Positions 1 to 56,032 of a stretch of 56,032 nucleotides of DNA are shown piece by piece; the first letter of the stretch is position 1; each line of letters begins with the position of its first letter. The notes under the pieces are model-generated. The model had not been told where the DNA came from and did not search any database. It saw only the letters and a program-made list of their open reading frames with translations. The translations under genes and the position numbers were made by a program. Origin of the DNA: Gammaproteobacteria bacterium Gsub (GTDB taxonomy: Bacteria; Pseudomonadota; Gammaproteobacteria; PS1; Pseudothioglobaceae); the NCBI GenBank assembly GCA_002007405.1, contig JYIN01000006.1, positions 1 to 56,032 of the forward strand, written 5' to 3'.

Positions 1-1
1 C

Positions 2-148
2 ACCAAACAGGCAAAGGATAAATTTAAGGCTTTGTCATACTTGATTAAAAGTTACCGCTATTTGGCGAAAAACTGGCGAAAAATTGAAAACAATGGCGTT
101 GATTATAATGCTTTTATTTTAGAAGAAAATAAAAAAGCCAAAAAATGA
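2..148 (+). CDS. C-terminal end of an unidentified gene (partial)
   Basis: An open frame runs in from the window edge and ends at a TGA that overlaps the ATG of the next gene (ATGA). Only 48 residues are visible; they are rich in Lys, Asn and Tyr and end in a basic tail (KKAKK). The overlap shows it belongs to the same operon as the following glycosyltransferase, so a role in surface-polysaccharide synthesis is likely, and a glycosyltransferase is possible. The fragment is too short to name the family. Confidence 0.6.
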   Translation, partial: TKQAKDKFKALSYLIKSYRYLAKNWRKIENNGVDYNAFILEENKKAKK

Positions 149-1368
149 AAGTATTAATAGTCTCAGCCCATGATAAGAAAGGCGGCGCTGCTAAGGCGGC
201 TTATCGGTTACACCGCGCGTTATTGGCACAAAATATTAACAGCAAAATGTTGGTGCAGAATAAAAAAAGCACGGATGAAACTGTTATTGGGGCACACTCA
301 AAAATAGGCAAATACCTCAATCCTTATCGTCCAGCCTTAGACCATATTATTATGAAGTTTTACAAAACTCAAACCCTGTTTTCTTCCTCCTATTTGCCTT
401 TTTCACAAATTGTTAAACAAATCAATAAAATCAGCCCTGATATTGTAAATCTGCATTGGATATGTGGGGGGACGCTAAAAATAGAAGATATTGCCAAAAT
501 CAAGGCCCGAGTTGTATGGTCGTTGCATGATATGTGGGCTTTTACTGGTGGCTGTCATTATGACAAAGAATGTGGAAAATACCAACAAAAATGCGGCAGT
601 TGCCCAATTTTAGGTAGCAATAAAAACAATGATTTAAGCAGAAAAATATTTGATAGAAAACAAAAAAATTTTGCCCAAAAAAATATGACCATTATCGGGC
701 TGAGTAGTTGGCTGAGTGAATGTGCAAAAAATAGCAGCCTGTTAAAAGACAAACACCATATCAATCTGCCTAATCCCATTGAGACCGATGTTTTTAAGCC
801 TACTGATAAGGGAAAAGCACGGGAATTGTGGCATCTTCCAAAGGATAAAAAGTTGATTTTATTTGGTATAAACCACACCATAAATAATATAAATAAAGGT
901 TTTAACAAACTAAATGAGGCACTAAGACAATTAAAAAATACAGACATAGAATTGCTGGTTTTTGGCAGTAATGCCCCTAAAAAATCCCAAAACTTTGGCT
1001 TTAAAACTCATTATCTGGGATATATAGAGGATAACGATAGACTGATAACTTTGTATAATGCCGCTGATGTGGTAGTGGTACCGAGTTTGCAAGAGAATTT
1101 ATCAAATACCATTATGGAGAGTATGGCTTGTGGTAAAGCGGTGGTAGGTTTTGATATTGGTGGCAATGCTGATATGATACAACATAAAAACACTGGTTAT
1201 TTGGCAAAACCTTTTTCTATCAGTGATTTAGCCAGTGGCATTGAATGGGTTTTAAATAACAAACAATATGATCGGCTTTGTAAAAATGCTAGGGCAAAAA
1301 TATTGACAGAATTTGACAGTAAAATTGTGGCAAAAAAATACATAAAACTCTATCAAAATTTATTATGA
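145..1368 (+). CDS. GT4-type (group 1) glycosyltransferase
   Basis: Transfers a sugar from a nucleotide-sugar donor to a growing surface glycan on the cytoplasmic side of the membrane. The N terminus (MKVLIVSAHD, then a GG at residues 13-14) is the acceptor-side Rossmann start typical of GT-B enzymes. The C-terminal half carries the EX7E signature (E317 and E325, in the stretch QENLSNTIMESMACG), which contacts the donor in family GT4. The 407-residue length is normal. The opening and the middle (WSLHDMWAFTGGCHY) resemble the WcaC-like branch. Start and stop overlap both neighbours by 4 nt, so it is translationally coupled within the polysaccharide operon. Donor and acceptor cannot be read from sequence. 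Confidence 0.88.
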   Translation: MKVLIVSAHDKKGGAAKAAYRLHRALLAQNINSKMLVQNKKSTDETVIGAHSKIGKYLNPYRPALDHIIMKFYKTQTLFSSSYLPFSQIVKQINKISPDIVNLHWICGGTLKIEDIAKIKARVVWSLHDMWAFTGGCHYDKECGKYQQKCGSCPILGSNKNNDLSRKIFDRKQKNFAQKNMTIIGLSSWLSECAKNSSLLKDKHHINLPNPIETDVFKPTDKGKARELWHLPKDKKLILFGINHTINNINKGFNKLNEALRQLKNTDIELLVFGSNAPKKSQNFGFKTHYLGYIEDNDRLITLYNAADVVVVPSLQENLSNTIMESMACGKAVVGFDIGGNADMIQHKNTGYLAKPFSISDLASGIEWVLNNKQYDRLCKNARAKILTEFDSKIVAKKYIKLYQNLL

Positions 1369-2396
1369 GACAAAATAAAACTATTTTAGTAACCGGCGGT
1401 GCTGGCTATATCGGTAGCCACACTTGCGTGGAGCTCATCCAAAACGGGTATCAAATTGTGGTATTGGATAATTATCTTAATTCCACAAAGCTGGCACTCA
1501 AGCGCGTAGAGGAAATTACCCAAACTTCACTTAAAATTTATCCACAAGATATAAGAAATAAAATGGCACTACGGCAGATATTTGCCCAACATAATATTGA
1601 TGCAATTATTCATTTTGCTGGACTAAAGGCAGTGGGAGAATCGGTAGCAAAGCCGCTTACTTATTATGATAACAATGTCGGCGGCTCAATAATTTTATTG
1701 AAAGAGGCGCAAAAAGCAGGTTGCAAAAATCTAATTTTTAGCTCGTCGGCAACCGTATATGGCACACCTGAAAAACTACCCATTACTGAAAATTGCCCAA
1801 CTGGTAATACGACCAATCCGTATGGCACTTCAAAATTTATGATTGAAGAAATTTTGCAAGATACCTATCAGGCTGATCAGGCGTGGAAAATCGCTTTATT
1901 GCGTTATTTTAACCCCGTTGGCGCACACGCCTCAGGCAAAATTGGTGAAAATCCAAATGGCATTCCTAATAATCTGATGCCCTTTATCGCCCAAGTAGCA
2001 AGCGGGAAATTAAACCACTTAGAAGTGTTTGGAAACGATTATGATACCCTTGATGGCACTGGGATTAGAGACTATATTCATGTAATGGATTTGGCAAAAG
2101 GTCATGTGCTAGCCTTAGATTATTTATTGACAAAGAGCAAGGGCGAGGTTTTAACGGTTAACCTTGGCACTGGCAAAGGTTATAGCGTGTTACAAATGGT
2201 CAAAGCGTTTGCAAAAGCCAGTGGCAAAAAAATCCCCTACACCATTGAAGACAGACGCCCGGGCGATATTGCCAGCTGTTTTGCCGATGTTAATAAGGCC
2301 CATAAAATACTCAACTGGCATGCAGAATTGGACATTGAGACGATGTGTTCGGACGCTTGGCGATTTATTGAGAAAAACAGTGTTAAAACAAGCTAA
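1365..2396 (+). CDS. galE: UDP-glucose 4-epimerase
   Basis: Interconverts UDP-glucose and UDP-galactose (possibly also the N-acetyl forms) using tightly bound NAD. It is an extended short-chain dehydrogenase with the NAD-binding GGAGYIG at residues 11-17, a catalytic serine in FSSSATVYG, and the YxxxK pair at Y153/K157 (NPYGTSK). The length (343 aa) matches GalE, and the C terminus has the expected RRPGD motif. It starts inside the stop of the upstream glycosyltransferase (ATGA). In this setting it supplies galactose-type donors for the glycan made by the surrounding operon. Gal versus GalNAc specificity is not decided here. Confidence 0.95.
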   Translation: MRQNKTILVTGGAGYIGSHTCVELIQNGYQIVVLDNYLNSTKLALKRVEEITQTSLKIYPQDIRNKMALRQIFAQHNIDAIIHFAGLKAVGESVAKPLTYYDNNVGGSIILLKEAQKAGCKNLIFSSSATVYGTPEKLPITENCPTGNTTNPYGTSKFMIEEILQDTYQADQAWKIALLRYFNPVGAHASGKIGENPNGIPNNLMPFIAQVASGKLNHLEVFGNDYDTLDGTGIRDYIHVMDLAKGHVLALDYLLTKSKGEVLTVNLGTGKGYSVLQMVKAFAKASGKKIPYTIEDRRPGDIASCFADVNKAHKILNWHAELDIETMCSDAWRFIEKNSVKTS

Positions 2397-3147
2397 ATAC
2401 TGCCCGCAAGTCAGCATTATTACAATCGTTTATAACAATAAAAAATTTATTGCCGACACAATTGATTCGGTATTAAATCAAACTTATACAAACATTGAAT
2501 ACATTGTGATAGATGGGGATAGTGATGATGGGACGGCTGAGATGATTGGCAGCTACGGCAACAAAATCACAAAATTCATCAGCGAGCCTGATAACGGTAT
2601 TTATGATGCAATGAACAAAGGAATCAGTGTCGCCACTGGTGATATTGTGGGTATTCTAAATAGTGATGATATTTATATTGATGAGCAGGTGATAGAGAAA
2701 ATTATCCACCAATTTGAGGAAAAAATAGATTGCGTATTTGCCGATGTAGTCTATATTAAGCCTAATAATCTTGACAAAATAATCAGGCGTTATCACAGCA
2801 AGGGGTTTAACCCCAGCCAGTTTGCTTATGGTCAAATGCCACCGCACCCTGGGTTTTTTGTAAAGCGACAGATTTATAAAAAATACGGTGTTTTTAGAAC
2901 AGATTTAAAAATTGCTGCTGATTTTGATATATTGGTGCGGTTTTTATACCTCCACAAAATCCGTTATCGTTACTTGCCAGAGGCGATTGTAAAAATGCGC
3001 ACTGGTGGTATTAGCACTTCTTTGAGTAGCCTATTTATCAACAGCGTAGAAAAATTGAGAGTGTGCAAAGACCGTGGCGTGCCAACTAATATTTTTAAAA
3101 TCTTATCGCGTTATCCGCGAAAAGTAGTGGAATTATTCAAAAAATGA
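2380..3147 (+). CDS. GT2-family glycosyltransferase
   Basis: An inverting GT-A glycosyltransferase. After a short lead it shows the family opening (PQVSIITIVYN), then VIDGDSDDGT, and the acidic nucleotide-sugar/metal motif NSDD at about residues 94-97. The open frame extends far back into galE, but that part is a shadow. I place the start at GTG 2380, which gives a 255-residue protein, 17 nt of overlap with galE and an N terminus of normal GT2 length; TTG 2368 is an alternative. Its stop overlaps the next ATG. It resembles WcaE-like enzymes of colanic-acid-type clusters; the linkage made is unknown. Confidence 0.85.
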   Translation: MLKQAKYCPQVSIITIVYNNKKFIADTIDSVLNQTYTNIEYIVIDGDSDDGTAEMIGSYGNKITKFISEPDNGIYDAMNKGISVATGDIVGILNSDDIYIDEQVIEKIIHQFEEKIDCVFADVVYIKPNNLDKIIRRYHSKGFNPSQFAYGQMPPHPGFFVKRQIYKKYGVFRTDLKIAADFDILVRFLYLHKIRYRYLPEAIVKMRTGGISTSLSSLFINSVEKLRVCKDRGVPTNIFKILSRYPRKVVELFKK

Positions 3148-4094
3148 GAATCCTATTAACAGGGGCAACTGGTTTTATAGGTAAGCACCTGTCTTTAGCA
3201 CTACTTGATGCAAACTTTGATTTAAAAGTTGCAGTGCGACAAAAAAGCGCGCTTTTCCCTGATAAAGTTAAGCAGTTTATTATTGGTGATTTGAGTGCTG
3301 AGCATGATTGGACGGAGGCAATAAAAAATACAGACTGTATTATTCATCTGGCGGCTAAGGCACATGTGCTTGGTGCACACAAAGCCAAATTATTAGTGGA
3401 ATTTAGACAGATTAACACTTTTGCCACGCTTAATTTAGCCAAATGCGCAGCAGATTCTGGGGTTGGGCGTTTTATTTTTATCAGCTCAATTGGGGTTAAT
3501 GGCAACAGTAGTAGCAAGCCTTTTACTGAAAATGATGCGCCTAATCCACAAGATCCGTATGCGCTTTCTAAATATGAGGCTGAGCAAGGTTTGTTTAAAA
3601 TTGCTCAAAATACCCATTTGCAAGTGGTGGTTATTCGCCCGCCTTTAGTGTATGGTAAAAATGCACCGGGTAATTTTGCTAGATTGATTCGCTGGGCGAG
3701 CAGGAAAATACTCCTGCCACTGCCACTCGGTGCGGTTAAAAATTCGCGTTCTCTGCTGGCACTTGATAATTTGATTGATTTTATTATCATCTGCACTACC
3801 CATAAAAAAGCTGCCAATGAGATATTTTTAATCTGTGATGGGCAGGATTTATCAACCCCTCAATTATTAAAAAAATTAGCATTTGCAGCCAATAAAAAAC
3901 CATGGCTACTGCCAGTGCCAACTGATTGGCTGGTATTTATTACCAAGTTATTTGGCAAGCGGGCTGAGGCAATTCGCCTGCTTTCATCACTGCAAATTGA
4001 TAACAAAAAGGCACGCCTATTATTGGGATGGGAGCCTAAAATAAGTATCAAAGTGGCATTTATCAAAATTATGAATAATGAAAAAAATATTTGA
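3144..4094 (+). CDS. NAD-dependent sugar epimerase/dehydratase-family protein (SDR), WbpV-like
   Basis: Extended SDR enzyme acting on a nucleotide sugar. The NAD site TGATGFIG lies at residues 6-13, the serine in ISSIGVNG, and the YxxxK pair at Y139/K143 (DPYALSK). The 316-residue length and the placement directly before a small phosphosugar transferase match the WbpV/WbpK type, in which the enzyme reduces a 4-keto-6-deoxy-HexNAc intermediate (for example to QuiNAc or FucNAc). The 4,6-dehydratase encoded at 6108-7970 could supply that intermediate. The exact substrate is an inference. It overlaps the next gene by 17 nt. Confidence 0.85.
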   Translation: MRILLTGATGFIGKHLSLALLDANFDLKVAVRQKSALFPDKVKQFIIGDLSAEHDWTEAIKNTDCIIHLAAKAHVLGAHKAKLLVEFRQINTFATLNLAKCAADSGVGRFIFISSIGVNGNSSSKPFTENDAPNPQDPYALSKYEAEQGLFKIAQNTHLQVVVIRPPLVYGKNAPGNFARLIRWASRKILLPLPLGAVKNSRSLLALDNLIDFIIICTTHKKAANEIFLICDGQDLSTPQLLKKLAFAANKKPWLLPVPTDWLVFITKLFGKRAEAIRLLSSLQIDNKKARLLLGWEPKISIKVAFIKIMNNEKNI

Positions 4095-4638
4095 TTTATC
4101 TTTAGCGATATTGTTATTATTTTTACTCTTAGCACCGATTTTATTGATTGCTATTTTGGTAAAAATTACCTCAAACGGCACAATACTATATTGGTCAAAC
4201 AGGGTTGGGCGACAGGGCAAAATTTTTAAAATGCCAAAATTTAGAACAATGCACACCAACACCCCCCAAGTAGCAACGCATTTGATTCAGGACACAGATA
4301 GTTATCTGACCCCAATAGGCAGATTTTTGCGACAAACCAGTTTGGATGAGTTGCCACAATTATTCTCAGTATTAAAAGGCGATATGGCTTTTGTTGGTCC
4401 GCGACCGGCTCTGTTTAATCAGGATGATTTAATTGCCCTTCGCGCCTCCTTGGGGGTAGATAAAATCTTACCCGGAATTACCGGCTGGGCACAAGTCAAT
4501 GGGCGGGATGATTTGTCAATTACTGATAAAGCTACTTTAGACGCACAATATTGCAGGCGCCAGTCATTTTGGTTTGATATAAAAATATTATGGATAACAA
4601 TTAAAAATGTCGTTAAAAAAGATGGCATTAGCCATTAA
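4078..4638 (+). CDS. Initiating phosphosugar (bacterial sugar) transferase, PglC/WcaJ family
   Basis: Moves a phosphosugar from a UDP-sugar to undecaprenyl phosphate, the first membrane step of glycan assembly. The 186-residue protein is the minimal PglC-size catalytic core: one hydrophobic segment at residues 5-28, KFRTM at 54-58, the catalytic Asp-Glu pair in SLDELPQL (D90/E91), GPRPAL near 107-112 and GITGWAQVNGRD near the end. It lacks the extra four-helix N terminus of WcaJ/WbaP. It overlaps the upstream SDR gene by 17 nt and closes this tightly packed set, so it probably starts the glycan whose sugars the neighbours make. Confidence 0.93.
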   Translation: MKKIFDLSLAILLLFLLLAPILLIAILVKITSNGTILYWSNRVGRQGKIFKMPKFRTMHTNTPQVATHLIQDTDSYLTPIGRFLRQTSLDELPQLFSVLKGDMAFVGPRPALFNQDDLIALRASLGVDKILPGITGWAQVNGRDDLSITDKATLDAQYCRRQSFWFDIKILWITIKNVVKKDGISH

Positions 4639-4657
4639 ATAGGCTGTTAAAATCCCC

Positions 4658-4686
4658 TTCTATTGTAAAAAAATCATACAATAGAA
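4658..4686. promoter_or_regulatory. 9-bp inverted repeat abutting a start codon
   Basis: The arms TTCTATTGT (4658-4666) and ACAATAGAA (4678-4686) are perfect inverse complements around an 11-nt loop, and the right arm ends directly at the ATG at 4687. No T-run follows, so a terminator is unlikely. It could be a protein-binding site or an RNA hairpin occluding the start region. The function is a guess. Confidence 0.35.
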
Positions 4687-6090
4687 ATGGCTAAGGCATT
4701 TTTTTTATGGATATTATTTTTATTAAAACCCATATTTGCTTTAACAGAGCAAGAATTTATCCAAAAAGTACTCAACCAAGATACCCATTTTGAAAAAGAC
4801 CAAATCTATGTTGTCATCAAAAAAATAGAATTAGAAGCAAGTAGGGACGCCTATGCAGGCTGGCGTTCTAATTTATCGGCAACTTTGCATAACGCTCATT
4901 ATGATATTAACAAAAAGACTGTCTCAAAAAAAACCTATGATAAAAAACATATCAACACCCAATCCATTAGGCTGGCGAGTGAAAAAAGATTTTTATCCAA
5001 TCCCAGTAGTTTAAAAATCAGTGCCACTCGTCGTTATAAACAAACCGATTCTTATGATGATAATGTTTCTGCCTTTGATGATACTTACAAAATCAGTTAT
5101 AAATATCCGCTATTAAAGCATGATTCTAATGCCGGGAGTTTTAAAACCTATCGGCGCAATATTTTAGATTTAGAACGCGAAAAACTAGATTTTGATGATG
5201 CCCAAGAGGCGTTTTTAGTCAAAAGATTAAAACAATATTTAGATTGGGGATTGTATTCGGAAAATACCGATATTTACCAGCAATATTTGCAAACCATACA
5301 AAAAATTAAAGCCGCACCTAAGGATAAGAAAAAATTAAACACTGCTATTTTTCTCGCTCAAAAAGACATCTCAGACAACAACGCTAAATTACAAGCACAA
5401 AAAAAAGGATTATCAATTGTATTAAATGACGAAGCTTTGCTATTGCAAAAACCTAGAATAAATTACCACAAACAAGCCGCTCTCATAACCACCCCGTTAG
5501 GGCAATATTTACAGAAAAATGTACGCAGTTTATTAAAATACCAGATTGATAAAAAATTAAAAAAAACCGATCTTAATCACTATGAAAATCAATCTTTATT
5601 CAAGTTAGATTTAACCCTTGGTGCAGAAAAAGACACCAATAAAAGGAATACTTTAAAAACAAAATACGGCAATTCTAGCATGTTTTATTTTGCAGGGCTG
5701 ACTTTTAATATGCCCATCGGGATTGATATCAATAATGAAAAAGAAATTCTAACTACCAAGCTTGAACTGAGGAAGTTTGACATTGATTATGCCAACAAAT
5801 TCAAAGATATAAAATCCGATATTGGGGCACTAAATGTCGAATTATCGTTAAACGAAAAAACCTTAAATGACTATAAAGGCATCATCCGTGATTTAACCGA
5901 TAATGCCAATTTAGCACATGATAATTATGCCAACCAAAAGGTTAGCATCAAGGATTTACTTGATATTTATAAAGAAAAGCGCGATGTTGAATTAGAATAT
6001 GTTACTTCTGTTATCAATTACCAAAAAAATATTCTAGAATATAATGATAAATTAGACAAAGTGATCAAAACTGAAAGAACACTACCCTAA
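4687..6090 (+). CDS. TolC-like outer-membrane efflux/export protein
   Basis: Probable trimeric outer-membrane channel protein. It has an N-terminal signal peptide (hydrophobic residues 4-19, cleavage likely near FALT), long helical heptad-rich stretches and short strand-forming segments, and a C-terminal helix resembling the TolC-family end (KVSIKDLLDIYKEKRD). The 467-residue length fits the family. No inner-membrane transporter or adaptor is next to it. Its place between the phosphosugar transferase and the 4,6-dehydratase suggests export of the glycan or a role in its assembly, but that is inference from context. It is unusually rich in Lys and Asp/Asn. Family assignment is moderate because similarity is mostly in overall pattern. 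Confidence 0.6.
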   Translation: MAKAFFLWILFLLKPIFALTEQEFIQKVLNQDTHFEKDQIYVVIKKIELEASRDAYAGWRSNLSATLHNAHYDINKKTVSKKTYDKKHINTQSIRLASEKRFLSNPSSLKISATRRYKQTDSYDDNVSAFDDTYKISYKYPLLKHDSNAGSFKTYRRNILDLEREKLDFDDAQEAFLVKRLKQYLDWGLYSENTDIYQQYLQTIQKIKAAPKDKKKLNTAIFLAQKDISDNNAKLQAQKKGLSIVLNDEALLLQKPRINYHKQAALITTPLGQYLQKNVRSLLKYQIDKKLKKTDLNHYENQSLFKLDLTLGAEKDTNKRNTLKTKYGNSSMFYFAGLTFNMPIGIDINNEKEILTTKLELRKFDIDYANKFKDIKSDIGALNVELSLNEKTLNDYKGIIRDLTDNANLAHDNYANQKVSIKDLLDIYKEKRDVELEYVTSVINYQKNILEYNDKLDKVIKTERTLP

Positions 6091-6107
6091 CCTAAAAAAT
6101 TAAACCA

Positions 6108-7970
6108 ATGATTAACAGATTACTCAAATTTTCAAGACTAAAAAAACAATTATTCCTATTATTGATAGATTCAATCATTGTGATATTGGCACTGCTGGCA
6201 TCGTTTTCAATGCGTTTGGGGTATTGGTATTTTCCAGAAATCAACCTAGTTTTGGTGGTTTTTACAGCACCTTTAATTGCCTTGCCTATTTTTTGGTATT
6301 TTCGCTTATATCATACGATTATCCGTTACATCAGTATTCGCCTATTATGGTCGGTGGCTCAAGCAGTTTCTCTGTACGCCCTATTGTGGGGGATTGTGGC
6401 ATTTATGAGTGCACTTGAGGGGATTCCGCGTTCGGTAATATTGATCAACTGGGTGTTGTCTGTGTTATTGATTGGCGGGGTCAGGCTAGCAGCACACTGG
6501 GTGCTGAATGTGGCTGGGGAAAAACAAGGCAAAAAAGTCATTATTTACGGGGCAGGTGCTGCTGGCAGGCAATTATTAACCGCATTAAAAACCTCTAAAG
6601 AATACAATCCTATTGCTTTTATTGATGATGACCCGACTTTAACCAAACACTTTATTGGTGGAGTGAAGGTTATCGATAAAAATAAATTAGGGGCACTGAT
6701 TGAAAAAAAACAAGTTGATGAAGTTTTGCTGGCAATACCCTCAATTAGCATTGCCCAAAAACGCCATATTCTTGATTTTTTACAAAAACATCCTATTATG
6801 GTTCGCACCCTGCCGGGGGTGAGTGAGATTGCCTCTGGAAAAATCAAAACCAGCGATTTGCATAAAATTGATATACACGACTTGCTTGGTCGTGGTGTTG
6901 CCTACGCTAACAAGACTTTATTACACAAAAATATCAATAACAAAGTGGTGATGGTAACTGGTGCTGGCGGATCTATTGGCGCAGAATTGTGTCGGCAAAT
7001 TGTCCTTTTAAAGCCCAAAGCCTTAATTTTATATGAGCTCAACGAATTAGCGCTTTATAACATTGAGCGTAAATTATCAACCAGCAATATTAGTATCTAC
7101 CCACTGCTGGGTAGCGTTAATAACAGCCACCGATTAAGCCAAATTTATACCCATTTTGGGGTTAATACCATCTATCATGCAGCCGCTTATAAACATGTCC
7201 CTATGGTCGAATTTAATAATACTGAAGGAGTCAATAACAATGTATTTGGCACTCTAAATTGCGCACAAGCAGCAATTAAAGCAGGGGTTGAGACTTTTGT
7301 CCTGATTTCTACCGATAAAGCGGTGCGTCCAACTAGCACTATGGGGGTAACCAAACGCTGTGCTGAATTGGTATTACAGGCTTTGGCAATGGAGCAAAAG
7401 ACTACAAAATTTAGCATGGTTCGTTTTGGCAATGTTCTGGGTTCTAGTGGCTCGGTGATTCCGTTATTTACTCAGCAGATTAAAAATGGAGGGCCCATTA
7501 CCATAACTAATAAAGACATTATTCGCTATTTTATGACCATTTCTGAGGCAGTAGAATTGGTTATTCAAGCAGGAGCAATGGGCAAAGGCGGCGATGTGTT
7601 TGTGCTGAATATGGGTGAGGCAATACGGATTGTGGATTTAGCTAAAAAAATGGTGTATTTGAGTGGTTTAGAAATCAAAGACAAATCTCATCCTGATGGT
7701 GATATTGAAATTCAATACATAGGGCTGAGACCAGGCGAGAAATTATTTGAAGAATTATTAATCGGTGATAATGTTACTCATACCGACAACCCATTGATTA
7801 TGCGTGCTGAGGAAGATAGGCTATCATGGCAGGATTTATTACCAATTTTGCAAGCATTGGAGGTAGCAGTTGAAGGCTCTCAGCAGGAAAAATTGCGTGA
7901 ATTATTGATTCAAATTGTGCCAGATTTTAAACCACAATGTGGTTTAGCAGACCTACTCTACAGTAACTGA
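6108..7970 (+). CDS. Membrane-bound nucleotide-sugar 4,6-dehydratase (FlaA1/WbpM/PglF family)
   Basis: Converts UDP-GlcNAc to a 4-keto-6-deoxy sugar, the entry to QuiNAc, FucNAc, bacillosamine and similar residues. Four membrane helices lie within the first about 130 residues, followed by a Rossmann domain (IYGAGAAGRQLL, near 146) and the catalytic SDR domain (VTGAGGSIGAEL, near 281; then STDKAVRPTSTMGVTKR, where Met replaces the usual Tyr, as is normal in this family). The 620-residue length is typical of the large WbpM-like form. It probably supplies the SDR reductase at 3144-4094. Its 3' end overlaps the convergent glmS by 18 nt. Confidence 0.93.
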   Translation: MINRLLKFSRLKKQLFLLLIDSIIVILALLASFSMRLGYWYFPEINLVLVVFTAPLIALPIFWYFRLYHTIIRYISIRLLWSVAQAVSLYALLWGIVAFMSALEGIPRSVILINWVLSVLLIGGVRLAAHWVLNVAGEKQGKKVIIYGAGAAGRQLLTALKTSKEYNPIAFIDDDPTLTKHFIGGVKVIDKNKLGALIEKKQVDEVLLAIPSISIAQKRHILDFLQKHPIMVRTLPGVSEIASGKIKTSDLHKIDIHDLLGRGVAYANKTLLHKNINNKVVMVTGAGGSIGAELCRQIVLLKPKALILYELNELALYNIERKLSTSNISIYPLLGSVNNSHRLSQIYTHFGVNTIYHAAAYKHVPMVEFNNTEGVNNNVFGTLNCAQAAIKAGVETFVLISTDKAVRPTSTMGVTKRCAELVLQALAMEQKTTKFSMVRFGNVLGSSGSVIPLFTQQIKNGGPITITNKDIIRYFMTISEAVELVIQAGAMGKGGDVFVLNMGEAIRIVDLAKKMVYLSGLEIKDKSHPDGDIEIQYIGLRPGEKLFEELLIGDNVTHTDNPLIMRAEEDRLSWQDLLPILQALEVAVEGSQQEKLRELLIQIVPDFKPQCGLADLLYSN

Positions 7971-9800
7971 TTTTGCTAAATTACGCGGTCTATCAACATT
8001 GGTGCCTTTAATCAATGCCACATGGTAACTGAGCAGTTGTAGAGGAATGGTAAAAATAATGGGTGCGGTAATACGCCCTAAGTCGGTTGTTGTAGGTACA
8101 ATAGTCATGCTTTTCATGGGCGTCACTTGTGCGGACTCATCTTCAAATACAATCATTTGCGAGCCACGAGATTTAATCTCTTGCAGATTGGATTTAAGTT
8201 TGTCTAATAATTCATCATTTGGGGCAATGGCAATAACTGGGGTGTCTTTATCAATCAATGCGATCGGGCCGTGTTTAAGCTCGCCTGCGGGGTAGGCTTC
8301 AGCATGAATATAAGATATTTCTTTAAGTTTTAGTGCCCCTTCCATAGCAATTGCATGCATTGAGCCACGCCCCAAAAATAGGGCATTAAATTTGTCTTTA
8401 AAAGTTTTAGCCAGTTTGATAATTTGCCCTTCTTGTTTTAAGGTTTTTGCAATCAAACCCGGCAAACGGTTTAGCCCACTGACAATTTTAGTCTCTTCTA
8501 GCCTAGATATCTGCCCCCGACAACGCCCAATGGCAACGGATAATAGCGCCAAAGAAACCAGTTGGGTGGTGAAGGCTTTGGTTGAAGCGACACTAATTTC
8601 AGGACCTGAACGGGTTAGGAAAATCAGCTCTGATTCGCGTATTAGGCTTGATTCTACACAATTACAAATGGTTAAAGTGTAAATCTTACTACGATGTTTT
8701 TTAATAGCTTTTAATGCCTCCAAAGTGTCTGCTGTCTCTCCACTTTGTGAGATGGTAACAAACAGGGTATGGGGCAAAATAACTGGCTTACGGTAGCGGT
8801 ATTCGCTTGCTACTTCAACGCTCGTAGCTATTTTAGCAATATCTTCTAACCAATATTTTGCCACCAAACCTGCGTGATAACTCGTGCCACAAGCGACAAT
8901 TTGAATGTGTTTGATGGTTTTAAAAATCTCTTTTGCTCGGTGTCCAAACGCAGAAACAAGCACTGTTTTTTTGGTAATGCGTGATTCTAGCGTATCACGA
9001 ATGGCTTGCGGTTGTTCAAAAATCTCCTTTTGCATATAATGCTTGTATTTTCCCAAAGATATTTGCTGGTTTTTTAATGTTGAGGTTTTGATTTGTCGCC
9101 TTACCTGCTTGCCGTTTTTAGCGTAAATAATAACCGAATTAAGAGTGATGTCAGCAATATCGCCCTCTTCTAAAAAGATAAAATCTCGAGTAATGTTTAA
9201 CAACGCCATTTGGTCAGAGGCAATAAAATTACCTTTTTTACTCACTCCAATTATGAGCGGTGATCCAGATCGAGTGGCAATAATATGCCCCGGGTATTGC
9301 GGTGAAATAACACCAATACCATACGCACCGATAAAAGTTTTAATGGCTTTTTGGGTGGCAGTTAATAATGAATTGGTATTTTTTAATGCTTGGTGGATAG
9401 CATGAACGATGACCTCAGTATCAGTATCCGAGGTAAAATTATAGCCTTGTGCCTGTTGCTGGGTTTTTAGTTGTAGAAAATTTTCAATAATACCATTGTG
9501 CACAATACTTACACTATGATTACAAATATGGGGGTGGGCGTTACGGTTTGAGGGCTCACCATGCGTAGCCCAGCGCGTATGTGCAATACCGCTTGAGCCA
9601 AGTAGCGGGATTTTGCGGTGGCTAATGTTTTTTTTAAGATTGGCAACCTTGCCTACTGAACGGGCACGGCTAAGGATATTATTTTTATCTAAAACCACCA
9701 CACCAGCAGAATCATAGCCACGATATTCTAAATGCTCTAAACCGTCAATTAAGATTGGGGTGATATTATTTTTACAGACTCCGCCAACAATTCCGCACAT
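7953..9800 (-). CDS. glmS: Glutamine--fructose-6-phosphate aminotransferase (isomerising)
   Basis: Makes glucosamine-6-phosphate from fructose-6-P and glutamine, the first step to UDP-GlcNAc for peptidoglycan, LPS and the nearby glycan. The start is set at the Met of MCGIVGG, five codons inside the longest frame, because Cys2 must become N-terminal to act as the glutaminase nucleophile. An N-terminal GATase-II domain (with TRWATHGEPS) is followed by two SIS sugar-isomerase domains (CGTSYHAG, SQSGETADT, then the GRGSMHAIA region) and the conserved ending LAKSVTVE. The 615-residue length is normal. It is convergent with the 4,6-dehydratase. No glmU lies next to it, and I see no glmS-ribozyme-like leader. 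Confidence 0.97.
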   Translation of the reverse strand: MCGIVGGVCKNNITPILIDGLEHLEYRGYDSAGVVVLDKNNILSRARSVGKVANLKKNISHRKIPLLGSSGIAHTRWATHGEPSNRNAHPHICNHSVSIVHNGIIENFLQLKTQQQAQGYNFTSDTDTEVIVHAIHQALKNTNSLLTATQKAIKTFIGAYGIGVISPQYPGHIIATRSGSPLIIGVSKKGNFIASDQMALLNITRDFIFLEEGDIADITLNSVIIYAKNGKQVRRQIKTSTLKNQQISLGKYKHYMQKEIFEQPQAIRDTLESRITKKTVLVSAFGHRAKEIFKTIKHIQIVACGTSYHAGLVAKYWLEDIAKIATSVEVASEYRYRKPVILPHTLFVTISQSGETADTLEALKAIKKHRSKIYTLTICNCVESSLIRESELIFLTRSGPEISVASTKAFTTQLVSLALLSVAIGRCRGQISRLEETKIVSGLNRLPGLIAKTLKQEGQIIKLAKTFKDKFNALFLGRGSMHAIAMEGALKLKEISYIHAEAYPAGELKHGPIALIDKDTPVIAIAPNDELLDKLKSNLQEIKSRGSQMIVFEDESAQVTPMKSMTIVPTTTDLGRITAPIIFTIPLQLLSYHVALIKGTNVDRPRNLAKSVTVE

Positions 9801-9916
9801 ATAAACAGTAATCAATAATCATGGTTAGATTATATATTCTTATCTATTACCCCTGTGTCTATATTATCGTTTAAAACGATTAACTCTAATGGTAATGACA
9901 CCATTGGTTTTTATTC

Positions 9917-9945
9917 CTCGCTCCCATACACAACATAGGAATGAG
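9917..9945. repeat. Imperfect palindrome resembling a REP-type repeat
   Basis: The arms CTCGCTCCCAT and ATAGGAATGAG can pair over 9 of 11 positions (one G-U pair, two mismatches) around an 8-nt loop. Its GC content is above its surroundings. The pattern recalls the dispersed palindromes that read roughly GTTCCCA...TGGGAAC in many gammaproteobacteria, but only one copy is visible here. Confidence 0.3.
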
Positions 9946-10262
9946 AAAACTACTTTTAGTAGTGAAAAAACCGCACATATTAAAATGCCGAATGCGTGCA
10001 TAAGACATTGCTGGGATTTAATTTCAAAAAACCCAATATCTAAAATAGATGTTAGAGCCTTATTGTTTGTAATAATTATGCTATCCGTGTTAGTGCTACA
10101 TTATATTTTTCAATGGATTTAAATACCACTCAAAATTGCACAGTCAGCCCATCTAAATTTGAACACCGTTAATCAATAAAAATATGTTTAAATTACACCT
10201 TAGAGAATGTGAGTTTAGGGTTAGTAATAGGGCAAAATTTATCTTAAATTTTTACTTAAAAA

Positions 10263-10309
10263 TTTTAGAAAAGGGTCGCTACTTAACTGGTTAAAAAACT
10301 CTTTTTTTA
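10263..10309 (+). repeat. Hairpin with T-run; shares sequence with 55547-55584
   Basis: The start (TTTTAGAAAAGGGTCGCT, 10263-10280) matches 17 of 18 bases with 55547-55564, and both are followed by ACTCTTT, which can pair with the AAAGGGT/AAAGAGT arm. Here the right arm runs into seven T residues, so it could end a plus-strand transcript from the 9.9-10.2 kb gap. It may instead be part of a dispersed repeat. Confidence 0.35.
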
Positions 10310-10361
10310 AAATCTAATTTAGCAAAATCCCCAATTTTGTTAATTATGTAAAAGGTATCTA

Positions 10362-11186
10362 ATGACTATTGATTTACACAACCACTCTTATTATTCCGAT
10401 GGGGTTTTGTCACCCAGCGAAATAGTGAATTTGGCAAAAGAGTCAGGCTGTGATATGTTTGCTCTGACCGACCACGATACTACTGACGGACTCAACGAGG
10501 CAAAGATTGCAGCAGATAAACTGGGTATTCAATTTATCTCTGGGGTGGAAATCTCAGCGCTATGGAATGGACAAACTGTTCATATTCTTGGTCTCAATAT
10601 TGACGCCCATAATCAAATCCTGCAAACTGGGCTTATTGAGCACCAAAATTTACGCCAAATACGGGCTGAAAAAATAGCTCGCAGTTTGAGTGCTGCTGGC
10701 ATAATAGGGGCGATGGAAAAAACCCAAGCCATTGCCAAAACTAAGATGCTAACACGCACCCATTTTGCCCAAATGTTAATTAAAGAAGGGGTTTGTAGAG
10801 ATATAAAAAGCGTATTTAGGCATTTTTTAACAACTAAAAAACCCGGTGGCGTGGTCAGTCAATGGCGACAATATGATGAGGTTATTGCTTGGATACAAGA
10901 GGCTGGCGGTGTTGCTGTGCTAGCCCACCCTTTGCGCTACCGTATGACCGATACCAAAATTAAGCGTCTGATGAGTGATTTGAGTGCGAATGGTTGCAAT
11001 GGAGTTGAGGTGGTTACTGGCACAAGTAGCATTGAAGAAATTAACCTAATTAACATTTGGGCTAAGGAATACGGTTTATTGGTCTCAGTTGGTTCTGATT
11101 ATCACGGCTGGGACAGACAAAAAACACAACTGGGTCAGTTACAAAATTTGCCCAATATTGACAACACAATATGGCGGGATTGGTAG
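10362..11186 (+). CDS. rnm: PHP-domain 5'-3' exoribonuclease, RNase AM type
   Basis: A PHP phosphoesterase of the TrpH/YciV type; the E. coli member trims 5' ends of rRNA precursors and degrades 3',5'-bisnucleotides. Metal ligands are visible in order: HNH at residues 6-8 (DLHNHSYYSDG), the LTDHDTTDG motif, Glu in SGVEISA, AHPLRYR, and the late DYHGWD. The 274-residue length is typical. The gene overlaps the next by 16 nt; rnm and yciO are also adjacent in E. coli, which supports both calls. Confidence 0.88.
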   Translation: MTIDLHNHSYYSDGVLSPSEIVNLAKESGCDMFALTDHDTTDGLNEAKIAADKLGIQFISGVEISALWNGQTVHILGLNIDAHNQILQTGLIEHQNLRQIRAEKIARSLSAAGIIGAMEKTQAIAKTKMLTRTHFAQMLIKEGVCRDIKSVFRHFLTTKKPGGVVSQWRQYDEVIAWIQEAGGVAVLAHPLRYRMTDTKIKRLMSDLSANGCNGVEVVTGTSSIEEINLINIWAKEYGLLVSVGSDYHGWDRQKTQLGQLQNLPNIDNTIWRDW

Positions 11187-11797
11187 TGGCAAAATTATTC
11201 CAAATTCACCCTAAAAATCCACAAAAGCGTTTGATCACACAAGTATCTGATGCACTGCATGCGGGTGCAGTAATTGCTTATCCGACTGATTCGGGTTATG
11301 CACTTGGCACCGCACTCGGTAACAAACAAGGCTTAGAGAGAATTAGACATATTCGCAACTTATCCAAACACCATCATTTTACTTTAATGATGCGTAATTT
11401 GGCACACATTGGTGAATATGCAAAACTTGATAATCATACTTTTCGTTTGCTTAAAAAAATACTGCCAGGTGCTTATACTGTTATTTTGGAAGCCACCCGA
11501 GATGTGCCTAGACGGCTATTACATGAGAAGAAAAAAACCATTGGTCTGCGAGTTTCGCCTCACAACATGGTACAAGCCTTATTAGAAATATTGGTTGAGC
11601 CAATAATGAGTGTCTCTTTAATTTTGCCGGGGCATGAATTCTATGATATTAAAGATGTATATACTGTACTGGAAGGACAAGTTGATATTATCATTGATGG
11701 TGGCTACTGCCCACCTGAGCCAACTACAGTAATTGACTTATCTGTTGGTGGGGTTAAAATTATTCGCCGAGGGGCGGGTGATATAACTGTACTATAA
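11171..11797 (+). CDS. yciO: YciO-type Sua5/YrdC-family protein
   Basis: YrdC-fold protein related to L-threonylcarbamoyladenylate synthases, which make the precursor for t6A in tRNA. The opening after the start (FQIHPKNPQKRL) and AVIAYPTDSGYALG are characteristic of the YciO branch rather than TsaC, so the true reaction is less certain. The 208-residue length fits. ATG 11171 overlaps rnm by 16 nt; GTG 11186, giving an N terminus aligned with E. coli YciO and a stop-start overlap, is equally plausible. It forms a pair with rnm. Confidence 0.85.
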   Translation: MAGLVVAKLFQIHPKNPQKRLITQVSDALHAGAVIAYPTDSGYALGTALGNKQGLERIRHIRNLSKHHHFTLMMRNLAHIGEYAKLDNHTFRLLKKILPGAYTVILEATRDVPRRLLHEKKKTIGLRVSPHNMVQALLEILVEPIMSVSLILPGHEFYDIKDVYTVLEGQVDIIIDGGYCPPEPTTVIDLSVGGVKIIRRGAGDITVL

Positions 11798-11804
11798 TAA
11801 CGCT

Positions 11805-11879
11805 GAGAAACTTTTGCATAATATGTATGTGTAAATAATTGGCAAAATGGGGGATTTTGCCGAATTATGCAAAGGTCTC
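11805..11879. repeat. Palindromic MITE-like element, copy 1 (nested hairpins) before alaS
   Basis: The left end GAGAAACTTTTGCATAAT and the right end ATTATGCAAAGGTCTC are imperfect inverse complements. Inside is a second hairpin, GGCAAAAT (11841-11848), a loop of five G, and ATTTTGCC (11854-11861), flanked by AATT on both sides. The element fills almost the whole gap between yciO and alaS and ends 15 nt before the alaS ATG, so it must lie in the alaS leader or promoter. It shares its right end with the other copies listed. Confidence 0.7.
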
Positions 11880-11894
11880 GTTAAATTAAAAAAG

Positions 11895-14492
11895 ATGAAA
11901 ACTACACAAATTAGACAAAAATTCCTTGATTTTTACGCCTCAAAAGACCATACGATTGAGCCTAGTAGCTCACTGATTCCAGATAATGATAAAACTCTAT
12001 TGTTTGTAAATGCTGGTATGGTGCCATTTAAAGATATGTTTAATGGCACCTCAATTCGTCCCTATACTCGGGTAGCCTCTTGCCAGCGTTGCGTGCGGGC
12101 AGGGGGCAAACACAACGATTTAGAGAATGTCGGCTATACCACGCGACATCATACTTTTTTCGAAATGCTAGGGAATTTTAGTTTTGGTGATTATTTTAAG
12201 CGTGAGGCGATTGCCTATGCCTGGGAGTTTTTAACCGTAGAATTAGAACTGCCGAAGGAAAAATTTTGGGTCAGTGTATTTGAAGAAGACAAAGAAGCCG
12301 AAGATATTTGGGTCAATGAAATTAAATTTCCAAAAAATAGAATCTCTCGTTGCGGTGCTAAGGATAATTTTTGGCAAATGGGTGATACTGGTCCCTGCGG
12401 ACCCTGCAGTGAGATTTTTTTTGACCATGGTGAAGAAATCTCAGGTGGTCCGCCAGGTCATGCAGACGAAGATGGTGAGCGTTATACTGAAATTTGGAAT
12501 TTGGTTTTCACCCAATACGACAAACAAGAAGATGGCCACCTGTTACCACTTGCTGCTCCGTGTGTTGATACAGGTATGGGTTTAGAACGCTTAGCGGCAG
12601 TTTTGCAAAATAAAAACAGCAATTACGATACCGATGGATTCCAAAGTTTGACCAAGGCAGTAGTTGATTTAACCCCCAAAACTAAAGGCATTAAAGTTGA
12701 TAATCCCTCAGTGAGAGTAATTGCTGACCATATTCGCTCCAGTGCTTTTATGATTGTTGATGGGGTAGTGCCATCCAATGAAGGTAGAGGCTATGTGCTT
12801 AGGCGTATTATTCGCCGAGCAGTCCGTCATGGACATAAGCTTGGGATTGAGAAAACTTTTTTCTACCGCCTAGCACCAGTTTTGGCATTAGAGTTTAGCC
12901 AAGTTTATCCAGAATTAAAACAATCTTTGGCAAATGTTGAAAAAATCTTAAAACGGGAAGAGCAGCGTTTTGCACAAACCCTAGACCAAGGCATGGGTAT
13001 TTTAGAAACTGCCATTGCCAACCTTGCCAATGGTGAGATTGATGGTAAAACCATCTTCAAACTCTATGATACTTACGGATTCCCGGTAGATCTCAGTGCT
13101 GATATAGCGCGTGAACATAACCTTACTATTGACATGCCGGGCTTTGAGGTTGAAATGAACAAACAAAAACACCGTGCCCGCCAAGCAGGGGGCTTCAAAA
13201 CCCTGCAACAAAGTGAGATAATCAAACAAGCAACCGAGTTTTTAGGCTACGAACAATTAGAAAACACCTCAACCGTGCAGGCACTTATTAAGGCTGGAAA
13301 ATCAGTAAAGGGGATTGATACTGGTGATGAAGCGATTGTGGTATTGGAACAATCTAGTTTTTATGCTGAGTCTGGTGGTCAAGTAGGCGATAGTGGCATA
13401 TTATCTAATCAAAATGCACGCTTTAGCGTTAATAATACCCAAAAGCAAAAATCGGCTGCTTTTGAGCATTATGGTCGCTTAGACAGTGGCACTCTAAAAG
13501 TTGGTGATACACTAACAGCAATAGTTGATAAACACAGGCGTAAACGCATTGCCAGAAACCATTCAGCAACGCATTTATTACATGCTGCATTACGCACAAT
13601 ATTAGGCGAAGGCGTTGTCCAAAAAGGCTCATTGGTAGATGACGATAAATTGCGTTTTGATTTTTCTCATGAAATGATGATTGCAAAAGCAGATTTAGAT
13701 AAAATTGAGGATATGGTCAATCGCAAAATTCTCGGTAATACTAGAGTCCATACTAATATTACCGATATTAAAAGCGCTAAAAAACAAGGTGCGATAGCAT
13801 TGTTTGGTGAAAAATATGATGAACAAGTACGCGTGCTAAGCATGGGTAAAAATGATTTTTCGGTAGAGCTTTGTGGTGGCACGCATGTTAAGCGCTTGGG
13901 TGATATTGGCTTATTTAGAATTATATCTGAGTCTGGTATTGCTGCTGGAGTTAGGCGGATTGAGGCAATGACAGGCTATCAGGCCTATCTATTTGACAAA
14001 CAAAATGAAGAGAGTTTGGCAAAAATTGCCGATATGACCAAATCAAATAATGCCGATGTTATGCAAAAAGTGGCGCAACTCATTCAGCAACAAAAAACCT
14101 TAGAAAAACAAATCACCACATTACAAAAACAACTCGCCAATAATCAAGGCGATGATTTACTAGCGCAGGCACAAAAAGTGAATGGGGTTAAATTATTAGC
14201 CACTGTTATTAAAGGAGTCAATACTAAAGGCTTACGCGATGTTGTTGATAAACTCAAACACAAACTCGGCTCAGCAGTGGTTGTATTGGCCACTATTAAC
14301 AATGACAAAGTTGTTTTGGTGGCAGGGGTAACGAAAGATTTAACCGATAAATACCACGCAGGGAAAATCCTTAATCTGGTGGCAGTACAAGTCGGTGGCA
14401 AAGCTGGCGGTCGCCCAGACATGGCACAAGGTGGAGGCACTCAGCCACAAAATATAGAATCTGCACTCACCTCAATCAAAAACCTAATCTGA
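11895..14492 (+). CDS. alaS: Alanyl-tRNA synthetase
   Basis: Charges tRNA-Ala and edits mischarged Ser/Gly. The start is ATG 11895 (MKTTQIRQKFLDF); the frame is open 16 codons further upstream, but that part lies in the repeat element. The class II catalytic core (residues 1-about 440, with MVPFKDMF and RVASCQRC) is followed by the editing domain with its zinc ligands HSATH (H556, H560) and CGGTH (C660, H664), within ten positions of the E. coli ligands, and then the C-Ala domain ending GGRPDMAQGGG. At 865 residues it is full length. Confidence 0.98.
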   Translation: MKTTQIRQKFLDFYASKDHTIEPSSSLIPDNDKTLLFVNAGMVPFKDMFNGTSIRPYTRVASCQRCVRAGGKHNDLENVGYTTRHHTFFEMLGNFSFGDYFKREAIAYAWEFLTVELELPKEKFWVSVFEEDKEAEDIWVNEIKFPKNRISRCGAKDNFWQMGDTGPCGPCSEIFFDHGEEISGGPPGHADEDGERYTEIWNLVFTQYDKQEDGHLLPLAAPCVDTGMGLERLAAVLQNKNSNYDTDGFQSLTKAVVDLTPKTKGIKVDNPSVRVIADHIRSSAFMIVDGVVPSNEGRGYVLRRIIRRAVRHGHKLGIEKTFFYRLAPVLALEFSQVYPELKQSLANVEKILKREEQRFAQTLDQGMGILETAIANLANGEIDGKTIFKLYDTYGFPVDLSADIAREHNLTIDMPGFEVEMNKQKHRARQAGGFKTLQQSEIIKQATEFLGYEQLENTSTVQALIKAGKSVKGIDTGDEAIVVLEQSSFYAESGGQVGDSGILSNQNARFSVNNTQKQKSAAFEHYGRLDSGTLKVGDTLTAIVDKHRRKRIARNHSATHLLHAALRTILGEGVVQKGSLVDDDKLRFDFSHEMMIAKADLDKIEDMVNRKILGNTRVHTNITDIKSAKKQGAIALFGEKYDEQVRVLSMGKNDFSVELCGGTHVKRLGDIGLFRIISESGIAAGVRRIEAMTGYQAYLFDKQNEESLAKIADMTKSNNADVMQKVAQLIQQQKTLEKQITTLQKQLANNQGDDLLAQAQKVNGVKLLATVIKGVNTKGLRDVVDKLKHKLGSAVVVLATINNDKVVLVAGVTKDLTDKYHAGKILNLVAVQVGGKAGGRPDMAQGGGTQPQNIESALTSIKNLI

Positions 14493-14536
14493 TACTTTAT
14501 GCTCAACCGGTCGTGGGATAGGAATTTTTAAAAAAT

Positions 14537-15580
14537 ATGGACAAAAAAATCAAGGCTGTGTCGTTAATATCAGGCGGATTGGACTCTCTTTTGAGTACTA
14601 AATTAATACTTGATCAAGGGATTCATGTAGAGGGCATTAACTTTTTTACTGGTTTTTGTGTGGAAGGACATACCCACGCCATTCGCAAGAAAAAAAGTAA
14701 TAAACCCAAACGCAATAATGCTCTTTGGGTGGCAGAAAAACTGGGCATTAAACTCCATATTATTGATGTGGTTGAAGAATATCGTGATATTTTACTCAAT
14801 CCAAAACACGGCTATGGTAAAAACATGAATCCCTGTTTAGATTGTAAAAGTTTTATGGTTAAAAAAGCCAAACAATGGGTACTTGAAAACAATTTTGACT
14901 TTATTATTACTGGTGAGGTGGTTGGGCAACGCCCGATGTCTCAACGCAAAGAAACCATGCCAATTGTGCAGGCACAATCAGGCGCTGGGGATTTGCTATT
15001 GCGTCCTTTGTGTGGCAAACACCTGCCAGCAACCAAGGCAGAAATCAAAGGCTGGGTTAGGCATGAGAAATTATTAGATTTTTCTGGACGCACGCGCAAG
15101 CCACAAATGGCACTGGCAAAAAAATATGGGTTTGAAGATTACGCCACACCCGCAGGAGGCTGTTGTTTTTTAACCAATAAACAATATTCAGATAAATTGG
15201 TAGATATGTGGCAAGCTAGGGGTAATCGTGATTATCAATTAGACGATTTAATGTTGCTCAAAGTAGGTCGGCATATTCGTCCTAATCAGCGTTTTAAAAT
15301 GATTATTGCCCGTGAAGAGGGGGAGGTGAAGTTTCTACGAGGCTATCGTAGTCAATACACGCATTTATACCCTACCAGCTGTAATGGTCCTTTGACATTG
15401 ATTGATGGCAAATTTAACCAACAAGATTTAATCCTTGCTGCAAAAATTTTAGCGCGTTACTCACAAGTCAGAGATGCTGATAGTGTGGATGTGGAAGTGA
15501 AATTGGATTCTGGTATCATGCAAACACTGAGTGTTGAGCCGTTTTCTAATGATGAAATCAAAAAAGAGTGGCGGGTGTAA
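14537..15580 (+). CDS. ThiI-like PP-loop protein with NFACT-R-type RNA-binding domain
   Basis: Probable ATP-dependent thiolation enzyme acting on RNA. The N-terminal PP-loop SGGLDS (about residues 12-17) activates a substrate by adenylylation, as in ThiI and MnmA. Cysteines occur in CLDCKSFM (a CxxC near residue 100) and in PAGGCCF (near 207), which could carry sulfur or a metal. The C-terminal part (LKVGRHIRPNQRF, then IIAREEGEV) matches the RNA-binding NFACT-R domain that in some bacteria is joined to a ThiI-like PP-loop. It is not canonical ThiI (no THUMP or rhodanese domain) nor MnmA. It is often labelled a tRNA thiouridine methyltransferase, which I consider wrong. The RNA target is unknown. 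It converges on thiS with only 26 nt between them. Confidence 0.72.
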   Translation: MDKKIKAVSLISGGLDSLLSTKLILDQGIHVEGINFFTGFCVEGHTHAIRKKKSNKPKRNNALWVAEKLGIKLHIIDVVEEYRDILLNPKHGYGKNMNPCLDCKSFMVKKAKQWVLENNFDFIITGEVVGQRPMSQRKETMPIVQAQSGAGDLLLRPLCGKHLPATKAEIKGWVRHEKLLDFSGRTRKPQMALAKKYGFEDYATPAGGCCFLTNKQYSDKLVDMWQARGNRDYQLDDLMLLKVGRHIRPNQRFKMIIAREEGEVKFLRGYRSQYTHLYPTSCNGPLTLIDGKFNQQDLILAAKILARYSQVRDADSVDVEVKLDSGIMQTLSVEPFSNDEIKKEWRV

Positions 15581-15606
15581 AAAACGATAGATTATTAAAG
15601 ACAGAC

Positions 15607-15807
15607 CTACCCGCCACCAACAGCTTTAATAATCTCACAAATATCGCCCTCATTAAGGGTAAATTCAGCATATTTAGATCGGGGGATAACCACCTCATTA
15701 ACTTCTAAGGCAACGCGGCGGTCTTGATAATTAAGTTTTGTAATTAAGTTGGCAGCATTTGAGTTATCAGCAATTTCAAGTGGTGAGCCGTTGACTTGTA
15801 AAATCAT
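15607..15807 (-). CDS. thiS: ThiS-type sulfur carrier protein
   Basis: Small beta-grasp protein whose C-terminal Gly-Gly is adenylylated and thiocarboxylated to deliver sulfur for the thiazole of thiamine. The start is ATG 15807 (MILQVNGSPLEI), giving 66 residues; the frame is open 8 codons further but that lies in the upstream gene. It ends EIIKAVGGG, so the required terminal glycines are present. The start overlaps the stop of the upstream metal-binding protein (ATGA), so the two are co-translated. thiG and the rest of the thiazole pathway are not next to it. Confidence 0.88.
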   Translation of the reverse strand: MILQVNGSPLEIADNSNAANLITKLNYQDRRVALEVNEVVIPRSKYAEFTLNEGDICEIIKAVGGG

Positions 15808-16073
15808 TGATTGATTTTTCCAATCGCACAAGAGACGAAAGACTTCGCCTTCGCTTTTGCCGAGCCTATACCACGCACGGAATCAACCTCAGGATAGCCA
15901 AGTCCTAACAAAATTTTAACAACTTCGGGCTTTCTTCCGTCATCTAAATCAATACTAACGATACCTTTTTTAATGTCAACTTTAATATTTTTGGTATTAA
16001 AAGTTGAGGCTAATTTTTTGTTAATTGAGCCAGCACAGCCACCACATTTAATATTTTCTACGGTAATTTCCAT
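15804..16073 (-). CDS. Heavy-metal-associated (HMA) domain protein with C-terminal extension
   Basis: The first 65 or so residues form an HMA/CopZ-like ferredoxin fold: METVxN-like opening, CGGC at residues 10-13 as the metal site, and the I-V-S-I-D-L strand after KGI. A further about 20 residues (SAKAKAKSFVSCAIGKINQ) with one more Cys are not part of the usual domain. The 89-residue protein lacks any membrane helix, so it would be a soluble metallochaperone or a sulfur/persulfide-handling protein. Coupling to thiS by an ATGA overlap suggests a shared role; what metal or partner it serves is unknown. Confidence 0.75.
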   Translation of the reverse strand: MEITVENIKCGGCAGSINKKLASTFNTKNIKVDIKKGIVSIDLDDGRKPEVVKILLGLGYPEVDSVRGIGSAKAKAKSFVSCAIGKINQ

Positions 16074-16183
16074 GATATTTTTATTATTTTGATAACTTCA
16101 TTATACCCGTCTTATTTGTCGTATTCAGCTCTCGTATATGGGGTAAAATTTGCTGATTTTTGGTTGTTTTTTGGGAGTGTTTG

Positions 16184-17308
16184 GTGTTACAAAATGCCTT
16201 ATTAGCATTAGAAGATGGTCAGATTTTCAAGGGAAAATCAATCGGTATTAACGGTCAAGCAAAAGGCGAAGTGGTGTTTAACACTTCAATGACTGGCTAT
16301 CAAGAGATTCTAACTGACCCTTCTTATACGCAACAAATTGTTGTCCTGACTTATCCCCACATTGGCAATACGGGTACCAATTCAGTTGATGAAGAGTCGG
16401 GAAAAATTTACGCATCAGGTTTAATCATCCGCGATTTGGCGCTGATTTCAAGTAATTGGCGTTCTCAAATGTCGTTAAGTGACTATTTATTAGCACACAA
16501 TATTATTGCCATTAGTGAGATTGATACCCGTGCATTAACACGCCATTTACGCGAATATGGTGCCCTTAAAGGTTATATTGTAACTGGAGACAACACTAAT
16601 GAAGCGATGGCTGTTAAAAAAGCACAATCGTTTGCAGGGCTAAAAAATATGGATTTGGCGAAAGTAGTCTCCACCACGGAGCAATATCAATTTAACCAAG
16701 CGCCACATTCGCTAGCAACTAATAAATATACCAATCCAACAACTAAGAAATTTAAGGTTGTGGTTTATGATTATGGAGTAAAGAAAAATATTTTAAGAAT
16801 GTTGGTTGAGCGTGGTTGTGTTTTAACTGTGGTGAATGCCCAAAAACCAGCTGCTGAGGTTCTGGCAATGAATCCAGACGGAGTATTTTTGTCTAATGGT
16901 CCGGGAGACCCTAAGTCTTGCAACTATGCCATTGATAATATCAAAACTTTGTTAGAAAAAAACCTACCCATATTTGGAATTTGCCTTGGTCACCAACTGC
17001 TGTCTTTAGCAAGTGGTGCGAAGACCAAAAAAATGAAATTTGGTCATCATGGCGCAAATCATCCAGTGCAAGATTTACAAACCAAACAAGTTATGATTAC
17101 CTCGCAAAACCACGGTTTTGCTGTTGCCGAAGAAAATCTAGGCAAGCATTTAAAAATCACCCACCGCTCATTATTTGACAATTCAATTCAAGGTGTTAGC
17201 GTGATTGCCAAAAAAGCATTTGGTTTTCAAGGGCATCCCGAGGCTTCACCAGGACCCCATGATATGAGCGCCTTATTTGATACTTTTATAACGGAGATGA
17301 AAAAATGA
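16184..17308 (+). CDS. carA: Carbamoyl-phosphate synthase small subunit
   Basis: Glutaminase subunit that feeds ammonia to CarB for carbamoyl phosphate, used in pyrimidine and arginine synthesis. I choose GTG 16184 because GGGAG at 16173-16177 sits 6 nt before it and the protein then starts [12 protein letters not shown], as in the family; the frame is open to TTG 16160. The class I GATase domain has the nucleophile C267 (GICLGHQ; E. coli C269) and the His-Glu pair in [11 protein letters not shown]. The 374-residue length is normal. Its stop overlaps the ATG of mlaA, so carA, mlaA and carB form one operon. Confidence 0.97.
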
Positions 17309-17976
17309 AAATCTTATTTTTATTGTTAATTAGCCTGAGCGTTATTGCAAATGACGACCCATGGGAAGACTTCAATCGGACAACATTCAAATTCAACCAA
17401 ACTTTAGATGAAAATATTTTTGAGCCAGTGGCTAGAGGTTATAAAGAATCCGTGCCTCAAAATGTACAAAATAGAGTGAGTGATTTCTCCTCTAATCTGG
17501 GTGATATTTCAACCTTGGGCAATGAAATTTTGCAGTTTGAAGCGCTTGATAGTGCCAATACGCTGAGTAGAGTTTTAATCAATTCAACACTGGGTTTGTT
17601 AGGTCTTTTTGATGTAGCAAGCATGGTAGGGCTTGAAAAAACCAGTGAAGATTTTGGTCAAACGATGGCTGTTTGGGGTGCTTCAAGTGGTCCTTATGTA
17701 GTTTTGCCAGTTTTTGGATCTTCAACAATTCGTGATACAACAGGTTTGGTTGTCGATAGTGTGGAAAATAATAAAGTGGTTAGGAGTCTTGATTCAAAAC
17801 AATCTCTATCAATAACATTGACCCGGGCTGTTGATACCAGAGTAAAACTACTGCCAGTAACTGATTTGCTTAAAAATTCAGGCGACCCTTACATTAGCAC
17901 GCGTTCATCTTATTTACAAAAACGCAAATTTGATATTTATGATGGTGATTTGCCAGTTGAAGAAGATGAATTCTAA
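17305..17976 (+). CDS. mlaA: MlaA/VacJ-family phospholipid-transport protein without a lipobox
   Basis: MlaA removes mislocalised phospholipid from the outer leaflet of the outer membrane and passes it to the Mla system. The family core is clear: [14 protein letters not shown] near residue 18, [35 protein letters not shown] and [10 protein letters not shown]. Two things are odd. The signal peptide (residues 1-15) is not followed by a cysteine and the protein has no Cys at all, so it cannot be a lipoprotein as E. coli MlaA is. And it lies between carA and carB, with GGAG 8 nt before the ATG. The other mla genes are not in the window. Confidence 0.92.
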
Positions 17977-17999
17977 CAACGATTAACCGTTAAAACCCA

Positions 18000-20900
18000 A
18001 TGCCTAAAAGACAAGATTTAAAAGATATTTTAATTATTGGCGCCGGTCCAATTGTCATTGGTCAAGGGTGCGAGTTTGACTATTCAGGTGCACAGGCTTG
18101 TAGCGCATTGCGTGAAGAAGGGTATCGGGTAATTTTGGTCAATTCTAACCCTGCCACTATTATGACTGACCCGCAAATGGCGGATGCCACTTATATTGAG
18201 CCAATTGAGTGGCGCACAGTTGAGAGGATTATTGCAGTTGAAAAACCCGATGCCCTACTACCAACAATGGGAGGGCAAACCGCACTTAATTGTGCGCTTG
18301 ATTTGGAACGCCACGGCATCTTAAAAAAATACAATGTAGAGATGATTGGGGCTAAAAAAACCGCAATTGACAAAGCCGAAGATCGGGATTTATTTCGTGC
18401 GGCAATGCTAAAAATAGGTCTAGATATGCCAAAAGCTGCGGTTGCCCACAACTTAGAAGATGCACATAGAATTCAAGAAGAGGTCGGTTTTCCAACCATT
18501 ATTCGCCCCTCTTTTACCATGGGCGGTAGCGGTGGTGGCATTGCTTACAACAAACAAGAATTTGTTGAAATTTGTGAGCGCGGCTTAGACCTTTCCCCTA
18601 CCAATGAGCTTTTGATTGAAGAATCAATTCTGGGTTGGAAAGAGTTTGAAATGGAAGTGGTGCGTGATAGCAAAGACAACTGCATTATCATCTGTTCAAT
18701 TGAAAATTTTGACCCAATGGGTATTCACACAGGTGATTCAATCACCATTGCACCCGCACAAACTTTGACAGATAAGGAATATCAAGTAATGCGCAATGCC
18801 TCGCTTGCTGTATTGAGAGAAATTGGCGTGGATACAGGTGGCTCAAATGTTCAATTTGCAGTCAATCCTAAAGATGGGCGGCTGAATATTATTGAGATGA
18901 ATCCGCGCGTTTCTCGCTCATCTGCCTTAGCCTCTAAAGCAACAGGGTTTCCGATTGCTAAAATTGCCGCTAAATTAGCGGTAGGCTACACTCTAGATGA
19001 GTTGGGTAATGATATTACTGGTGGCAAAACACCAGCTTCGTTTGAACCTAGTATTGATTATGTGGTTACTAAAATTCCAAGATTTGCCTTTGAAAAATTT
19101 ACCTCAGCAGATGCTCGTCTAACCACACAAATGAAATCTGTGGGTGAAGTGATGGCAATCGCCTCAACTTTCCAAGAATCTTTACAAAAAGCCTTGCGTA
19201 GTTTAGAGACAGATAAATCTGGATTAGACCCGATTATGGATTTATCTGCTGCTGATGCACGCAATAAAATTCGTAGTGAATGTATTGGCGCACATGCACA
19301 GCGTATTTTTTATTTGGCAGATGCGTTTAGATTGGGCATGAGTTTAAAAGAAGTATTTGATTTGTCTAAGATAGATCCATGGTTTTTGGCTCAAATTAAA
19401 GATATTGTTACTACTGAGAAGCAAACTAATGGCACTCATGTTAGCGATGTTGATGCTGAGCAAATGTTTGACTTAAAACGCAAAGGTTTTTCTGACGCAC
19501 GACTGGCACATCTATTTTGTTGTAGCGAATCTTCAGTGCGTGAACGCCGTAAAGCACTTGGTATTAAACCAGTATTCAAACGGGTAGATAGCTGCGCTGG
19601 AGAATTTGACACCCAAACTGCTTATTTGTATTCCACTTACCAACAACAATGTGAATCCAAGCCGACTAATCGAAAAAAAATTATGATTTTAGGTGGCGGT
19701 CCTAACCGCATCGGACAAGGTATTGAATTTGATTACTGTTGTGTGCACGCATCATTAGCATTACGAGCAGATGGGTTTGAAACCATCATGGTTAATTGTA
19801 ATCCAGAGACGGTCTCAACCGATTATGACATCTCAGATAGGCTCTATTTTGAGCCACTAACATTGGAAGATGTGTTGGCAGTGATTGAGATTGAAAATCC
19901 GCACGGCATTATTGTACATTATGGTGGACAAACTCCGTTGAAGTTAGCAACTGCATTAGAGAAGGCTGGTGCTAATATCATTGGAACTAGCCCAGACGCC
20001 ATTGATTTAGCAGAAGATAGAGCGCGTTTTTCTAAAATGTTGCAAGATTTAGATTTACAACAACCCCTAAATGGCACCGCTAACTCGCCTGAACAGGCAC
20101 GAGCCATCGCTGATGCAATTGGCTTCCCATTGGTGGTGAGACCTTCATATGTATTAGGCGGGCGGGCGATGGAAATTGTCTATGACAAAGACAGTTTAGA
20201 CCATTATATGCACACCGCAGTGCAGGTTTCAAATGATTCCCCAGTGTTATTGGATTCATTTTTAGACCATGCGATTGAAGTTGATATTGATGTGATTTGT
20301 GATGGTAAAGATGTGGTAATCGGTGGCATTATGCAACATATTGAGCCCGCAGGCATTCACTCAGGTGATTCCGCTTGTTCCTTACCACCTTATTCACTCT
20401 CAACGGATGTTCTGGATAAAATGCGTGCCCAAGTTATTGCCATGGCGAAAAGACTCAATGTTATCGGGCTGATGAATGCACAGCTTGCTTATCAGGATAA
20501 TGAAATTTATGTTATTGAGGTTAATCCCCGCGCCTCACGCACTGTGCCTTTTGTATCAAAAGCAATTGGGGTGCCAATTGCCAATATTGCCGCTAGGGTT
20601 ATGTTGGGTTCTTCACTCAAACAACAAGGATTTTTAAACGAAATTACCCCTCAACACTTTAGCGTTAAAGAGGCAGTATTTCCGTTTAATAAATTCCTCG
20701 GTGTAGATCCAATCCTAGGTCCAGAGATGCGCTCAACTGGTGAGGTCATGGGAATAGGCGATAATTTTGCCTCAGCCTTTGATAAGGCACAACTGGCAGC
20801 AGGCGGGCGGGCACCAGAAAATGGCAGAGTATTTGTTAGTTTGCGTAAGTTAGACCGTAATGATTTGGTGGATTTAGGAAAACGCTTAGACAAGCAAGGT

Positions 20901-21218
20901 TTTAGCCTGGTTGCTACTCGTAGCAATAAAGAAGCCTTGACAGCAGCGGGGTTAGAATGTGAAATGGTTAATAAAGTCTCAGAAGGCTCGCCGCATATTA
21001 TAGATATGATTAAAAATGATAATATTGATTTAATTATTAACTCAACTGAAGACATGCAAGGGGCAGAAGATTCTGCTGAGATTCGCCGTCAAGCATTGGT
21101 GCATAAAGTAGTTTGCACCACTACTGTGGCAGCTGCTTTTGCCATGTTAGACGGGTTAAAATCTGATAGTAAAATTAAAGTAAGAAGCCTACAATCAATC
21201 ACATCAAAAGGAGCATAA
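18000..21218 (+). CDS. carB: Carbamoyl-phosphate synthase large subunit
   Basis: Makes carbamoyl phosphate from bicarbonate, ammonia from CarA and two ATP. It has two homologous ATP-grasp halves: the first opens [18 protein letters not shown], the second [16 protein letters not shown] near residue 563. An oligomerisation region lies between them, and an MGS-like allosteric domain at the end (from about residue 935). The 1072-residue length matches the family. It follows mlaA by 23 nt and precedes greA by one base, so greA is probably in the same transcript. Confidence 0.98.
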
Positions 21219-21219
21219 A

Positions 21220-21696
21220 ATGGAAAATATCCCTGTGACTGTTGCAGGCGGCAAGGCGTTAGAGTTAGAATTGTTAAAACTCAAAAATATTGAACGCCCG
21301 CGTATTATCAATGACATTGCCACCGCACGCGCCCATGGCGACTTGAAAGAAAACGCTGAATATCATGCTGCTAAAGAAGAGCAAGGTTTTATTGAAGGGC
21401 GAATTCAAGAGATTGAATCAAAACTTTCACGGGTGCAAATCATTGATGTTACTAAACTCACACAAGATGGTCGCTGCGTTTTTGCCACCACAATTACCTT
21501 AATGAACATTGCCGATAAGAGTGAAGTTAGCTACCAAATTGTTGGCGAAGATGAGGCTGATATCACCCAAGGAAAAATCTCTTGTCATTCACCAATTGCC
21601 AAGGCGTTAATAGGCTTTGAAGAAGGCGATGAAGTAACAGTTAAAGCCCCTCAAGGCAATATTATTTATGAGATTCTTGAGGTTCAATACATATAA
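21220..21696 (+). CDS. greA: Transcription elongation factor GreA
   Basis: Rescues backtracked RNA polymerase by stimulating transcript cleavage. The N-terminal coiled coil contains [20 protein letters not shown], whose acidic tip residues reach the polymerase active site, followed by the C-terminal FKBP-like domain ([16 protein letters not shown]). The 158-residue length is standard. It starts one base after the carB stop, behind AAAGGAG; carAB followed by greA is a common gammaproteobacterial order. It is convergent with xerD, with only 9 nt between the stops. Confidence 0.97.
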
Positions 21697-21705
21697 ACTT
21701 TATCT

Positions 21706-22581
21706 CTATCCGCGCGGGTGGTGTTTGGTGTGTTGGGCTTTGAGTTGAGTATTTTGAATACGAGTGTAGATTTGTGTAGTGGAAATATCGCTATGCCCGA
21801 GCATCAACTGTACGCTGCGCAAATCAGCGCCATTTTGCACTAGATGGGTGGCAAAAGCATGCCTGAGTGTGTGCGGAGAAAGTGGCTTATCAATGCCAAC
21901 TTTGAGTGCGTAGGCTTTGATAATATAGAAAAAATTCTGCCTACTCATAGCAACACCACGATTGGATAAAAAGTAACTGTCATTTTGCCTACTTTTGAGT
22001 AAAAATGGGCGTGCATTTTGTTCGTATTTTGTCAAATAATCCATTGCCACCTCACCCATCGGTAAGACGCGTTCTTTATTGCTTTTGCCATGAATACAGA
22101 TGTATTCCTCCTTTAAATTGATATTGTGGTAGTTTAAATTAATCAGTTCTGAGACCCGCAACCCGCAAGAATACATCAGCTCCAACATAGCACAGTCACG
22201 CAACCCAAAAACGGTCTTTTGATTGGGCGCACTCAACAGTTGCTCAACTTCGTCAATATTTAAAAAAGTAGGTAATTTTTGTGTTTGCTTTGGGTATTGT
22301 AATTTGTCTGTCGGGTCGGTGTTAATGGCGTGCGCGGCAATGAGATATTGGTAGAAAATTCGCAAACAAGTCAGAGTCCTCGCCTGAGTTGATGCGCTGA
22401 GTTTTTTGTGTTTGAAATAATCATTGATATTTTTAGGGCTAACAAAAATCAGGGTGTCATTTAACCATTTTGAAAATAATTTTAAATCCGAGTGATAAGC
22501 AGATAAGGTGTTTTTGCTGGCACCTGAAGAAAGCCAATGATGGTCTAAAAATTGTTCAATCAATTGGAGATTATTATCCAT
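21706..22581 (-). CDS. xerD: Tyrosine recombinase XerD
   Basis: Resolves chromosome dimers at dif together with XerC, under FtsK control. An N-terminal SAM-like core-binding domain (residues 1-about 90) precedes the catalytic domain, with the tyrosine-recombinase residues visible in order: Arg in CGLRVSELI, Lys in GKSNKERVLP, the HTLRHAF His/Arg pair, GHSDIS and the nucleophilic Tyr in TTQIYTRI. The 291-residue length fits. XerC is the alternative; I prefer XerD from the overall match of the N-terminal opening and the PTDKLQYPK region. It stands alone and is convergent with greA. Confidence 0.9.
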   Translation of the reverse strand: MDNNLQLIEQFLDHHWLSSGASKNTLSAYHSDLKLFSKWLNDTLIFVSPKNINDYFKHKKLSASTQARTLTCLRIFYQYLIAAHAINTDPTDKLQYPKQTQKLPTFLNIDEVEQLLSAPNQKTVFGLRDCAMLELMYSCGLRVSELINLNYHNINLKEEYICIHGKSNKERVLPMGEVAMDYLTKYEQNARPFLLKSRQNDSYFLSNRGVAMSRQNFFYIIKAYALKVGIDKPLSPHTLRHAFATHLVQNGADLRSVQLMLGHSDISTTQIYTRIQNTQLKAQHTKHHPRG

Positions 22582-22961
22582 AGATTAATTTTAAATAAAA
22601 AATATCAACAGGAAGATGATATTTAGAAGGACTGTTAAATTTTTCAATAATGCTTATTCTTAGTCTAAAACAAGACTTACAACTCTGGGTTGTAACCTCT
22701 GGCTTTGTCTCTTTAAGAGAAAGATACAAACATTCAATATTTTTACTTCACAATAACACTGCAATACCTAATAAAGGTAGAAACAATAAAATAGCCATGC
22801 TACAGCTTAGCCCGAGCAGGTTTTTCTGTTTGGATTTAGATTTGAAGTACCGCACTTGTAACAAATCTTGCCTGTTCTAAAACGAATTTGCTTTGCTTTA
22901 TGAGTAAATGTGTTGCCCTTAGCGTATCATGTTTGTTACAAAATTTTTTTGTAAATGGACT
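22582..22961. other. 380-bp intergenic region between xerD and alr
   Basis: Divergent promoters for xerD (-) and alr (+) should be here. The visible content is a perfect 7-bp hairpin TTACAAC-TCTGG-GTTGTAA (22677-22695), a second small hairpin around CTCTTTAAGAG, and the degraded minus-strand zinc-ribbon reading frame described separately. A 76-codon plus-strand frame at 22650-22880 overlaps that remnant and has no features of its own. Confidence 0.4.
22749..22930 (-). pseudogene. Frameshifted remnant of a small zinc-ribbon membrane protein (possible)
   Basis: Read on the minus strand, one frame gives AKGNTFTHKAKQIRFRTGK then CYKCGTSNLNPNRKTC, a zinc-ribbon-like pair of cysteines with a third 14 residues on. 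It stops at once, and the next frame continues LSCSMAILLFLPLLGIAVLL and stops, a short membrane helix. Joined by one frameshift they make a plausible 55-residue zinc-ribbon plus helix protein. The expected ATG (22930) is also out of frame by one base. Two lesions in a tiny gene argue for decay, but chance cannot be excluded. Confidence 0.35.
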
Positions 22962-24008
22962 ATGTATGCTACTGCTGTAATTTCACAATCCGCTTTAGTA
23001 CATAATTTGTCAGTAGTTAAGGCACATGCAAAATCAGCAAAAATTGTTTGTGTGGTTAAGGCAGATGGATATGGACATCAGCTTGGTTTAATCTCGCCAT
23101 TAATTGAAGGTGCAGATGTGTTAGCAGTGAGTGAAATTACCCAAGCTGCTAAATTACGCCAAAAAACCAAGCGCCCTATTTTGCTTTTATCGGGGATATA
23201 TTCAGAGCATGATTTACAGCAGGCAGTGATGTTGGATTGTCAGATTGTTGTGCACCACAGATCTCAAATTAGATTGATTTTAGATACTCAAAGAAAAATA
23301 AATGTGTGGATAAAAATTGATACCGGCATGCACCGTTTGGGTTTGTCTGGCAAGGAATATGTAGCATGTTTAGCACAATTTAATGTCAATCCGAATATCA
23401 ATATTATCAGCATTATGAGTCATTTTGCATGTGCTGATGAACCCAGTCATCCGCTGAATAAAAAACAATTAGCGTATTTTAAGCGACTCACTAACGCTAC
23501 AACTGCACGCTCTATGGCAAATTCTGCTGCGATTCTTTCTCAGCCTGAGTCTTTGTTTGAGTTTGTTCGTCCTGGTATTATGCTCTATGGTGCCTCACCA
23601 TTTGTTGAAACGCATAATTTGCAACCCGCTATGCAGTTATCAGCACCGATATTATCGATTAAAACTGTGCAGAAAGGGGCTCAAGTTGGCTATGGTGCGA
23701 TATGGAAAGCGGACAAAAAAACGGTTTTGGCAATTATCGGTATCGGCTATGGTGATGGCTATCCACGCCATGCTAAAAGTGGCACTCCAGTTATGATTAA
23801 CAATGCCCTGTGTCCTCTAGTAGGGCGCGTATCAATGGATTTTATATGTGTTGATATTAGCAAAATTAAAGCCAGTATCGGCGATCGGGCAATTGTCTGG
23901 GGAGATAAAAAATTACCCGTTGAAACCATTGCTAAATACAGTGATACTATCAGTTACGAATTATTAACTGGGGTTAGTTCTCGGGTTAAATTCACAACCA
24001 CGGCATGA
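22962..24008 (+). CDS. alr: Alanine racemase
   Basis: Makes D-alanine for peptidoglycan using PLP. The start is ATG 22962 (MYATAVISQSALVHNL), as in the family; the frame is open 11 codons further, reading through basic and aromatic residues unlike an Alr N terminus. The PLP lysine is in VVKADGYGH, the second catalytic Tyr region in GYGDGYPRH, and the RVSMDFICVD signature follows. Its 348-residue length is normal. It shares an ATGA overlap with cpdA and so heads a small operon. Confidence 0.96.
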   Translation: MYATAVISQSALVHNLSVVKAHAKSAKIVCVVKADGYGHQLGLISPLIEGADVLAVSEITQAAKLRQKTKRPILLLSGIYSEHDLQQAVMLDCQIVVHHRSQIRLILDTQRKINVWIKIDTGMHRLGLSGKEYVACLAQFNVNPNINIISIMSHFACADEPSHPLNKKQLAYFKRLTNATTARSMANSAAILSQPESLFEFVRPGIMLYGASPFVETHNLQPAMQLSAPILSIKTVQKGAQVGYGAIWKADKKTVLAIIGIGYGDGYPRHAKSGTPVMINNALCPLVGRVSMDFICVDISKIKASIGDRAIVWGDKKLPVETIAKYSDTISYELLTGVSSRVKFTTTA

Positions 24009-24706
24009 ACAGTTTTATTCAAATCAGCGATTGTCATATTGATGATAATGAGTATGTTATGGGAGTTAATACCCAGCAACAACTTAAAAAAGTTGTTAAA
24101 AAAATCAATACGGTTAATACTGATGCTCTACTGATTAGTGGCGATCTATCCCATAGTGGTACTATTAAATCCTACCAAACCCTGCAACAAATCTTAGCGT
24201 CAATTAAGACCAATACCTTTATTATTGCTGGCAATCATGATGATAAAAATAATCTAAATGCAGTATTTTCAGATTGCTTATTTAACCGATTTTCCTTAGG
24301 TGAGTGGGAAATTATCAGTATTGACTCGGTGCAGGCTAACAAAACCAGTGGCTACTTAACTGCACATGAGTTAAACAAATTAAACATCCTGCTAGAGCAA
24401 TCAAGTGCTAAATATCAGCTGCTGGTTTTACACCACCCTATTGTTGGGATGATGAGTAGTTGGGATGATGCACTTTCTTTAGAAAACCCAGAAGAACTAT
24501 TTTTGTTAATAGATAAATACCCTAAAATACAAACCGTTGTGTTTGGTCATGCACATCAAGCAGGGGAGTTTAAAAAAGGTAATTTAAAAATTATTTCATG
24601 TCCCTCAACCGCAGGACAATTTAACCATGAAACGAGGATTGGCTTTAACCACTACACTTTGCATAAAAACGGACAACTAGATTGTTATACGCAATGGCTA
24701 AAATAG
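24005..24706 (+). CDS. cpdA: Metallophosphoesterase, CpdA-type cyclic-AMP phosphodiesterase
   Basis: Calcineurin-like phosphoesterase with the full set of dimetal motifs: DCHID near residue 9, SGDLSH near 46, AGNHDD near 76, a HHP near 142 and GHAHQAG near 180. The size (233 aa) and order match class III cAMP phosphodiesterases such as E. coli CpdA, which hydrolyse 3',5'-cAMP. Whether this organism makes cAMP is not shown here, so another nucleotide substrate is possible. It is coupled to alr upstream (ATGA) and overlaps the 5'-nucleotidase gene downstream by 13 nt. Confidence 0.82.
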   Translation: MNSFIQISDCHIDDNEYVMGVNTQQQLKKVVKKINTVNTDALLISGDLSHSGTIKSYQTLQQILASIKTNTFIIAGNHDDKNNLNAVFSDCLFNRFSLGEWEIISIDSVQANKTSGYLTAHELNKLNILLEQSSAKYQLLVLHHPIVGMMSSWDDALSLENPEELFLLIDKYPKIQTVVFGHAHQAGEFKKGNLKIISCPSTAGQFNHETRIGFNHYTLHKNGQLDCYTQWLK

Positions 24707-25584
24707 AAACCACAAAATTGGTTATCGCGATTTCATCGCGCGCTTTATTTGACTTAGACAAATCACATCAAATTTACCAAAAAAATGGTGTTGAGGCCTA
24801 TGCTAAATATCAAGAAGAAAATGAAGAAGTTATTCTCCAGCCTGGGGTGGGTTTTTCTTTGGTGAAAAAATTGTTAGCGCTTAATACCAAAAAAACCCAA
24901 ATTGATGTTATCCTACTTTCTCGCAACAGCGCTGATACGGGGTTGCGTATCTTTAATTCAATTGAACATTACGGACTTAAAATTACGCGTGCCGCTTTTA
25001 CTCGTGGCGAAAGCACACATAATTTAGTCGCTGCGTTTAAGGCGGATTTATTTCTCTCCAGCAACTATCAAGATGTACAAAAAGCCTTAGAATCTGGTTT
25101 TGCTGCCGCCTCAATTGTGGGGGCAAGCTCGCAAAACGCCAATCCCCAATTGCGTATTGCTTTTGATGGCGATGCGGTAATTTTTTCGGACGAATCTGAG
25201 AAGATTTTCCAAGAAAAAGGTTTGCAAGCCTTTGCAGAAAATGAACGCAATGCTGCCAATATTGAGCTAAAAGCAGGTCCATTTAAATCTTTTTTAAAAT
25301 CACTGCATCAGATTCAATCATCTTTTCCCGAAGCCAACAATCCAATCCGCACCGCCTTAGTTACCGCACGCTCTGCCCCCTCTCATAAGCGTGTTATTCA
25401 TACCATGCGAAAATGGGGGATTCGTATTGATGAATCGTTTTTTCTGGGAGGGTTGGATAAAGGCGTTTTTTTGAGGGAATTTGGTGCTGATATTTTCTTT
25501 GATGACCAGCACGAACATTGCCAATCTGCCTCAAAATATGTCTCCACAGGACATGTTCCTATCGGCATTATTAACAAAAAGTGA
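24694..25584 (+). CDS. 5'-nucleotidase (NT5C1-like family)
   Basis: Cytosolic 5'-nucleotidase family protein that would dephosphorylate nucleoside monophosphates. The opening VIAISSRALFDLD, followed by YQKNGVEAYAKYQ, and a second similar block (RIAFDGDAVIFSDESE near residue 150) are characteristic of this bacterial/eukaryotic family; DGDAVIF carries HAD-type aspartates. The start is ATG 24694 (MAKIETTKL), 13 nt inside cpdA; a TTG four codons earlier is also open. At 296 residues it is full length. A nucleotidase next to a cAMP phosphodiesterase suggests a route from cAMP through AMP to adenosine. Confidence 0.85.
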   Translation: MAKIETTKLVIAISSRALFDLDKSHQIYQKNGVEAYAKYQEENEEVILQPGVGFSLVKKLLALNTKKTQIDVILLSRNSADTGLRIFNSIEHYGLKITRAAFTRGESTHNLVAAFKADLFLSSNYQDVQKALESGFAAASIVGASSQNANPQLRIAFDGDAVIFSDESEKIFQEKGLQAFAENERNAANIELKAGPFKSFLKSLHQIQSSFPEANNPIRTALVTARSAPSHKRVIHTMRKWGIRIDESFFLGGLDKGVFLREFGADIFFDDQHEHCQSASKYVSTGHVPIGIINKK

Positions 25585-25605
25585 ATACCATAAAACCATT
25601 TGTAT

Positions 25606-25706
25606 AGACCCTTGCATAATTATGGGCAATATTATGAACAATCATCAAAACTCATCTTAGGACAACTTTGATAATTTTTTAATTATTCATAATTATGCAA
25701 AGGTCT
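25606..25706. repeat. Palindromic MITE-like element, copy 2 (101 bp)
   Basis: The two 19-bp ends (AGACCCTTGCATAATTATG at 25606-25624, and the inverse at 25688-25706) match at 18 of 19 positions. The interior contains TTATGAACAATCATCAAAAC, also present in the copy at 33317-33481. It lies between the 5'-nucleotidase and hisS genes, ending 46 nt before the hisS start. Confidence 0.8.
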
Positions 25707-25752
25707 GGCTGTATTTGGTTAAAATTATGGGCTACTTTTTAATAAATATTTT

Positions 25753-27024
25753 ATGTCTAAAAAAATCCAAGCCATCCGTGGCATGAAAGATCTGTTGCCT
25801 AAAGATTCCACACTTTGGCTACAAGTTGAACAAACTATTGGCACTTTATTTAGTGCTTATGGTTATAAAAATATTCGCACCCCCATGATCGAAAAGACGA
25901 GCACATTTTGCCGTGCGATAGGAGAGGTAACTGACATTGTGGGAAAAGAGATGTATTCATGGCAAGATACAAATGCTGAATCAATCAGTCTTAGACCCGA
26001 AGGCACTGCTGGATGTGTGCGCGCCATGATTGAGCATAATTTGCCTAGAGAGGGTCTGCAAAAAGTCTTCTATCTTGGTGCCATGTTTCGCCGTGAGCGG
26101 CCGCAAAAGGGGCGTTATCGTCAATTTCACCAAGCAGGTGTTGAGGTGTTTGGCTCTAATAATGCAAAAAGTGATGCAGAATTAATCATGATGAGTCACT
26201 CGTTGTGGAATGAACTGGGCTTAAAAAATCTCCACTTAGAAATCAATACACTTGGCTCAGAAGCAGCCAGGGCAAATTATAAGGGTATATTGGTTGATTA
26301 TTTTAACCAACACAAAAATCAACTTGATAAAGACAGTCTTGAGCGCCTAGCCGCCAATCCTTTGCGTATTTTAGACAGTAAAAATGCAAAACTACAAAAT
26401 TTGATTAACACCGCACCAAAACTAATTGATTATATTGATAAGGAATCCGTAGAACATTTTGATGAATTTAAAACCTATTTAAAATATTTAAACATTCCTT
26501 ATCAAATTAACCCGAGATTAGTTAGAGGCTTGGATTATTATAATCGCACTGTGTTTGAATGGACAACGCCTGATTTAGGCACACAGGAGACAATCTGTGC
26601 TGGCGGGCGCTACGATGGCTTGGTAGAAAAAATGGGCGGCAAACCCACGCCAGCTGCTGGCTTTGCAATCGGATTAGAGCGTCTGATATTATTATTAGGA
26701 GCACAAAATATCACGCTTATCAATAAGCCACCTTTATCTATTTATTTAGCGGTACTGGGAGATGAAGCACAACTAAAATCAATGCAAATTTTTACAAAAC
26801 TCCGCCGTGCATTACCCGGTGTAATACTCTATAATGACATCAATCTAGGCAGTTTTAAAAGTCAATTTAAAAAAGCCAACAAGGTAGGGGCAGATTTTGC
26901 ACTCATCTTAGGCACAGAAGAATTAAACAATAAACAAGTTAGTATCAAACCACTCAAAAGGCAGGGTGAACAACAAAGTATGACCTTAGACAAAGCAATA
27001 GATTATTTTAAGAGTATTTTATGA
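25753..27024 (+). CDS. hisS: Histidyl-tRNA synthetase
   Basis: Class II synthetase that charges tRNA-His. The N terminus IQAIRGMKDLLP is characteristic, motif 2 appears as MFRRERPQKGRYRQFHQ, the histidine-specific signature as LVRGLDYYNRTVFEW and motif 3 as AAGFAIGLERL. The 423-residue length is normal, with the anticodon-binding domain at the C terminus. Its stop overlaps the yfgM ATG (ATGA). Confidence 0.98.
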   Translation: MSKKIQAIRGMKDLLPKDSTLWLQVEQTIGTLFSAYGYKNIRTPMIEKTSTFCRAIGEVTDIVGKEMYSWQDTNAESISLRPEGTAGCVRAMIEHNLPREGLQKVFYLGAMFRRERPQKGRYRQFHQAGVEVFGSNNAKSDAELIMMSHSLWNELGLKNLHLEINTLGSEAARANYKGILVDYFNQHKNQLDKDSLERLAANPLRILDSKNAKLQNLINTAPKLIDYIDKESVEHFDEFKTYLKYLNIPYQINPRLVRGLDYYNRTVFEWTTPDLGTQETICAGGRYDGLVEKMGGKPTPAAGFAIGLERLILLLGAQNITLINKPPLSIYLAVLGDEAQLKSMQIFTKLRRALPGVILYNDINLGSFKSQFKKANKVGADFALILGTEELNNKQVSIKPLKRQGEQQSMTLDKAIDYFKSIL

Positions 27025-27635
27025 AAAATTTTATTGAAATCGGCAAAACCGAAGAAGAGCAGGCCGAACAAATTAAACAATGGATCAAAGAAAATAGCAT
27101 CCAAATTATTGTTATTTTTGCAGTTGGTTTATCGGCTATTTGGGGTTGGGATTATTACAAAAATTACCAATCTCAACAATCTATTAAAGCACGCCTATCT
27201 TATTTATCGCTGGTCTCTGACCCAAGTAATACAAAAGCCCTTGCCACACTGCAAAAAAACCATAAAGACAATGGTTACACTCAACAAGCTGGATTGGTGC
27301 TGGCAAAACATGCCTTTGATGCGAAAAAATACCAGCAGGCATTGGATTATTTAGCACCGCTCACCAATGTCGAAAATGAATTTATTGCACACCCAGCTAA
27401 GCTCAGGTCTGCTAGCATTTATCTACAAATGGCTAATTACAAACAAGCATTGGCACTACTATTTGAAGATAAATACAGTGCATTTAGTGGTTTGTATAGC
27501 AATATCAAGGGTGATGTCTATCTCGCTCAGGGCAATATTGCCTTAGCCAAAGAACATTATAAATTGGCACTGGAACAATTGACCAATTCAGAATTAAAAC
27601 AGATTGTACAAACCAAGTTAAACGATCTTAACTAA
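27021..27635 (+). CDS. yfgM: YfgM-family inner-membrane TPR protein
   Basis: Ancillary subunit of the SecYEG/periplasmic chaperone network. A cytoplasmic N terminus (EEEQAEQIKQWIKEN) is followed by one membrane helix (IIVIFAVGLSAIWGWDYY, residues 29-46) and a periplasmic TPR-like domain (QALDYLAPL, QALALLFEDKYSAFSGLYSNIKGD, LAKEHYKLALEQL). The 204-residue length fits. In most gammaproteobacteria hisS-yfgM is followed by bamB and then der; here der follows directly after 12 nt. Confidence 0.9.
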   Translation: MKNFIEIGKTEEEQAEQIKQWIKENSIQIIVIFAVGLSAIWGWDYYKNYQSQQSIKARLSYLSLVSDPSNTKALATLQKNHKDNGYTQQAGLVLAKHAFDAKKYQQALDYLAPLTNVENEFIAHPAKLRSASIYLQMANYKQALALLFEDKYSAFSGLYSNIKGDVYLAQGNIALAKEHYKLALEQLTNSELKQIVQTKLNDLN

Positions 27636-27647
27636 TTAAAAATTACA

Positions 27648-29036
27648 GTGGGAGTGCCAGTTATATCCATCGTTGGGCGACCAAATGTAGGTAAATCTAC
27701 CTTATTCAACCGCCTGAGTAAATCACGACAAGCATTGGTATCTAACTTTGAGGGTTTAACGCGGGACCGTCAATACGCCAAAGTTTTGCTTGATGACAAA
27801 ATCTTATGCCATATTATTGACACTGGCGGGCTAACCAGCCAAAACACTATTATTGACAATGGCATTCAACTACAGGTACACACTGCATTAACAGAATCTG
27901 ATGTTATTTATTTTATGGTGAATGCCAAAGATGGAGTGGTTAGACTAGATTTGGAAATTGCCGCACAATTACGCAAACTTAAGAAAAAAATACTGTTGGT
28001 TTGTAATAAGGCTGAATCCTCAGCACTGAACATGGATGCTCAATTCTACGAGATTGGGCTGGGCAAGCCTATATTGATTGCCGCTGAACATGGCATAGGT
28101 ATTAAAAATTTGATTAAACAAACTTTGCCACTACTGCCTGAGACAGTGGCTGAGACGAAAAATAATATTGAGGGCATTATGGTAGCTGTTCTGGGTAGAC
28201 CAAATGTGGGTAAGTCTACACTCATTAACTGTATCCTTGGTGAGCAACGCGTGTTGGTGATTGATCTGCCAGGAACAACCCGCGACAGCATCTACATTCC
28301 ATTTGAACGCCGAGGACAAAAATACACCTTGATTGATACTGCCGGTATTCGCCGAAAACGCAACACCCACGAAAAAATAGAAAAATTTTCAATCATTAAA
28401 ACCCTTAATGCGTTAGAAAAATCACAGGTAGTCATCTTGGTATTGGATGCCCACGAAGGTATCACCGAACAAGATGCTACCCTACTCGGCATGATCGTTG
28501 ATAGAGGGCGGGCGCTAATCATTGTCATTAACAAATGGGATGGCTTGAATGAATATCAAAAAACCGAAGTAAAACGCCAACTTGATATTAAACTCTCTTT
28601 TGTAAAATACGCTAGTGTGCATACTATCTCTGCACTGCATGGGTCAGGCGTGGATAAATTATTCACCCCAATTGTGCAATCTTTCAAAAGTGCAGGCAAA
28701 TGGCATCCAACTCCTTTGCTTAATAAAATTTTACAAAAAGCCAATCAAACACATCAGCCACCGTCTGTTAAGGGCAGACGGCTGAAGATCAAATATGTGA
28801 ATCAAACTCGGATTTTTCCACCCGTTTTTACCTTTCATGGTAACTGTCTAGGTCATGTTGCAAATACCTATGAACGCTATTTGAAAAACTTTTTTATCAA
28901 AGAGCTAAAGCTTAAAAATACCCCAATTAGGCTAGATTATAAAACTTCTAATAATCCGTTTAAAGAAAAGAAAAATACTCTCAGTAACAGACAAATCGTA
29001 AAAAAACGCCGTTTGATAAAGTTTGTTAAAAAATAA
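27648..29036 (+). CDS. der: Ribosome-assembly GTPase Der (EngA)
   Basis: Double GTPase needed for 50S subunit maturation. Two complete G domains are visible: GRPNVGKSTLFNRLS with DTGGL and NKAE, and from about residue 180 GRPNVGKSTLINCIL with DTAGI and NKWD. The C-terminal KH-like domain follows (from PLLNKILQKA). Length is 462 residues. The start is GTG 27648 (MGVPVISIVGRPN); GTG 27654 is possible. No clear ribosome-binding site precedes either. Confidence 0.97.
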   Translation: MGVPVISIVGRPNVGKSTLFNRLSKSRQALVSNFEGLTRDRQYAKVLLDDKILCHIIDTGGLTSQNTIIDNGIQLQVHTALTESDVIYFMVNAKDGVVRLDLEIAAQLRKLKKKILLVCNKAESSALNMDAQFYEIGLGKPILIAAEHGIGIKNLIKQTLPLLPETVAETKNNIEGIMVAVLGRPNVGKSTLINCILGEQRVLVIDLPGTTRDSIYIPFERRGQKYTLIDTAGIRRKRNTHEKIEKFSIIKTLNALEKSQVVILVLDAHEGITEQDATLLGMIVDRGRALIIVINKWDGLNEYQKTEVKRQLDIKLSFVKYASVHTISALHGSGVDKLFTPIVQSFKSAGKWHPTPLLNKILQKANQTHQPPSVKGRRLKIKYVNQTRIFPPVFTFHGNCLGHVANTYERYLKNFFIKELKLKNTPIRLDYKTSNNPFKEKKNTLSNRQIVKKRRLIKFVKK

Positions 29037-29046
29037 TTGTATTTAA

Positions 29047-29075
29047 AGACCCTTGCATAATTTATGTAAAGGTCT
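29047..29075. repeat. Palindromic element, copy 3 (minimal, 29 bp)
   Basis: The bare palindrome AGACCCTTGCATAA joined to TTTATGTAAAGGTCT, with no interior. It sits 11 nt after the der stop. Its ends equal those of the longer copies, as expected if an element collapsed to its joined ends. Confidence 0.7.
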
Positions 29076-29128
29076 CGCTTAGAATAATTGCCTATCCCTA
29101 CCCTCTTTAAAGGATATTTGCACCTAGG

Positions 29129-29160
29129 ACCACATTTGCTCAAATGGCGCGGTTTTTTTT
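29129..29160 (+). terminator. Possible terminator or leader hairpin upstream of trpE
   Basis: CATTTG (29133-29138) and CAAATG (29141-29146) form a hairpin, flanked by ACC and GGT that can extend it with an internal loop, and followed by eight T residues. It may end the der transcript or act in the trpE leader. There is no leader peptide with Trp codons nearby, so classical trp attenuation is not supported. Confidence 0.35.
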
Positions 29161-29184
29161 GTTTCTTGTGGTTAAATAAATAAA

Positions 29185-30639
29185 ATGAATAAAACCCGTT
29201 TTGAGCAATTTGTGACTGATGGCTATAATCATATTCCAGTATTTAGAGAAGTGGTTTTAGATACTGAAACTGCGCTCGGATTATATTTAAAATTGGGAAA
29301 TAAACCCTATTCTTATTTGTTTGAATCGGTACAGGGAGGGGAAAAATGGGGGCGTTATTCAATACTTGGTCTGGAAGCACAAACGCAGATTAAAGTATTT
29401 GATCATGAGGTTCGGCTTGAGCGTTTAGGGGCATTATTGGAGTCAATTCAAGTAAAAGACCCACTCAATTGGATTGCACAACATCTACAACAATACAAAG
29501 TACCGAAGTTGGTAGAATTACCTGATTTTAATGGTGGCTTGGTGGGTTATTTTGGCTATGAGACCATTCGTTATATTGAGCCAAAATTATCCGAAATTAA
29601 CCGTCCTGACGAACTCGGTGTGGCTGATATTATGTTACTTTTATCAAATGATTTAGTAGTGTTTGATAATCTAGCTAATACTGCATTTTTAATTACCCAT
29701 ATTAACCCTAAAGAGCAAAGTTTTGAATCAGCAATGGAAAAATTGGATGCCGTTGAGAGGCGAATTAAACGGCCATTAATTGAGAAAAAATATCAATCTG
29801 ACAATCTAAAATCGGCTGATTTTACCTCTGGTTTTGGGGCACAAAAATACCAAGCTGCGGTTAAAAAAATTCAACAATATATTATTGCTGGTGATGTAAT
29901 GCAGGTTGTGCCTTCGCAAAGATTGAGTGCTGATTTTAACGCCCCACCGATTGAATTATATCGCTGCTTGAGACGACTTAATCCCTCGCCTTATATGTAT
30001 TATCTTAATTTAGACGAAGTCTTTATTATTGGCTCATCGCCTGAGATTCTAACCAGAGTCGATAGCAGTAGGCGTGTAACTGTGCGTCCGCTGGCAGGCA
30101 CTCGCAAGCGTGGCAAGAATGAAGAACAAGATTTAGCTCTTGAAAAAGATTTATTGGCAGATGAAAAAGAAATTGCCGAACACCTTATGTTGATTGATTT
30201 AGGACGCAATGATTTAGGGAAAATTGCAAAAACAGGCAGTGTTAAATTAAGTGATAAAATGACAATTGAGCGTTATTCGCATGTGATGCACATTGTGTCT
30301 AATGTCCAGTGTGAATTACAAGATAAAATGGGTGCGATAGATGTGCTACGGGCAACTTTTCCTGCTGGCACACTCAGCGGGGCACCTAAAGTTCGGGCTA
30401 TGGAAATTATTAACGAAGTTGAGCCGTGTAAACGCAATATTTATTCAGGCGCTATCGGTTATCTATCTTGGCATGGATGTATGGATATGGCGATTGCCAT
30501 TCGCACCGCTGTGATTAAAGATAAAACCCTTTATGTGCAAGCAGGAGCGGGGATTGTACATGACTCCGTACCACGCTCAGAATGGGATGAAACCATGCAT
30601 AAAGCCCGTGCACTTATTCAGGCTGCGGAGCAGGTTTAA
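29185..30639 (+). CDS. trpE: Anthranilate synthase component I
   Basis: Forms anthranilate from chorismate with ammonia from TrpG, the first step of tryptophan synthesis. The N-terminal regulatory part has YLFESVQGGEKWGRYS (corresponding to the Trp-binding LLES region). The chorismate-binding domain follows, with QVVPSQRLSADF, RPLAGTRKRG, LMLIDLGRNDLG, HVMHIVSNVQ and GTLSGAPKVRAMEII. The 484-residue length is normal for stand-alone TrpE. trpG and the other trp genes are not adjacent; sox genes follow instead. PabB is less likely given the N-terminal regulatory signature. Confidence 0.93.
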   Translation: MNKTRFEQFVTDGYNHIPVFREVVLDTETALGLYLKLGNKPYSYLFESVQGGEKWGRYSILGLEAQTQIKVFDHEVRLERLGALLESIQVKDPLNWIAQHLQQYKVPKLVELPDFNGGLVGYFGYETIRYIEPKLSEINRPDELGVADIMLLLSNDLVVFDNLANTAFLITHINPKEQSFESAMEKLDAVERRIKRPLIEKKYQSDNLKSADFTSGFGAQKYQAAVKKIQQYIIAGDVMQVVPSQRLSADFNAPPIELYRCLRRLNPSPYMYYLNLDEVFIIGSSPEILTRVDSSRRVTVRPLAGTRKRGKNEEQDLALEKDLLADEKEIAEHLMLIDLGRNDLGKIAKTGSVKLSDKMTIERYSHVMHIVSNVQCELQDKMGAIDVLRATFPAGTLSGAPKVRAMEIINEVEPCKRNIYSGAIGYLSWHGCMDMAIAIRTAVIKDKTLYVQAGAGIVHDSVPRSEWDETMHKARALIQAAEQV

Positions 30640-30790
30640 TAAGAAATAACACTATATTTTTATAATATTATAATATTATGATTTAATGAAAGTGTTGCAT
30701 TTGTATTTGAATATGGTTAGCATACGAACCCTTAGTTAGATTTTTATATATAACTATTGGTTTTTTTTATACAAATAACGAGGATAGAAT
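30640..30790 (+). promoter_or_regulatory. AT-rich leader region of the sox operon
   Basis: The 151 bp between trpE and soxX are very AT-rich, with a self-complementary stretch around TATAATATTATAATATTA (30661-30678) and an inverted pair TAGTTA/TAACTA (30733-30756). GAGGATAG lies just before the soxX ATG. The sox promoter should be here; I cannot place its -35 and -10 boxes with confidence. Confidence 0.35.
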
Positions 30791-31201
30791 ATGACAAGAA
30801 AACAACATTTTTATACATTTGCACTGTCTGTAGCCATCAGTACGATGGTTTTTGCACTGCCGTCTTATGCGGCTAAGGCAGATGTAAAAGCACTAAAAAA
30901 AGCGACAAAAACATGCCAAAAATTGCACCCTTCAATGGTTGAGGGTTGTGCATTTTCTTTTAGTAGAAGACATGGCAACTGTTTAGGTTGTCACCAAGTT
31001 CAAGGTGGTGTGCAACCGGGCAATGTTGGTCCACCGCTGATTGCGATGAAAGCGAGATTTCCAGATAAAAGTGCGTTAAGACTACAAATTTGGGACGCAA
31101 CAATTAAAAATCCAAATTCTATGATGCCTCCGTTTGGCAGACACAAAGCGTTGTCTGAGTCTCAAATTGATAAAATCACAGATTTTGTTCATTCACTATA
31201 A
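30791..31201 (+). CDS. soxX: Sulfur-oxidation cytochrome c SoxX
   Basis: Monohaem c-type cytochrome that forms the SoxXA complex, which oxidatively attaches thiosulfate to SoxY in the periplasm. A signal peptide ends near SYA-AKA (residue 27). One haem site CLGCH spans C64-H68, and the axial methionine lies in NSMMPPFG (M111/M112). An additional cysteine pair (TC42, GC53) precedes the haem. The 136-residue length fits. It is the first gene of soxXYZAK; soxY follows after 16 nt. Confidence 0.95.
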   Translation: MTRKQHFYTFALSVAISTMVFALPSYAAKADVKALKKATKTCQKLHPSMVEGCAFSFSRRHGNCLGCHQVQGGVQPGNVGPPLIAMKARFPDKSALRLQIWDATIKNPNSMMPPFGRHKALSESQIDKITDFVHSL

Positions 31202-31217
31202 ACTAAGGAGGGTAAAA

Positions 31218-31661
31218 ATGAAGAGAAGATTATTCTTAAAAAGCGCAATCGCAGGTTCTGCAGTTGCAACGGTAGTGGGGGCAGGCTTATTAACACCAAG
31301 TATGGTTTTTGCTAACACGGCATCTTTTAAATCTAAATCTGCTAAATTAAGCAACACAGCAGCAGGTGCAGGTGCAGGTTCGTTTAAACTTAAAGTCCCT
31401 AAAATTGCCGAAAATGGTGCAGTTGTTCCAATTACGGTAGATGCTTCTAAAATGAGCGATGTCAGTAGTATCTCAGTTTTAGTCAAAAACAACGACACTC
31501 AATTAGCCGCTTCCTTTAATTTAGAAGGTGCCCAGGGTTTTGTTTCTACTCGTGTTAAGATGAGTAAAACTTCCCCAGTAACAGCTTTAGTTACAGCGGC
31601 TGGTGCAACAACAGCGGTTAGCAAAGATGTAAAAGTAACCATTGGCGGTTGCGGCGGTTAA
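31218..31661 (+). CDS. soxY: Thiosulfate-oxidation carrier protein SoxY
   Basis: Carries sulfur intermediates on a C-terminal cysteine while the other Sox enzymes act on them. The start is ATG 31218 behind a strong AAGGAGGG; the longer open frame overlaps soxX and is not used. The N terminus MKRRLFLKSA is a twin-arginine-type export signal, fitting export as a folded SoxYZ complex. It ends GGCGG (C145), the swinging-arm motif. Length is 147 residues. soxZ follows after a 73-nt gap holding a tandem repeat. Confidence 0.96.
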   Translation: MKRRLFLKSAIAGSAVATVVGAGLLTPSMVFANTASFKSKSAKLSNTAAGAGAGSFKLKVPKIAENGAVVPITVDASKMSDVSSISVLVKNNDTQLAASFNLEGAQGFVSTRVKMSKTSPVTALVTAAGATTAVSKDVKVTIGGCGG

Positions 31662-31677
31662 TCTATGGGTATTACAA

Positions 31678-31711
31678 ATATTACAATTACAAGGATATTA
31701 CAATTACAAGG
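31678..31711 (+). repeat. Two-unit tandem repeat between soxY and soxZ
   Basis: The 17-bp unit ATATTACAATTACAAGG occurs twice head to tail with no mismatch, preceded by a partial copy (GTATTACAA). Each unit ends in AAGG, resembling a weak ribosome-binding site, but the soxZ site is TAAGGAG further downstream. Confidence 0.8.
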
Positions 31712-31734
31712 AATATCAGATAAGGAGAATAAAA

Positions 31735-32037
31735 ATGGGAAAAATTAAACTCAAGCCTAAGGCTATAAAGGGTGTTATTAGTATTAAAGCACTGGTTAAA
31801 CATCCAATGGAGACAGGTCTGCGTAAGAAGAAAGGGAAATTAGTGCCTGCCAATCATATTGTACATATGACGGTTTCACACAATGGTAATAAGATTGTGG
31901 ACGCTGATATTGGTAGTGCTGTCTCTAAAAACCCGTATTTTAAGTTCAAAGTGCCTGGCGCTAAAGGCGATACCATTGCACTTAAATACGAAGATAATAA
32001 CGGTAAAACAGGTTCTGCGAATGCAGAATCTAAGTAA
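31735..32037 (+). CDS. soxZ: Thiosulfate-oxidation carrier partner SoxZ
   Basis: Immunoglobulin-fold partner of SoxY. It has no signal peptide of its own, as expected because SoxZ is exported bound to the Tat-targeted SoxY. The start is ATG 31735 with TAAGGAG upstream; the frame is open earlier but that part is unlike SoxZ. Conserved blocks are IKALVKHPMETGLRKKKG, IPANHI-like PANHIVHM and NPYFKFKVPGAKGD. The 100-residue length is typical. Confidence 0.95.
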   Translation: MGKIKLKPKAIKGVISIKALVKHPMETGLRKKKGKLVPANHIVHMTVSHNGNKIVDADIGSAVSKNPYFKFKVPGAKGDTIALKYEDNNGKTGSANAESK

Positions 32038-32063
32038 CTGTAATTACTTATAAGGAGAGAGTA

Positions 32064-32927
32064 ATGAAAAAACTATTAACAATATTTACAACAGCAGCTT
32101 TGTTAGGATCGACCATGGTAATGGCTGCACAACAATCATCAGTAGTTCAGGCTGATATTGATGCTTTTCAAAATTACTTCAAAAAGCGGTTTCCAAACTT
32201 ATCGTTAAATGATTTTTCCAAAGGTCCATACGCGATGAGTGAGGATAAAAAATTGCAATTTGATGCGATTATGGAATTTCCACCGTTTGAAGATCTTAGA
32301 GATAAAGGTGAAGCTTTATGGAAAAAGCCCTTCAAAAACGGTAAAACCTATTCAAGCTGTTTTTCAGGTGCTGATAAGACCATTCGCACCCAATTTCCAA
32401 GGTGGAATGCAAAAACAGGTAAAGTTGAAACATTAGAAGGAGAGATTCTTAAATGTCGGGTCAAAAACGGGGAAAGGAAAATTGGTTCTGGGAAAGGTAA
32501 ATTAGCTTGGATTTCGGCTTATTTAACAACTATCGCCAAAGGTCAAGTTATCAATGTAATTGTACCTGAGGGTGATGAAAAAGCACTGGCCGCTTATAAT
32601 GCAGGAAAAAAAGAGTTTTATGCAAAACGAGGTCAATTAAACTTGTCTTGTGCAAATTGTCACATTGATAGTCCAGGTCAACGCATTCGTGGTAATACAC
32701 TATCACCAGCATTGGGTCAAATTACCCATTTTCCTGTATGGCGTGGTAAATGGGCTAAAAAGAAAGGCGATGGTTTTGGCACCATTCAGCGCCGTTATGG
32801 TGGTTGCAACAAACAAGTTAGGGCCAAACCACGGAAACGCCAAAGAGATGCTTACAATAATTTAGAGTTTTTCCACACAGCAATGAGTAACGGTTTGGAA
32901 ATTTCTGGCACTGAATACAGAGAATAA
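32064..32927 (+). CDS. soxA: Sulfur-oxidation cytochrome c SoxA, single-haem type
   Basis: Catalytic subunit of SoxXA, joining thiosulfate to the SoxY cysteine. A signal peptide ends near VMA-AQQ (residue 21). Only one haem site is present, CANCH at C196-H200. The position of the N-terminal haem in dihaem SoxA is occupied by C99 (YSSCF) and C131, which probably form a disulfide as in known single-haem forms. The active-site cysteine ligand is C248 in RRYGGCNKQ. The 287-residue length is normal. GGAGAG precedes the ATG. Confidence 0.95.
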   Translation: MKKLLTIFTTAALLGSTMVMAAQQSSVVQADIDAFQNYFKKRFPNLSLNDFSKGPYAMSEDKKLQFDAIMEFPPFEDLRDKGEALWKKPFKNGKTYSSCFSGADKTIRTQFPRWNAKTGKVETLEGEILKCRVKNGERKIGSGKGKLAWISAYLTTIAKGQVINVIVPEGDEKALAAYNAGKKEFYAKRGQLNLSCANCHIDSPGQRIRGNTLSPALGQITHFPVWRGKWAKKKGDGFGTIQRRYGGCNKQVRAKPRKRQRDAYNNLEFFHTAMSNGLEISGTEYRE

Positions 32928-32938
32928 AGGAGATAAAA

Positions 32939-33256
32939 ATGAAAAAAGTACTATTTACAACATTAGTTGTATTTGCATTATCAGCCCAAGCCGAGTTTAT
33001 GTCAAAAGAGCATAACTGGAACAATACACCAGATCAGTATAAAGCCGCAGTCAAAGCTGCTAAAGCTGAGCAAAAACTTGCTAGGAGTTTAGGTTTTGAA
33101 TGGCGTGATATTGGTAAGTTTTTGAAAACGGCCAATAAAAAATACAAAGCAGGTGATGTTAAAGGTGCCCTAAAGTGGGTTGAAAAAGCAAAAACTCAGG
33201 CAATTCTTGGTCAAAGACAAGCAAAAGACCAGGCTAATGCTGGACCTAGATTTTAA
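32939..33256 (+). CDS. soxK: SoxXA-binding protein SoxK
   Basis: Small periplasmic protein that holds SoxX and SoxA together in several sulfur oxidisers. It has a signal peptide (residues 1-18, SAQA-EF) and a helical, Lys/Ala-rich mature part (YKAAVKAAKAEQKLA, then KWVEKAKTQAILGQRQAKD). The 105-residue length and position directly after soxA (11 nt, AAAGGAGA before the ATG) support the assignment. There is no cysteine or haem site. The name rests more on context than on strong motifs. Confidence 0.8.
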   Translation: MKKVLFTTLVVFALSAQAEFMSKEHNWNNTPDQYKAAVKAAKAEQKLARSLGFEWRDIGKFLKTANKKYKAGDVKGALKWVEKAKTQAILGQRQAKDQANAGPRF

Positions 33257-33273
33257 AATCTTTAAAATGCTTT

Positions 33274-33307
33274 AAAAAAAATGCCCCTTAATCGGGGTAT
33301 TTTTTTA
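33274..33307 (+). terminator. Rho-independent terminator of the sox operon
   Basis: The stem ATGCCCC (33281-33287) pairs with GGGGTAT (33294-33300) around the loop TTAATC, with an A-run before and a T-run after. It begins 18 nt after the soxK stop and closes soxXYZAK. Confidence 0.92.
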
Positions 33308-33316
33308 TTAAATGAA

Positions 33317-33481
33317 AGTCCTTTGCATAATTTATGAACAATCATCAAAACGCTGTCTTTCACCAACTTGGTATTTTTTTTAAAATCCACCCATAGCTCC
33401 CTTGAGTTGGGCGAATTTAAAAAAAATACCAATTCGGAAAAATATAATTTTGCTAATCATCCATAAATTATGTAAAAGTCT
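33317..33481. repeat. Palindromic MITE-like element, copy 4 (165 bp, nested)
   Basis: The ends (33317-33336 and 33462-33481) are inverse complements at 17 of 20 positions and belong to the AGACCTTTGCATAA family. The interior has a second, perfect 17-bp inverted repeat, TTGGTATTTTTTTTAAA (33368-33384) and its inverse (33416-33432). TTATGAACAATCATCAAAAC is shared with the copy at 25606-25706. It fills most of the gap between the sox terminator and the malic enzyme gene. Confidence 0.8.
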
Positions 33482-33546
33482 AAAAGTTTTTTTGCATATA
33501 ACTTGAAAAAAATCTTAATCTGAGAATATGGCTACTTAATAGTGCT

Positions 33547-34773
33547 TTATTTATTTATTGCCCCACTTGCTAAGGCAGCGGCGTAGACAGCTTTTGGCAC
33601 TACGCCAATCAATCTAGGGTCAAAAGGTTTAGGGATAATATAATCCCTTCCAAAATTCATTTTGTCAGCACCATAAGCTTTTAACACGCTTTTAGGCACT
33701 TGTAATTTTGCCAAATCTTTGAGTGCATGCACAGCTGCGATTTTCATCTGTTGGTTAATAACTTTGGCTTTGGCATCAAGCGCACCTCTAAAAATAAATG
33801 GAAAACCTAAAACATTATTAACTTGATTAGGATAATCACTTCTACCCGTTGCCATAATTAAATCGTCGCGCACTGAGTGGGCATCTGCTGGTGATATTTC
33901 TGGATCTGGATTAGAAAGTGCAAATACAATAGGTTTGTTAGCCATTGATCTAACCATCTCTTTGCTGACTAAGTTAGCTGCTGCCACACCAATTAAAACA
34001 TCAGCACCATGCATTGCATCTGCTAGCGTTTTTTTGTCCGTAGTTGCTGCATACGGAGCCTTAATTTTATCAATATTTTTTATACTATCAGAAACCACGC
34101 CCTCTTTATCAACCAGTAAAATATTATTCTTATTTAGCCCTAACTCACGCAACAATCCAAGTGTGGCAACTCCTGCCGAACCTGCGCCCAAACAAACTAA
34201 TTTAGTGGTTGTTATCTCTTTACCTTGAATCTCTAAAGCGTTAAGTAATGCTGCAGCAATAATAATGGCAGTGCCATGCTGGTCATCGTGGAATACGGGA
34301 ATATCCAATTCGTCAATCAGGCGTTTTTCAATCTCAAAACAACGCGGCGCGGAAATATCTTCAAGGTTAATACCGCCAAAAGTTGGGGCAATATTTTTAA
34401 CCGTTTGCACAAATACATCCACATCTTGCGTTGCCACTTCAATATCAAACACATCAATATCGGCAAAGCGTTTAAATAATACGGCCTTACCTTCCATAAC
34501 AGGTTTAGACGCTAGAGGACCGACATTACCTAAACCTAAAACTGCCGACCCATCACTAATAACAGCAACTAAATTACCCTTAGCAGTGTAATCATTGGCT
34601 TTGTTAGAATCCTGGGCAATTTCCCTAACGGGTGCTGCCACGCCAGGCGTGTATGCTAGCGATAAATCCTCACGGGTCTCCACAGACTTATGAGAGCTAA
34701 CAATAATTTTCCCTGCTCGCTCGCCTTGGTGATAATCCAGTGCACGCTGGTAAAAATCGTTATTTTTTGGCAC
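33547..34773 (-). CDS. NAD(P)-dependent malic enzyme (oxaloacetate-decarboxylating)
   Basis: Converts malate to pyruvate and CO2 with reduction of NAD(P). Conserved blocks include LAYTPGVAAPVREIA, VAVISDGSAVLGLGNVGPLASKPVMEGKA, the metal region INLEDISAPRCFEIE then FHDDQHGTA, and the nucleotide-binding LGAGSAGVATLGLL. The 408-residue form is MaeB's catalytic part without the phosphotransacetylase-like C-terminal domain. It sits 3 nt downstream of the sdhB stop and is probably in the sdh operon, linking the C4-acid pool to pyruvate. NAD versus NADP preference is not settled. Confidence 0.93.
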   Translation of the reverse strand: MPKNNDFYQRALDYHQGERAGKIIVSSHKSVETREDLSLAYTPGVAAPVREIAQDSNKANDYTAKGNLVAVISDGSAVLGLGNVGPLASKPVMEGKAVLFKRFADIDVFDIEVATQDVDVFVQTVKNIAPTFGGINLEDISAPRCFEIEKRLIDELDIPVFHDDQHGTAIIIAAALLNALEIQGKEITTTKLVCLGAGSAGVATLGLLRELGLNKNNILLVDKEGVVSDSIKNIDKIKAPYAATTDKKTLADAMHGADVLIGVAAANLVSKEMVRSMANKPIVFALSNPDPEISPADAHSVRDDLIMATGRSDYPNQVNNVLGFPFIFRGALDAKAKVINQQMKIAAVHALKDLAKLQVPKSVLKAYGADKMNFGRDYIIPKPFDPRLIGVVPKAVYAAALASGAINK

Positions 34774-34776
34774 GAG

Positions 34777-35508
34777 CTAGCTCCAACTTAGCAATTTATT
34801 CATCAATGCAATATTACTCACACTAATGCTTTTGGGGCACTGTGTTTGGCAATGACGATGATTTGAACACACACCAAAGCCCTCTTTAAACATTGCTCGC
34901 GTCATTTTCAAAGCACGGTCTTTTGCAGTAATCGCACCTTGTGGCAAATAAGACAGATGCCCAACTTTGGCTGCCACAAATAACGATGCACTGGCATTTG
35001 GACAAACAGCAACACAGGCCCCACAACCAATACAAGTGGCAGAATTAAACGCTTCGTCAGCACTGTGTTTATCCACCAAAAGTGTGTTGGCTTCTGGAGC
35101 TGAGCCTGTGGATACTTCAACAAACCCACCTGCTTGGATAATCCTATCAAAAGCAGTTCTATCAACAGTTAAATCTTGAACGACAGGAAAAGCACTCGCA
35201 CGCCAAGGCTCAATCCAAAGCTCTTTTTCATCCGCGTACTCACGCATATAAAGTTGGCAAGTAGTGGTGCGTTGTTGCTTGCCGTGAACATAGCCATTGA
35301 TTACCAAAGAACAGGCCCCGCAAATCCCTTCACGACAATCATAATCAAATACAATGGCGGTCTCACCTGCTTGAATTAATTGTTCGTTGAGTTGGTCTAA
35401 CATTTCTAAAAATGAGCTATCGGCTGCAACATTATCAAGTGTATAAGTCTTAAAACCACCTGCGTCTTGGGGGTTTTCTTGTCGCCAAATGTGGAGAATA
35501 AAATTCAT
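34777..35508 (-). CDS. sdhB: Succinate dehydrogenase/fumarate reductase iron-sulfur subunit
   Basis: Carries electrons between the flavoprotein and the membrane cytochrome. All three cluster motifs are present: 2Fe-2S ([10 protein letters not shown] with a further Cys in TTTCQ), 4Fe-4S ([13 protein letters not shown]) and 3Fe-4S ([13 protein letters not shown]). The 243-residue sequence is of the type found with single-cytochrome (B-type) enzymes, not E. coli SdhB. Its ATG overlaps the sdhA stop. Confidence 0.92.
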
Positions 35509-37433
35509 CTATAGTTCCTAATGGTTGGCTGGATAAATTCAAATGATAAAAACTCTTTATGCAAAATAAATCCCCCGTCTTGAGACTCCCAACTGCTGAC
35601 ATAAGCGTAATCTTCGTCATTACGCTGGGCTTCGCCTGCTTTGCTCAAATGCTCAACACGCGCATGACAACCGCAAGATTCCTCGCGGTCTAAAGCATCC
35701 ACACACATCAAATGCCCCAGCTCAATAAAATCTGCCACCCGACCTGCACGCTCTAAAGTTTGGTTCATTTCCTTATCAATACCCGTTACTTTTACAGAAT
35801 GCCAAAATTCATTTTTTAAATCTTTAATTTCTTTAACCGCTTGGCGTAATTTGGCTTTTTCTCGAGACATGCCACAGGATTCCCAAAGAATAAAACCTAG
35901 CTTTTGATGAAAATAATCTGGGGAATGTTTGGGCTTAGGTGCATTTTGTAAAGCATTAAGCCTTTGTTTAGCACGACTGAGTCCCTCAGAAACTGCACTG
36001 TGCTTATCAATATTATCAAATTCTTCCTTAGCAAGATAGTTTGCCACTGTCTGCGGTAGAATAAAATATCCGTCTGCTAAGCCTTGCATCAATGCTGATG
36101 CACCCAAACGATTGGCACCGTGGTCAGAAAAGTTAGCCTCACCACCAGCAAAAAGCCCATCAATTGTGGTCATTAGGTTGTAATCCACCCACAACCCCCC
36201 CATTGTATAATGCACTGCAGGATAGATTTTCATCGGCATACGATAAGGATTGTCCCCAGTAATGCGTTGATACATTTCAAACAAATTACCATATTTTTCA
36301 CGAATAGCGCGCTCACCAAGCCGTTTAATTGCATCAGCAAAATCCAAATATACACCGCGACACTGACCATGAATTTTAGCACCCACGCCACGCCCTTCAT
36401 CACAAATGTTTTTAACTGCCCGAGAGGCAATATCACGAGGCACTAGGTTTGCAAATGCAGGATAGAGGCGTTCTAAAAAGTAATCTCGCTCCCCTTCTTT
36501 GATTGTACTTGGGTCCCTCTCACAATCTTTGATATTTTTTGGTGCCCAAATACGCCCATCATTACGCAAAGACTCGCTCATTAATGTTAGTTTTGATTGT
36601 GCCTCACCGCTCTGAGGAATGCAAGTGGGGTGAATTTGCGTAAAACTCGGGTTAGCAAAATATGCCCCATGTTTATGCGCACGCCAAGTCGCAGAAGCAT
36701 TGCACCCTTTGGCATTAGTAGAAAGATAAAAAGCATTGCCATAGCCACCAGTGCATAAAACCACACAATCGGCAGTATGCGCACTGATTTTACCACTCAC
36801 TAGATCACGCACTACAATCCCGCGTGCTCTACCATCAACTTTTATAATCTCCAACATTTCACTGCGCGAATGGTGGCTAACACCGCCTTTGGCAATCTGG
36901 GTACTCATCGCCTGATAGGCACCTAATAACAGTTGCTGCCCAGTTTGTCCGCGGGCGTAAAAAGTGCGCGAAACTTGGGCGCCACCAAATGAGCGATTGG
37001 CAAGATAACCACTGTATTCTCTAGCAAAAGGCACGCCTTGTGCTACTGCTTGATCAATAATATTAACACTGAGTTCTGCTAGACGGTAGACATTTGATTC
37101 ACGCGCCCTAAAATCACCCCCCTTAATGGTGTCATAAAACAATCGCCATACACTATCACCATCATTGCGATAATTTTTGGCCGCATTTATCCCACCCTGT
37201 GCGGCAATAGAATGCGCCCTACGCGGAGAATCTTGAAAACAAAAAGAGCTAACTTGATAACCCATTTCCCCTAAAGTTGCAGATAAAGAAGCGCCTGCCA
37301 AGCCAGTGCCAACGACAATAATTTTATGCTTCGCACGATTTTGAGGGGCGATTAGGCTTAAATCAAACAAGTGTTTTTTCCACCTATCTTGTAAGGGACC
37401 TGTGGGTTCAAATGTTGGTCTGCTGCCTAACAT
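35505..37433 (-). CDS. sdhA: Succinate dehydrogenase/fumarate reductase flavoprotein subunit
   Basis: FAD-containing catalytic subunit interconverting succinate and fumarate. The dinucleotide fold [15 protein letters not shown] (near residue 40) is followed by [17 protein letters not shown], whose His carries covalent FAD, and by [13 protein letters not shown] and [14 protein letters not shown]. The 642-residue length and the [11 protein letters not shown] lead match the long flavoproteins of B-type succinate:quinone oxidoreductases. It is encoded between sdhC and sdhB with almost no gaps. Direction in the cell (oxidation or reduction) is not given by sequence. Confidence 0.93.
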
Positions 37434-37436
37434 AAC

Positions 37437-38021
37437 TTATAAATAAACGCTGATAGGGACGCTGATGAAACCACCCATCAAAATAAAAATAATTAAAAAT
37501 ACAAAACCATGATGCTGTTTATGGGTTAATCCAAAAGTTTGTAACACACTACTCAGGGCGTGGTGTAAGTGCGTCGAAAGGGAAAAAAATCCTAAAGCAT
37601 AAATCCCAATCATCAGTGGCATGCTAAAAATATTGCTTACTTCTTGATAAAAATTGTGGGTTGGTAATAATTGCATTTGCACAAAGTGGAATACGATAAA
37701 AGCAAACAACATAGATGCCCCGCTCCAAGCAACAAAACGCGACACAGCTTGGGGATAGGGTTTTTTATAAGCGATTTGACGCTTGTTATTGCTATCAAAT
37801 TGCCTGCTCAGTGCAGTATATATATGAAAGCCAATACTCAAACCCAACAAACCAATCACGCTCCAGCGCAAAATCACTGCCTCATGAAACCAGTGATAAA
37901 ATCCATCAAAATTATCTTCTCCAGTTAAAAAATTTAGATTTGCCAGCATGTGGATAACAAGGTAGCTAAACCAAAACAGCCCCGCTGCTGCCATAAGGCG
38001 CTTTTTAAAATAAGGACTCAT
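37437..38021 (-). CDS. sdhC: Succinate dehydrogenase/fumarate reductase cytochrome b subunit (B-type)
   Basis: Single dihaem membrane anchor. Five hydrophobic helices are visible (starting near residues 10, 50, 95, 130 and 172). Candidate haem-b His ligands lie in LVIHML, GFHIYT, IVFHFV and STHLHHAL. At 194 residues it is one five-helix subunit in place of the separate four-helix SdhC/SdhD pair. It overlaps the upstream TPR-like gene by 4 nt and precedes sdhA by 3 nt. Confidence 0.9.
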   Translation of the reverse strand: MSPYFKKRLMAAAGLFWFSYLVIHMLANLNFLTGEDNFDGFYHWFHEAVILRWSVIGLLGLSIGFHIYTALSRQFDSNNKRQIAYKKPYPQAVSRFVAWSGASMLFAFIVFHFVQMQLLPTHNFYQEVSNIFSMPLMIGIYALGFFSLSTHLHHALSSVLQTFGLTHKQHHGFVFLIIFILMGGFISVPISVYL

Positions 38022-38530
38022 GACTCACGCTGCCAGCTAACATCATCGATGTCTTGGCGTGGACTTAAGTGTGCATCTTGAATACTACGAACGCAGGCAT
38101 TATGACGCAAAATCGCATCATCACAGTCTGGAGGGCTTATTTTTTCTGCCTCGTCATAATATTCAATTGCCTTAATAAACAAATTGTAAGCAAATGAGCG
38201 TGACATCGCGTGGCGTATTAGGGCTCTGGCCTTACGCTCATAAAAAATACCTTGATAATAATTTTGTTGATAATTAGAATGCAACTGCTTAATCGCATCC
38301 AAAATTTTTTTATCCACTTTTTGTGAAACAGTTGAATGTCCAGACAAAGTATCACTCAAAGCCAAAATATAAATAACCAAGGCATCTTGATTGTCTGCAT
38401 CCACAGCAAATACATCCAAACAAATACTAATTGCCAAATCTGGCTCAAGCAAAGATCGATACTGCCGCGCTTTATCTAACACCGCTGGAATAGAGGTCTG
38501 ATGAATTAAGTGGCATTTCATGCTTTTCAT
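38018..38530 (-). CDS. TPR-like protein heading the sdh operon (unknown function)
   Basis: A 170-residue soluble helical protein without signal peptide. Two or three TPR-like helix pairs can be recognised (LAISICLDVFAVDADNQDAL; the block AYNLFIKAIEYYDEAEKI). Its stop overlaps the sdhC start, so it is translationally coupled to the SQR genes and is the first gene of the operon. It could be an assembly or regulatory factor for this enzyme, but I do not recognise a named family. The start could also be the internal Met of MKCHLIH, three codons in. Confidence 0.6.
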   Translation of the reverse strand: MKSMKCHLIHQTSIPAVLDKARQYRSLLEPDLAISICLDVFAVDADNQDALVIYILALSDTLSGHSTVSQKVDKKILDAIKQLHSNYQQNYYQGIFYERKARALIRHAMSRSFAYNLFIKAIEYYDEAEKISPPDCDDAILRHNACVRSIQDAHLSPRQDIDDVSWQRES

Positions 38531-38671
38531 TTTAACACCTAAATTTAAGTTTTAAAGGCGCCCTTGTGCATATTTTATTGCCAAATAATACCTAATTTAA
38601 ATGCTTTTTGGGTTAAATGTCTAGTCGGGTAACAGATAAAATCATCGTCTCATCTTTTAAACATCTAATCT

Positions 38672-38706
38672 AAAAAAACAAAGAAAACCCAAAGTGACAC
38701 TGGGCT
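38672..38706 (-). terminator. Rho-independent terminator downstream of the autotransporter remnant
   Basis: On the minus strand CCC-AGTG-T-CACT-TT-GGG forms a hairpin with a 2-nt bulge, followed by TTTTCTTTG and a seven-T run. It lies 65 nt after the stop of the 38772-39614 frame. Confidence 0.7.
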
Positions 38707-38771
38707 TGTTTAATTTTAAGGGGCAAGACAATACTGCTTTTTTCTTTGATTTTAATTTGCTATTACAGCCT

Positions 38772-39614
38772 TTAAAAATTAATGATGTAAAAAGCGGTTA
38801 GCCAAGAGGTATTGGACCCGCCTTCTCTACTAACATTTAACATCAACGAACCTGTGCCTTCGCCTAATTTTCCTTCAAACCCTAACCCGGCTTTGACCCA
38901 GTTATTGTCATATTTTTGTCCAGAAATATCAAATGCCATCGTGTTTATCAATTGCCCCGATGCACGAGCACTTTTATAGCCAAAGCGGTGAGTGAATTCA
39001 GCATTACCCAGTAGGTTAATTTTAGAATTAAGTAGGGTTGAGGTATTTATCCCTGCGCGCAATTCGGTTATTTTTTCATCGCGGCTATCAAAACGAGCAG
39101 GAAATGCTCCTTTTTTTTCAGTGTAGCCATCAAAATTATTGTCTCTATAACTTAAATCTGTATAAGGGCTTATTTTGGTCGAGTCTTTAATAATAGCATC
39201 TTGCCATTCAAAACGCAGCTTGACTCCAAAAGTGTCTAAATCAGTTGTGGCACTGGAATAATCTCGGTTACCAGAGTTAAGATAAGCACGCTCAATATCA
39301 GCATTTCCCCGATGATAATATGAAGTAATGATGGCATAAAGCCCCTTTTGTTGTAGAGGAATAATACCTTCAATAAAAATATATTCGCTATCTATATCAA
39401 TATAGCCATCATGGATTAAATCTTGCTTTGAGCGCGCCTTACCCAACGCAAAATTTACCTGTGTAGCACCAGCATTATAACCAATTCCAACTTCAGCCAC
39501 TCTAAATGAATCATCATTCCAATAATGGTCATCAAGCACATAATCTCCACACAACCAGAAGGCTTTTTTCTCTTTTGCAACAAGGCGCTGTAGTGGTATA
39601 GAGAAAGATCTCAC
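38772..39614 (-). pseudogene. Truncated autotransporter-type outer-membrane beta-barrel
   Basis: The 280-residue frame consists almost entirely of alternating amphipathic strands with aromatic girdle residues (FWLCGDYVLDD, VEVGIGYN-like RVAEVGIGYNAGATQVN, YAIITSYYHRGN, FGVKLRFEWQD) and ends in strand-plus-Phe (TAFYIINF), as autotransporter barrels do. There is no signal peptide and no passenger domain. The frame begins at a GTG directly after an in-frame TAG (39615-39617), and another stop lies 11 codons further up. I therefore read it as the 3' remnant of a larger autotransporter gene. Barrel identity is moderate; pseudogene status is likely. Confidence 0.6.
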
Positions 39615-39936
39615 CTATTCGCCACAACAAGTAGCTATCCCATTATTTTAAAGGCCATTGTATTCGGTGAGAGCCCTGACATAGGGCACTCTATGCTAAA
39701 TAGCAGGGATGATTTTTATACAATCATATTATTAGACTGTTTTAATCTTTGCACAATTATACAAAGCGCTTGATTGAATATAAAGATAGGTTTTATTGGG
39801 TTTTATGTTTAAAAAATTGAGATTTTTAGGGGTGTTATACTATTTTTAAATTGGGTTTAGGCATAAAGACTTAGAGCCTGAATAAGCGTGTTAAAATGGT
39901 CAAATTTTAGTTTTAGTGCTAAAAATAACCACAACC
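39615..39936. other. 322-bp intergenic region before lptD
   Basis: It holds a 9-pair hairpin with one mismatch (GAG-A-GCCCT, loop GACAT, AGGGC-A-CTC; 39669-39691), a degenerate copy of the palindromic repeat (39745-39770) and the AT-rich lptD promoter region. No gene is supported. Confidence 0.5.
39745..39770. repeat. Palindromic element, degenerate copy
   Basis: ATCTTTGCACAATTATACAAAG matches the family core with several changes; the outer AGACC/GGTCT bases are lost. Confidence 0.4.
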
Positions 39937-42132
39937 ATGAGAAAACAACTTATTCTTTCTGCCATCATTTTATTATCAACTGCTGTTAATGCACAGAGTG
40001 TGGTGCTAAGTTGCCAGAAAAACAATCTACTTTTCCCCAAACAAACATTCTCAACTAATGTTGAGGAACTTGATATTAGTGCTGATAAAAGCGAAATCAG
40101 TGGCAAAAATAAATATCTACTAACGGGCAATGCGACGATTAATTCAAGCCAATATTATCTATTTGCAGACACAATCAATGTTAACAAATCTAACAAAATC
40201 ATAAATGCCAGCGGTAATGTTAAATTTCAAAATGATAAATTAATGCTCACAAGTGCTCAAGTGGTCATTAAAAAACAAGGTGACACAACCCATGCCAGTG
40301 CGCAACAAGTAAGGTTTCATTACCCAGATTCTAAATTAAATGGTCAAGCACAAAAAATAACCGATGACGGCACTCAACAAGTATTTGATTCCCTTAGTTA
40401 TAGTTTATGTCCTTTAGGCAACAACGATTGGCAAATAAAGGCTGATAAAGTTACCCTCAACCCAGCTGCCAATCGTGGCAGTGTCAAAAATGCAACGATT
40501 GAATTTTTTGGGGTGCCAATTTTCTACATACCGTATCATAAATGGATATTACAAGGGCGTGGCTCGGGACTCTTAGCACCTAGTTTTTCTAATTATGATG
40601 AGCTGGCAAAAAATAAAGAAAATGGCTATCAAGTTAGAATTCCGTATTATTTTAATATTGCCCCAGACCGTGATTTTTTGCTAACGCTTAATCACCTATC
40701 TACTCGTGGCACTGTTTTAGAAGGGGTTTATCGACAATTGATTGCCAAAACCGATTATTGGCAAGCAGGTAGGTTTGAAATTGAGGGTCAATACCTACCA
40801 AAAGATGATATTACTAACGATAAACGCTGGTTGGTAGATTCAAAGCTCAATCTACCCGTTGATGATAAACTCAATGTAGATATAAAAATCAATCGGGTAT
40901 CAGATAGCGACTACTTTAAAGACATTGCCCATCATAACACCTCTGATTCGGCACTGTATTCTCAAATTGATGTCGCCTATAGAGACAATGCCCGCGATCT
41001 ATCATGGTCAGTATTTTCAGAATCAGAACAACTCATCAATAATGGTGAGGCTGAATACACCCGTGCCCCTGAGCTGTCTATTGCTAAGGGCATTCAAGGT
41101 TTGGGTGGTCGTTATAGTTATTTTTCACTAAATAGAACTGAGTTTAAATACGGTGGTGGTGGCACTAAAACCACGGGCGTTCGCACCTATGCACAAGCCA
41201 ACTTTAAGCGCTCGGTCGTTGATAATGCCTACTCGCTTACGCCGAGTTTAAACTTCTCAACCACTGATTATAATTTAAACGATGCCAAAAACCAGCGCCT
41301 AAGCTTAGTTAGTTTTCATCTTGACTCTAAACTTTTCCTTGAAAGGGAAACCCGCCTCTTCGGCAGCCACTTCATCCAAACCCTATCTCCAAGATTATCT
41401 TATCGCTACACGCCTGAAAAAAATCAAAATGCCCTACCTAACTTTGACTCGGAGGAAAAAGACCGCTCATACGAGAGCTTATTTTCTAACCAAAAATTTA
41501 CTGGCATTGACCGAGTTAATTCTGCCAATAGTTTTACCTTAGGGCTTGAATCTGACTTTATTAACGCCGCAACAGGCAACACCACCTTAAGCCTAAAAGC
41601 GGCACAAACTTTCCATGTTGATAGTCAAGAAATAAACATTGACGGCAACCTAGAAAATCGCAGAAAATATTCTGATATTTTGGCGGAAATTAATTTTACA
41701 GCGGATAATTTTATTTTTAATAACGCTTTGCAATTTAATCCAAAAACCAACATACTTGATGAACATGACAGTGCTATTACTTACCAACTAAATCGTAGAA
41801 AATTTTTAACTCTGGCACATCATAAAGAAGATAATATTAAATCTGCCGAGTTATATGGTGCTTATCCAATCAATACCAAAGTGCATGTTTTTGCTGGGGT
41901 TAATCGCTCTATTACCGATTCAATTACCAATAAGAAAACCCTTGGTATTGCGTATGAATCTTGCTGTTGGGCGCTGCGTTTGGCACATTTTAAAAAGCAT
42001 ATTAGTGGCAACGATTATGACCGTGTTATTAACTTTGAATTGGTGTTTAAGGGGTTGGCATCAACCTCACCAAACCTTGCTAAGCGTTTAGAAGAAGAGA
42101 TACCAAACTACTTAGGCAATCTTAATAATTAA
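39937..42132 (+). CDS. lptD: LPS-assembly outer-membrane protein LptD
   Basis: Inserts lipopolysaccharide into the outer leaflet, with LptE. The start is ATG 39937, giving a clean signal peptide (MRKQLILSAIILLSTAVNA); the frame is open 7 codons earlier. An N-terminal OstA-type beta-jellyroll (about residues 45-180, with ANLTGNAT-like LLTGNATINSSQYYLFAD) precedes the large beta-barrel, with GVPIFYIPYHKW at the junction. Cysteines at C26, C158 and C676/C677 correspond in arrangement to the four that form the essential disulfides in E. coli. Length is 731 residues. surA follows after 6 nt, as in many gammaproteobacteria. Confidence 0.96.
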   Translation: MRKQLILSAIILLSTAVNAQSVVLSCQKNNLLFPKQTFSTNVEELDISADKSEISGKNKYLLTGNATINSSQYYLFADTINVNKSNKIINASGNVKFQNDKLMLTSAQVVIKKQGDTTHASAQQVRFHYPDSKLNGQAQKITDDGTQQVFDSLSYSLCPLGNNDWQIKADKVTLNPAANRGSVKNATIEFFGVPIFYIPYHKWILQGRGSGLLAPSFSNYDELAKNKENGYQVRIPYYFNIAPDRDFLLTLNHLSTRGTVLEGVYRQLIAKTDYWQAGRFEIEGQYLPKDDITNDKRWLVDSKLNLPVDDKLNVDIKINRVSDSDYFKDIAHHNTSDSALYSQIDVAYRDNARDLSWSVFSESEQLINNGEAEYTRAPELSIAKGIQGLGGRYSYFSLNRTEFKYGGGGTKTTGVRTYAQANFKRSVVDNAYSLTPSLNFSTTDYNLNDAKNQRLSLVSFHLDSKLFLERETRLFGSHFIQTLSPRLSYRYTPEKNQNALPNFDSEEKDRSYESLFSNQKFTGIDRVNSANSFTLGLESDFINAATGNTTLSLKAAQTFHVDSQEINIDGNLENRRKYSDILAEINFTADNFIFNNALQFNPKTNILDEHDSAITYQLNRRKFLTLAHHKEDNIKSAELYGAYPINTKVHVFAGVNRSITDSITNKKTLGIAYESCCWALRLAHFKKHISGNDYDRVINFELVFKGLASTSPNLAKRLEEEIPNYLGNLNN

Positions 42133-42138
42133 GACAGA

Positions 42139-43041
42139 ATGAAACACTTACTAAAACTTATATTTATTACATTCTCATTGATAGCGGGAGCAGCCCCTAA
42201 TAGCATTATTGCTATTGTCAATGAACAGGTCATTACCTTTGATACAATCAGTAGTCAGATTAAACCCACTTCCACCAAAGCACAAAAAATGGCATTGGTA
42301 CAGCATCAGATTGATTTAGCATTGCAATTAGAGGCAGTGCAAAAGTTTGGCATTCAACCAAAACCTAGTGCTGTTAATGTAGCGCTAAGCCGTATTGCCA
42401 TCCAAAACAGCCTAACACCCGCACAATTACAAGCGTTGCCAGAATATGATGAAATTGTGCAAAATATTACCCAAAAACTCTCTCTTCTGGGGCTACAAAA
42501 ATTTATGTTGCAAGAAGTTGATGCCACGCCAACAGAAGCAGAAATCAGCGCAGCACTGCAAAAAAACAACAGCAATAATAATGTTTTTAGAGAACAAATT
42601 AAAATTGCACAAATTCTCATCAATTCAATTGACCAAACCAATGACCCAACCCTTTCTAAAAATGATTTAATTAAACAATTTTTAGTTAAGTTAAGCAATA
42701 AAATTAACAAAGGTAGTAACACATTTTCAAGTCTAGCAAAACTGCATTCTCAAGACCCATCCTATCGACAGGGTGGAGAATCAAAGTGGCTTGATAAAGA
42801 TCGCCTCCCAACTATTATAAAACAGCAATTAGCCCCCCTTAAATTGGGTGAATTGTCCCCCCCTTTTCAGACTGAACAAGGCTGGAGGATTATTAAAATT
42901 ATCGACCAGCGTAAAGTTGATAACACCCGGCTTGAAATACGGGAAAAAATCACCCGCTCTAAGCAACATACCTACTTCAAAAACTGGGTAAAAGAACTTA
43001 GAAAAAAGGCTTATATAGAAATTTTCGAGCATAAATTCTAA
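42139..43041 (+). CDS. surA: Periplasmic chaperone SurA, short form with one parvulin domain
   Basis: Escorts outer-membrane proteins (including LptD) across the periplasm. It has a signal peptide (residues 1-18), the SurA N-terminal chaperone domain (SIIAIVNEQVITFDTI, then LVQHQIDLALQLEAVQKFGIQ) and one PPIase domain (IKIAQILI, FSSLAKLHSQDPS, GGESKWLDKD, LSPPFQTEQGWRIIKI). At 300 residues it lacks one of the two parvulin domains of the 428-residue E. coli protein. Its position after lptD supports orthology. Confidence 0.93.
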   Translation: MKHLLKLIFITFSLIAGAAPNSIIAIVNEQVITFDTISSQIKPTSTKAQKMALVQHQIDLALQLEAVQKFGIQPKPSAVNVALSRIAIQNSLTPAQLQALPEYDEIVQNITQKLSLLGLQKFMLQEVDATPTEAEISAALQKNNSNNNVFREQIKIAQILINSIDQTNDPTLSKNDLIKQFLVKLSNKINKGSNTFSSLAKLHSQDPSYRQGGESKWLDKDRLPTIIKQQLAPLKLGELSPPFQTEQGWRIIKIIDQRKVDNTRLEIREKITRSKQHTYFKNWVKELRKKAYIEIFEHKF

Positions 43042-43088
43042 ATATCTGAATATTTTTGCGTCTCTAATCTTTTAAAAACCCTTGCGCA

Positions 43089-43832
43089 ATGCCAAAACCA
43101 ATTATTATCTTTGGATTTCACCCCATTCAGGCACAATTAAACGCCAACCCTGAATGCCTAATTAAAGTCTATACCTCAGAGCGCAGGCATAACAAACGCC
43201 TGGACAATATTGTCAATCAACTTAATAATCTCAAAATCAACACTCAACAATGCAACAAACAACAATTAGACAACCTAAGTAAAAATCAAGCCCATCAAGG
43301 CATTGTGGCAGAAATATTACCCTCCTCTTTGCCCAATCAAGAGGCTTTAATGCACTACATTGCTAAACTTAAAAAAGCCCACTTAATATTATTGCTCGAT
43401 TCCATTCAAGACCCTAGAAACCTCGGCGCTTGTTTGCGTAGTGCTGATGCTGCTGGCGTTGATTGCGTGGTGCTTAATAAAGATCGCTCAGCACCCATTA
43501 ACGCCCTAGTGCATAAAACTTGTGCAGGTGCGCTGGGAAGGTTAAAAATATTTTCGGTAACCAATTTATCTCGCACTATCAAAGCATTGCAAAGCAAAAA
43601 TATTTGGGTGATTGGCTTGGATAGTAGTGCTAATTATCCGTTTTATCAAATAGATTTAACCGCCTCAAGTGCTATTGTTATAGGAGGAGAGGGTCAAGGG
43701 CTAAGAAAACTCAGCAAACAATCCTGCGACCAACTAGCAGTGATTCCCATGTATGGCAATGTTGAGAGTCTCAATGTCTCTGTTGCCACCGGCATTGCAC
43801 TATTTGAGGCTAACAGACAGCGTCATCTATAG
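43089..43832 (+). CDS. rlmB: 23S rRNA (guanosine-2'-O-)-methyltransferase RlmB
   Basis: SpoU-family knotted methyltransferase that modifies the peptidyl-transferase loop of 23S rRNA. An N-terminal substrate-binding domain (GFHPIQAQLNANPECL) is followed by the SPOUT domain with motif 1 (LLLDSIQDPRNLGACLRSA), motif 2 (IVIGGEGQGL) and motif 3 (IPMYGNVESLNVSVATGI). The 247-residue length is typical. TrmH-type relatives exist, but the N-terminal domain and length favour RlmB. Confidence 0.93.
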   Translation: MPKPIIIFGFHPIQAQLNANPECLIKVYTSERRHNKRLDNIVNQLNNLKINTQQCNKQQLDNLSKNQAHQGIVAEILPSSLPNQEALMHYIAKLKKAHLILLLDSIQDPRNLGACLRSADAAGVDCVVLNKDRSAPINALVHKTCAGALGRLKIFSVTNLSRTIKALQSKNIWVIGLDSSANYPFYQIDLTASSAIVIGGEGQGLRKLSKQSCDQLAVIPMYGNVESLNVSVATGIALFEANRQRHL

Positions 43833-43886
43833 TCTAAAATATGAAAAATACAAAAATAGCGCCATTCCTTGTCCTGCCTATGTTTG

Positions 43887-43914
43887 AGACCTTTGTATAA
43901 TTATACAAAAGTCT
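43887..43914. repeat. Palindromic element, copy 5 (minimal, 28 bp)
   Basis: AGACCTTTGTATAA joined to TTATACAAAAGTCT; the halves are inverse complements at 13 of 14 positions. It lies in the gap between rlmB and yceD. Confidence 0.7.
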
Positions 43915-44062
43915 GTGTTTATAAAAATCAATACATTGCCCATAGGTTTTATGACGACTTTTTGTAAATGCAAGTGCTAGGCTTTGTACTTTCTATGTTT
44001 GGATTAAGGATAGTATTTAATCTATATCAAAGTTTTATTTTTGGTAAAATTACCCAATTTTT

Positions 44063-44563
44063 ATGAAAGTAGGAATACCAGCACGAATAAATCTTTTTAA
44101 GTTCGCCTCTCAAGGGTTAGCCTTATCTGGGAATTATAAGGTGGAGGATTTTCCTCGAGTTAGTGCCTTGGTCAATAATGCCAGTGCGCCACTTGAAGTT
44201 GAGTTAAATTTTAATTTAGAGAATGATAAAATCCCTTGCATTAAAGGCAGAATTAAGTTGGATGTGGCATTGACCTGTCAACGCTGTTTGGATGAAGTTA
44301 AGATTCACCTAAACCCTAGCTTCCAGCTGGCTTTTTTGCAAAATGAACAACAAGGCAAGGGCTTAAATCCTAATTTTGAGACAATTTTAAACGCTGATAG
44401 AGAGTTTTCAAGCATTGAATTTATAACCCATGAGGTGTTAATATCAATTCCAACAATACCCACACATGCCTATGAATGTGCATCATACAAAGGGATACCA
44501 GAAAAAATTGGGCAAAATCAAAGCCCTTTTGTAATATTAAAACAAATAAAAAGGAGTAAATAA
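44063..44563 (+). CDS. yceD: YceD (DUF177) family protein
   Basis: Small conserved protein encoded upstream of rpmF in most bacteria and linked to 23S rRNA accumulation. The family hallmark CQRCLDEV is at about residues 73-80, within [10 protein letters not shown]. Length is 166 residues. It ends in a basic KRSK, and its stop shares one base with the rpmF ATG (TAATG), with AAGGAG just upstream serving rpmF. The molecular role is not established. Confidence 0.88.
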
Positions 44564-44781
44564 TGGCTGTTCAAAAAAGTAGAAAAACCCCCTCAAAAAG
44601 AGGTATGAGACGCTCGCACAATGCGCTAAAAAAACCTACATTATCTGAGGACCAAGAAACAGGTGAGACACACTTGCGCCACCACATAACTGCTGATGGT
44701 TATTATCGTGGCAAAAAAATCGTAGATAATTTTGAAAAAGTAGAAGAAATAGAGGAGGCAGAAACTGAAACAGAGGTTTAA
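44563..44781 (+). CDS. rpmF: 50S ribosomal protein L32
   Basis: Starts [21 protein letters not shown], the universal L32 N terminus, and continues [14 protein letters not shown]. There are no cysteines, so it is the zinc-free form. The C terminus carries an unusually acidic tail ([15 protein letters not shown]) beyond the core, giving 72 residues instead of the 57 or so of E. coli. It lies in the conserved yceD-rpmF-plsX-fabH order. Confidence 0.97.
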
Positions 44782-44819
44782 TGGCTCAATACCCGCACTT
44801 TAAAAAAATCTAAAACAAT

Positions 44820-45839
44820 ATGACAATCAAAATATCCATTGATGCCTCAAGTGGGGATTTGGGTGTGGGTGCTACGATTATGGCAGGTGTCAAGGCATTA
44901 AAAACATTTCAAGACTTATACCTATATTTTGTCGGTAGCGAATCTGCTATTCAAACCGAGATTAATCAACACCCCAGTAGCCAAAAACTCTCTCATAGAT
45001 TTAGCGTTATCCATGCCAGCGAAGTGGTTGCCATGAATGATTCGCCTGCATCTGCTTTGCGAAAAAAGAAAGATTCCTCCATGCGGATTGCCATCAACTT
45101 GGTCAAAAATAGCCAAGTTGATGCTTGCGTAAGTGCTGGCAACACAGGTGCACTGATGGCGATATCAAGATTTGTGCTAAAAACCATTGAAGGTATTGAC
45201 CGCCCTGCCATCATGGGGCGTATGCCGACCATGACTGGACATACACATATGCTTGATTTGGGTGCTAATGTTGATTCCAAACCTGAATCTTTAGTTGAAT
45301 TTGCGATCATGGGCGCGATGGCAGTTAAACACACTGAAAATATTAGCGCACCTACGATTGGTTTGCTCAACATTGGCGAAGAAGAGATGAAGGGCAGTGA
45401 TAAAATTAAAAAAACCGCCAAACTACTTAAAGATTCAACCCTTAACTATGTTGGTTTTGTTGAAGGCGATGACATTTACAAAGGTAGTGTTGATTTGGTG
45501 ATTTGTGATGGCTTTGAGGGGAATATTGCACTTAAAGCCAGTGAAGGGGTGGCAATGATGATGAGTTATTATCTTAAACAAGCATTTAATAGAAATATCT
45601 TCACCAAAATTATTGCCATCATTGCTACACCGATTTTAAAAAATTTTAAATCAACACTTGATCCCGGAAAATACAATGGTGCTAGTTTGCTAGGACTTCG
45701 TGGCATTGTAGTTAAAAGCCACGGAGGAGCAGATGTTGATTCATTTTTTTATGCAATCGAAGAGGCTTATCTTGAGGCACATGCTAAAATTACTGAAAAA
45801 ATAGCATCGCAGATATCTTTAGAATTGGAAAAGCAATAA
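44820..45839 (+). CDS. plsX: Phosphate acyltransferase PlsX
   Basis: Makes acyl-phosphate from acyl-ACP for phospholipid synthesis. Conserved blocks: ISIDASSGDLGVG at the start (where most homologues read DAMGGD), MNDSPASALRKKKDSS, VSAGNTGALMA, MLDLGANVDSKPE, GLLNIGEEEMKGSD, DGFEGNIALKASEG and LLGLRGIVVKSHGGAD. The 339-residue length is normal. fabH follows after 4 nt. Confidence 0.96.
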   Translation: MTIKISIDASSGDLGVGATIMAGVKALKTFQDLYLYFVGSESAIQTEINQHPSSQKLSHRFSVIHASEVVAMNDSPASALRKKKDSSMRIAINLVKNSQVDACVSAGNTGALMAISRFVLKTIEGIDRPAIMGRMPTMTGHTHMLDLGANVDSKPESLVEFAIMGAMAVKHTENISAPTIGLLNIGEEEMKGSDKIKKTAKLLKDSTLNYVGFVEGDDIYKGSVDLVICDGFEGNIALKASEGVAMMMSYYLKQAFNRNIFTKIIAIIATPILKNFKSTLDPGKYNGASLLGLRGIVVKSHGGADVDSFFYAIEEAYLEAHAKITEKIASQISLELEKQ

Positions 45840-45843
45840 ATTT

Positions 45844-46788
45844 ATGAGAAAATTTGCAAGAATTATTGGCACTGGCTCTTACTTGCCGCCCAAGATATTA
45901 ACCAATGATGACCTATCAAAAACCATCGATACTTCTGATAAGTGGATTAGCGCTCGCACAGGTATCAAACAAAGGCACATCGTCACTGATGAATCGGCTT
46001 GTGATTTGGCAAAAGTAGCGGTCAATAATGCGTTAGAGATGGCAGAGGTTAATGCTAACGAGTTAGATTTGATTATTTTTGCCACCACTACACCAGATAA
46101 AATTTTCCCTGCTACAGCAACTCTCTTACAAACTGCCATTGGCGCCACTTGCCCCGCATTTGATTTACAATCGGTTTGTGCGGGTTTTATTTTTGCTCTA
46201 ACCACTGCCGAACAATATATTAAAACTGGGGCTGCCAATAAAATTTTAGTAATCGGTAGTGAGACCTTATCCAGAATTGTTGATTGGCAAGATCGCACAA
46301 CTGCTATTTTATTTGGCGACGGTGCAGGTGCGGTTGTGCTAGCTGGCAGTAAAGAAAGAGGCATTTTGCATTCTAAATTGTTTAGCGATGGCCGTTATTT
46401 ATCAGCATTACAAGTAGATAATAACTACATTAATGAGACTGGTTTTATCCAAATGAAGGGCAATGAAGTCTTTAAAATCGCAGTTAACCAACTATCTTCT
46501 TTGGCAGAAGAAATGTTAAAAGAATGTAATATGAGTGCTAGTCAGCTGGATTGGATGGTGCCTCATCAGGCCAATATTCGGATTATTTCTGCCATCGCAA
46601 AACGCCTCAAAATTCCTATGGAAAAGGTTGTTGTTACTTTGGCAAAACACGGCAATACCTCTGCTGCTTCTATCCCTTTGGCGCTTGATGTGGCAGTTCG
46701 TGATGGGCGTATTCAAAGGGGGCATACACTACTTTTTGAGGGTATTGGCGCTGGATTTAGTTGGGGTAGCATTCTTTTAGAATTTTAA
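45844..46788 (+). CDS. fabH: 3-oxoacyl-ACP synthase III
   Basis: Condenses acetyl-CoA with malonyl-ACP to start fatty-acid synthesis. The catalytic triad is visible: C112 in LQSVCAGF, His in VPHQANIRI and Asn in KHGNTSAASIP. The N terminus (IIGTGSYLPPKILTNDDL) and end (FSWGSILLEF) are standard and the length is 314 residues. It forms a unit with plsX, and its stop overlaps the convergent ispA stop by 4 nt. Confidence 0.97.
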   Translation: MRKFARIIGTGSYLPPKILTNDDLSKTIDTSDKWISARTGIKQRHIVTDESACDLAKVAVNNALEMAEVNANELDLIIFATTTPDKIFPATATLLQTAIGATCPAFDLQSVCAGFIFALTTAEQYIKTGAANKILVIGSETLSRIVDWQDRTTAILFGDGAGAVVLAGSKERGILHSKLFSDGRYLSALQVDNNYINETGFIQMKGNEVFKIAVNQLSSLAEEMLKECNMSASQLDWMVPHQANIRIISAIAKRLKIPMEKVVVTLAKHGNTSAASIPLALDVAVRDGRIQRGHTLLFEGIGAGFSWGSILLEF

Positions 46789-47636
46789 AACTGTCTTGAT
46801 TGTAGTCTTTGGGTTAATTGATGTAATTCGTATGCATTAACACTTAATTGCCCTATCTGCGCTGAAGCTCGCTCATATAATTGCTGATAAGTTTTTTTTG
46901 CCTTATCCATACCTATCAAAGCAGGATAAGTGGGTTTGTCTTTATCGGCATCGGAATTTTGCTTTTTCCCCAATACATTTTCAGGCGCTAGAACATCTAA
47001 AACATCATCTTGAATTTGATAGGCCAAGCCAATATCTTTGGCAAAACGCCCTAATATTTGGCTGTCGTTTGCATCACAAGCACAAATCAAGACGCCTAAT
47101 TTAACACAACAACTGATTAAGGCGCCGGTTTTTTTCTCGTGCATGTTTTTCAAAACATCCACATCAACTGCCTTTGAGACCACAGAAAGATCAATTGATT
47201 GCCCTTCTGCCATTTCAAAAGCAGCATGTGTAAGTGCTTGTAGCAGTGCTATCCGCACCTGGGTTGAGAGGTTATTATCATTGGCTAAAACTGAAAAAGC
47301 CAATGTTTGCAATCCGTCACCAGTAAGAATCGCATGCGCCTCACCAAAGCGTTTATGGCAAGTAGGTTGATTATGGCGCATATCATCGTCATCCATGGCG
47401 GGTAAGTCATCATGAATGAGCGAATAAGCATGAATCAGTTCAACTGCACAAGCACTGGAATCAGCTAGATTTAAATCGGTTTGAAAACTATTTGCCACAG
47501 CATAAGTTAGAATTGACCGAAAGCGTTTACCTCCAGACAACACACTATAATGCATCGCCTCAGTTAAACTTCCTTGACTGGGTAGGCAGGTTCTCAAATA
47601 TTGATTAACCCGGACAATATAAGGCTCAAAATCCAT
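46785..47636 (-). CDS. ispA: Polyprenyl (farnesyl/geranyl) diphosphate synthase
   Basis: Chain elongation of isoprenoids from IPP and DMAPP. The first Asp-rich motif reads DDLPAMDDDDMRH and the second DDVLD; GGKRFR, the IPP-binding region, precedes them. I take ATG 47636 (MDFEPYIVRVNQYL), 11 nt inside xseB, giving 283 residues; the frame is open 12 codons further upstream. xseB-ispA is a conserved pair. dxs, often next, is not present. Confidence 0.93.
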   Translation of the reverse strand: MDFEPYIVRVNQYLRTCLPSQGSLTEAMHYSVLSGGKRFRSILTYAVANSFQTDLNLADSSACAVELIHAYSLIHDDLPAMDDDDMRHNQPTCHKRFGEAHAILTGDGLQTLAFSVLANDNNLSTQVRIALLQALTHAAFEMAEGQSIDLSVVSKAVDVDVLKNMHEKKTGALISCCVKLGVLICACDANDSQILGRFAKDIGLAYQIQDDVLDVLAPENVLGKKQNSDADKDKPTYPALIGMDKAKKTYQQLYERASAQIGQLSVNAYELHQLTQRLQSRQF

Positions 47637-47850
47637 CAATGGGCTTTTCGGTTTGATAATTGTCATCAGCACTCAAAATGGCAATTTTTTGCTCTGCCTC
47701 ACTAAGGGCTGCTTGGCACTTTTTAGTTAGTTTGACCCCCTGCTCAAAATGTTTGAGCGAATCTTCCAAACTCAGATCGCCAGATTCCATAGCTTTAACA
47801 ATCTCCTCAAGCTCTAATAAACCTTGATTAAAATCAAATTTTTTTGTCAT
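47626..47850 (-). CDS. xseB: Exodeoxyribonuclease VII small subunit
   Basis: Small helical partner of XseA in the nuclease that degrades single-stranded DNA. The signature FDFNQGLLELEEIVKAMESGDLSLEDSLKHFEQGVKL is read in pieces as LEEIV, MESGDLSLEDSL and FEQGVKL. The 74-residue length is normal. It overlaps ispA by 11 nt. xseA is not in the window. Confidence 0.94.
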   Translation of the reverse strand: MTKKFDFNQGLLELEEIVKAMESGDLSLEDSLKHFEQGVKLTKKCQAALSEAEQKIAILSADDNYQTEKPIDGF

Positions 47851-47894
47851 TTTCTACCTTTTTATTTGTCCGATTATACATTTTAACACTATAC

Positions 47895-49037
47895 TCAAAG
47901 CTGTGCCTTCATCCAAAAATCAACCACTGGTTGTAACTCTGGATTAATACTTTGAGAGCGCAATAATAAAAAATCATACGCCATTCTAAAGTGGGGGTTT
48001 TTTAATAATTCACGGGTCTTTTTTTGTGGCTGGCGTTTTTCTAATTTGGATTGCATGAGCCAAATATCTTTCACCTTTGTTGTGAGCCATCTTGGCAAAG
48101 ACACTTGTTTTATTTGCTCAATAATCACATCTTCGGAGGCTTGGACTCTTGCTAAAAATACTGAGCGTTGTTGCTTTTTAATGTGGCTAAAACGCATATT
48201 TTGTGCCTGCCATAAAAATACTGCAAATAAAAATGCTGGGGTTAGTGATTTATTTTGTTTGATGCGCTCAGAGGTATTTAACAAAGCTTTTTTAATAAAA
48301 TCATTAGATTGTGTTTGTTTAAATAAATAGAGCAAAAGCCCGTATTTTTCCAACTGCTGATAAACCTTAAAACCATATTGATTATGAAATAACTTGATAC
48401 ACTCTTCATACAATCTTGCTGGGGAAACATTAGCAAGTAAGGGCGCTTGATTAAAAAGGCAAGTTTTGATTTCAGCACTGAGTTTGGCATCTAACTTTGA
48501 GGCAAAACGAACGGCTCTAAGCATCCGAACTGGGTCTTGTTCAAAACTTAACTTGCAATTTGCAATCATGTGGATTTCTTTTTTATTTAAGTCTTTTAAA
48601 CCACCCACATAGTCAATCACTTCGTATTTATAGGGATTATAGTATAGAGCATTGATATTAAAATCACGCCGCATCACATCTTCTTCCAAGGTACCGTAAC
48701 AATTATCACGCCTAATAATGCCGGTTTTTTTTGTTTGTGCCTGCCCACGACGAAAGGTTGCCACTTCAATAAATTTTCGTCGCCCAAATATAATATGCAC
48801 CAAACGGAAACGCTGCCCAATTAAGCACGAACGCCTGAATAATTGATGCACCTGTTCAGGCTTGGCGTTGGTTACCACATCAAAATCTTTTGGCTCTAAA
48901 CCCAGCAACAAATCTCTAACACAACCACCCACCAAATACACTTCAAACCCTGCCTTGTGAATGGTATTGACAACATAGATGGCATCTTTATCTAATTTTT
49001 TTTTATCAAATTTAATGCCTTTACGAACAGCTTGCAT
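47895..49037 (-). CDS. pcnB: Poly(A) polymerase I
   Basis: Adds 3' poly(A) tails that promote RNA decay. The nucleotidyltransferase domain has YLVGGCVRDLLLG and the catalytic DFDVV, followed by GRRKFIEVATFR and RRDFNINALYYN. The LEEDVMRRDF and QVHQLFRRSCLIGQRFRLVHI segments favour PcnB over CCA-adding enzyme. The C-terminal basic tail is short; 380 residues compared with about 450 in E. coli. Probably transcribed alone or with queF upstream. Confidence 0.92.
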   Translation of the reverse strand: MQAVRKGIKFDKKKLDKDAIYVVNTIHKAGFEVYLVGGCVRDLLLGLEPKDFDVVTNAKPEQVHQLFRRSCLIGQRFRLVHIIFGRRKFIEVATFRRGQAQTKKTGIIRRDNCYGTLEEDVMRRDFNINALYYNPYKYEVIDYVGGLKDLNKKEIHMIANCKLSFEQDPVRMLRAVRFASKLDAKLSAEIKTCLFNQAPLLANVSPARLYEECIKLFHNQYGFKVYQQLEKYGLLLYLFKQTQSNDFIKKALLNTSERIKQNKSLTPAFLFAVFLWQAQNMRFSHIKKQQRSVFLARVQASEDVIIEQIKQVSLPRWLTTKVKDIWLMQSKLEKRQPQKKTRELLKNPHFRMAYDFLLLRSQSINPELQPVVDFWMKAQL

Positions 49038-49051
49038 AAAAAATTTAAGAT

Positions 49052-49456
49052 TTATAAGTGTTGCAAATCAACAATGGGCTTGGGCATCCAACCAGATTGT
49101 TGATATTCAACAACAATGGTGGTATAAATCCCACCACGCACATTAAAAATAGCCTTAAGACGCATAAAACGGGGGTTTATTGCTGTTGCTAAATCGTCTA
49201 AAATTTGATTGCTTACGGCCTCGTGAAAAACGCCCTGGTTACGAAATGACCAAATATAGGTTTTTAAAGATTTAAGTTCAATACAAGATTTATCAGCAAT
49301 ATATTCCAAAGACAAAGTGGCAAAATCAGGCTGACCAGTTTTTGGGCATAAGCAAGTAAATTCTGGCAACTCAATTTGAATCCGGTAATCACGCTGAGGA
49401 TTTGGATTATCGAAAACTTCTAAAGCTTTATTGGACTGGCTTGGCATCGATTGCAT
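49052..49456 (-). CDS. queF: NADPH-dependent 7-cyano-7-deazaguanine reductase (short QueF)
   Basis: Reduces preQ0 to preQ1 in queuosine synthesis. The catalytic Cys is in [12 protein letters not shown], the family signature [15 protein letters not shown] follows, and the Glu/His pair is in VFHE. At 134 residues it is the unimodular form, not the 280-residue E. coli type. The start overlaps the end of lptF by 20-29 nt depending on whether the first or the fourth codon (both ATG) is used. Confidence 0.94.
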
Positions 49457-50624
49457 CCTTTGTAGAAAATCGCCTACTTATTTTACCAAAAAGTTTTTCA
49501 AATTTTCCATGTCTGTAGGCGTAGAAAGAAAAAATAAAGACCAACATCAAAATATGTACCCACCATATTCCCAGTACTGGATATTCAACCTGTCCATGGT
49601 CTGATTTGAAGATAAGGAGGGCGTTATTGTATAAAATAAATATTACCACGCCGACCAATACACCCAGATTTTTACCTCCTCTAGGGGCAGTCTTGCCGAG
49701 CAAAACTCCTAGTGCAGATAAAATCAACACGCTAAATGGCTGCACAAAACGCTGTTGTAATTCTGCGGTTTTATCGACACTATTAAAATCCAATAAATCA
49801 AGCGTGGGAACGGCCTCAACTTTGTTATAATCAGCAATTGCGTTTTGCTGTTTGCTATCAATAATTTGCAAATCATACAAATCAAAATCCAACACTTTTT
49901 TACTATCACGACTATTATTGCCCAAAAAACCGTAATAACGCCGACCTTCTTTGAGGCGTAAATACACACTATTGGTAACTGAATCAGTATAGCGCTGAGC
50001 GTATTTAGCCAAGGTTATGATTGGCTCACCAGCAACCAACGCATAGATAAAAACAGCCTCCATTTCCTGATCATCGCTTGAATTATCCGCTTTGGCTTTA
50101 GAGGCGTAAAAAACAATATTGCCGTTTTTAAAAGTTTGAAACTCGTCTTGTTTGATAAATGAAAATTCTGCACTACTTTTAGTGCGTTCCATGATGGAAT
50201 TTTTTTGTGCTTTTGACCAAGGCACTACCACTGCGGTTAAGAATAAGATAAATACAAAAATAACAATAACAACAGGTTGGATAAACAATATAAAATTTCG
50301 CTCGCCCAAGCCTATAGCATTCATGATAACCGCCTCAGAATTTTTATACAATTTGCTAATTGATAAAATAATTGCCAAAAATAACGACAACGACAGAACT
50401 AGAGGTACATCTGCAATTATCTTAAAACCAATCAAAGAAAACAAATCAGCCGTAGGGATGCCGTGCTTGAGACTTTCTTTAATAACCAAAACCAACTGAT
50501 TGCCAAATACTACCAATGTAATAATAGCAAAAATAGCCAGTAGTAGCACCCATATATTGTGCCTTAAATACTTGGCAATAATGGTATTTATATTCAAAGC
50601 GTTAAAAATGGGCTTGATCCACAT
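49428..50624 (-). CDS. lptF: LPS export permease LptF
   Basis: Inner-membrane subunit of the LptB2FG extractor that lifts LPS to the Lpt bridge. Three helices lie in the N-terminal half (from about residues 26, 65 and 105), then a periplasmic beta-jellyroll (about 140-300), then three more helices (from about residue 293). The region [26 protein letters not shown] matches the family's cytoplasmic coupling segment. The N-terminal pattern YLRHNIW and the long form (398 aa) favour LptF over LptG. The usual partner lptG does not follow; queF does. Confidence 0.85.
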
Positions 50625-50655
50625 ATTAAGTATAAGCCAAAGCGGTTAGGCGAGC

Positions 50656-51918
50656 TTATTTCTTTTGTGACATTGAAGAGAAGAATTCATCGTTAGTTTT
50701 ACTCAACTTTAAGCGATCAATTAAAAATTCTGCTGCCTCAACGGTATCCATAGGATGCAAAATCTTACGCAAAATCCACATTTTTTGTAATTCTTTTTCA
50801 TCAGTAATCAACTCTTCACGGCGTGTGCCTGAGGCGTTAATGTTAATTGCTGGGAAAATGCGTTTTTCACTTAGACGGCGCTCAAGATGAAGCTCCATAT
50901 TACCAGTGCCCTTAAATTCTTGATAAATAACTTCATCCATTTTTGACCCTGTATCGATCAGTGCGGTGGCAATAATAGTAATACTACCGCCATTTTCAAT
51001 ATTTCTAGCGGCACCAAAAAAGCGTTTTGGGCGTTGCAAGGCATTGGCATCAACACCGCCAGTTAATACTTTACCCGAAGAAGGGGCAACAGTATTATAA
51101 GCACGCGCCAAACGGGTAATAGAATCAAGCAAAATAATGACATCCACGCCCTGCTCTGCGCGTCTTTTGGCTTTTTCAATCACTATTTCAGCGACTTGAA
51201 CATGACGCTTTGCAGGCTCATCAAAAGTGGAGGCAATAACTTCGCCACGGACTGTGCGCTCCATTTCCGTTACCTCTTCAGGGCGTTCGTCAATCAGCAA
51301 AACAATCAATTCACACTCGGGGTGGTTGCGAGAGATTGAGGTGGCAATATTTTGCATAATCATGGTTTTACCTGCTTTTGGTGGTGCGACCAACAAGCCC
51401 CGTTGCCCTTTGCCAAAAGGTGCTACCAGATCAATCATGCGTGCAGTAATATCTTCAGTGCCACCATTGCCGATTTCTAGGTTGATGCGCTCGTTAGGGT
51501 GGAGTGGGGTTAATGAGGAAAAAGAGATGCGGTCTCTAACATGGTTAGGATCTTCGCTATTGACCTCAGAGACTTTAACCAAAGCAAAATATTTCTCACC
51601 TTTTTTTGGGGTACGAATCTTGCCAACTACAATATCACCAGTTGATAAATTAAAGCGCCGGATTTGATTGGGTGAGACATAAATATCATCTGGACCTGAG
51701 ACATAAGAATCATCCGCAGATCTTAAAAAACCGTAACCCTCTTGTAATATATCCAACACACCATCACCTAACACCTCTTCGTTGTTGTTTGCTTTGGCTT
51801 TTAAGATTGAAAAAATAAGTGTTTGTTTTTTCGCACGAGAGATGTTTTCAATGCCTAAAGATTGTGCCAATTCTAATAATTCGGTAGGGGTAGATCTTTT
51901 AAGTTCAGATAGTTTCAT
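50656..51918 (-). CDS. rho: Transcription termination factor Rho
   Basis: Hexameric RNA-dependent ATPase helicase. The start is ATG 51918 ([18 protein letters not shown]), the family N terminus; the frame is open 5 codons earlier. The RNA-binding OSB domain ([20 protein letters not shown]) is followed by the ATPase core with Walker A in APPKAGKT, Walker B in DVIILLDS, and the [14 protein letters not shown] region. Length is 420 residues. It lies downstream of trxA, a common order in gammaproteobacteria. Confidence 0.98.
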
Positions 51919-52041
51919 GAATTTTCCAATCAATATAGAGAAAAAATGCTATTCAAAAACCCACATATAAAAAGAGCACTCGGTGCAACAATAAAGTTTG
52001 GTTAAAGTTTAATTTTTAATTAAAAATAAGTAGGATTTAAA

Positions 52042-52067
52042 TTGACCTTTGTATAATTATGCAAAAT
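52042..52067. repeat. Palindromic element, degenerate copy
   Basis: TTGACCTTTGTATAATTATGCAAAA keeps the left half and the core of the right half but lacks the outer GGTCT. It lies between trxA and rho, 10 nt from the trxA stop. Confidence 0.5.
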
Positions 52068-52076
52068 ACGCTTTAT

Positions 52077-52403
52077 TTAGATATTAGCATCAATAAAAGC
52101 ACTGAGTTCTGCTTTTGTCAAGGCACCCATTTTAGTCGCCTCAACTGCACCCTCTTTAAACAGCAGCATGGTTGGAATACCACGAATACCGTATTTTGGC
52201 GGGGTTTGGTTATTGTCATCAACATTCATTTTGGCAATCATAATTTTGCCATCATACTCATCGGCAATTTCGTCCAATACTGGGGCTAACGCCTTACAAG
52301 GTCCACACCAAGGCGCCCAAAAATCTACCAAAATTACCATTGATGAATTAACAACATCAGCCTCAAAAGAAGCATCCGTTACCACTTTAATTTTATCGTT
52401 CAT
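52077..52403 (-). CDS. trxA: Thioredoxin
   Basis: Cytoplasmic dithiol reductant. The active site WCGPCK has C33 and C36, preceded by VDFWAP, and the cis-proline loop is [12 protein letters not shown]. The 108-residue length is standard. It lies just upstream of rho on the same strand, separated by the degenerate palindrome. Confidence 0.97.
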
Positions 52404-52465
52404 ATTAGATTTATAAGTTTAATCTGAAAAAAGAAATAGTGAATGAATAAAAAAACCACATAACA

Positions 52466-52507
52466 GAATTGGGTTTAGTGGGTGAATTATAGCGGTTTTT
52501 TTGGCTT
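52466..52507. terminator. Possible bidirectional terminator between glnD and trxA
   Basis: AAAAAAACCAC on one side and GCGGTTTTTTT on the other can pair over about nine positions with a long loop; each strand ends the stem in a T-run. The stem is mostly A-T and the loop large, so support is weak. Confidence 0.3.
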
Positions 52508-52519
52508 GTAGTATTATTT

Positions 52520-55048
52520 TTACAATTTTTCTTTAAACATTTTTTTTAAATGCTGTTTTTCTGCTTTATTTAAAGGTTGATTTTTACTGTTGCAAACAAA
52601 GAAAATATCTTCTACACGCTCCCCAAATGTGGTAATTCTAGCATTGATTAAGTCAATGTCTAACTGATAAAAAATATGTGCAATATTAGACAAAAGCCCC
52701 TGTTTATCAATCATATTGAGATTGATTTGAGTTAAATTCCACCTCTTGTTATAAGAAAAAATAACCTTCATCTGGTGTTCAAAATGACGATATGGTGGTT
52801 TAGTGATGGGTTTTGTAAGCAAAATGTCGGCTTGATTTAGCCTATCTTCTATAAATTGATTAATGTTGAGTTGGGTTAGAATATTGTCTTGTAAAACACT
52901 AATGGTATTGTAGGCTTTGCGATTTTTTGTGGTTAGAATCTTGGCATTAACAATATCCAAACCCAGCTTTTCAATAATACTAAGCAACCTAAAAAACAAA
53001 CCCTTTGTATCCTCACAGCAAACAAAAATATCCACCACATTATCCTTAGATAGGCGTGAATCCACGCTAATTTTTTTATTCTCTGATTTTATTACCAGTT
53101 GCAGATGCCACACAATATCTGCGACCTCGTAATGTAGGAAATAATCCTTAGGAAGGGTCAAAAAAATTTTCTCAACTTGTCCAATGTCATAACCTGCTTG
53201 GATAATCTCGGTGAGCACGGCTTGTTTAACATGGGTAATTTTTTTAGCCGTGCTTGCTGGTGGTACGCCGCTGTTGTTACCGAGCAAGTGTGCTTTGGCT
53301 TTAAAAAAAAGTTTTTTCAATAAAGCATCTTTCCAATCATTCCATAAATCTACTTTGGTGGCACGAATATCAGCCACTGTCAATAAATATAACAATTCTA
53401 AAAATTGCACAGAACCCAGTATTTTGGTAAATTTATCAATCACCTCAAAATCTTCCAAATCTTGTTTTTGTGCCGTTTGCGACATTAACAAATGATATTC
53501 AACTAAACCAGCAACCAAAGCACTGTCATCAGCACTTAATTGGTGGTGTTGACAAAAATCCAGCGCATCACATGCCCCTAACTTAGCATGGTCACCGCCA
53601 CGACCTTTGGCAATATCATGAAAAAGCGCCGCTAAAAATAGCAATTCTGGTTTTTCAATGGTTTGGGCAATTTCACTACAAAGTGTAAATTCTGTGGCAA
53701 ATTCGCTAATAAAAAAACGCCGAAGATTACGAACTACAAACAAAGTATGTTGGTCAACGGTATAAGCGTGAAATAAATCGTATTGCATCAGCCCCACAAT
53801 TTTGCCAAATGCGGGAATATAGCGCTCTAATATACCGTAGCGATTCATCATTTTTAATGCCTTATTAACTCCTTTAGTTTGTTGTAATAATTCAATAAAT
53901 ATTTGGTTATTATGGCGTTTTTTATAATAATTACAATCAATTAACCTAATATCAAATTGCATCTGCCTGAGTGTTTTAACGCCAATGCCACGGATATAAT
54001 TATGTCTGGCAATGAGTAGAAAAATTTCAATAAAAGCACTGGGATATTTTTTAAAAACACTTGCATTACTCACCTGTATATAACCATAACGAATGACAAA
54101 GCGCGGATTTAGATTTTGTGTATGTAGGACGCTATCTTCCAATAGTTGCAATAAAATATCATTCAAACGGGAGATTTTGGTTGCCGTCTGGTAATAATCA
54201 TGCATTAACCGCTCAACCGCCATGGCACTGGCATCAACATAACCCAACACTGCAGCCAGTTCTTTTTGATAGCCAAATCCAATCCGATCTTCTCTATGTT
54301 TGGCAATAATATGCAAAGCAAAGCGCACTTTCCACAAAAATAATTGCCCTTTTTGCAATAAATCATACTCACCTTGAGTTAAAAAAGATTGATTCACCAA
54401 ATCTTGCAACTGATGCACATCAAAATACCATTTTGCCACCCAAGCAACGGTTTGAATATCACGCAGCCCACCTGGACCATCCCTTAAGTTTGGCTCTAAA
54501 TTATAGGCGGTGTTTGAATAACTAAGATGGCGGTTATGTTGCTCTTTTTGTTTTTCCACTAAAAACGATTGAGATGACCAGTCGCTACTTTTAATCATTG
54601 ATTTCATCTTCAAAAATAGGCTCTTTTCGCCGAGTAAAAATCGTGATTCTAATAAATTAGTAACCACACTCAAGTCCCTAATCTCAACCACGCAGTCAAG
54701 AATATCACGCACCGCATGCCCGACCTCCAACCCCACATCCCACAAAAAAGTTAAAAATTTGGCAATATTTTTCTGCTGGGCATCATGAGTATCATTTGGA
54801 ATTAAAATCAACAAATCAATGTCTGAGTGAAAATGCAACTCACCGCGACCATACCCCCCAACCGCCAACAAACACAGTTCATCACTCATCTGCATAGCCC
54901 GCCAAATATCACCAAGCAACGCATCCACCCCCATGCTACGCCCCAAAACCAAGTCCTCAACCGTATCAGGATTTTCCAAAAAATCCGCCTGCAAAGAATC
55001 CTGTAGTGCCCGATAACGCTCTTTAAATTCCGCTAAATTTATATTCAT
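52520..55048 (-). CDS. glnD: [Protein-PII] uridylyltransferase/uridylyl-removing enzyme
   Basis: Senses glutamine and adds or removes UMP on PII proteins to set nitrogen metabolism. The nucleotidyltransferase motif GGYGRGELHFHSDIDLL lies near residue 65-81; an HD domain (LFHDIAKGRGGDH) is in the middle, and two ACT domains (DTKGLFFRLLSIIEKLG; DKQGLLSNIAHIFYQLD) are at the end. At 842 residues it is slightly shorter than E. coli GlnD (about 890). The PII gene is not in the window. Confidence 0.96.
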   Translation of the reverse strand: MNINLAEFKERYRALQDSLQADFLENPDTVEDLVLGRSMGVDALLGDIWRAMQMSDELCLLAVGGYGRGELHFHSDIDLLILIPNDTHDAQQKNIAKFLTFLWDVGLEVGHAVRDILDCVVEIRDLSVVTNLLESRFLLGEKSLFLKMKSMIKSSDWSSQSFLVEKQKEQHNRHLSYSNTAYNLEPNLRDGPGGLRDIQTVAWVAKWYFDVHQLQDLVNQSFLTQGEYDLLQKGQLFLWKVRFALHIIAKHREDRIGFGYQKELAAVLGYVDASAMAVERLMHDYYQTATKISRLNDILLQLLEDSVLHTQNLNPRFVIRYGYIQVSNASVFKKYPSAFIEIFLLIARHNYIRGIGVKTLRQMQFDIRLIDCNYYKKRHNNQIFIELLQQTKGVNKALKMMNRYGILERYIPAFGKIVGLMQYDLFHAYTVDQHTLFVVRNLRRFFISEFATEFTLCSEIAQTIEKPELLFLAALFHDIAKGRGGDHAKLGACDALDFCQHHQLSADDSALVAGLVEYHLLMSQTAQKQDLEDFEVIDKFTKILGSVQFLELLYLLTVADIRATKVDLWNDWKDALLKKLFFKAKAHLLGNNSGVPPASTAKKITHVKQAVLTEIIQAGYDIGQVEKIFLTLPKDYFLHYEVADIVWHLQLVIKSENKKISVDSRLSKDNVVDIFVCCEDTKGLFFRLLSIIEKLGLDIVNAKILTTKNRKAYNTISVLQDNILTQLNINQFIEDRLNQADILLTKPITKPPYRHFEHQMKVIFSYNKRWNLTQINLNMIDKQGLLSNIAHIFYQLDIDLINARITTFGERVEDIFFVCNSKNQPLNKAEKQHLKKMFKEKL

Positions 55049-55350
55049 TTTATTTTTAAAATAAAGATTCCTGTGGCTCTTTTTTGGGATAAAAACACCG
55101 ATAATTACAAATAGATTTTTTGCCTAATGATGCAACCTTTTTGTCGTGCCTAAAAACAGTAGAATGTCGTATCCTTTAATAAAAGTCTAACAATAACTTT
55201 TGCCTTACTTCAATCGCTTTTTGCTTATCACCAAAAAACCATTCTAAACAATTCCAATACAATGCACTAATTTATCAATCTTTAATTTTGGTTTGAAAAA
55301 AGTGATAACTGTTTAGATTTTGCCTTTATTAACAATCTGTTTGTGTTTAA

Positions 55351-55494
55351 ACTATTTTTGTTCAGCACCTAATTTTTAAAGAATCTAAGCTTATTGATAG
55401 CATGATTCATGCCGATGGACAGCAAGGCAGCGGGCTTGTAGATCTTGACTGTAGAGGCGCTTTAGAGTTCATCACGGTAAGAGTGGATTGACTA
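55351..55494 (+). pseudogene. Short open remnant with coding-like composition (unrecognised)
   Basis: A 47-codon frame between stops reads HLIFKESKLIDSMIHADG then QQGSGLVDLDCRGALEFITV and ends RVD. An ATG lies at 55402, without a ribosome-binding site. GC content is higher than in the flanks, which suggests former coding sequence. The frame is followed 18 nt later by a hairpin with a T-run on the plus strand. I do not recognise the family. Confidence 0.25.
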
Positions 55495-55512
55495 TTTAGG
55501 TTTAATAATCGC

Positions 55513-55551
55513 AAGCAAAAAATCTTTATAAAAATTTGCTTGGCATTTTTA
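55513..55551 (+). terminator. Possible plus-strand terminator
   Basis: CAAGCAAA and TTTGCTTG form an 8-bp stem with a loop of about 15 nt, followed by GCATTTTT on the plus strand. It could terminate a transcript from the short remnant frame just before it. Confidence 0.4.
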
Positions 55552-55553
55552 GA

Positions 55554-55584
55554 AAAGAGTCGCTTAAATTTATTATGACTCTTT
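55554..55584 (-). terminator. Likely terminator of the rpmB-rpmG operon
   Basis: AAAGAGTC (55554-55561) and GACTCTTT (55577-55584) form an 8-bp stem with a 15-nt loop directly after the rpmG stop; on the minus strand it is followed by TCT and a run of A, with TTTT at the end of the stem. AT-rich, so moderate support. It is also part of the sequence shared with 10263-10309. Confidence 0.45.
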
Positions 55585-55587
55585 AAA

Positions 55588-55743
55588 TTATTTAATCTTT
55601 GCCTCTTTGTATATCACATGTTTCCTAGCCACAGGGTCAAATTTTTTAACTTCAACTTTTTCTGGATGCAAGCGTTTATTTTTAGTGGTGGTATAAAAAT
55701 GCCCAGTTTTAGCACTGGATGTTAATTTAATTTTCTCTCTCAT
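55588..55743 (-). CDS. rpmG: 50S ribosomal protein L33
   Basis: The start is ATG 55743 ([17 protein letters not shown]), the L33 N terminus; the frame is open 24 codons further upstream into rpmB sequence. It continues [20 protein letters not shown]. The 51-residue, cysteine-free (non-zinc) form. It lies 7 nt after rpmB, the usual pairing. Confidence 0.97.
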
Positions 55744-55750
55744 CTTAACC

Positions 55751-55987
55751 TCAAACTTTTTCTCCGCGCATGCGAATTTCTGCCAATACTGCGTCAATGC
55801 CTTTTTTATCAACAATACGCAAACCTTTTGCAGACAACTTTAACTTTACAAAACGATTCTCACTCTCTACCCAAAAACGATGCGTGTGTAAATTGGGATA
55901 AAAACGCCTGCGGGTTTTATTATGCGCATGAGACACATTATTACCACTCATTGGGCGTTTGCCCGTTACTTGACATACTCTTGCCAT
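55751..55987 (-). CDS. rpmB: 50S ribosomal protein L28
   Basis: The start is ATG 55987 ([21 protein letters not shown]), two codons inside the longest frame, with AAAGGAGGG upstream. It continues [13 protein letters not shown] and [21 protein letters not shown] in the usual L28 order. The 78-residue length is standard. First gene of the rpmBG pair. Confidence 0.98.
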
Positions 55988-56032
55988 AACCAACTCATCA
56001 AAAATATAAAAAGGAGGGATTATACTTAAAAA

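Follow-up and report, generated by a model that had tools for sequence, protein, structure and literature searches.

Three adjacent genes in a gammaproteobacterial genome, encoding a ThiI-like PP-loop protein, the sulfur carrier ThiS and a heavy-metal-associated (HMA) protein, raise the question of whether they form one sulfur pathway or serve separate ones. The genes lie in the window (the whole stretch of DNA analysed, 56,032 nucleotides) from the 1.37 Mb genome of Gammaproteobacteria bacterium Gsub, and the first-pass annotation had proposed a relay through all three that ends in the thiolation of RNA. Elsewhere in the window (positions 30791-32927) a sox thiosulfate-oxidation-like cluster with cytochromes and SoxY/SoxZ-like genes was recognized by eye, consistent with a sulfur oxidiser. 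4-Thiouridine (s4U) at position 8 of tRNA is a near-UV sensor and a tRNA quality mark. We consider it likely that the PP-loop protein, which ends in an NFACT-R_2 domain, is a tRNA s4U synthetase doing the job of ThiI with other parts; its partner is a TusA paralogue encoded elsewhere in the genome.

All three genes were confirmed as real, at the positions first assigned to them. The PP-loop gene (14537..15580, plus strand, 347 aa) encodes the candidate alternative tRNA s4U synthetase. It converges on thiS (15607..15807, minus strand, 66 aa counted from the ATG, C-terminus GGG), and the minus-strand end of thiS at 15607 leaves the 26-nt gap to the PP-loop stop codon that the first-pass annotation had described. 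Upstream of thiS on the same strand lies the HMA gene (15804..16073, minus strand, 89 aa), whose stop codon overlaps the thiS start in the sequence ATGA. The ATG at 15807 within this overlap is a likelier start for thiS than the upstream TTG at 15831, and the start was corrected accordingly.

The description of the first gene product as a ThiI-like enzyme with an NFACT-R-type end agrees with its domains. The PP-loop motif SGGxDS is present as SGGLDS (residues 12-17, 14570..14587) and does not vary among the 126 of 127 distinct sequences that cover the site. The C-terminal, probably RNA-binding part (15266..15574) matches PF18297 (NFACT-R_2) at 114.4 bits against a gathering cut-off of 26.9. 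The cysteine pattern of [4Fe-4S] thiolases, CxxC plus a distant C, is also present: C100 and C103 in NPCLDC (14828..14845), found in 127/127 distinct sequences, are two of the three proposed ligands of a putative cluster, and C210 in GGCC (15155..15166) is the proposed third (C210 in 126/127, with one X; the preceding C209 in 124/127). The ThiI model TIGR00342 aligns with the PP-loop part only and scores 42.0 bits, short of its full-length cut-off of 264.5. No THUMP, rhodanese or NFACT-N domain was found in the protein, and a scan of three members with the NCBIfam models gave no family above its own cut-off that would name the enzyme. Its closest named relatives found are in a Candidatus Thioglobus metagenome-assembled genome (MAG; 82% identity, locus L208) and in other gammaproteobacterial MAGs. 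A predicted structure of the whole protein (pLDDT 87.2, pTM 0.81) was used for the structure search. In this model the N-terminal domain is matched best by ThiI (4kr6; Z 15.1, rmsd 3.0, 171 aligned residues), with YcfA and another ThiI structure (2c5s) within 1 Z unit and LarE and MnmA next; TtuA is also among the structure matches. The modelled C-terminal domain (residues 245-347) resembles chain H of 8s1u, which contains RqcH (Z 14.2, rmsd 2.2, 101 aligned), and the NFACT-R part of 5h3w (Z 14.0), both being RqcH/FBPS entries.

The distribution of the enzyme was compared with that of ThiI in 276 genomes of the class, each at least 90% complete. PF18297 was found in 141 genomes and canonical ThiI (TIGR00342, E<=1e-40; 18 of the 20 calls over the curated cut-off) in 20, and no genome has both (expected 10.2; P=2.8e-7). 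The genomes are related to one another, so that P values overstate their independence; counts by family soften this and, among about 157 families (an approximate total), place ThiI in 16 and PF18297 in 79 with no overlap. In the source genome no canonical ThiI and no DUF1722 match was found, and nothing in 36 genomes of its family reaches the ThiI cut-off. DUF1722 is the tRNA-binding part of RudS, an enzyme described in PMC11417400 as an eraser that removes s4U from tRNA. It was detected in 77 of the 276 genomes, 67 with PF18297, 10 with ThiI and none among the 115 that lack both (Fisher 4.8e-23), or 60, 10 and 0 when the seven weakest matches are left out; the 77 genomes spread over 58 families, and every one of these families has one or the other enzyme. 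Twenty loci of the 67 were inspected, hand-picked to contain 17 strong and three odd ones, and the check covers these 20. A TudS-type desulfurase domain (PF04463) precedes DUF1722 in 17 of them, which is the RudS architecture. The other three are a 159-aa protein with DUF1722 alone (G130), a gene cut by the contig end (G101) and a fusion to Pyr_excise that belongs to the seven weak matches (G057). The last of these (L375 897-1607) joins a Pyr_excise pyrimidine-dimer glycosylase domain to a partial DUF1722, possibly a link between UV repair and the binding of s4U in tRNA. The same search matches E. coli through the stand-alone YbgA.

As a control, an HMA profile search matched 51 of the 276 genomes, 8 of them within the 115 with neither enzyme (Fisher 1.8e-5). 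The control also avoids these genomes, and genome type therefore accounts for part of the pattern; scaled by the control ratio, DUF1722 would be predicted in about 12% of the 115 and was seen in none. The authors of the RudS study (PMC11417400) report RudS groups without ThiI, and suggest that these have either differently built ThiI homologues or no s4U. The PP-loop/NFACT-R_2 enzyme is a direct candidate for the former. The 115 genomes without ThiI, the PP-loop/NFACT-R_2 enzyme and DUF1722 might have no s4U or make it by a third route.

The neighbours of the PP-loop gene outside the family point to its partner. Fifty PF18297 loci were inspected: the 30 with the highest scores outside the family, and another 20 selected so that the lowest scores and long frames were represented. 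Each encodes the PP-loop protein, except that G065 has a remnant of it. The next gene downstream is tusA at 27 loci of the first set (all but L184, L195 (contig end right after the gene) and L202) and at 15 of the second, one of the 15 being the decayed G065. Among 77 named loci outside the family the figure is 70, the other seven including L273, which lies at a contig end, and L279, which has its tusA upstream instead; glnA also lies within the stretch in 44 of the 77. At none of these 127 loci (30 + 77 + 20) was a ThiS or HMA gene found in the flanking 1.5-3.5 kb (shorter at contig ends). In G065 (L355), which is counted among the 141 PF18297 genomes, the PP-loop/NFACT-R_2 gene is decayed and a tusA remnant lies 300 nt away, possibly a joint loss; the rows for G010, G016 and G117 are fragmentary. 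C41 and C209 of the enzyme are missing solely in three divergent members (L349, L350 and L352), all without an adjacent tusA, and might be the residues that receive the sulfur; this is a weak hint only, because L348 and L351, also without adjacent tusA, keep both cysteines.

Within the family the two genes are no longer neighbours, and the association persists in their presence. The TusA paralogue of the source genome is unlinked to the PP-loop gene; it scores 71.5 bits against a cut-off of 28.6 for PF01206, has the sequence CPMP, and stays below the NCBIfam TusA equivalog cut-off (41 vs 78). The paralogue is found in 27/27 family genomes with the PP-loop gene vs 3/9 without it (n=36). Of the presence correlations with the PP-loop gene in the family, that of TusA is the strongest (Fisher 0.0002). 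Three genomes hold the paralogue without a PP-loop gene, namely G015 and two of lower completeness (G018 and G032); in G015, where the PP-loop gene was not found and the TusA paralogue is kept, a transposase-like open reading frame (L160 7035-7529) adjoins thiS at the expected PP-loop site. In all seven family genomes inspected (G000, G002, G020, G021, G022, G026 and G030) the paralogue lies just upstream of glnA, as it does in the outgroups. By linkage and by presence profiles, then, the partner of the PP-loop enzyme is TusA, the putative sulfur donor. The simplest history has an ancestral order PP-loop-tusA-glnA, from which the PP-loop gene moved away in the window's family; it would have left its position ahead of tusA and glnA for one between alaS and carA. 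An MlaA/VacJ-like gene, recognized by eye, lies between carA and carB (window 17305-17976); at this position it occurs in G010 and G015 but not in G003, G013, G020 or G030.

In the mechanism that we propose, the NFACT-R_2 domain would hold the tRNA and the PP-loop domain would adenylate the uridine, which from the analogy with ThiI should be U8, while the [4Fe-4S] cluster on C100, C103 and C210 would take persulfide sulfur from the dedicated TusA paralogue and pass it to the activated base. What was observed are the domains, the fold, the invariant cysteines, the gene linkage and the presence profiles; the s4U activity is probable, and the substrate, the cluster and the donor role of TusA are predicted.

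Two alternatives concern what the enzyme thiolates and who its partners are. The assignment of the substrate is by inference, the fold resembles LarE and MnmA as well as ThiI, and PP-loop enzymes serve several positions, so the target could be another RNA position (e.g. s2C32 or s2U54) or another molecule altogether; the mutual exclusion with ThiI, and the presence of one or the other enzyme in all 77 DUF1722 genomes, speak against a target other than U8, which we regard as unlikely. The relay of the first-pass annotation would have the HMA protein give persulfide or metal to ThiS, and ThiS feed the PP-loop enzyme as TtuB feeds TtuA; thiolases of the TtuA type with ThiS-like carriers are a known precedent. 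It was examined in 36 family genomes (G000-G035 of 57 searched), in which the PP-loop gene is present in 27, ThiS in 33, HMA in 26 and the TusA paralogue in 30. The neighbourhood is conserved beyond chance in these close relatives and the genes are not scattered: thiS is convergent with and adjoins the PP-loop gene in 27/27 genomes that have the latter (the distance is -4 to 912 nt in 26 of them, and 1706 nt in the other, G002), and the HMA-thiS overlap of 4 nt is kept in 25/25 genomes with both genes on one contig (G007, with HMA and ThiS on different contigs, was left out). The presence of HMA is also correlated with that of the PP-loop gene (Fisher 0.007 for the 29 genomes at least 90% complete), largely through genus g3, whose six genomes all lack HMA and two of which have the PP-loop gene, the TusA paralogue and ThiS. 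The profiles nevertheless come apart. HMA is absent from the six genomes of g3 and from G010, and three of these seven (G010, G020 and G030) hold the PP-loop gene and ThiS; the PP-loop gene has been lost and ThiS kept in G003, G013, G025 and G034; the HMA-thiS coupling persists in seven genomes with the PP-loop gene 0.5-1.7 kb away; and it is TusA, instead, that follows the PP-loop gene. The correlation of ThiS with the PP-loop gene (Fisher 0.012 in all 36) vanishes in the 29 more complete genomes, since ThiS is present in every one of them. The RNA-thiolation role proposed earlier for the PP-loop/NFACT-R protein looks right; a sulfur relay through all three genes is not supported, was rejected as the main reading on the diverging presence profiles and linkage, and in our judgement is very improbable.

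For ThiS the evidence points to thiamine. The protein scores 72.7 bits against the cut-off of 37.45 for TIGR01683, and the source genome has unlinked genes for ThiG (G000:C10:55501-56244, 353.6 bits) and for a MoeB/ThiF-type enzyme. The 13 outgroup genomes in which ThiS was matched all have it no more than 0.32 kb from ThiG; the first-pass annotation had said that a thiS belonging with thiG would count against its relay, and this is therefore largely what was found. The g3 genomes G003, G013, G025 and G034 have lost the PP-loop gene together with the TusA paralogue and kept ThiS and ThiG, and two of them, G003 and G013, retain thiS in its place between the alaS side and carA though the PP-loop gene is gone. 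Because ThiS is retained after the loss of the PP-loop gene and adjoins thiG in the outgroups, it is most likely the ordinary thiazole sulfur carrier of thiamine synthesis, and thiS would serve this pathway with the unlinked thiG and the MoeB/ThiF-type activating enzyme. A metagenome study (PMC12236431) describes Thioglobaceae as likely vitamin B1 producers that express thiG.

What the HMA protein does beside thiS is a separate matter. It scores 31.6 bits against 24.8 for PF00403, with CxxC at residues 10-13, and stays below the NCBIfam cut-offs for CopZ (18.6 vs 91) and TIGR00003 (16 vs 62); the PDB entries closest to it in sequence are chaperones and ATPase domains for copper. The third cysteine that had been noted in its tail is indeed there, at residue 82 of a conserved tail (residues 63-89, 15807..15887, minus strand), in 13/13 rows of alignment A3 and 29/29 rows of a larger alignment, of which two have lost the first cysteine of CxxC; the tail is less unusual than had been thought, as matches covering it occur in 23 of the 276 class genomes. 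By eye, the HMA contexts elsewhere vary (parC, hypE, gpsA, MerR, cation efflux). The tailed HMA gene lies beside a MerR regulator in G201 (by Pfam) and G050 (by eye, followed by a probable multicopper oxidase), between thiE and thiD in G144 (L319, by similarity to E. coli) and beside thiO in G296 (L324, by eye), the latter two being a weak thiamine hint. ThiD, ThiE or ThiO occurs within about 6 kb at 2 of 20 tailed-HMA loci outside the family (some stretches being shorter), ThiF-family matches lie near the gene in G296 and G208, and none of ThiS, ThiG and ThiC was found at the 20 loci; a thiamine link of HMA in other lineages was considered and is not convincing. Among the loci seen outside the family, G156 (L320) alone has the tailed HMA gene close to the PP-loop gene, about 2 kb away in a PP-loop-tusA-cation efflux-glnA neighbourhood. 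The HMA protein is most likely a copper-type metallochaperone.

The coupling of HMA to ThiS that the first-pass annotation had pointed out is real and conserved throughout the family, and two explanations of it were weighed. The rhodanese domain of ThiI takes part in thiazole synthesis in E. coli, and the HMA protein could be a thiol or persulfide helper of ThiS that replaces this part: no ThiI reaches the cut-off in the 36 family genomes, Cys82 is invariant, the overlap with thiS is constant in the 25 genomes, and the two thiamine-gene neighbourhoods just mentioned belong to two other lineages. Against such a helper stand ThiS without HMA in the six g3 genomes and G010, the scarcity of thiamine genes at the outside loci with ThiS, ThiG and ThiC missing from every one, the two loci beside MerR and the copper-type PDB matches, and we hold it to be quite unlikely. 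The other explanation, that chance joined HMA and thiS, which share a transcript and no common function, fits the diverse HMA contexts elsewhere and 19 loci with no ThiS beside HMA, while the exact 4-nt overlap in 25/25 family genomes, kept despite varied flanks, argues against it; we give it an even chance.

Returning to the PP-loop/NFACT-R_2 enzyme, we think there is a good chance that it represents an unrecognised second s4U route, in which the enzyme with its putative [4Fe-4S] cluster and dedicated TusA replaces ThiI in 141 of the 276 genomes, and that it accounts for at least part of the differently built ThiI suggested by the RudS authors. If so, s4U biosynthesis becomes annotatable in a large share of class genomes that now seem to be without it, the eraser RudS gains a writer in the genomes with the PP-loop/NFACT-R_2 enzyme, and the connection that ThiI makes between s4U and thiamine turns out to be one that can be undone.

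The component families are known; their combination as a TusA-fed s4U writer was not found among the open-literature matches listed. Burroughs and Aravind reportedly predicted in 2014 an RNA-thiolation role for NFACT-R/ThiI-like fusions, and archaeal [4Fe-4S] U8 sulfurases are said to be the subject of a published paper. Compared with CopZ/Atx1-type copper chaperones, with which it shares an HMA domain with CxxC, the HMA protein fails to reach the NCBIfam CopZ cut-offs and has a conserved 27-residue tail with an invariant third cysteine. ThiS resembles the thiamine carrier in its TIGR01683 score above cut-off and its GG end, and differs in being unlinked from thiG and translationally coupled to the HMA gene. 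The C-terminal part of the PP-loop enzyme has the fold (8s1u, Z 14.2) and belongs to the Pfam family of the NFACT-R domain of NFACT/RqcH proteins, from which it differs in that NFACT-R_2 is here joined to a thiolase, with no NFACT-N found. MnmA, the tRNA 2-thiouridine(34) synthase, is fed by the Tus relay, and has in common with the enzyme the PP-loop, an NPCxxC-type loop and a link to TusA; the enzyme, however, scores 40.7 bits against the full-length MnmA cut-off of 284, and the source genome has a separate gene for MnmA, the s2U34 enzyme (464.7 bits). With TtuA, NcsA/Ctu1 and LarE it shares the three-cysteine pattern CxxC plus C, given for Ctu1 as C144, C147 and C237 in PMC10067955; unlike them it has NFACT-R_2, GGCC and a linked tusA, and its cluster is a predicted one. 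ThiI of E. coli (solved structure 4kr6) is likened to it by the PP-loop fold (Z 15.1), the probable reaction and the complementary distribution, whereas the PP-loop/NFACT-R_2 enzyme, in which no THUMP or rhodanese domain was found, has the C-terminal NFACT-R_2 domain, the CxxC plus C cysteines and the tusA neighbour.
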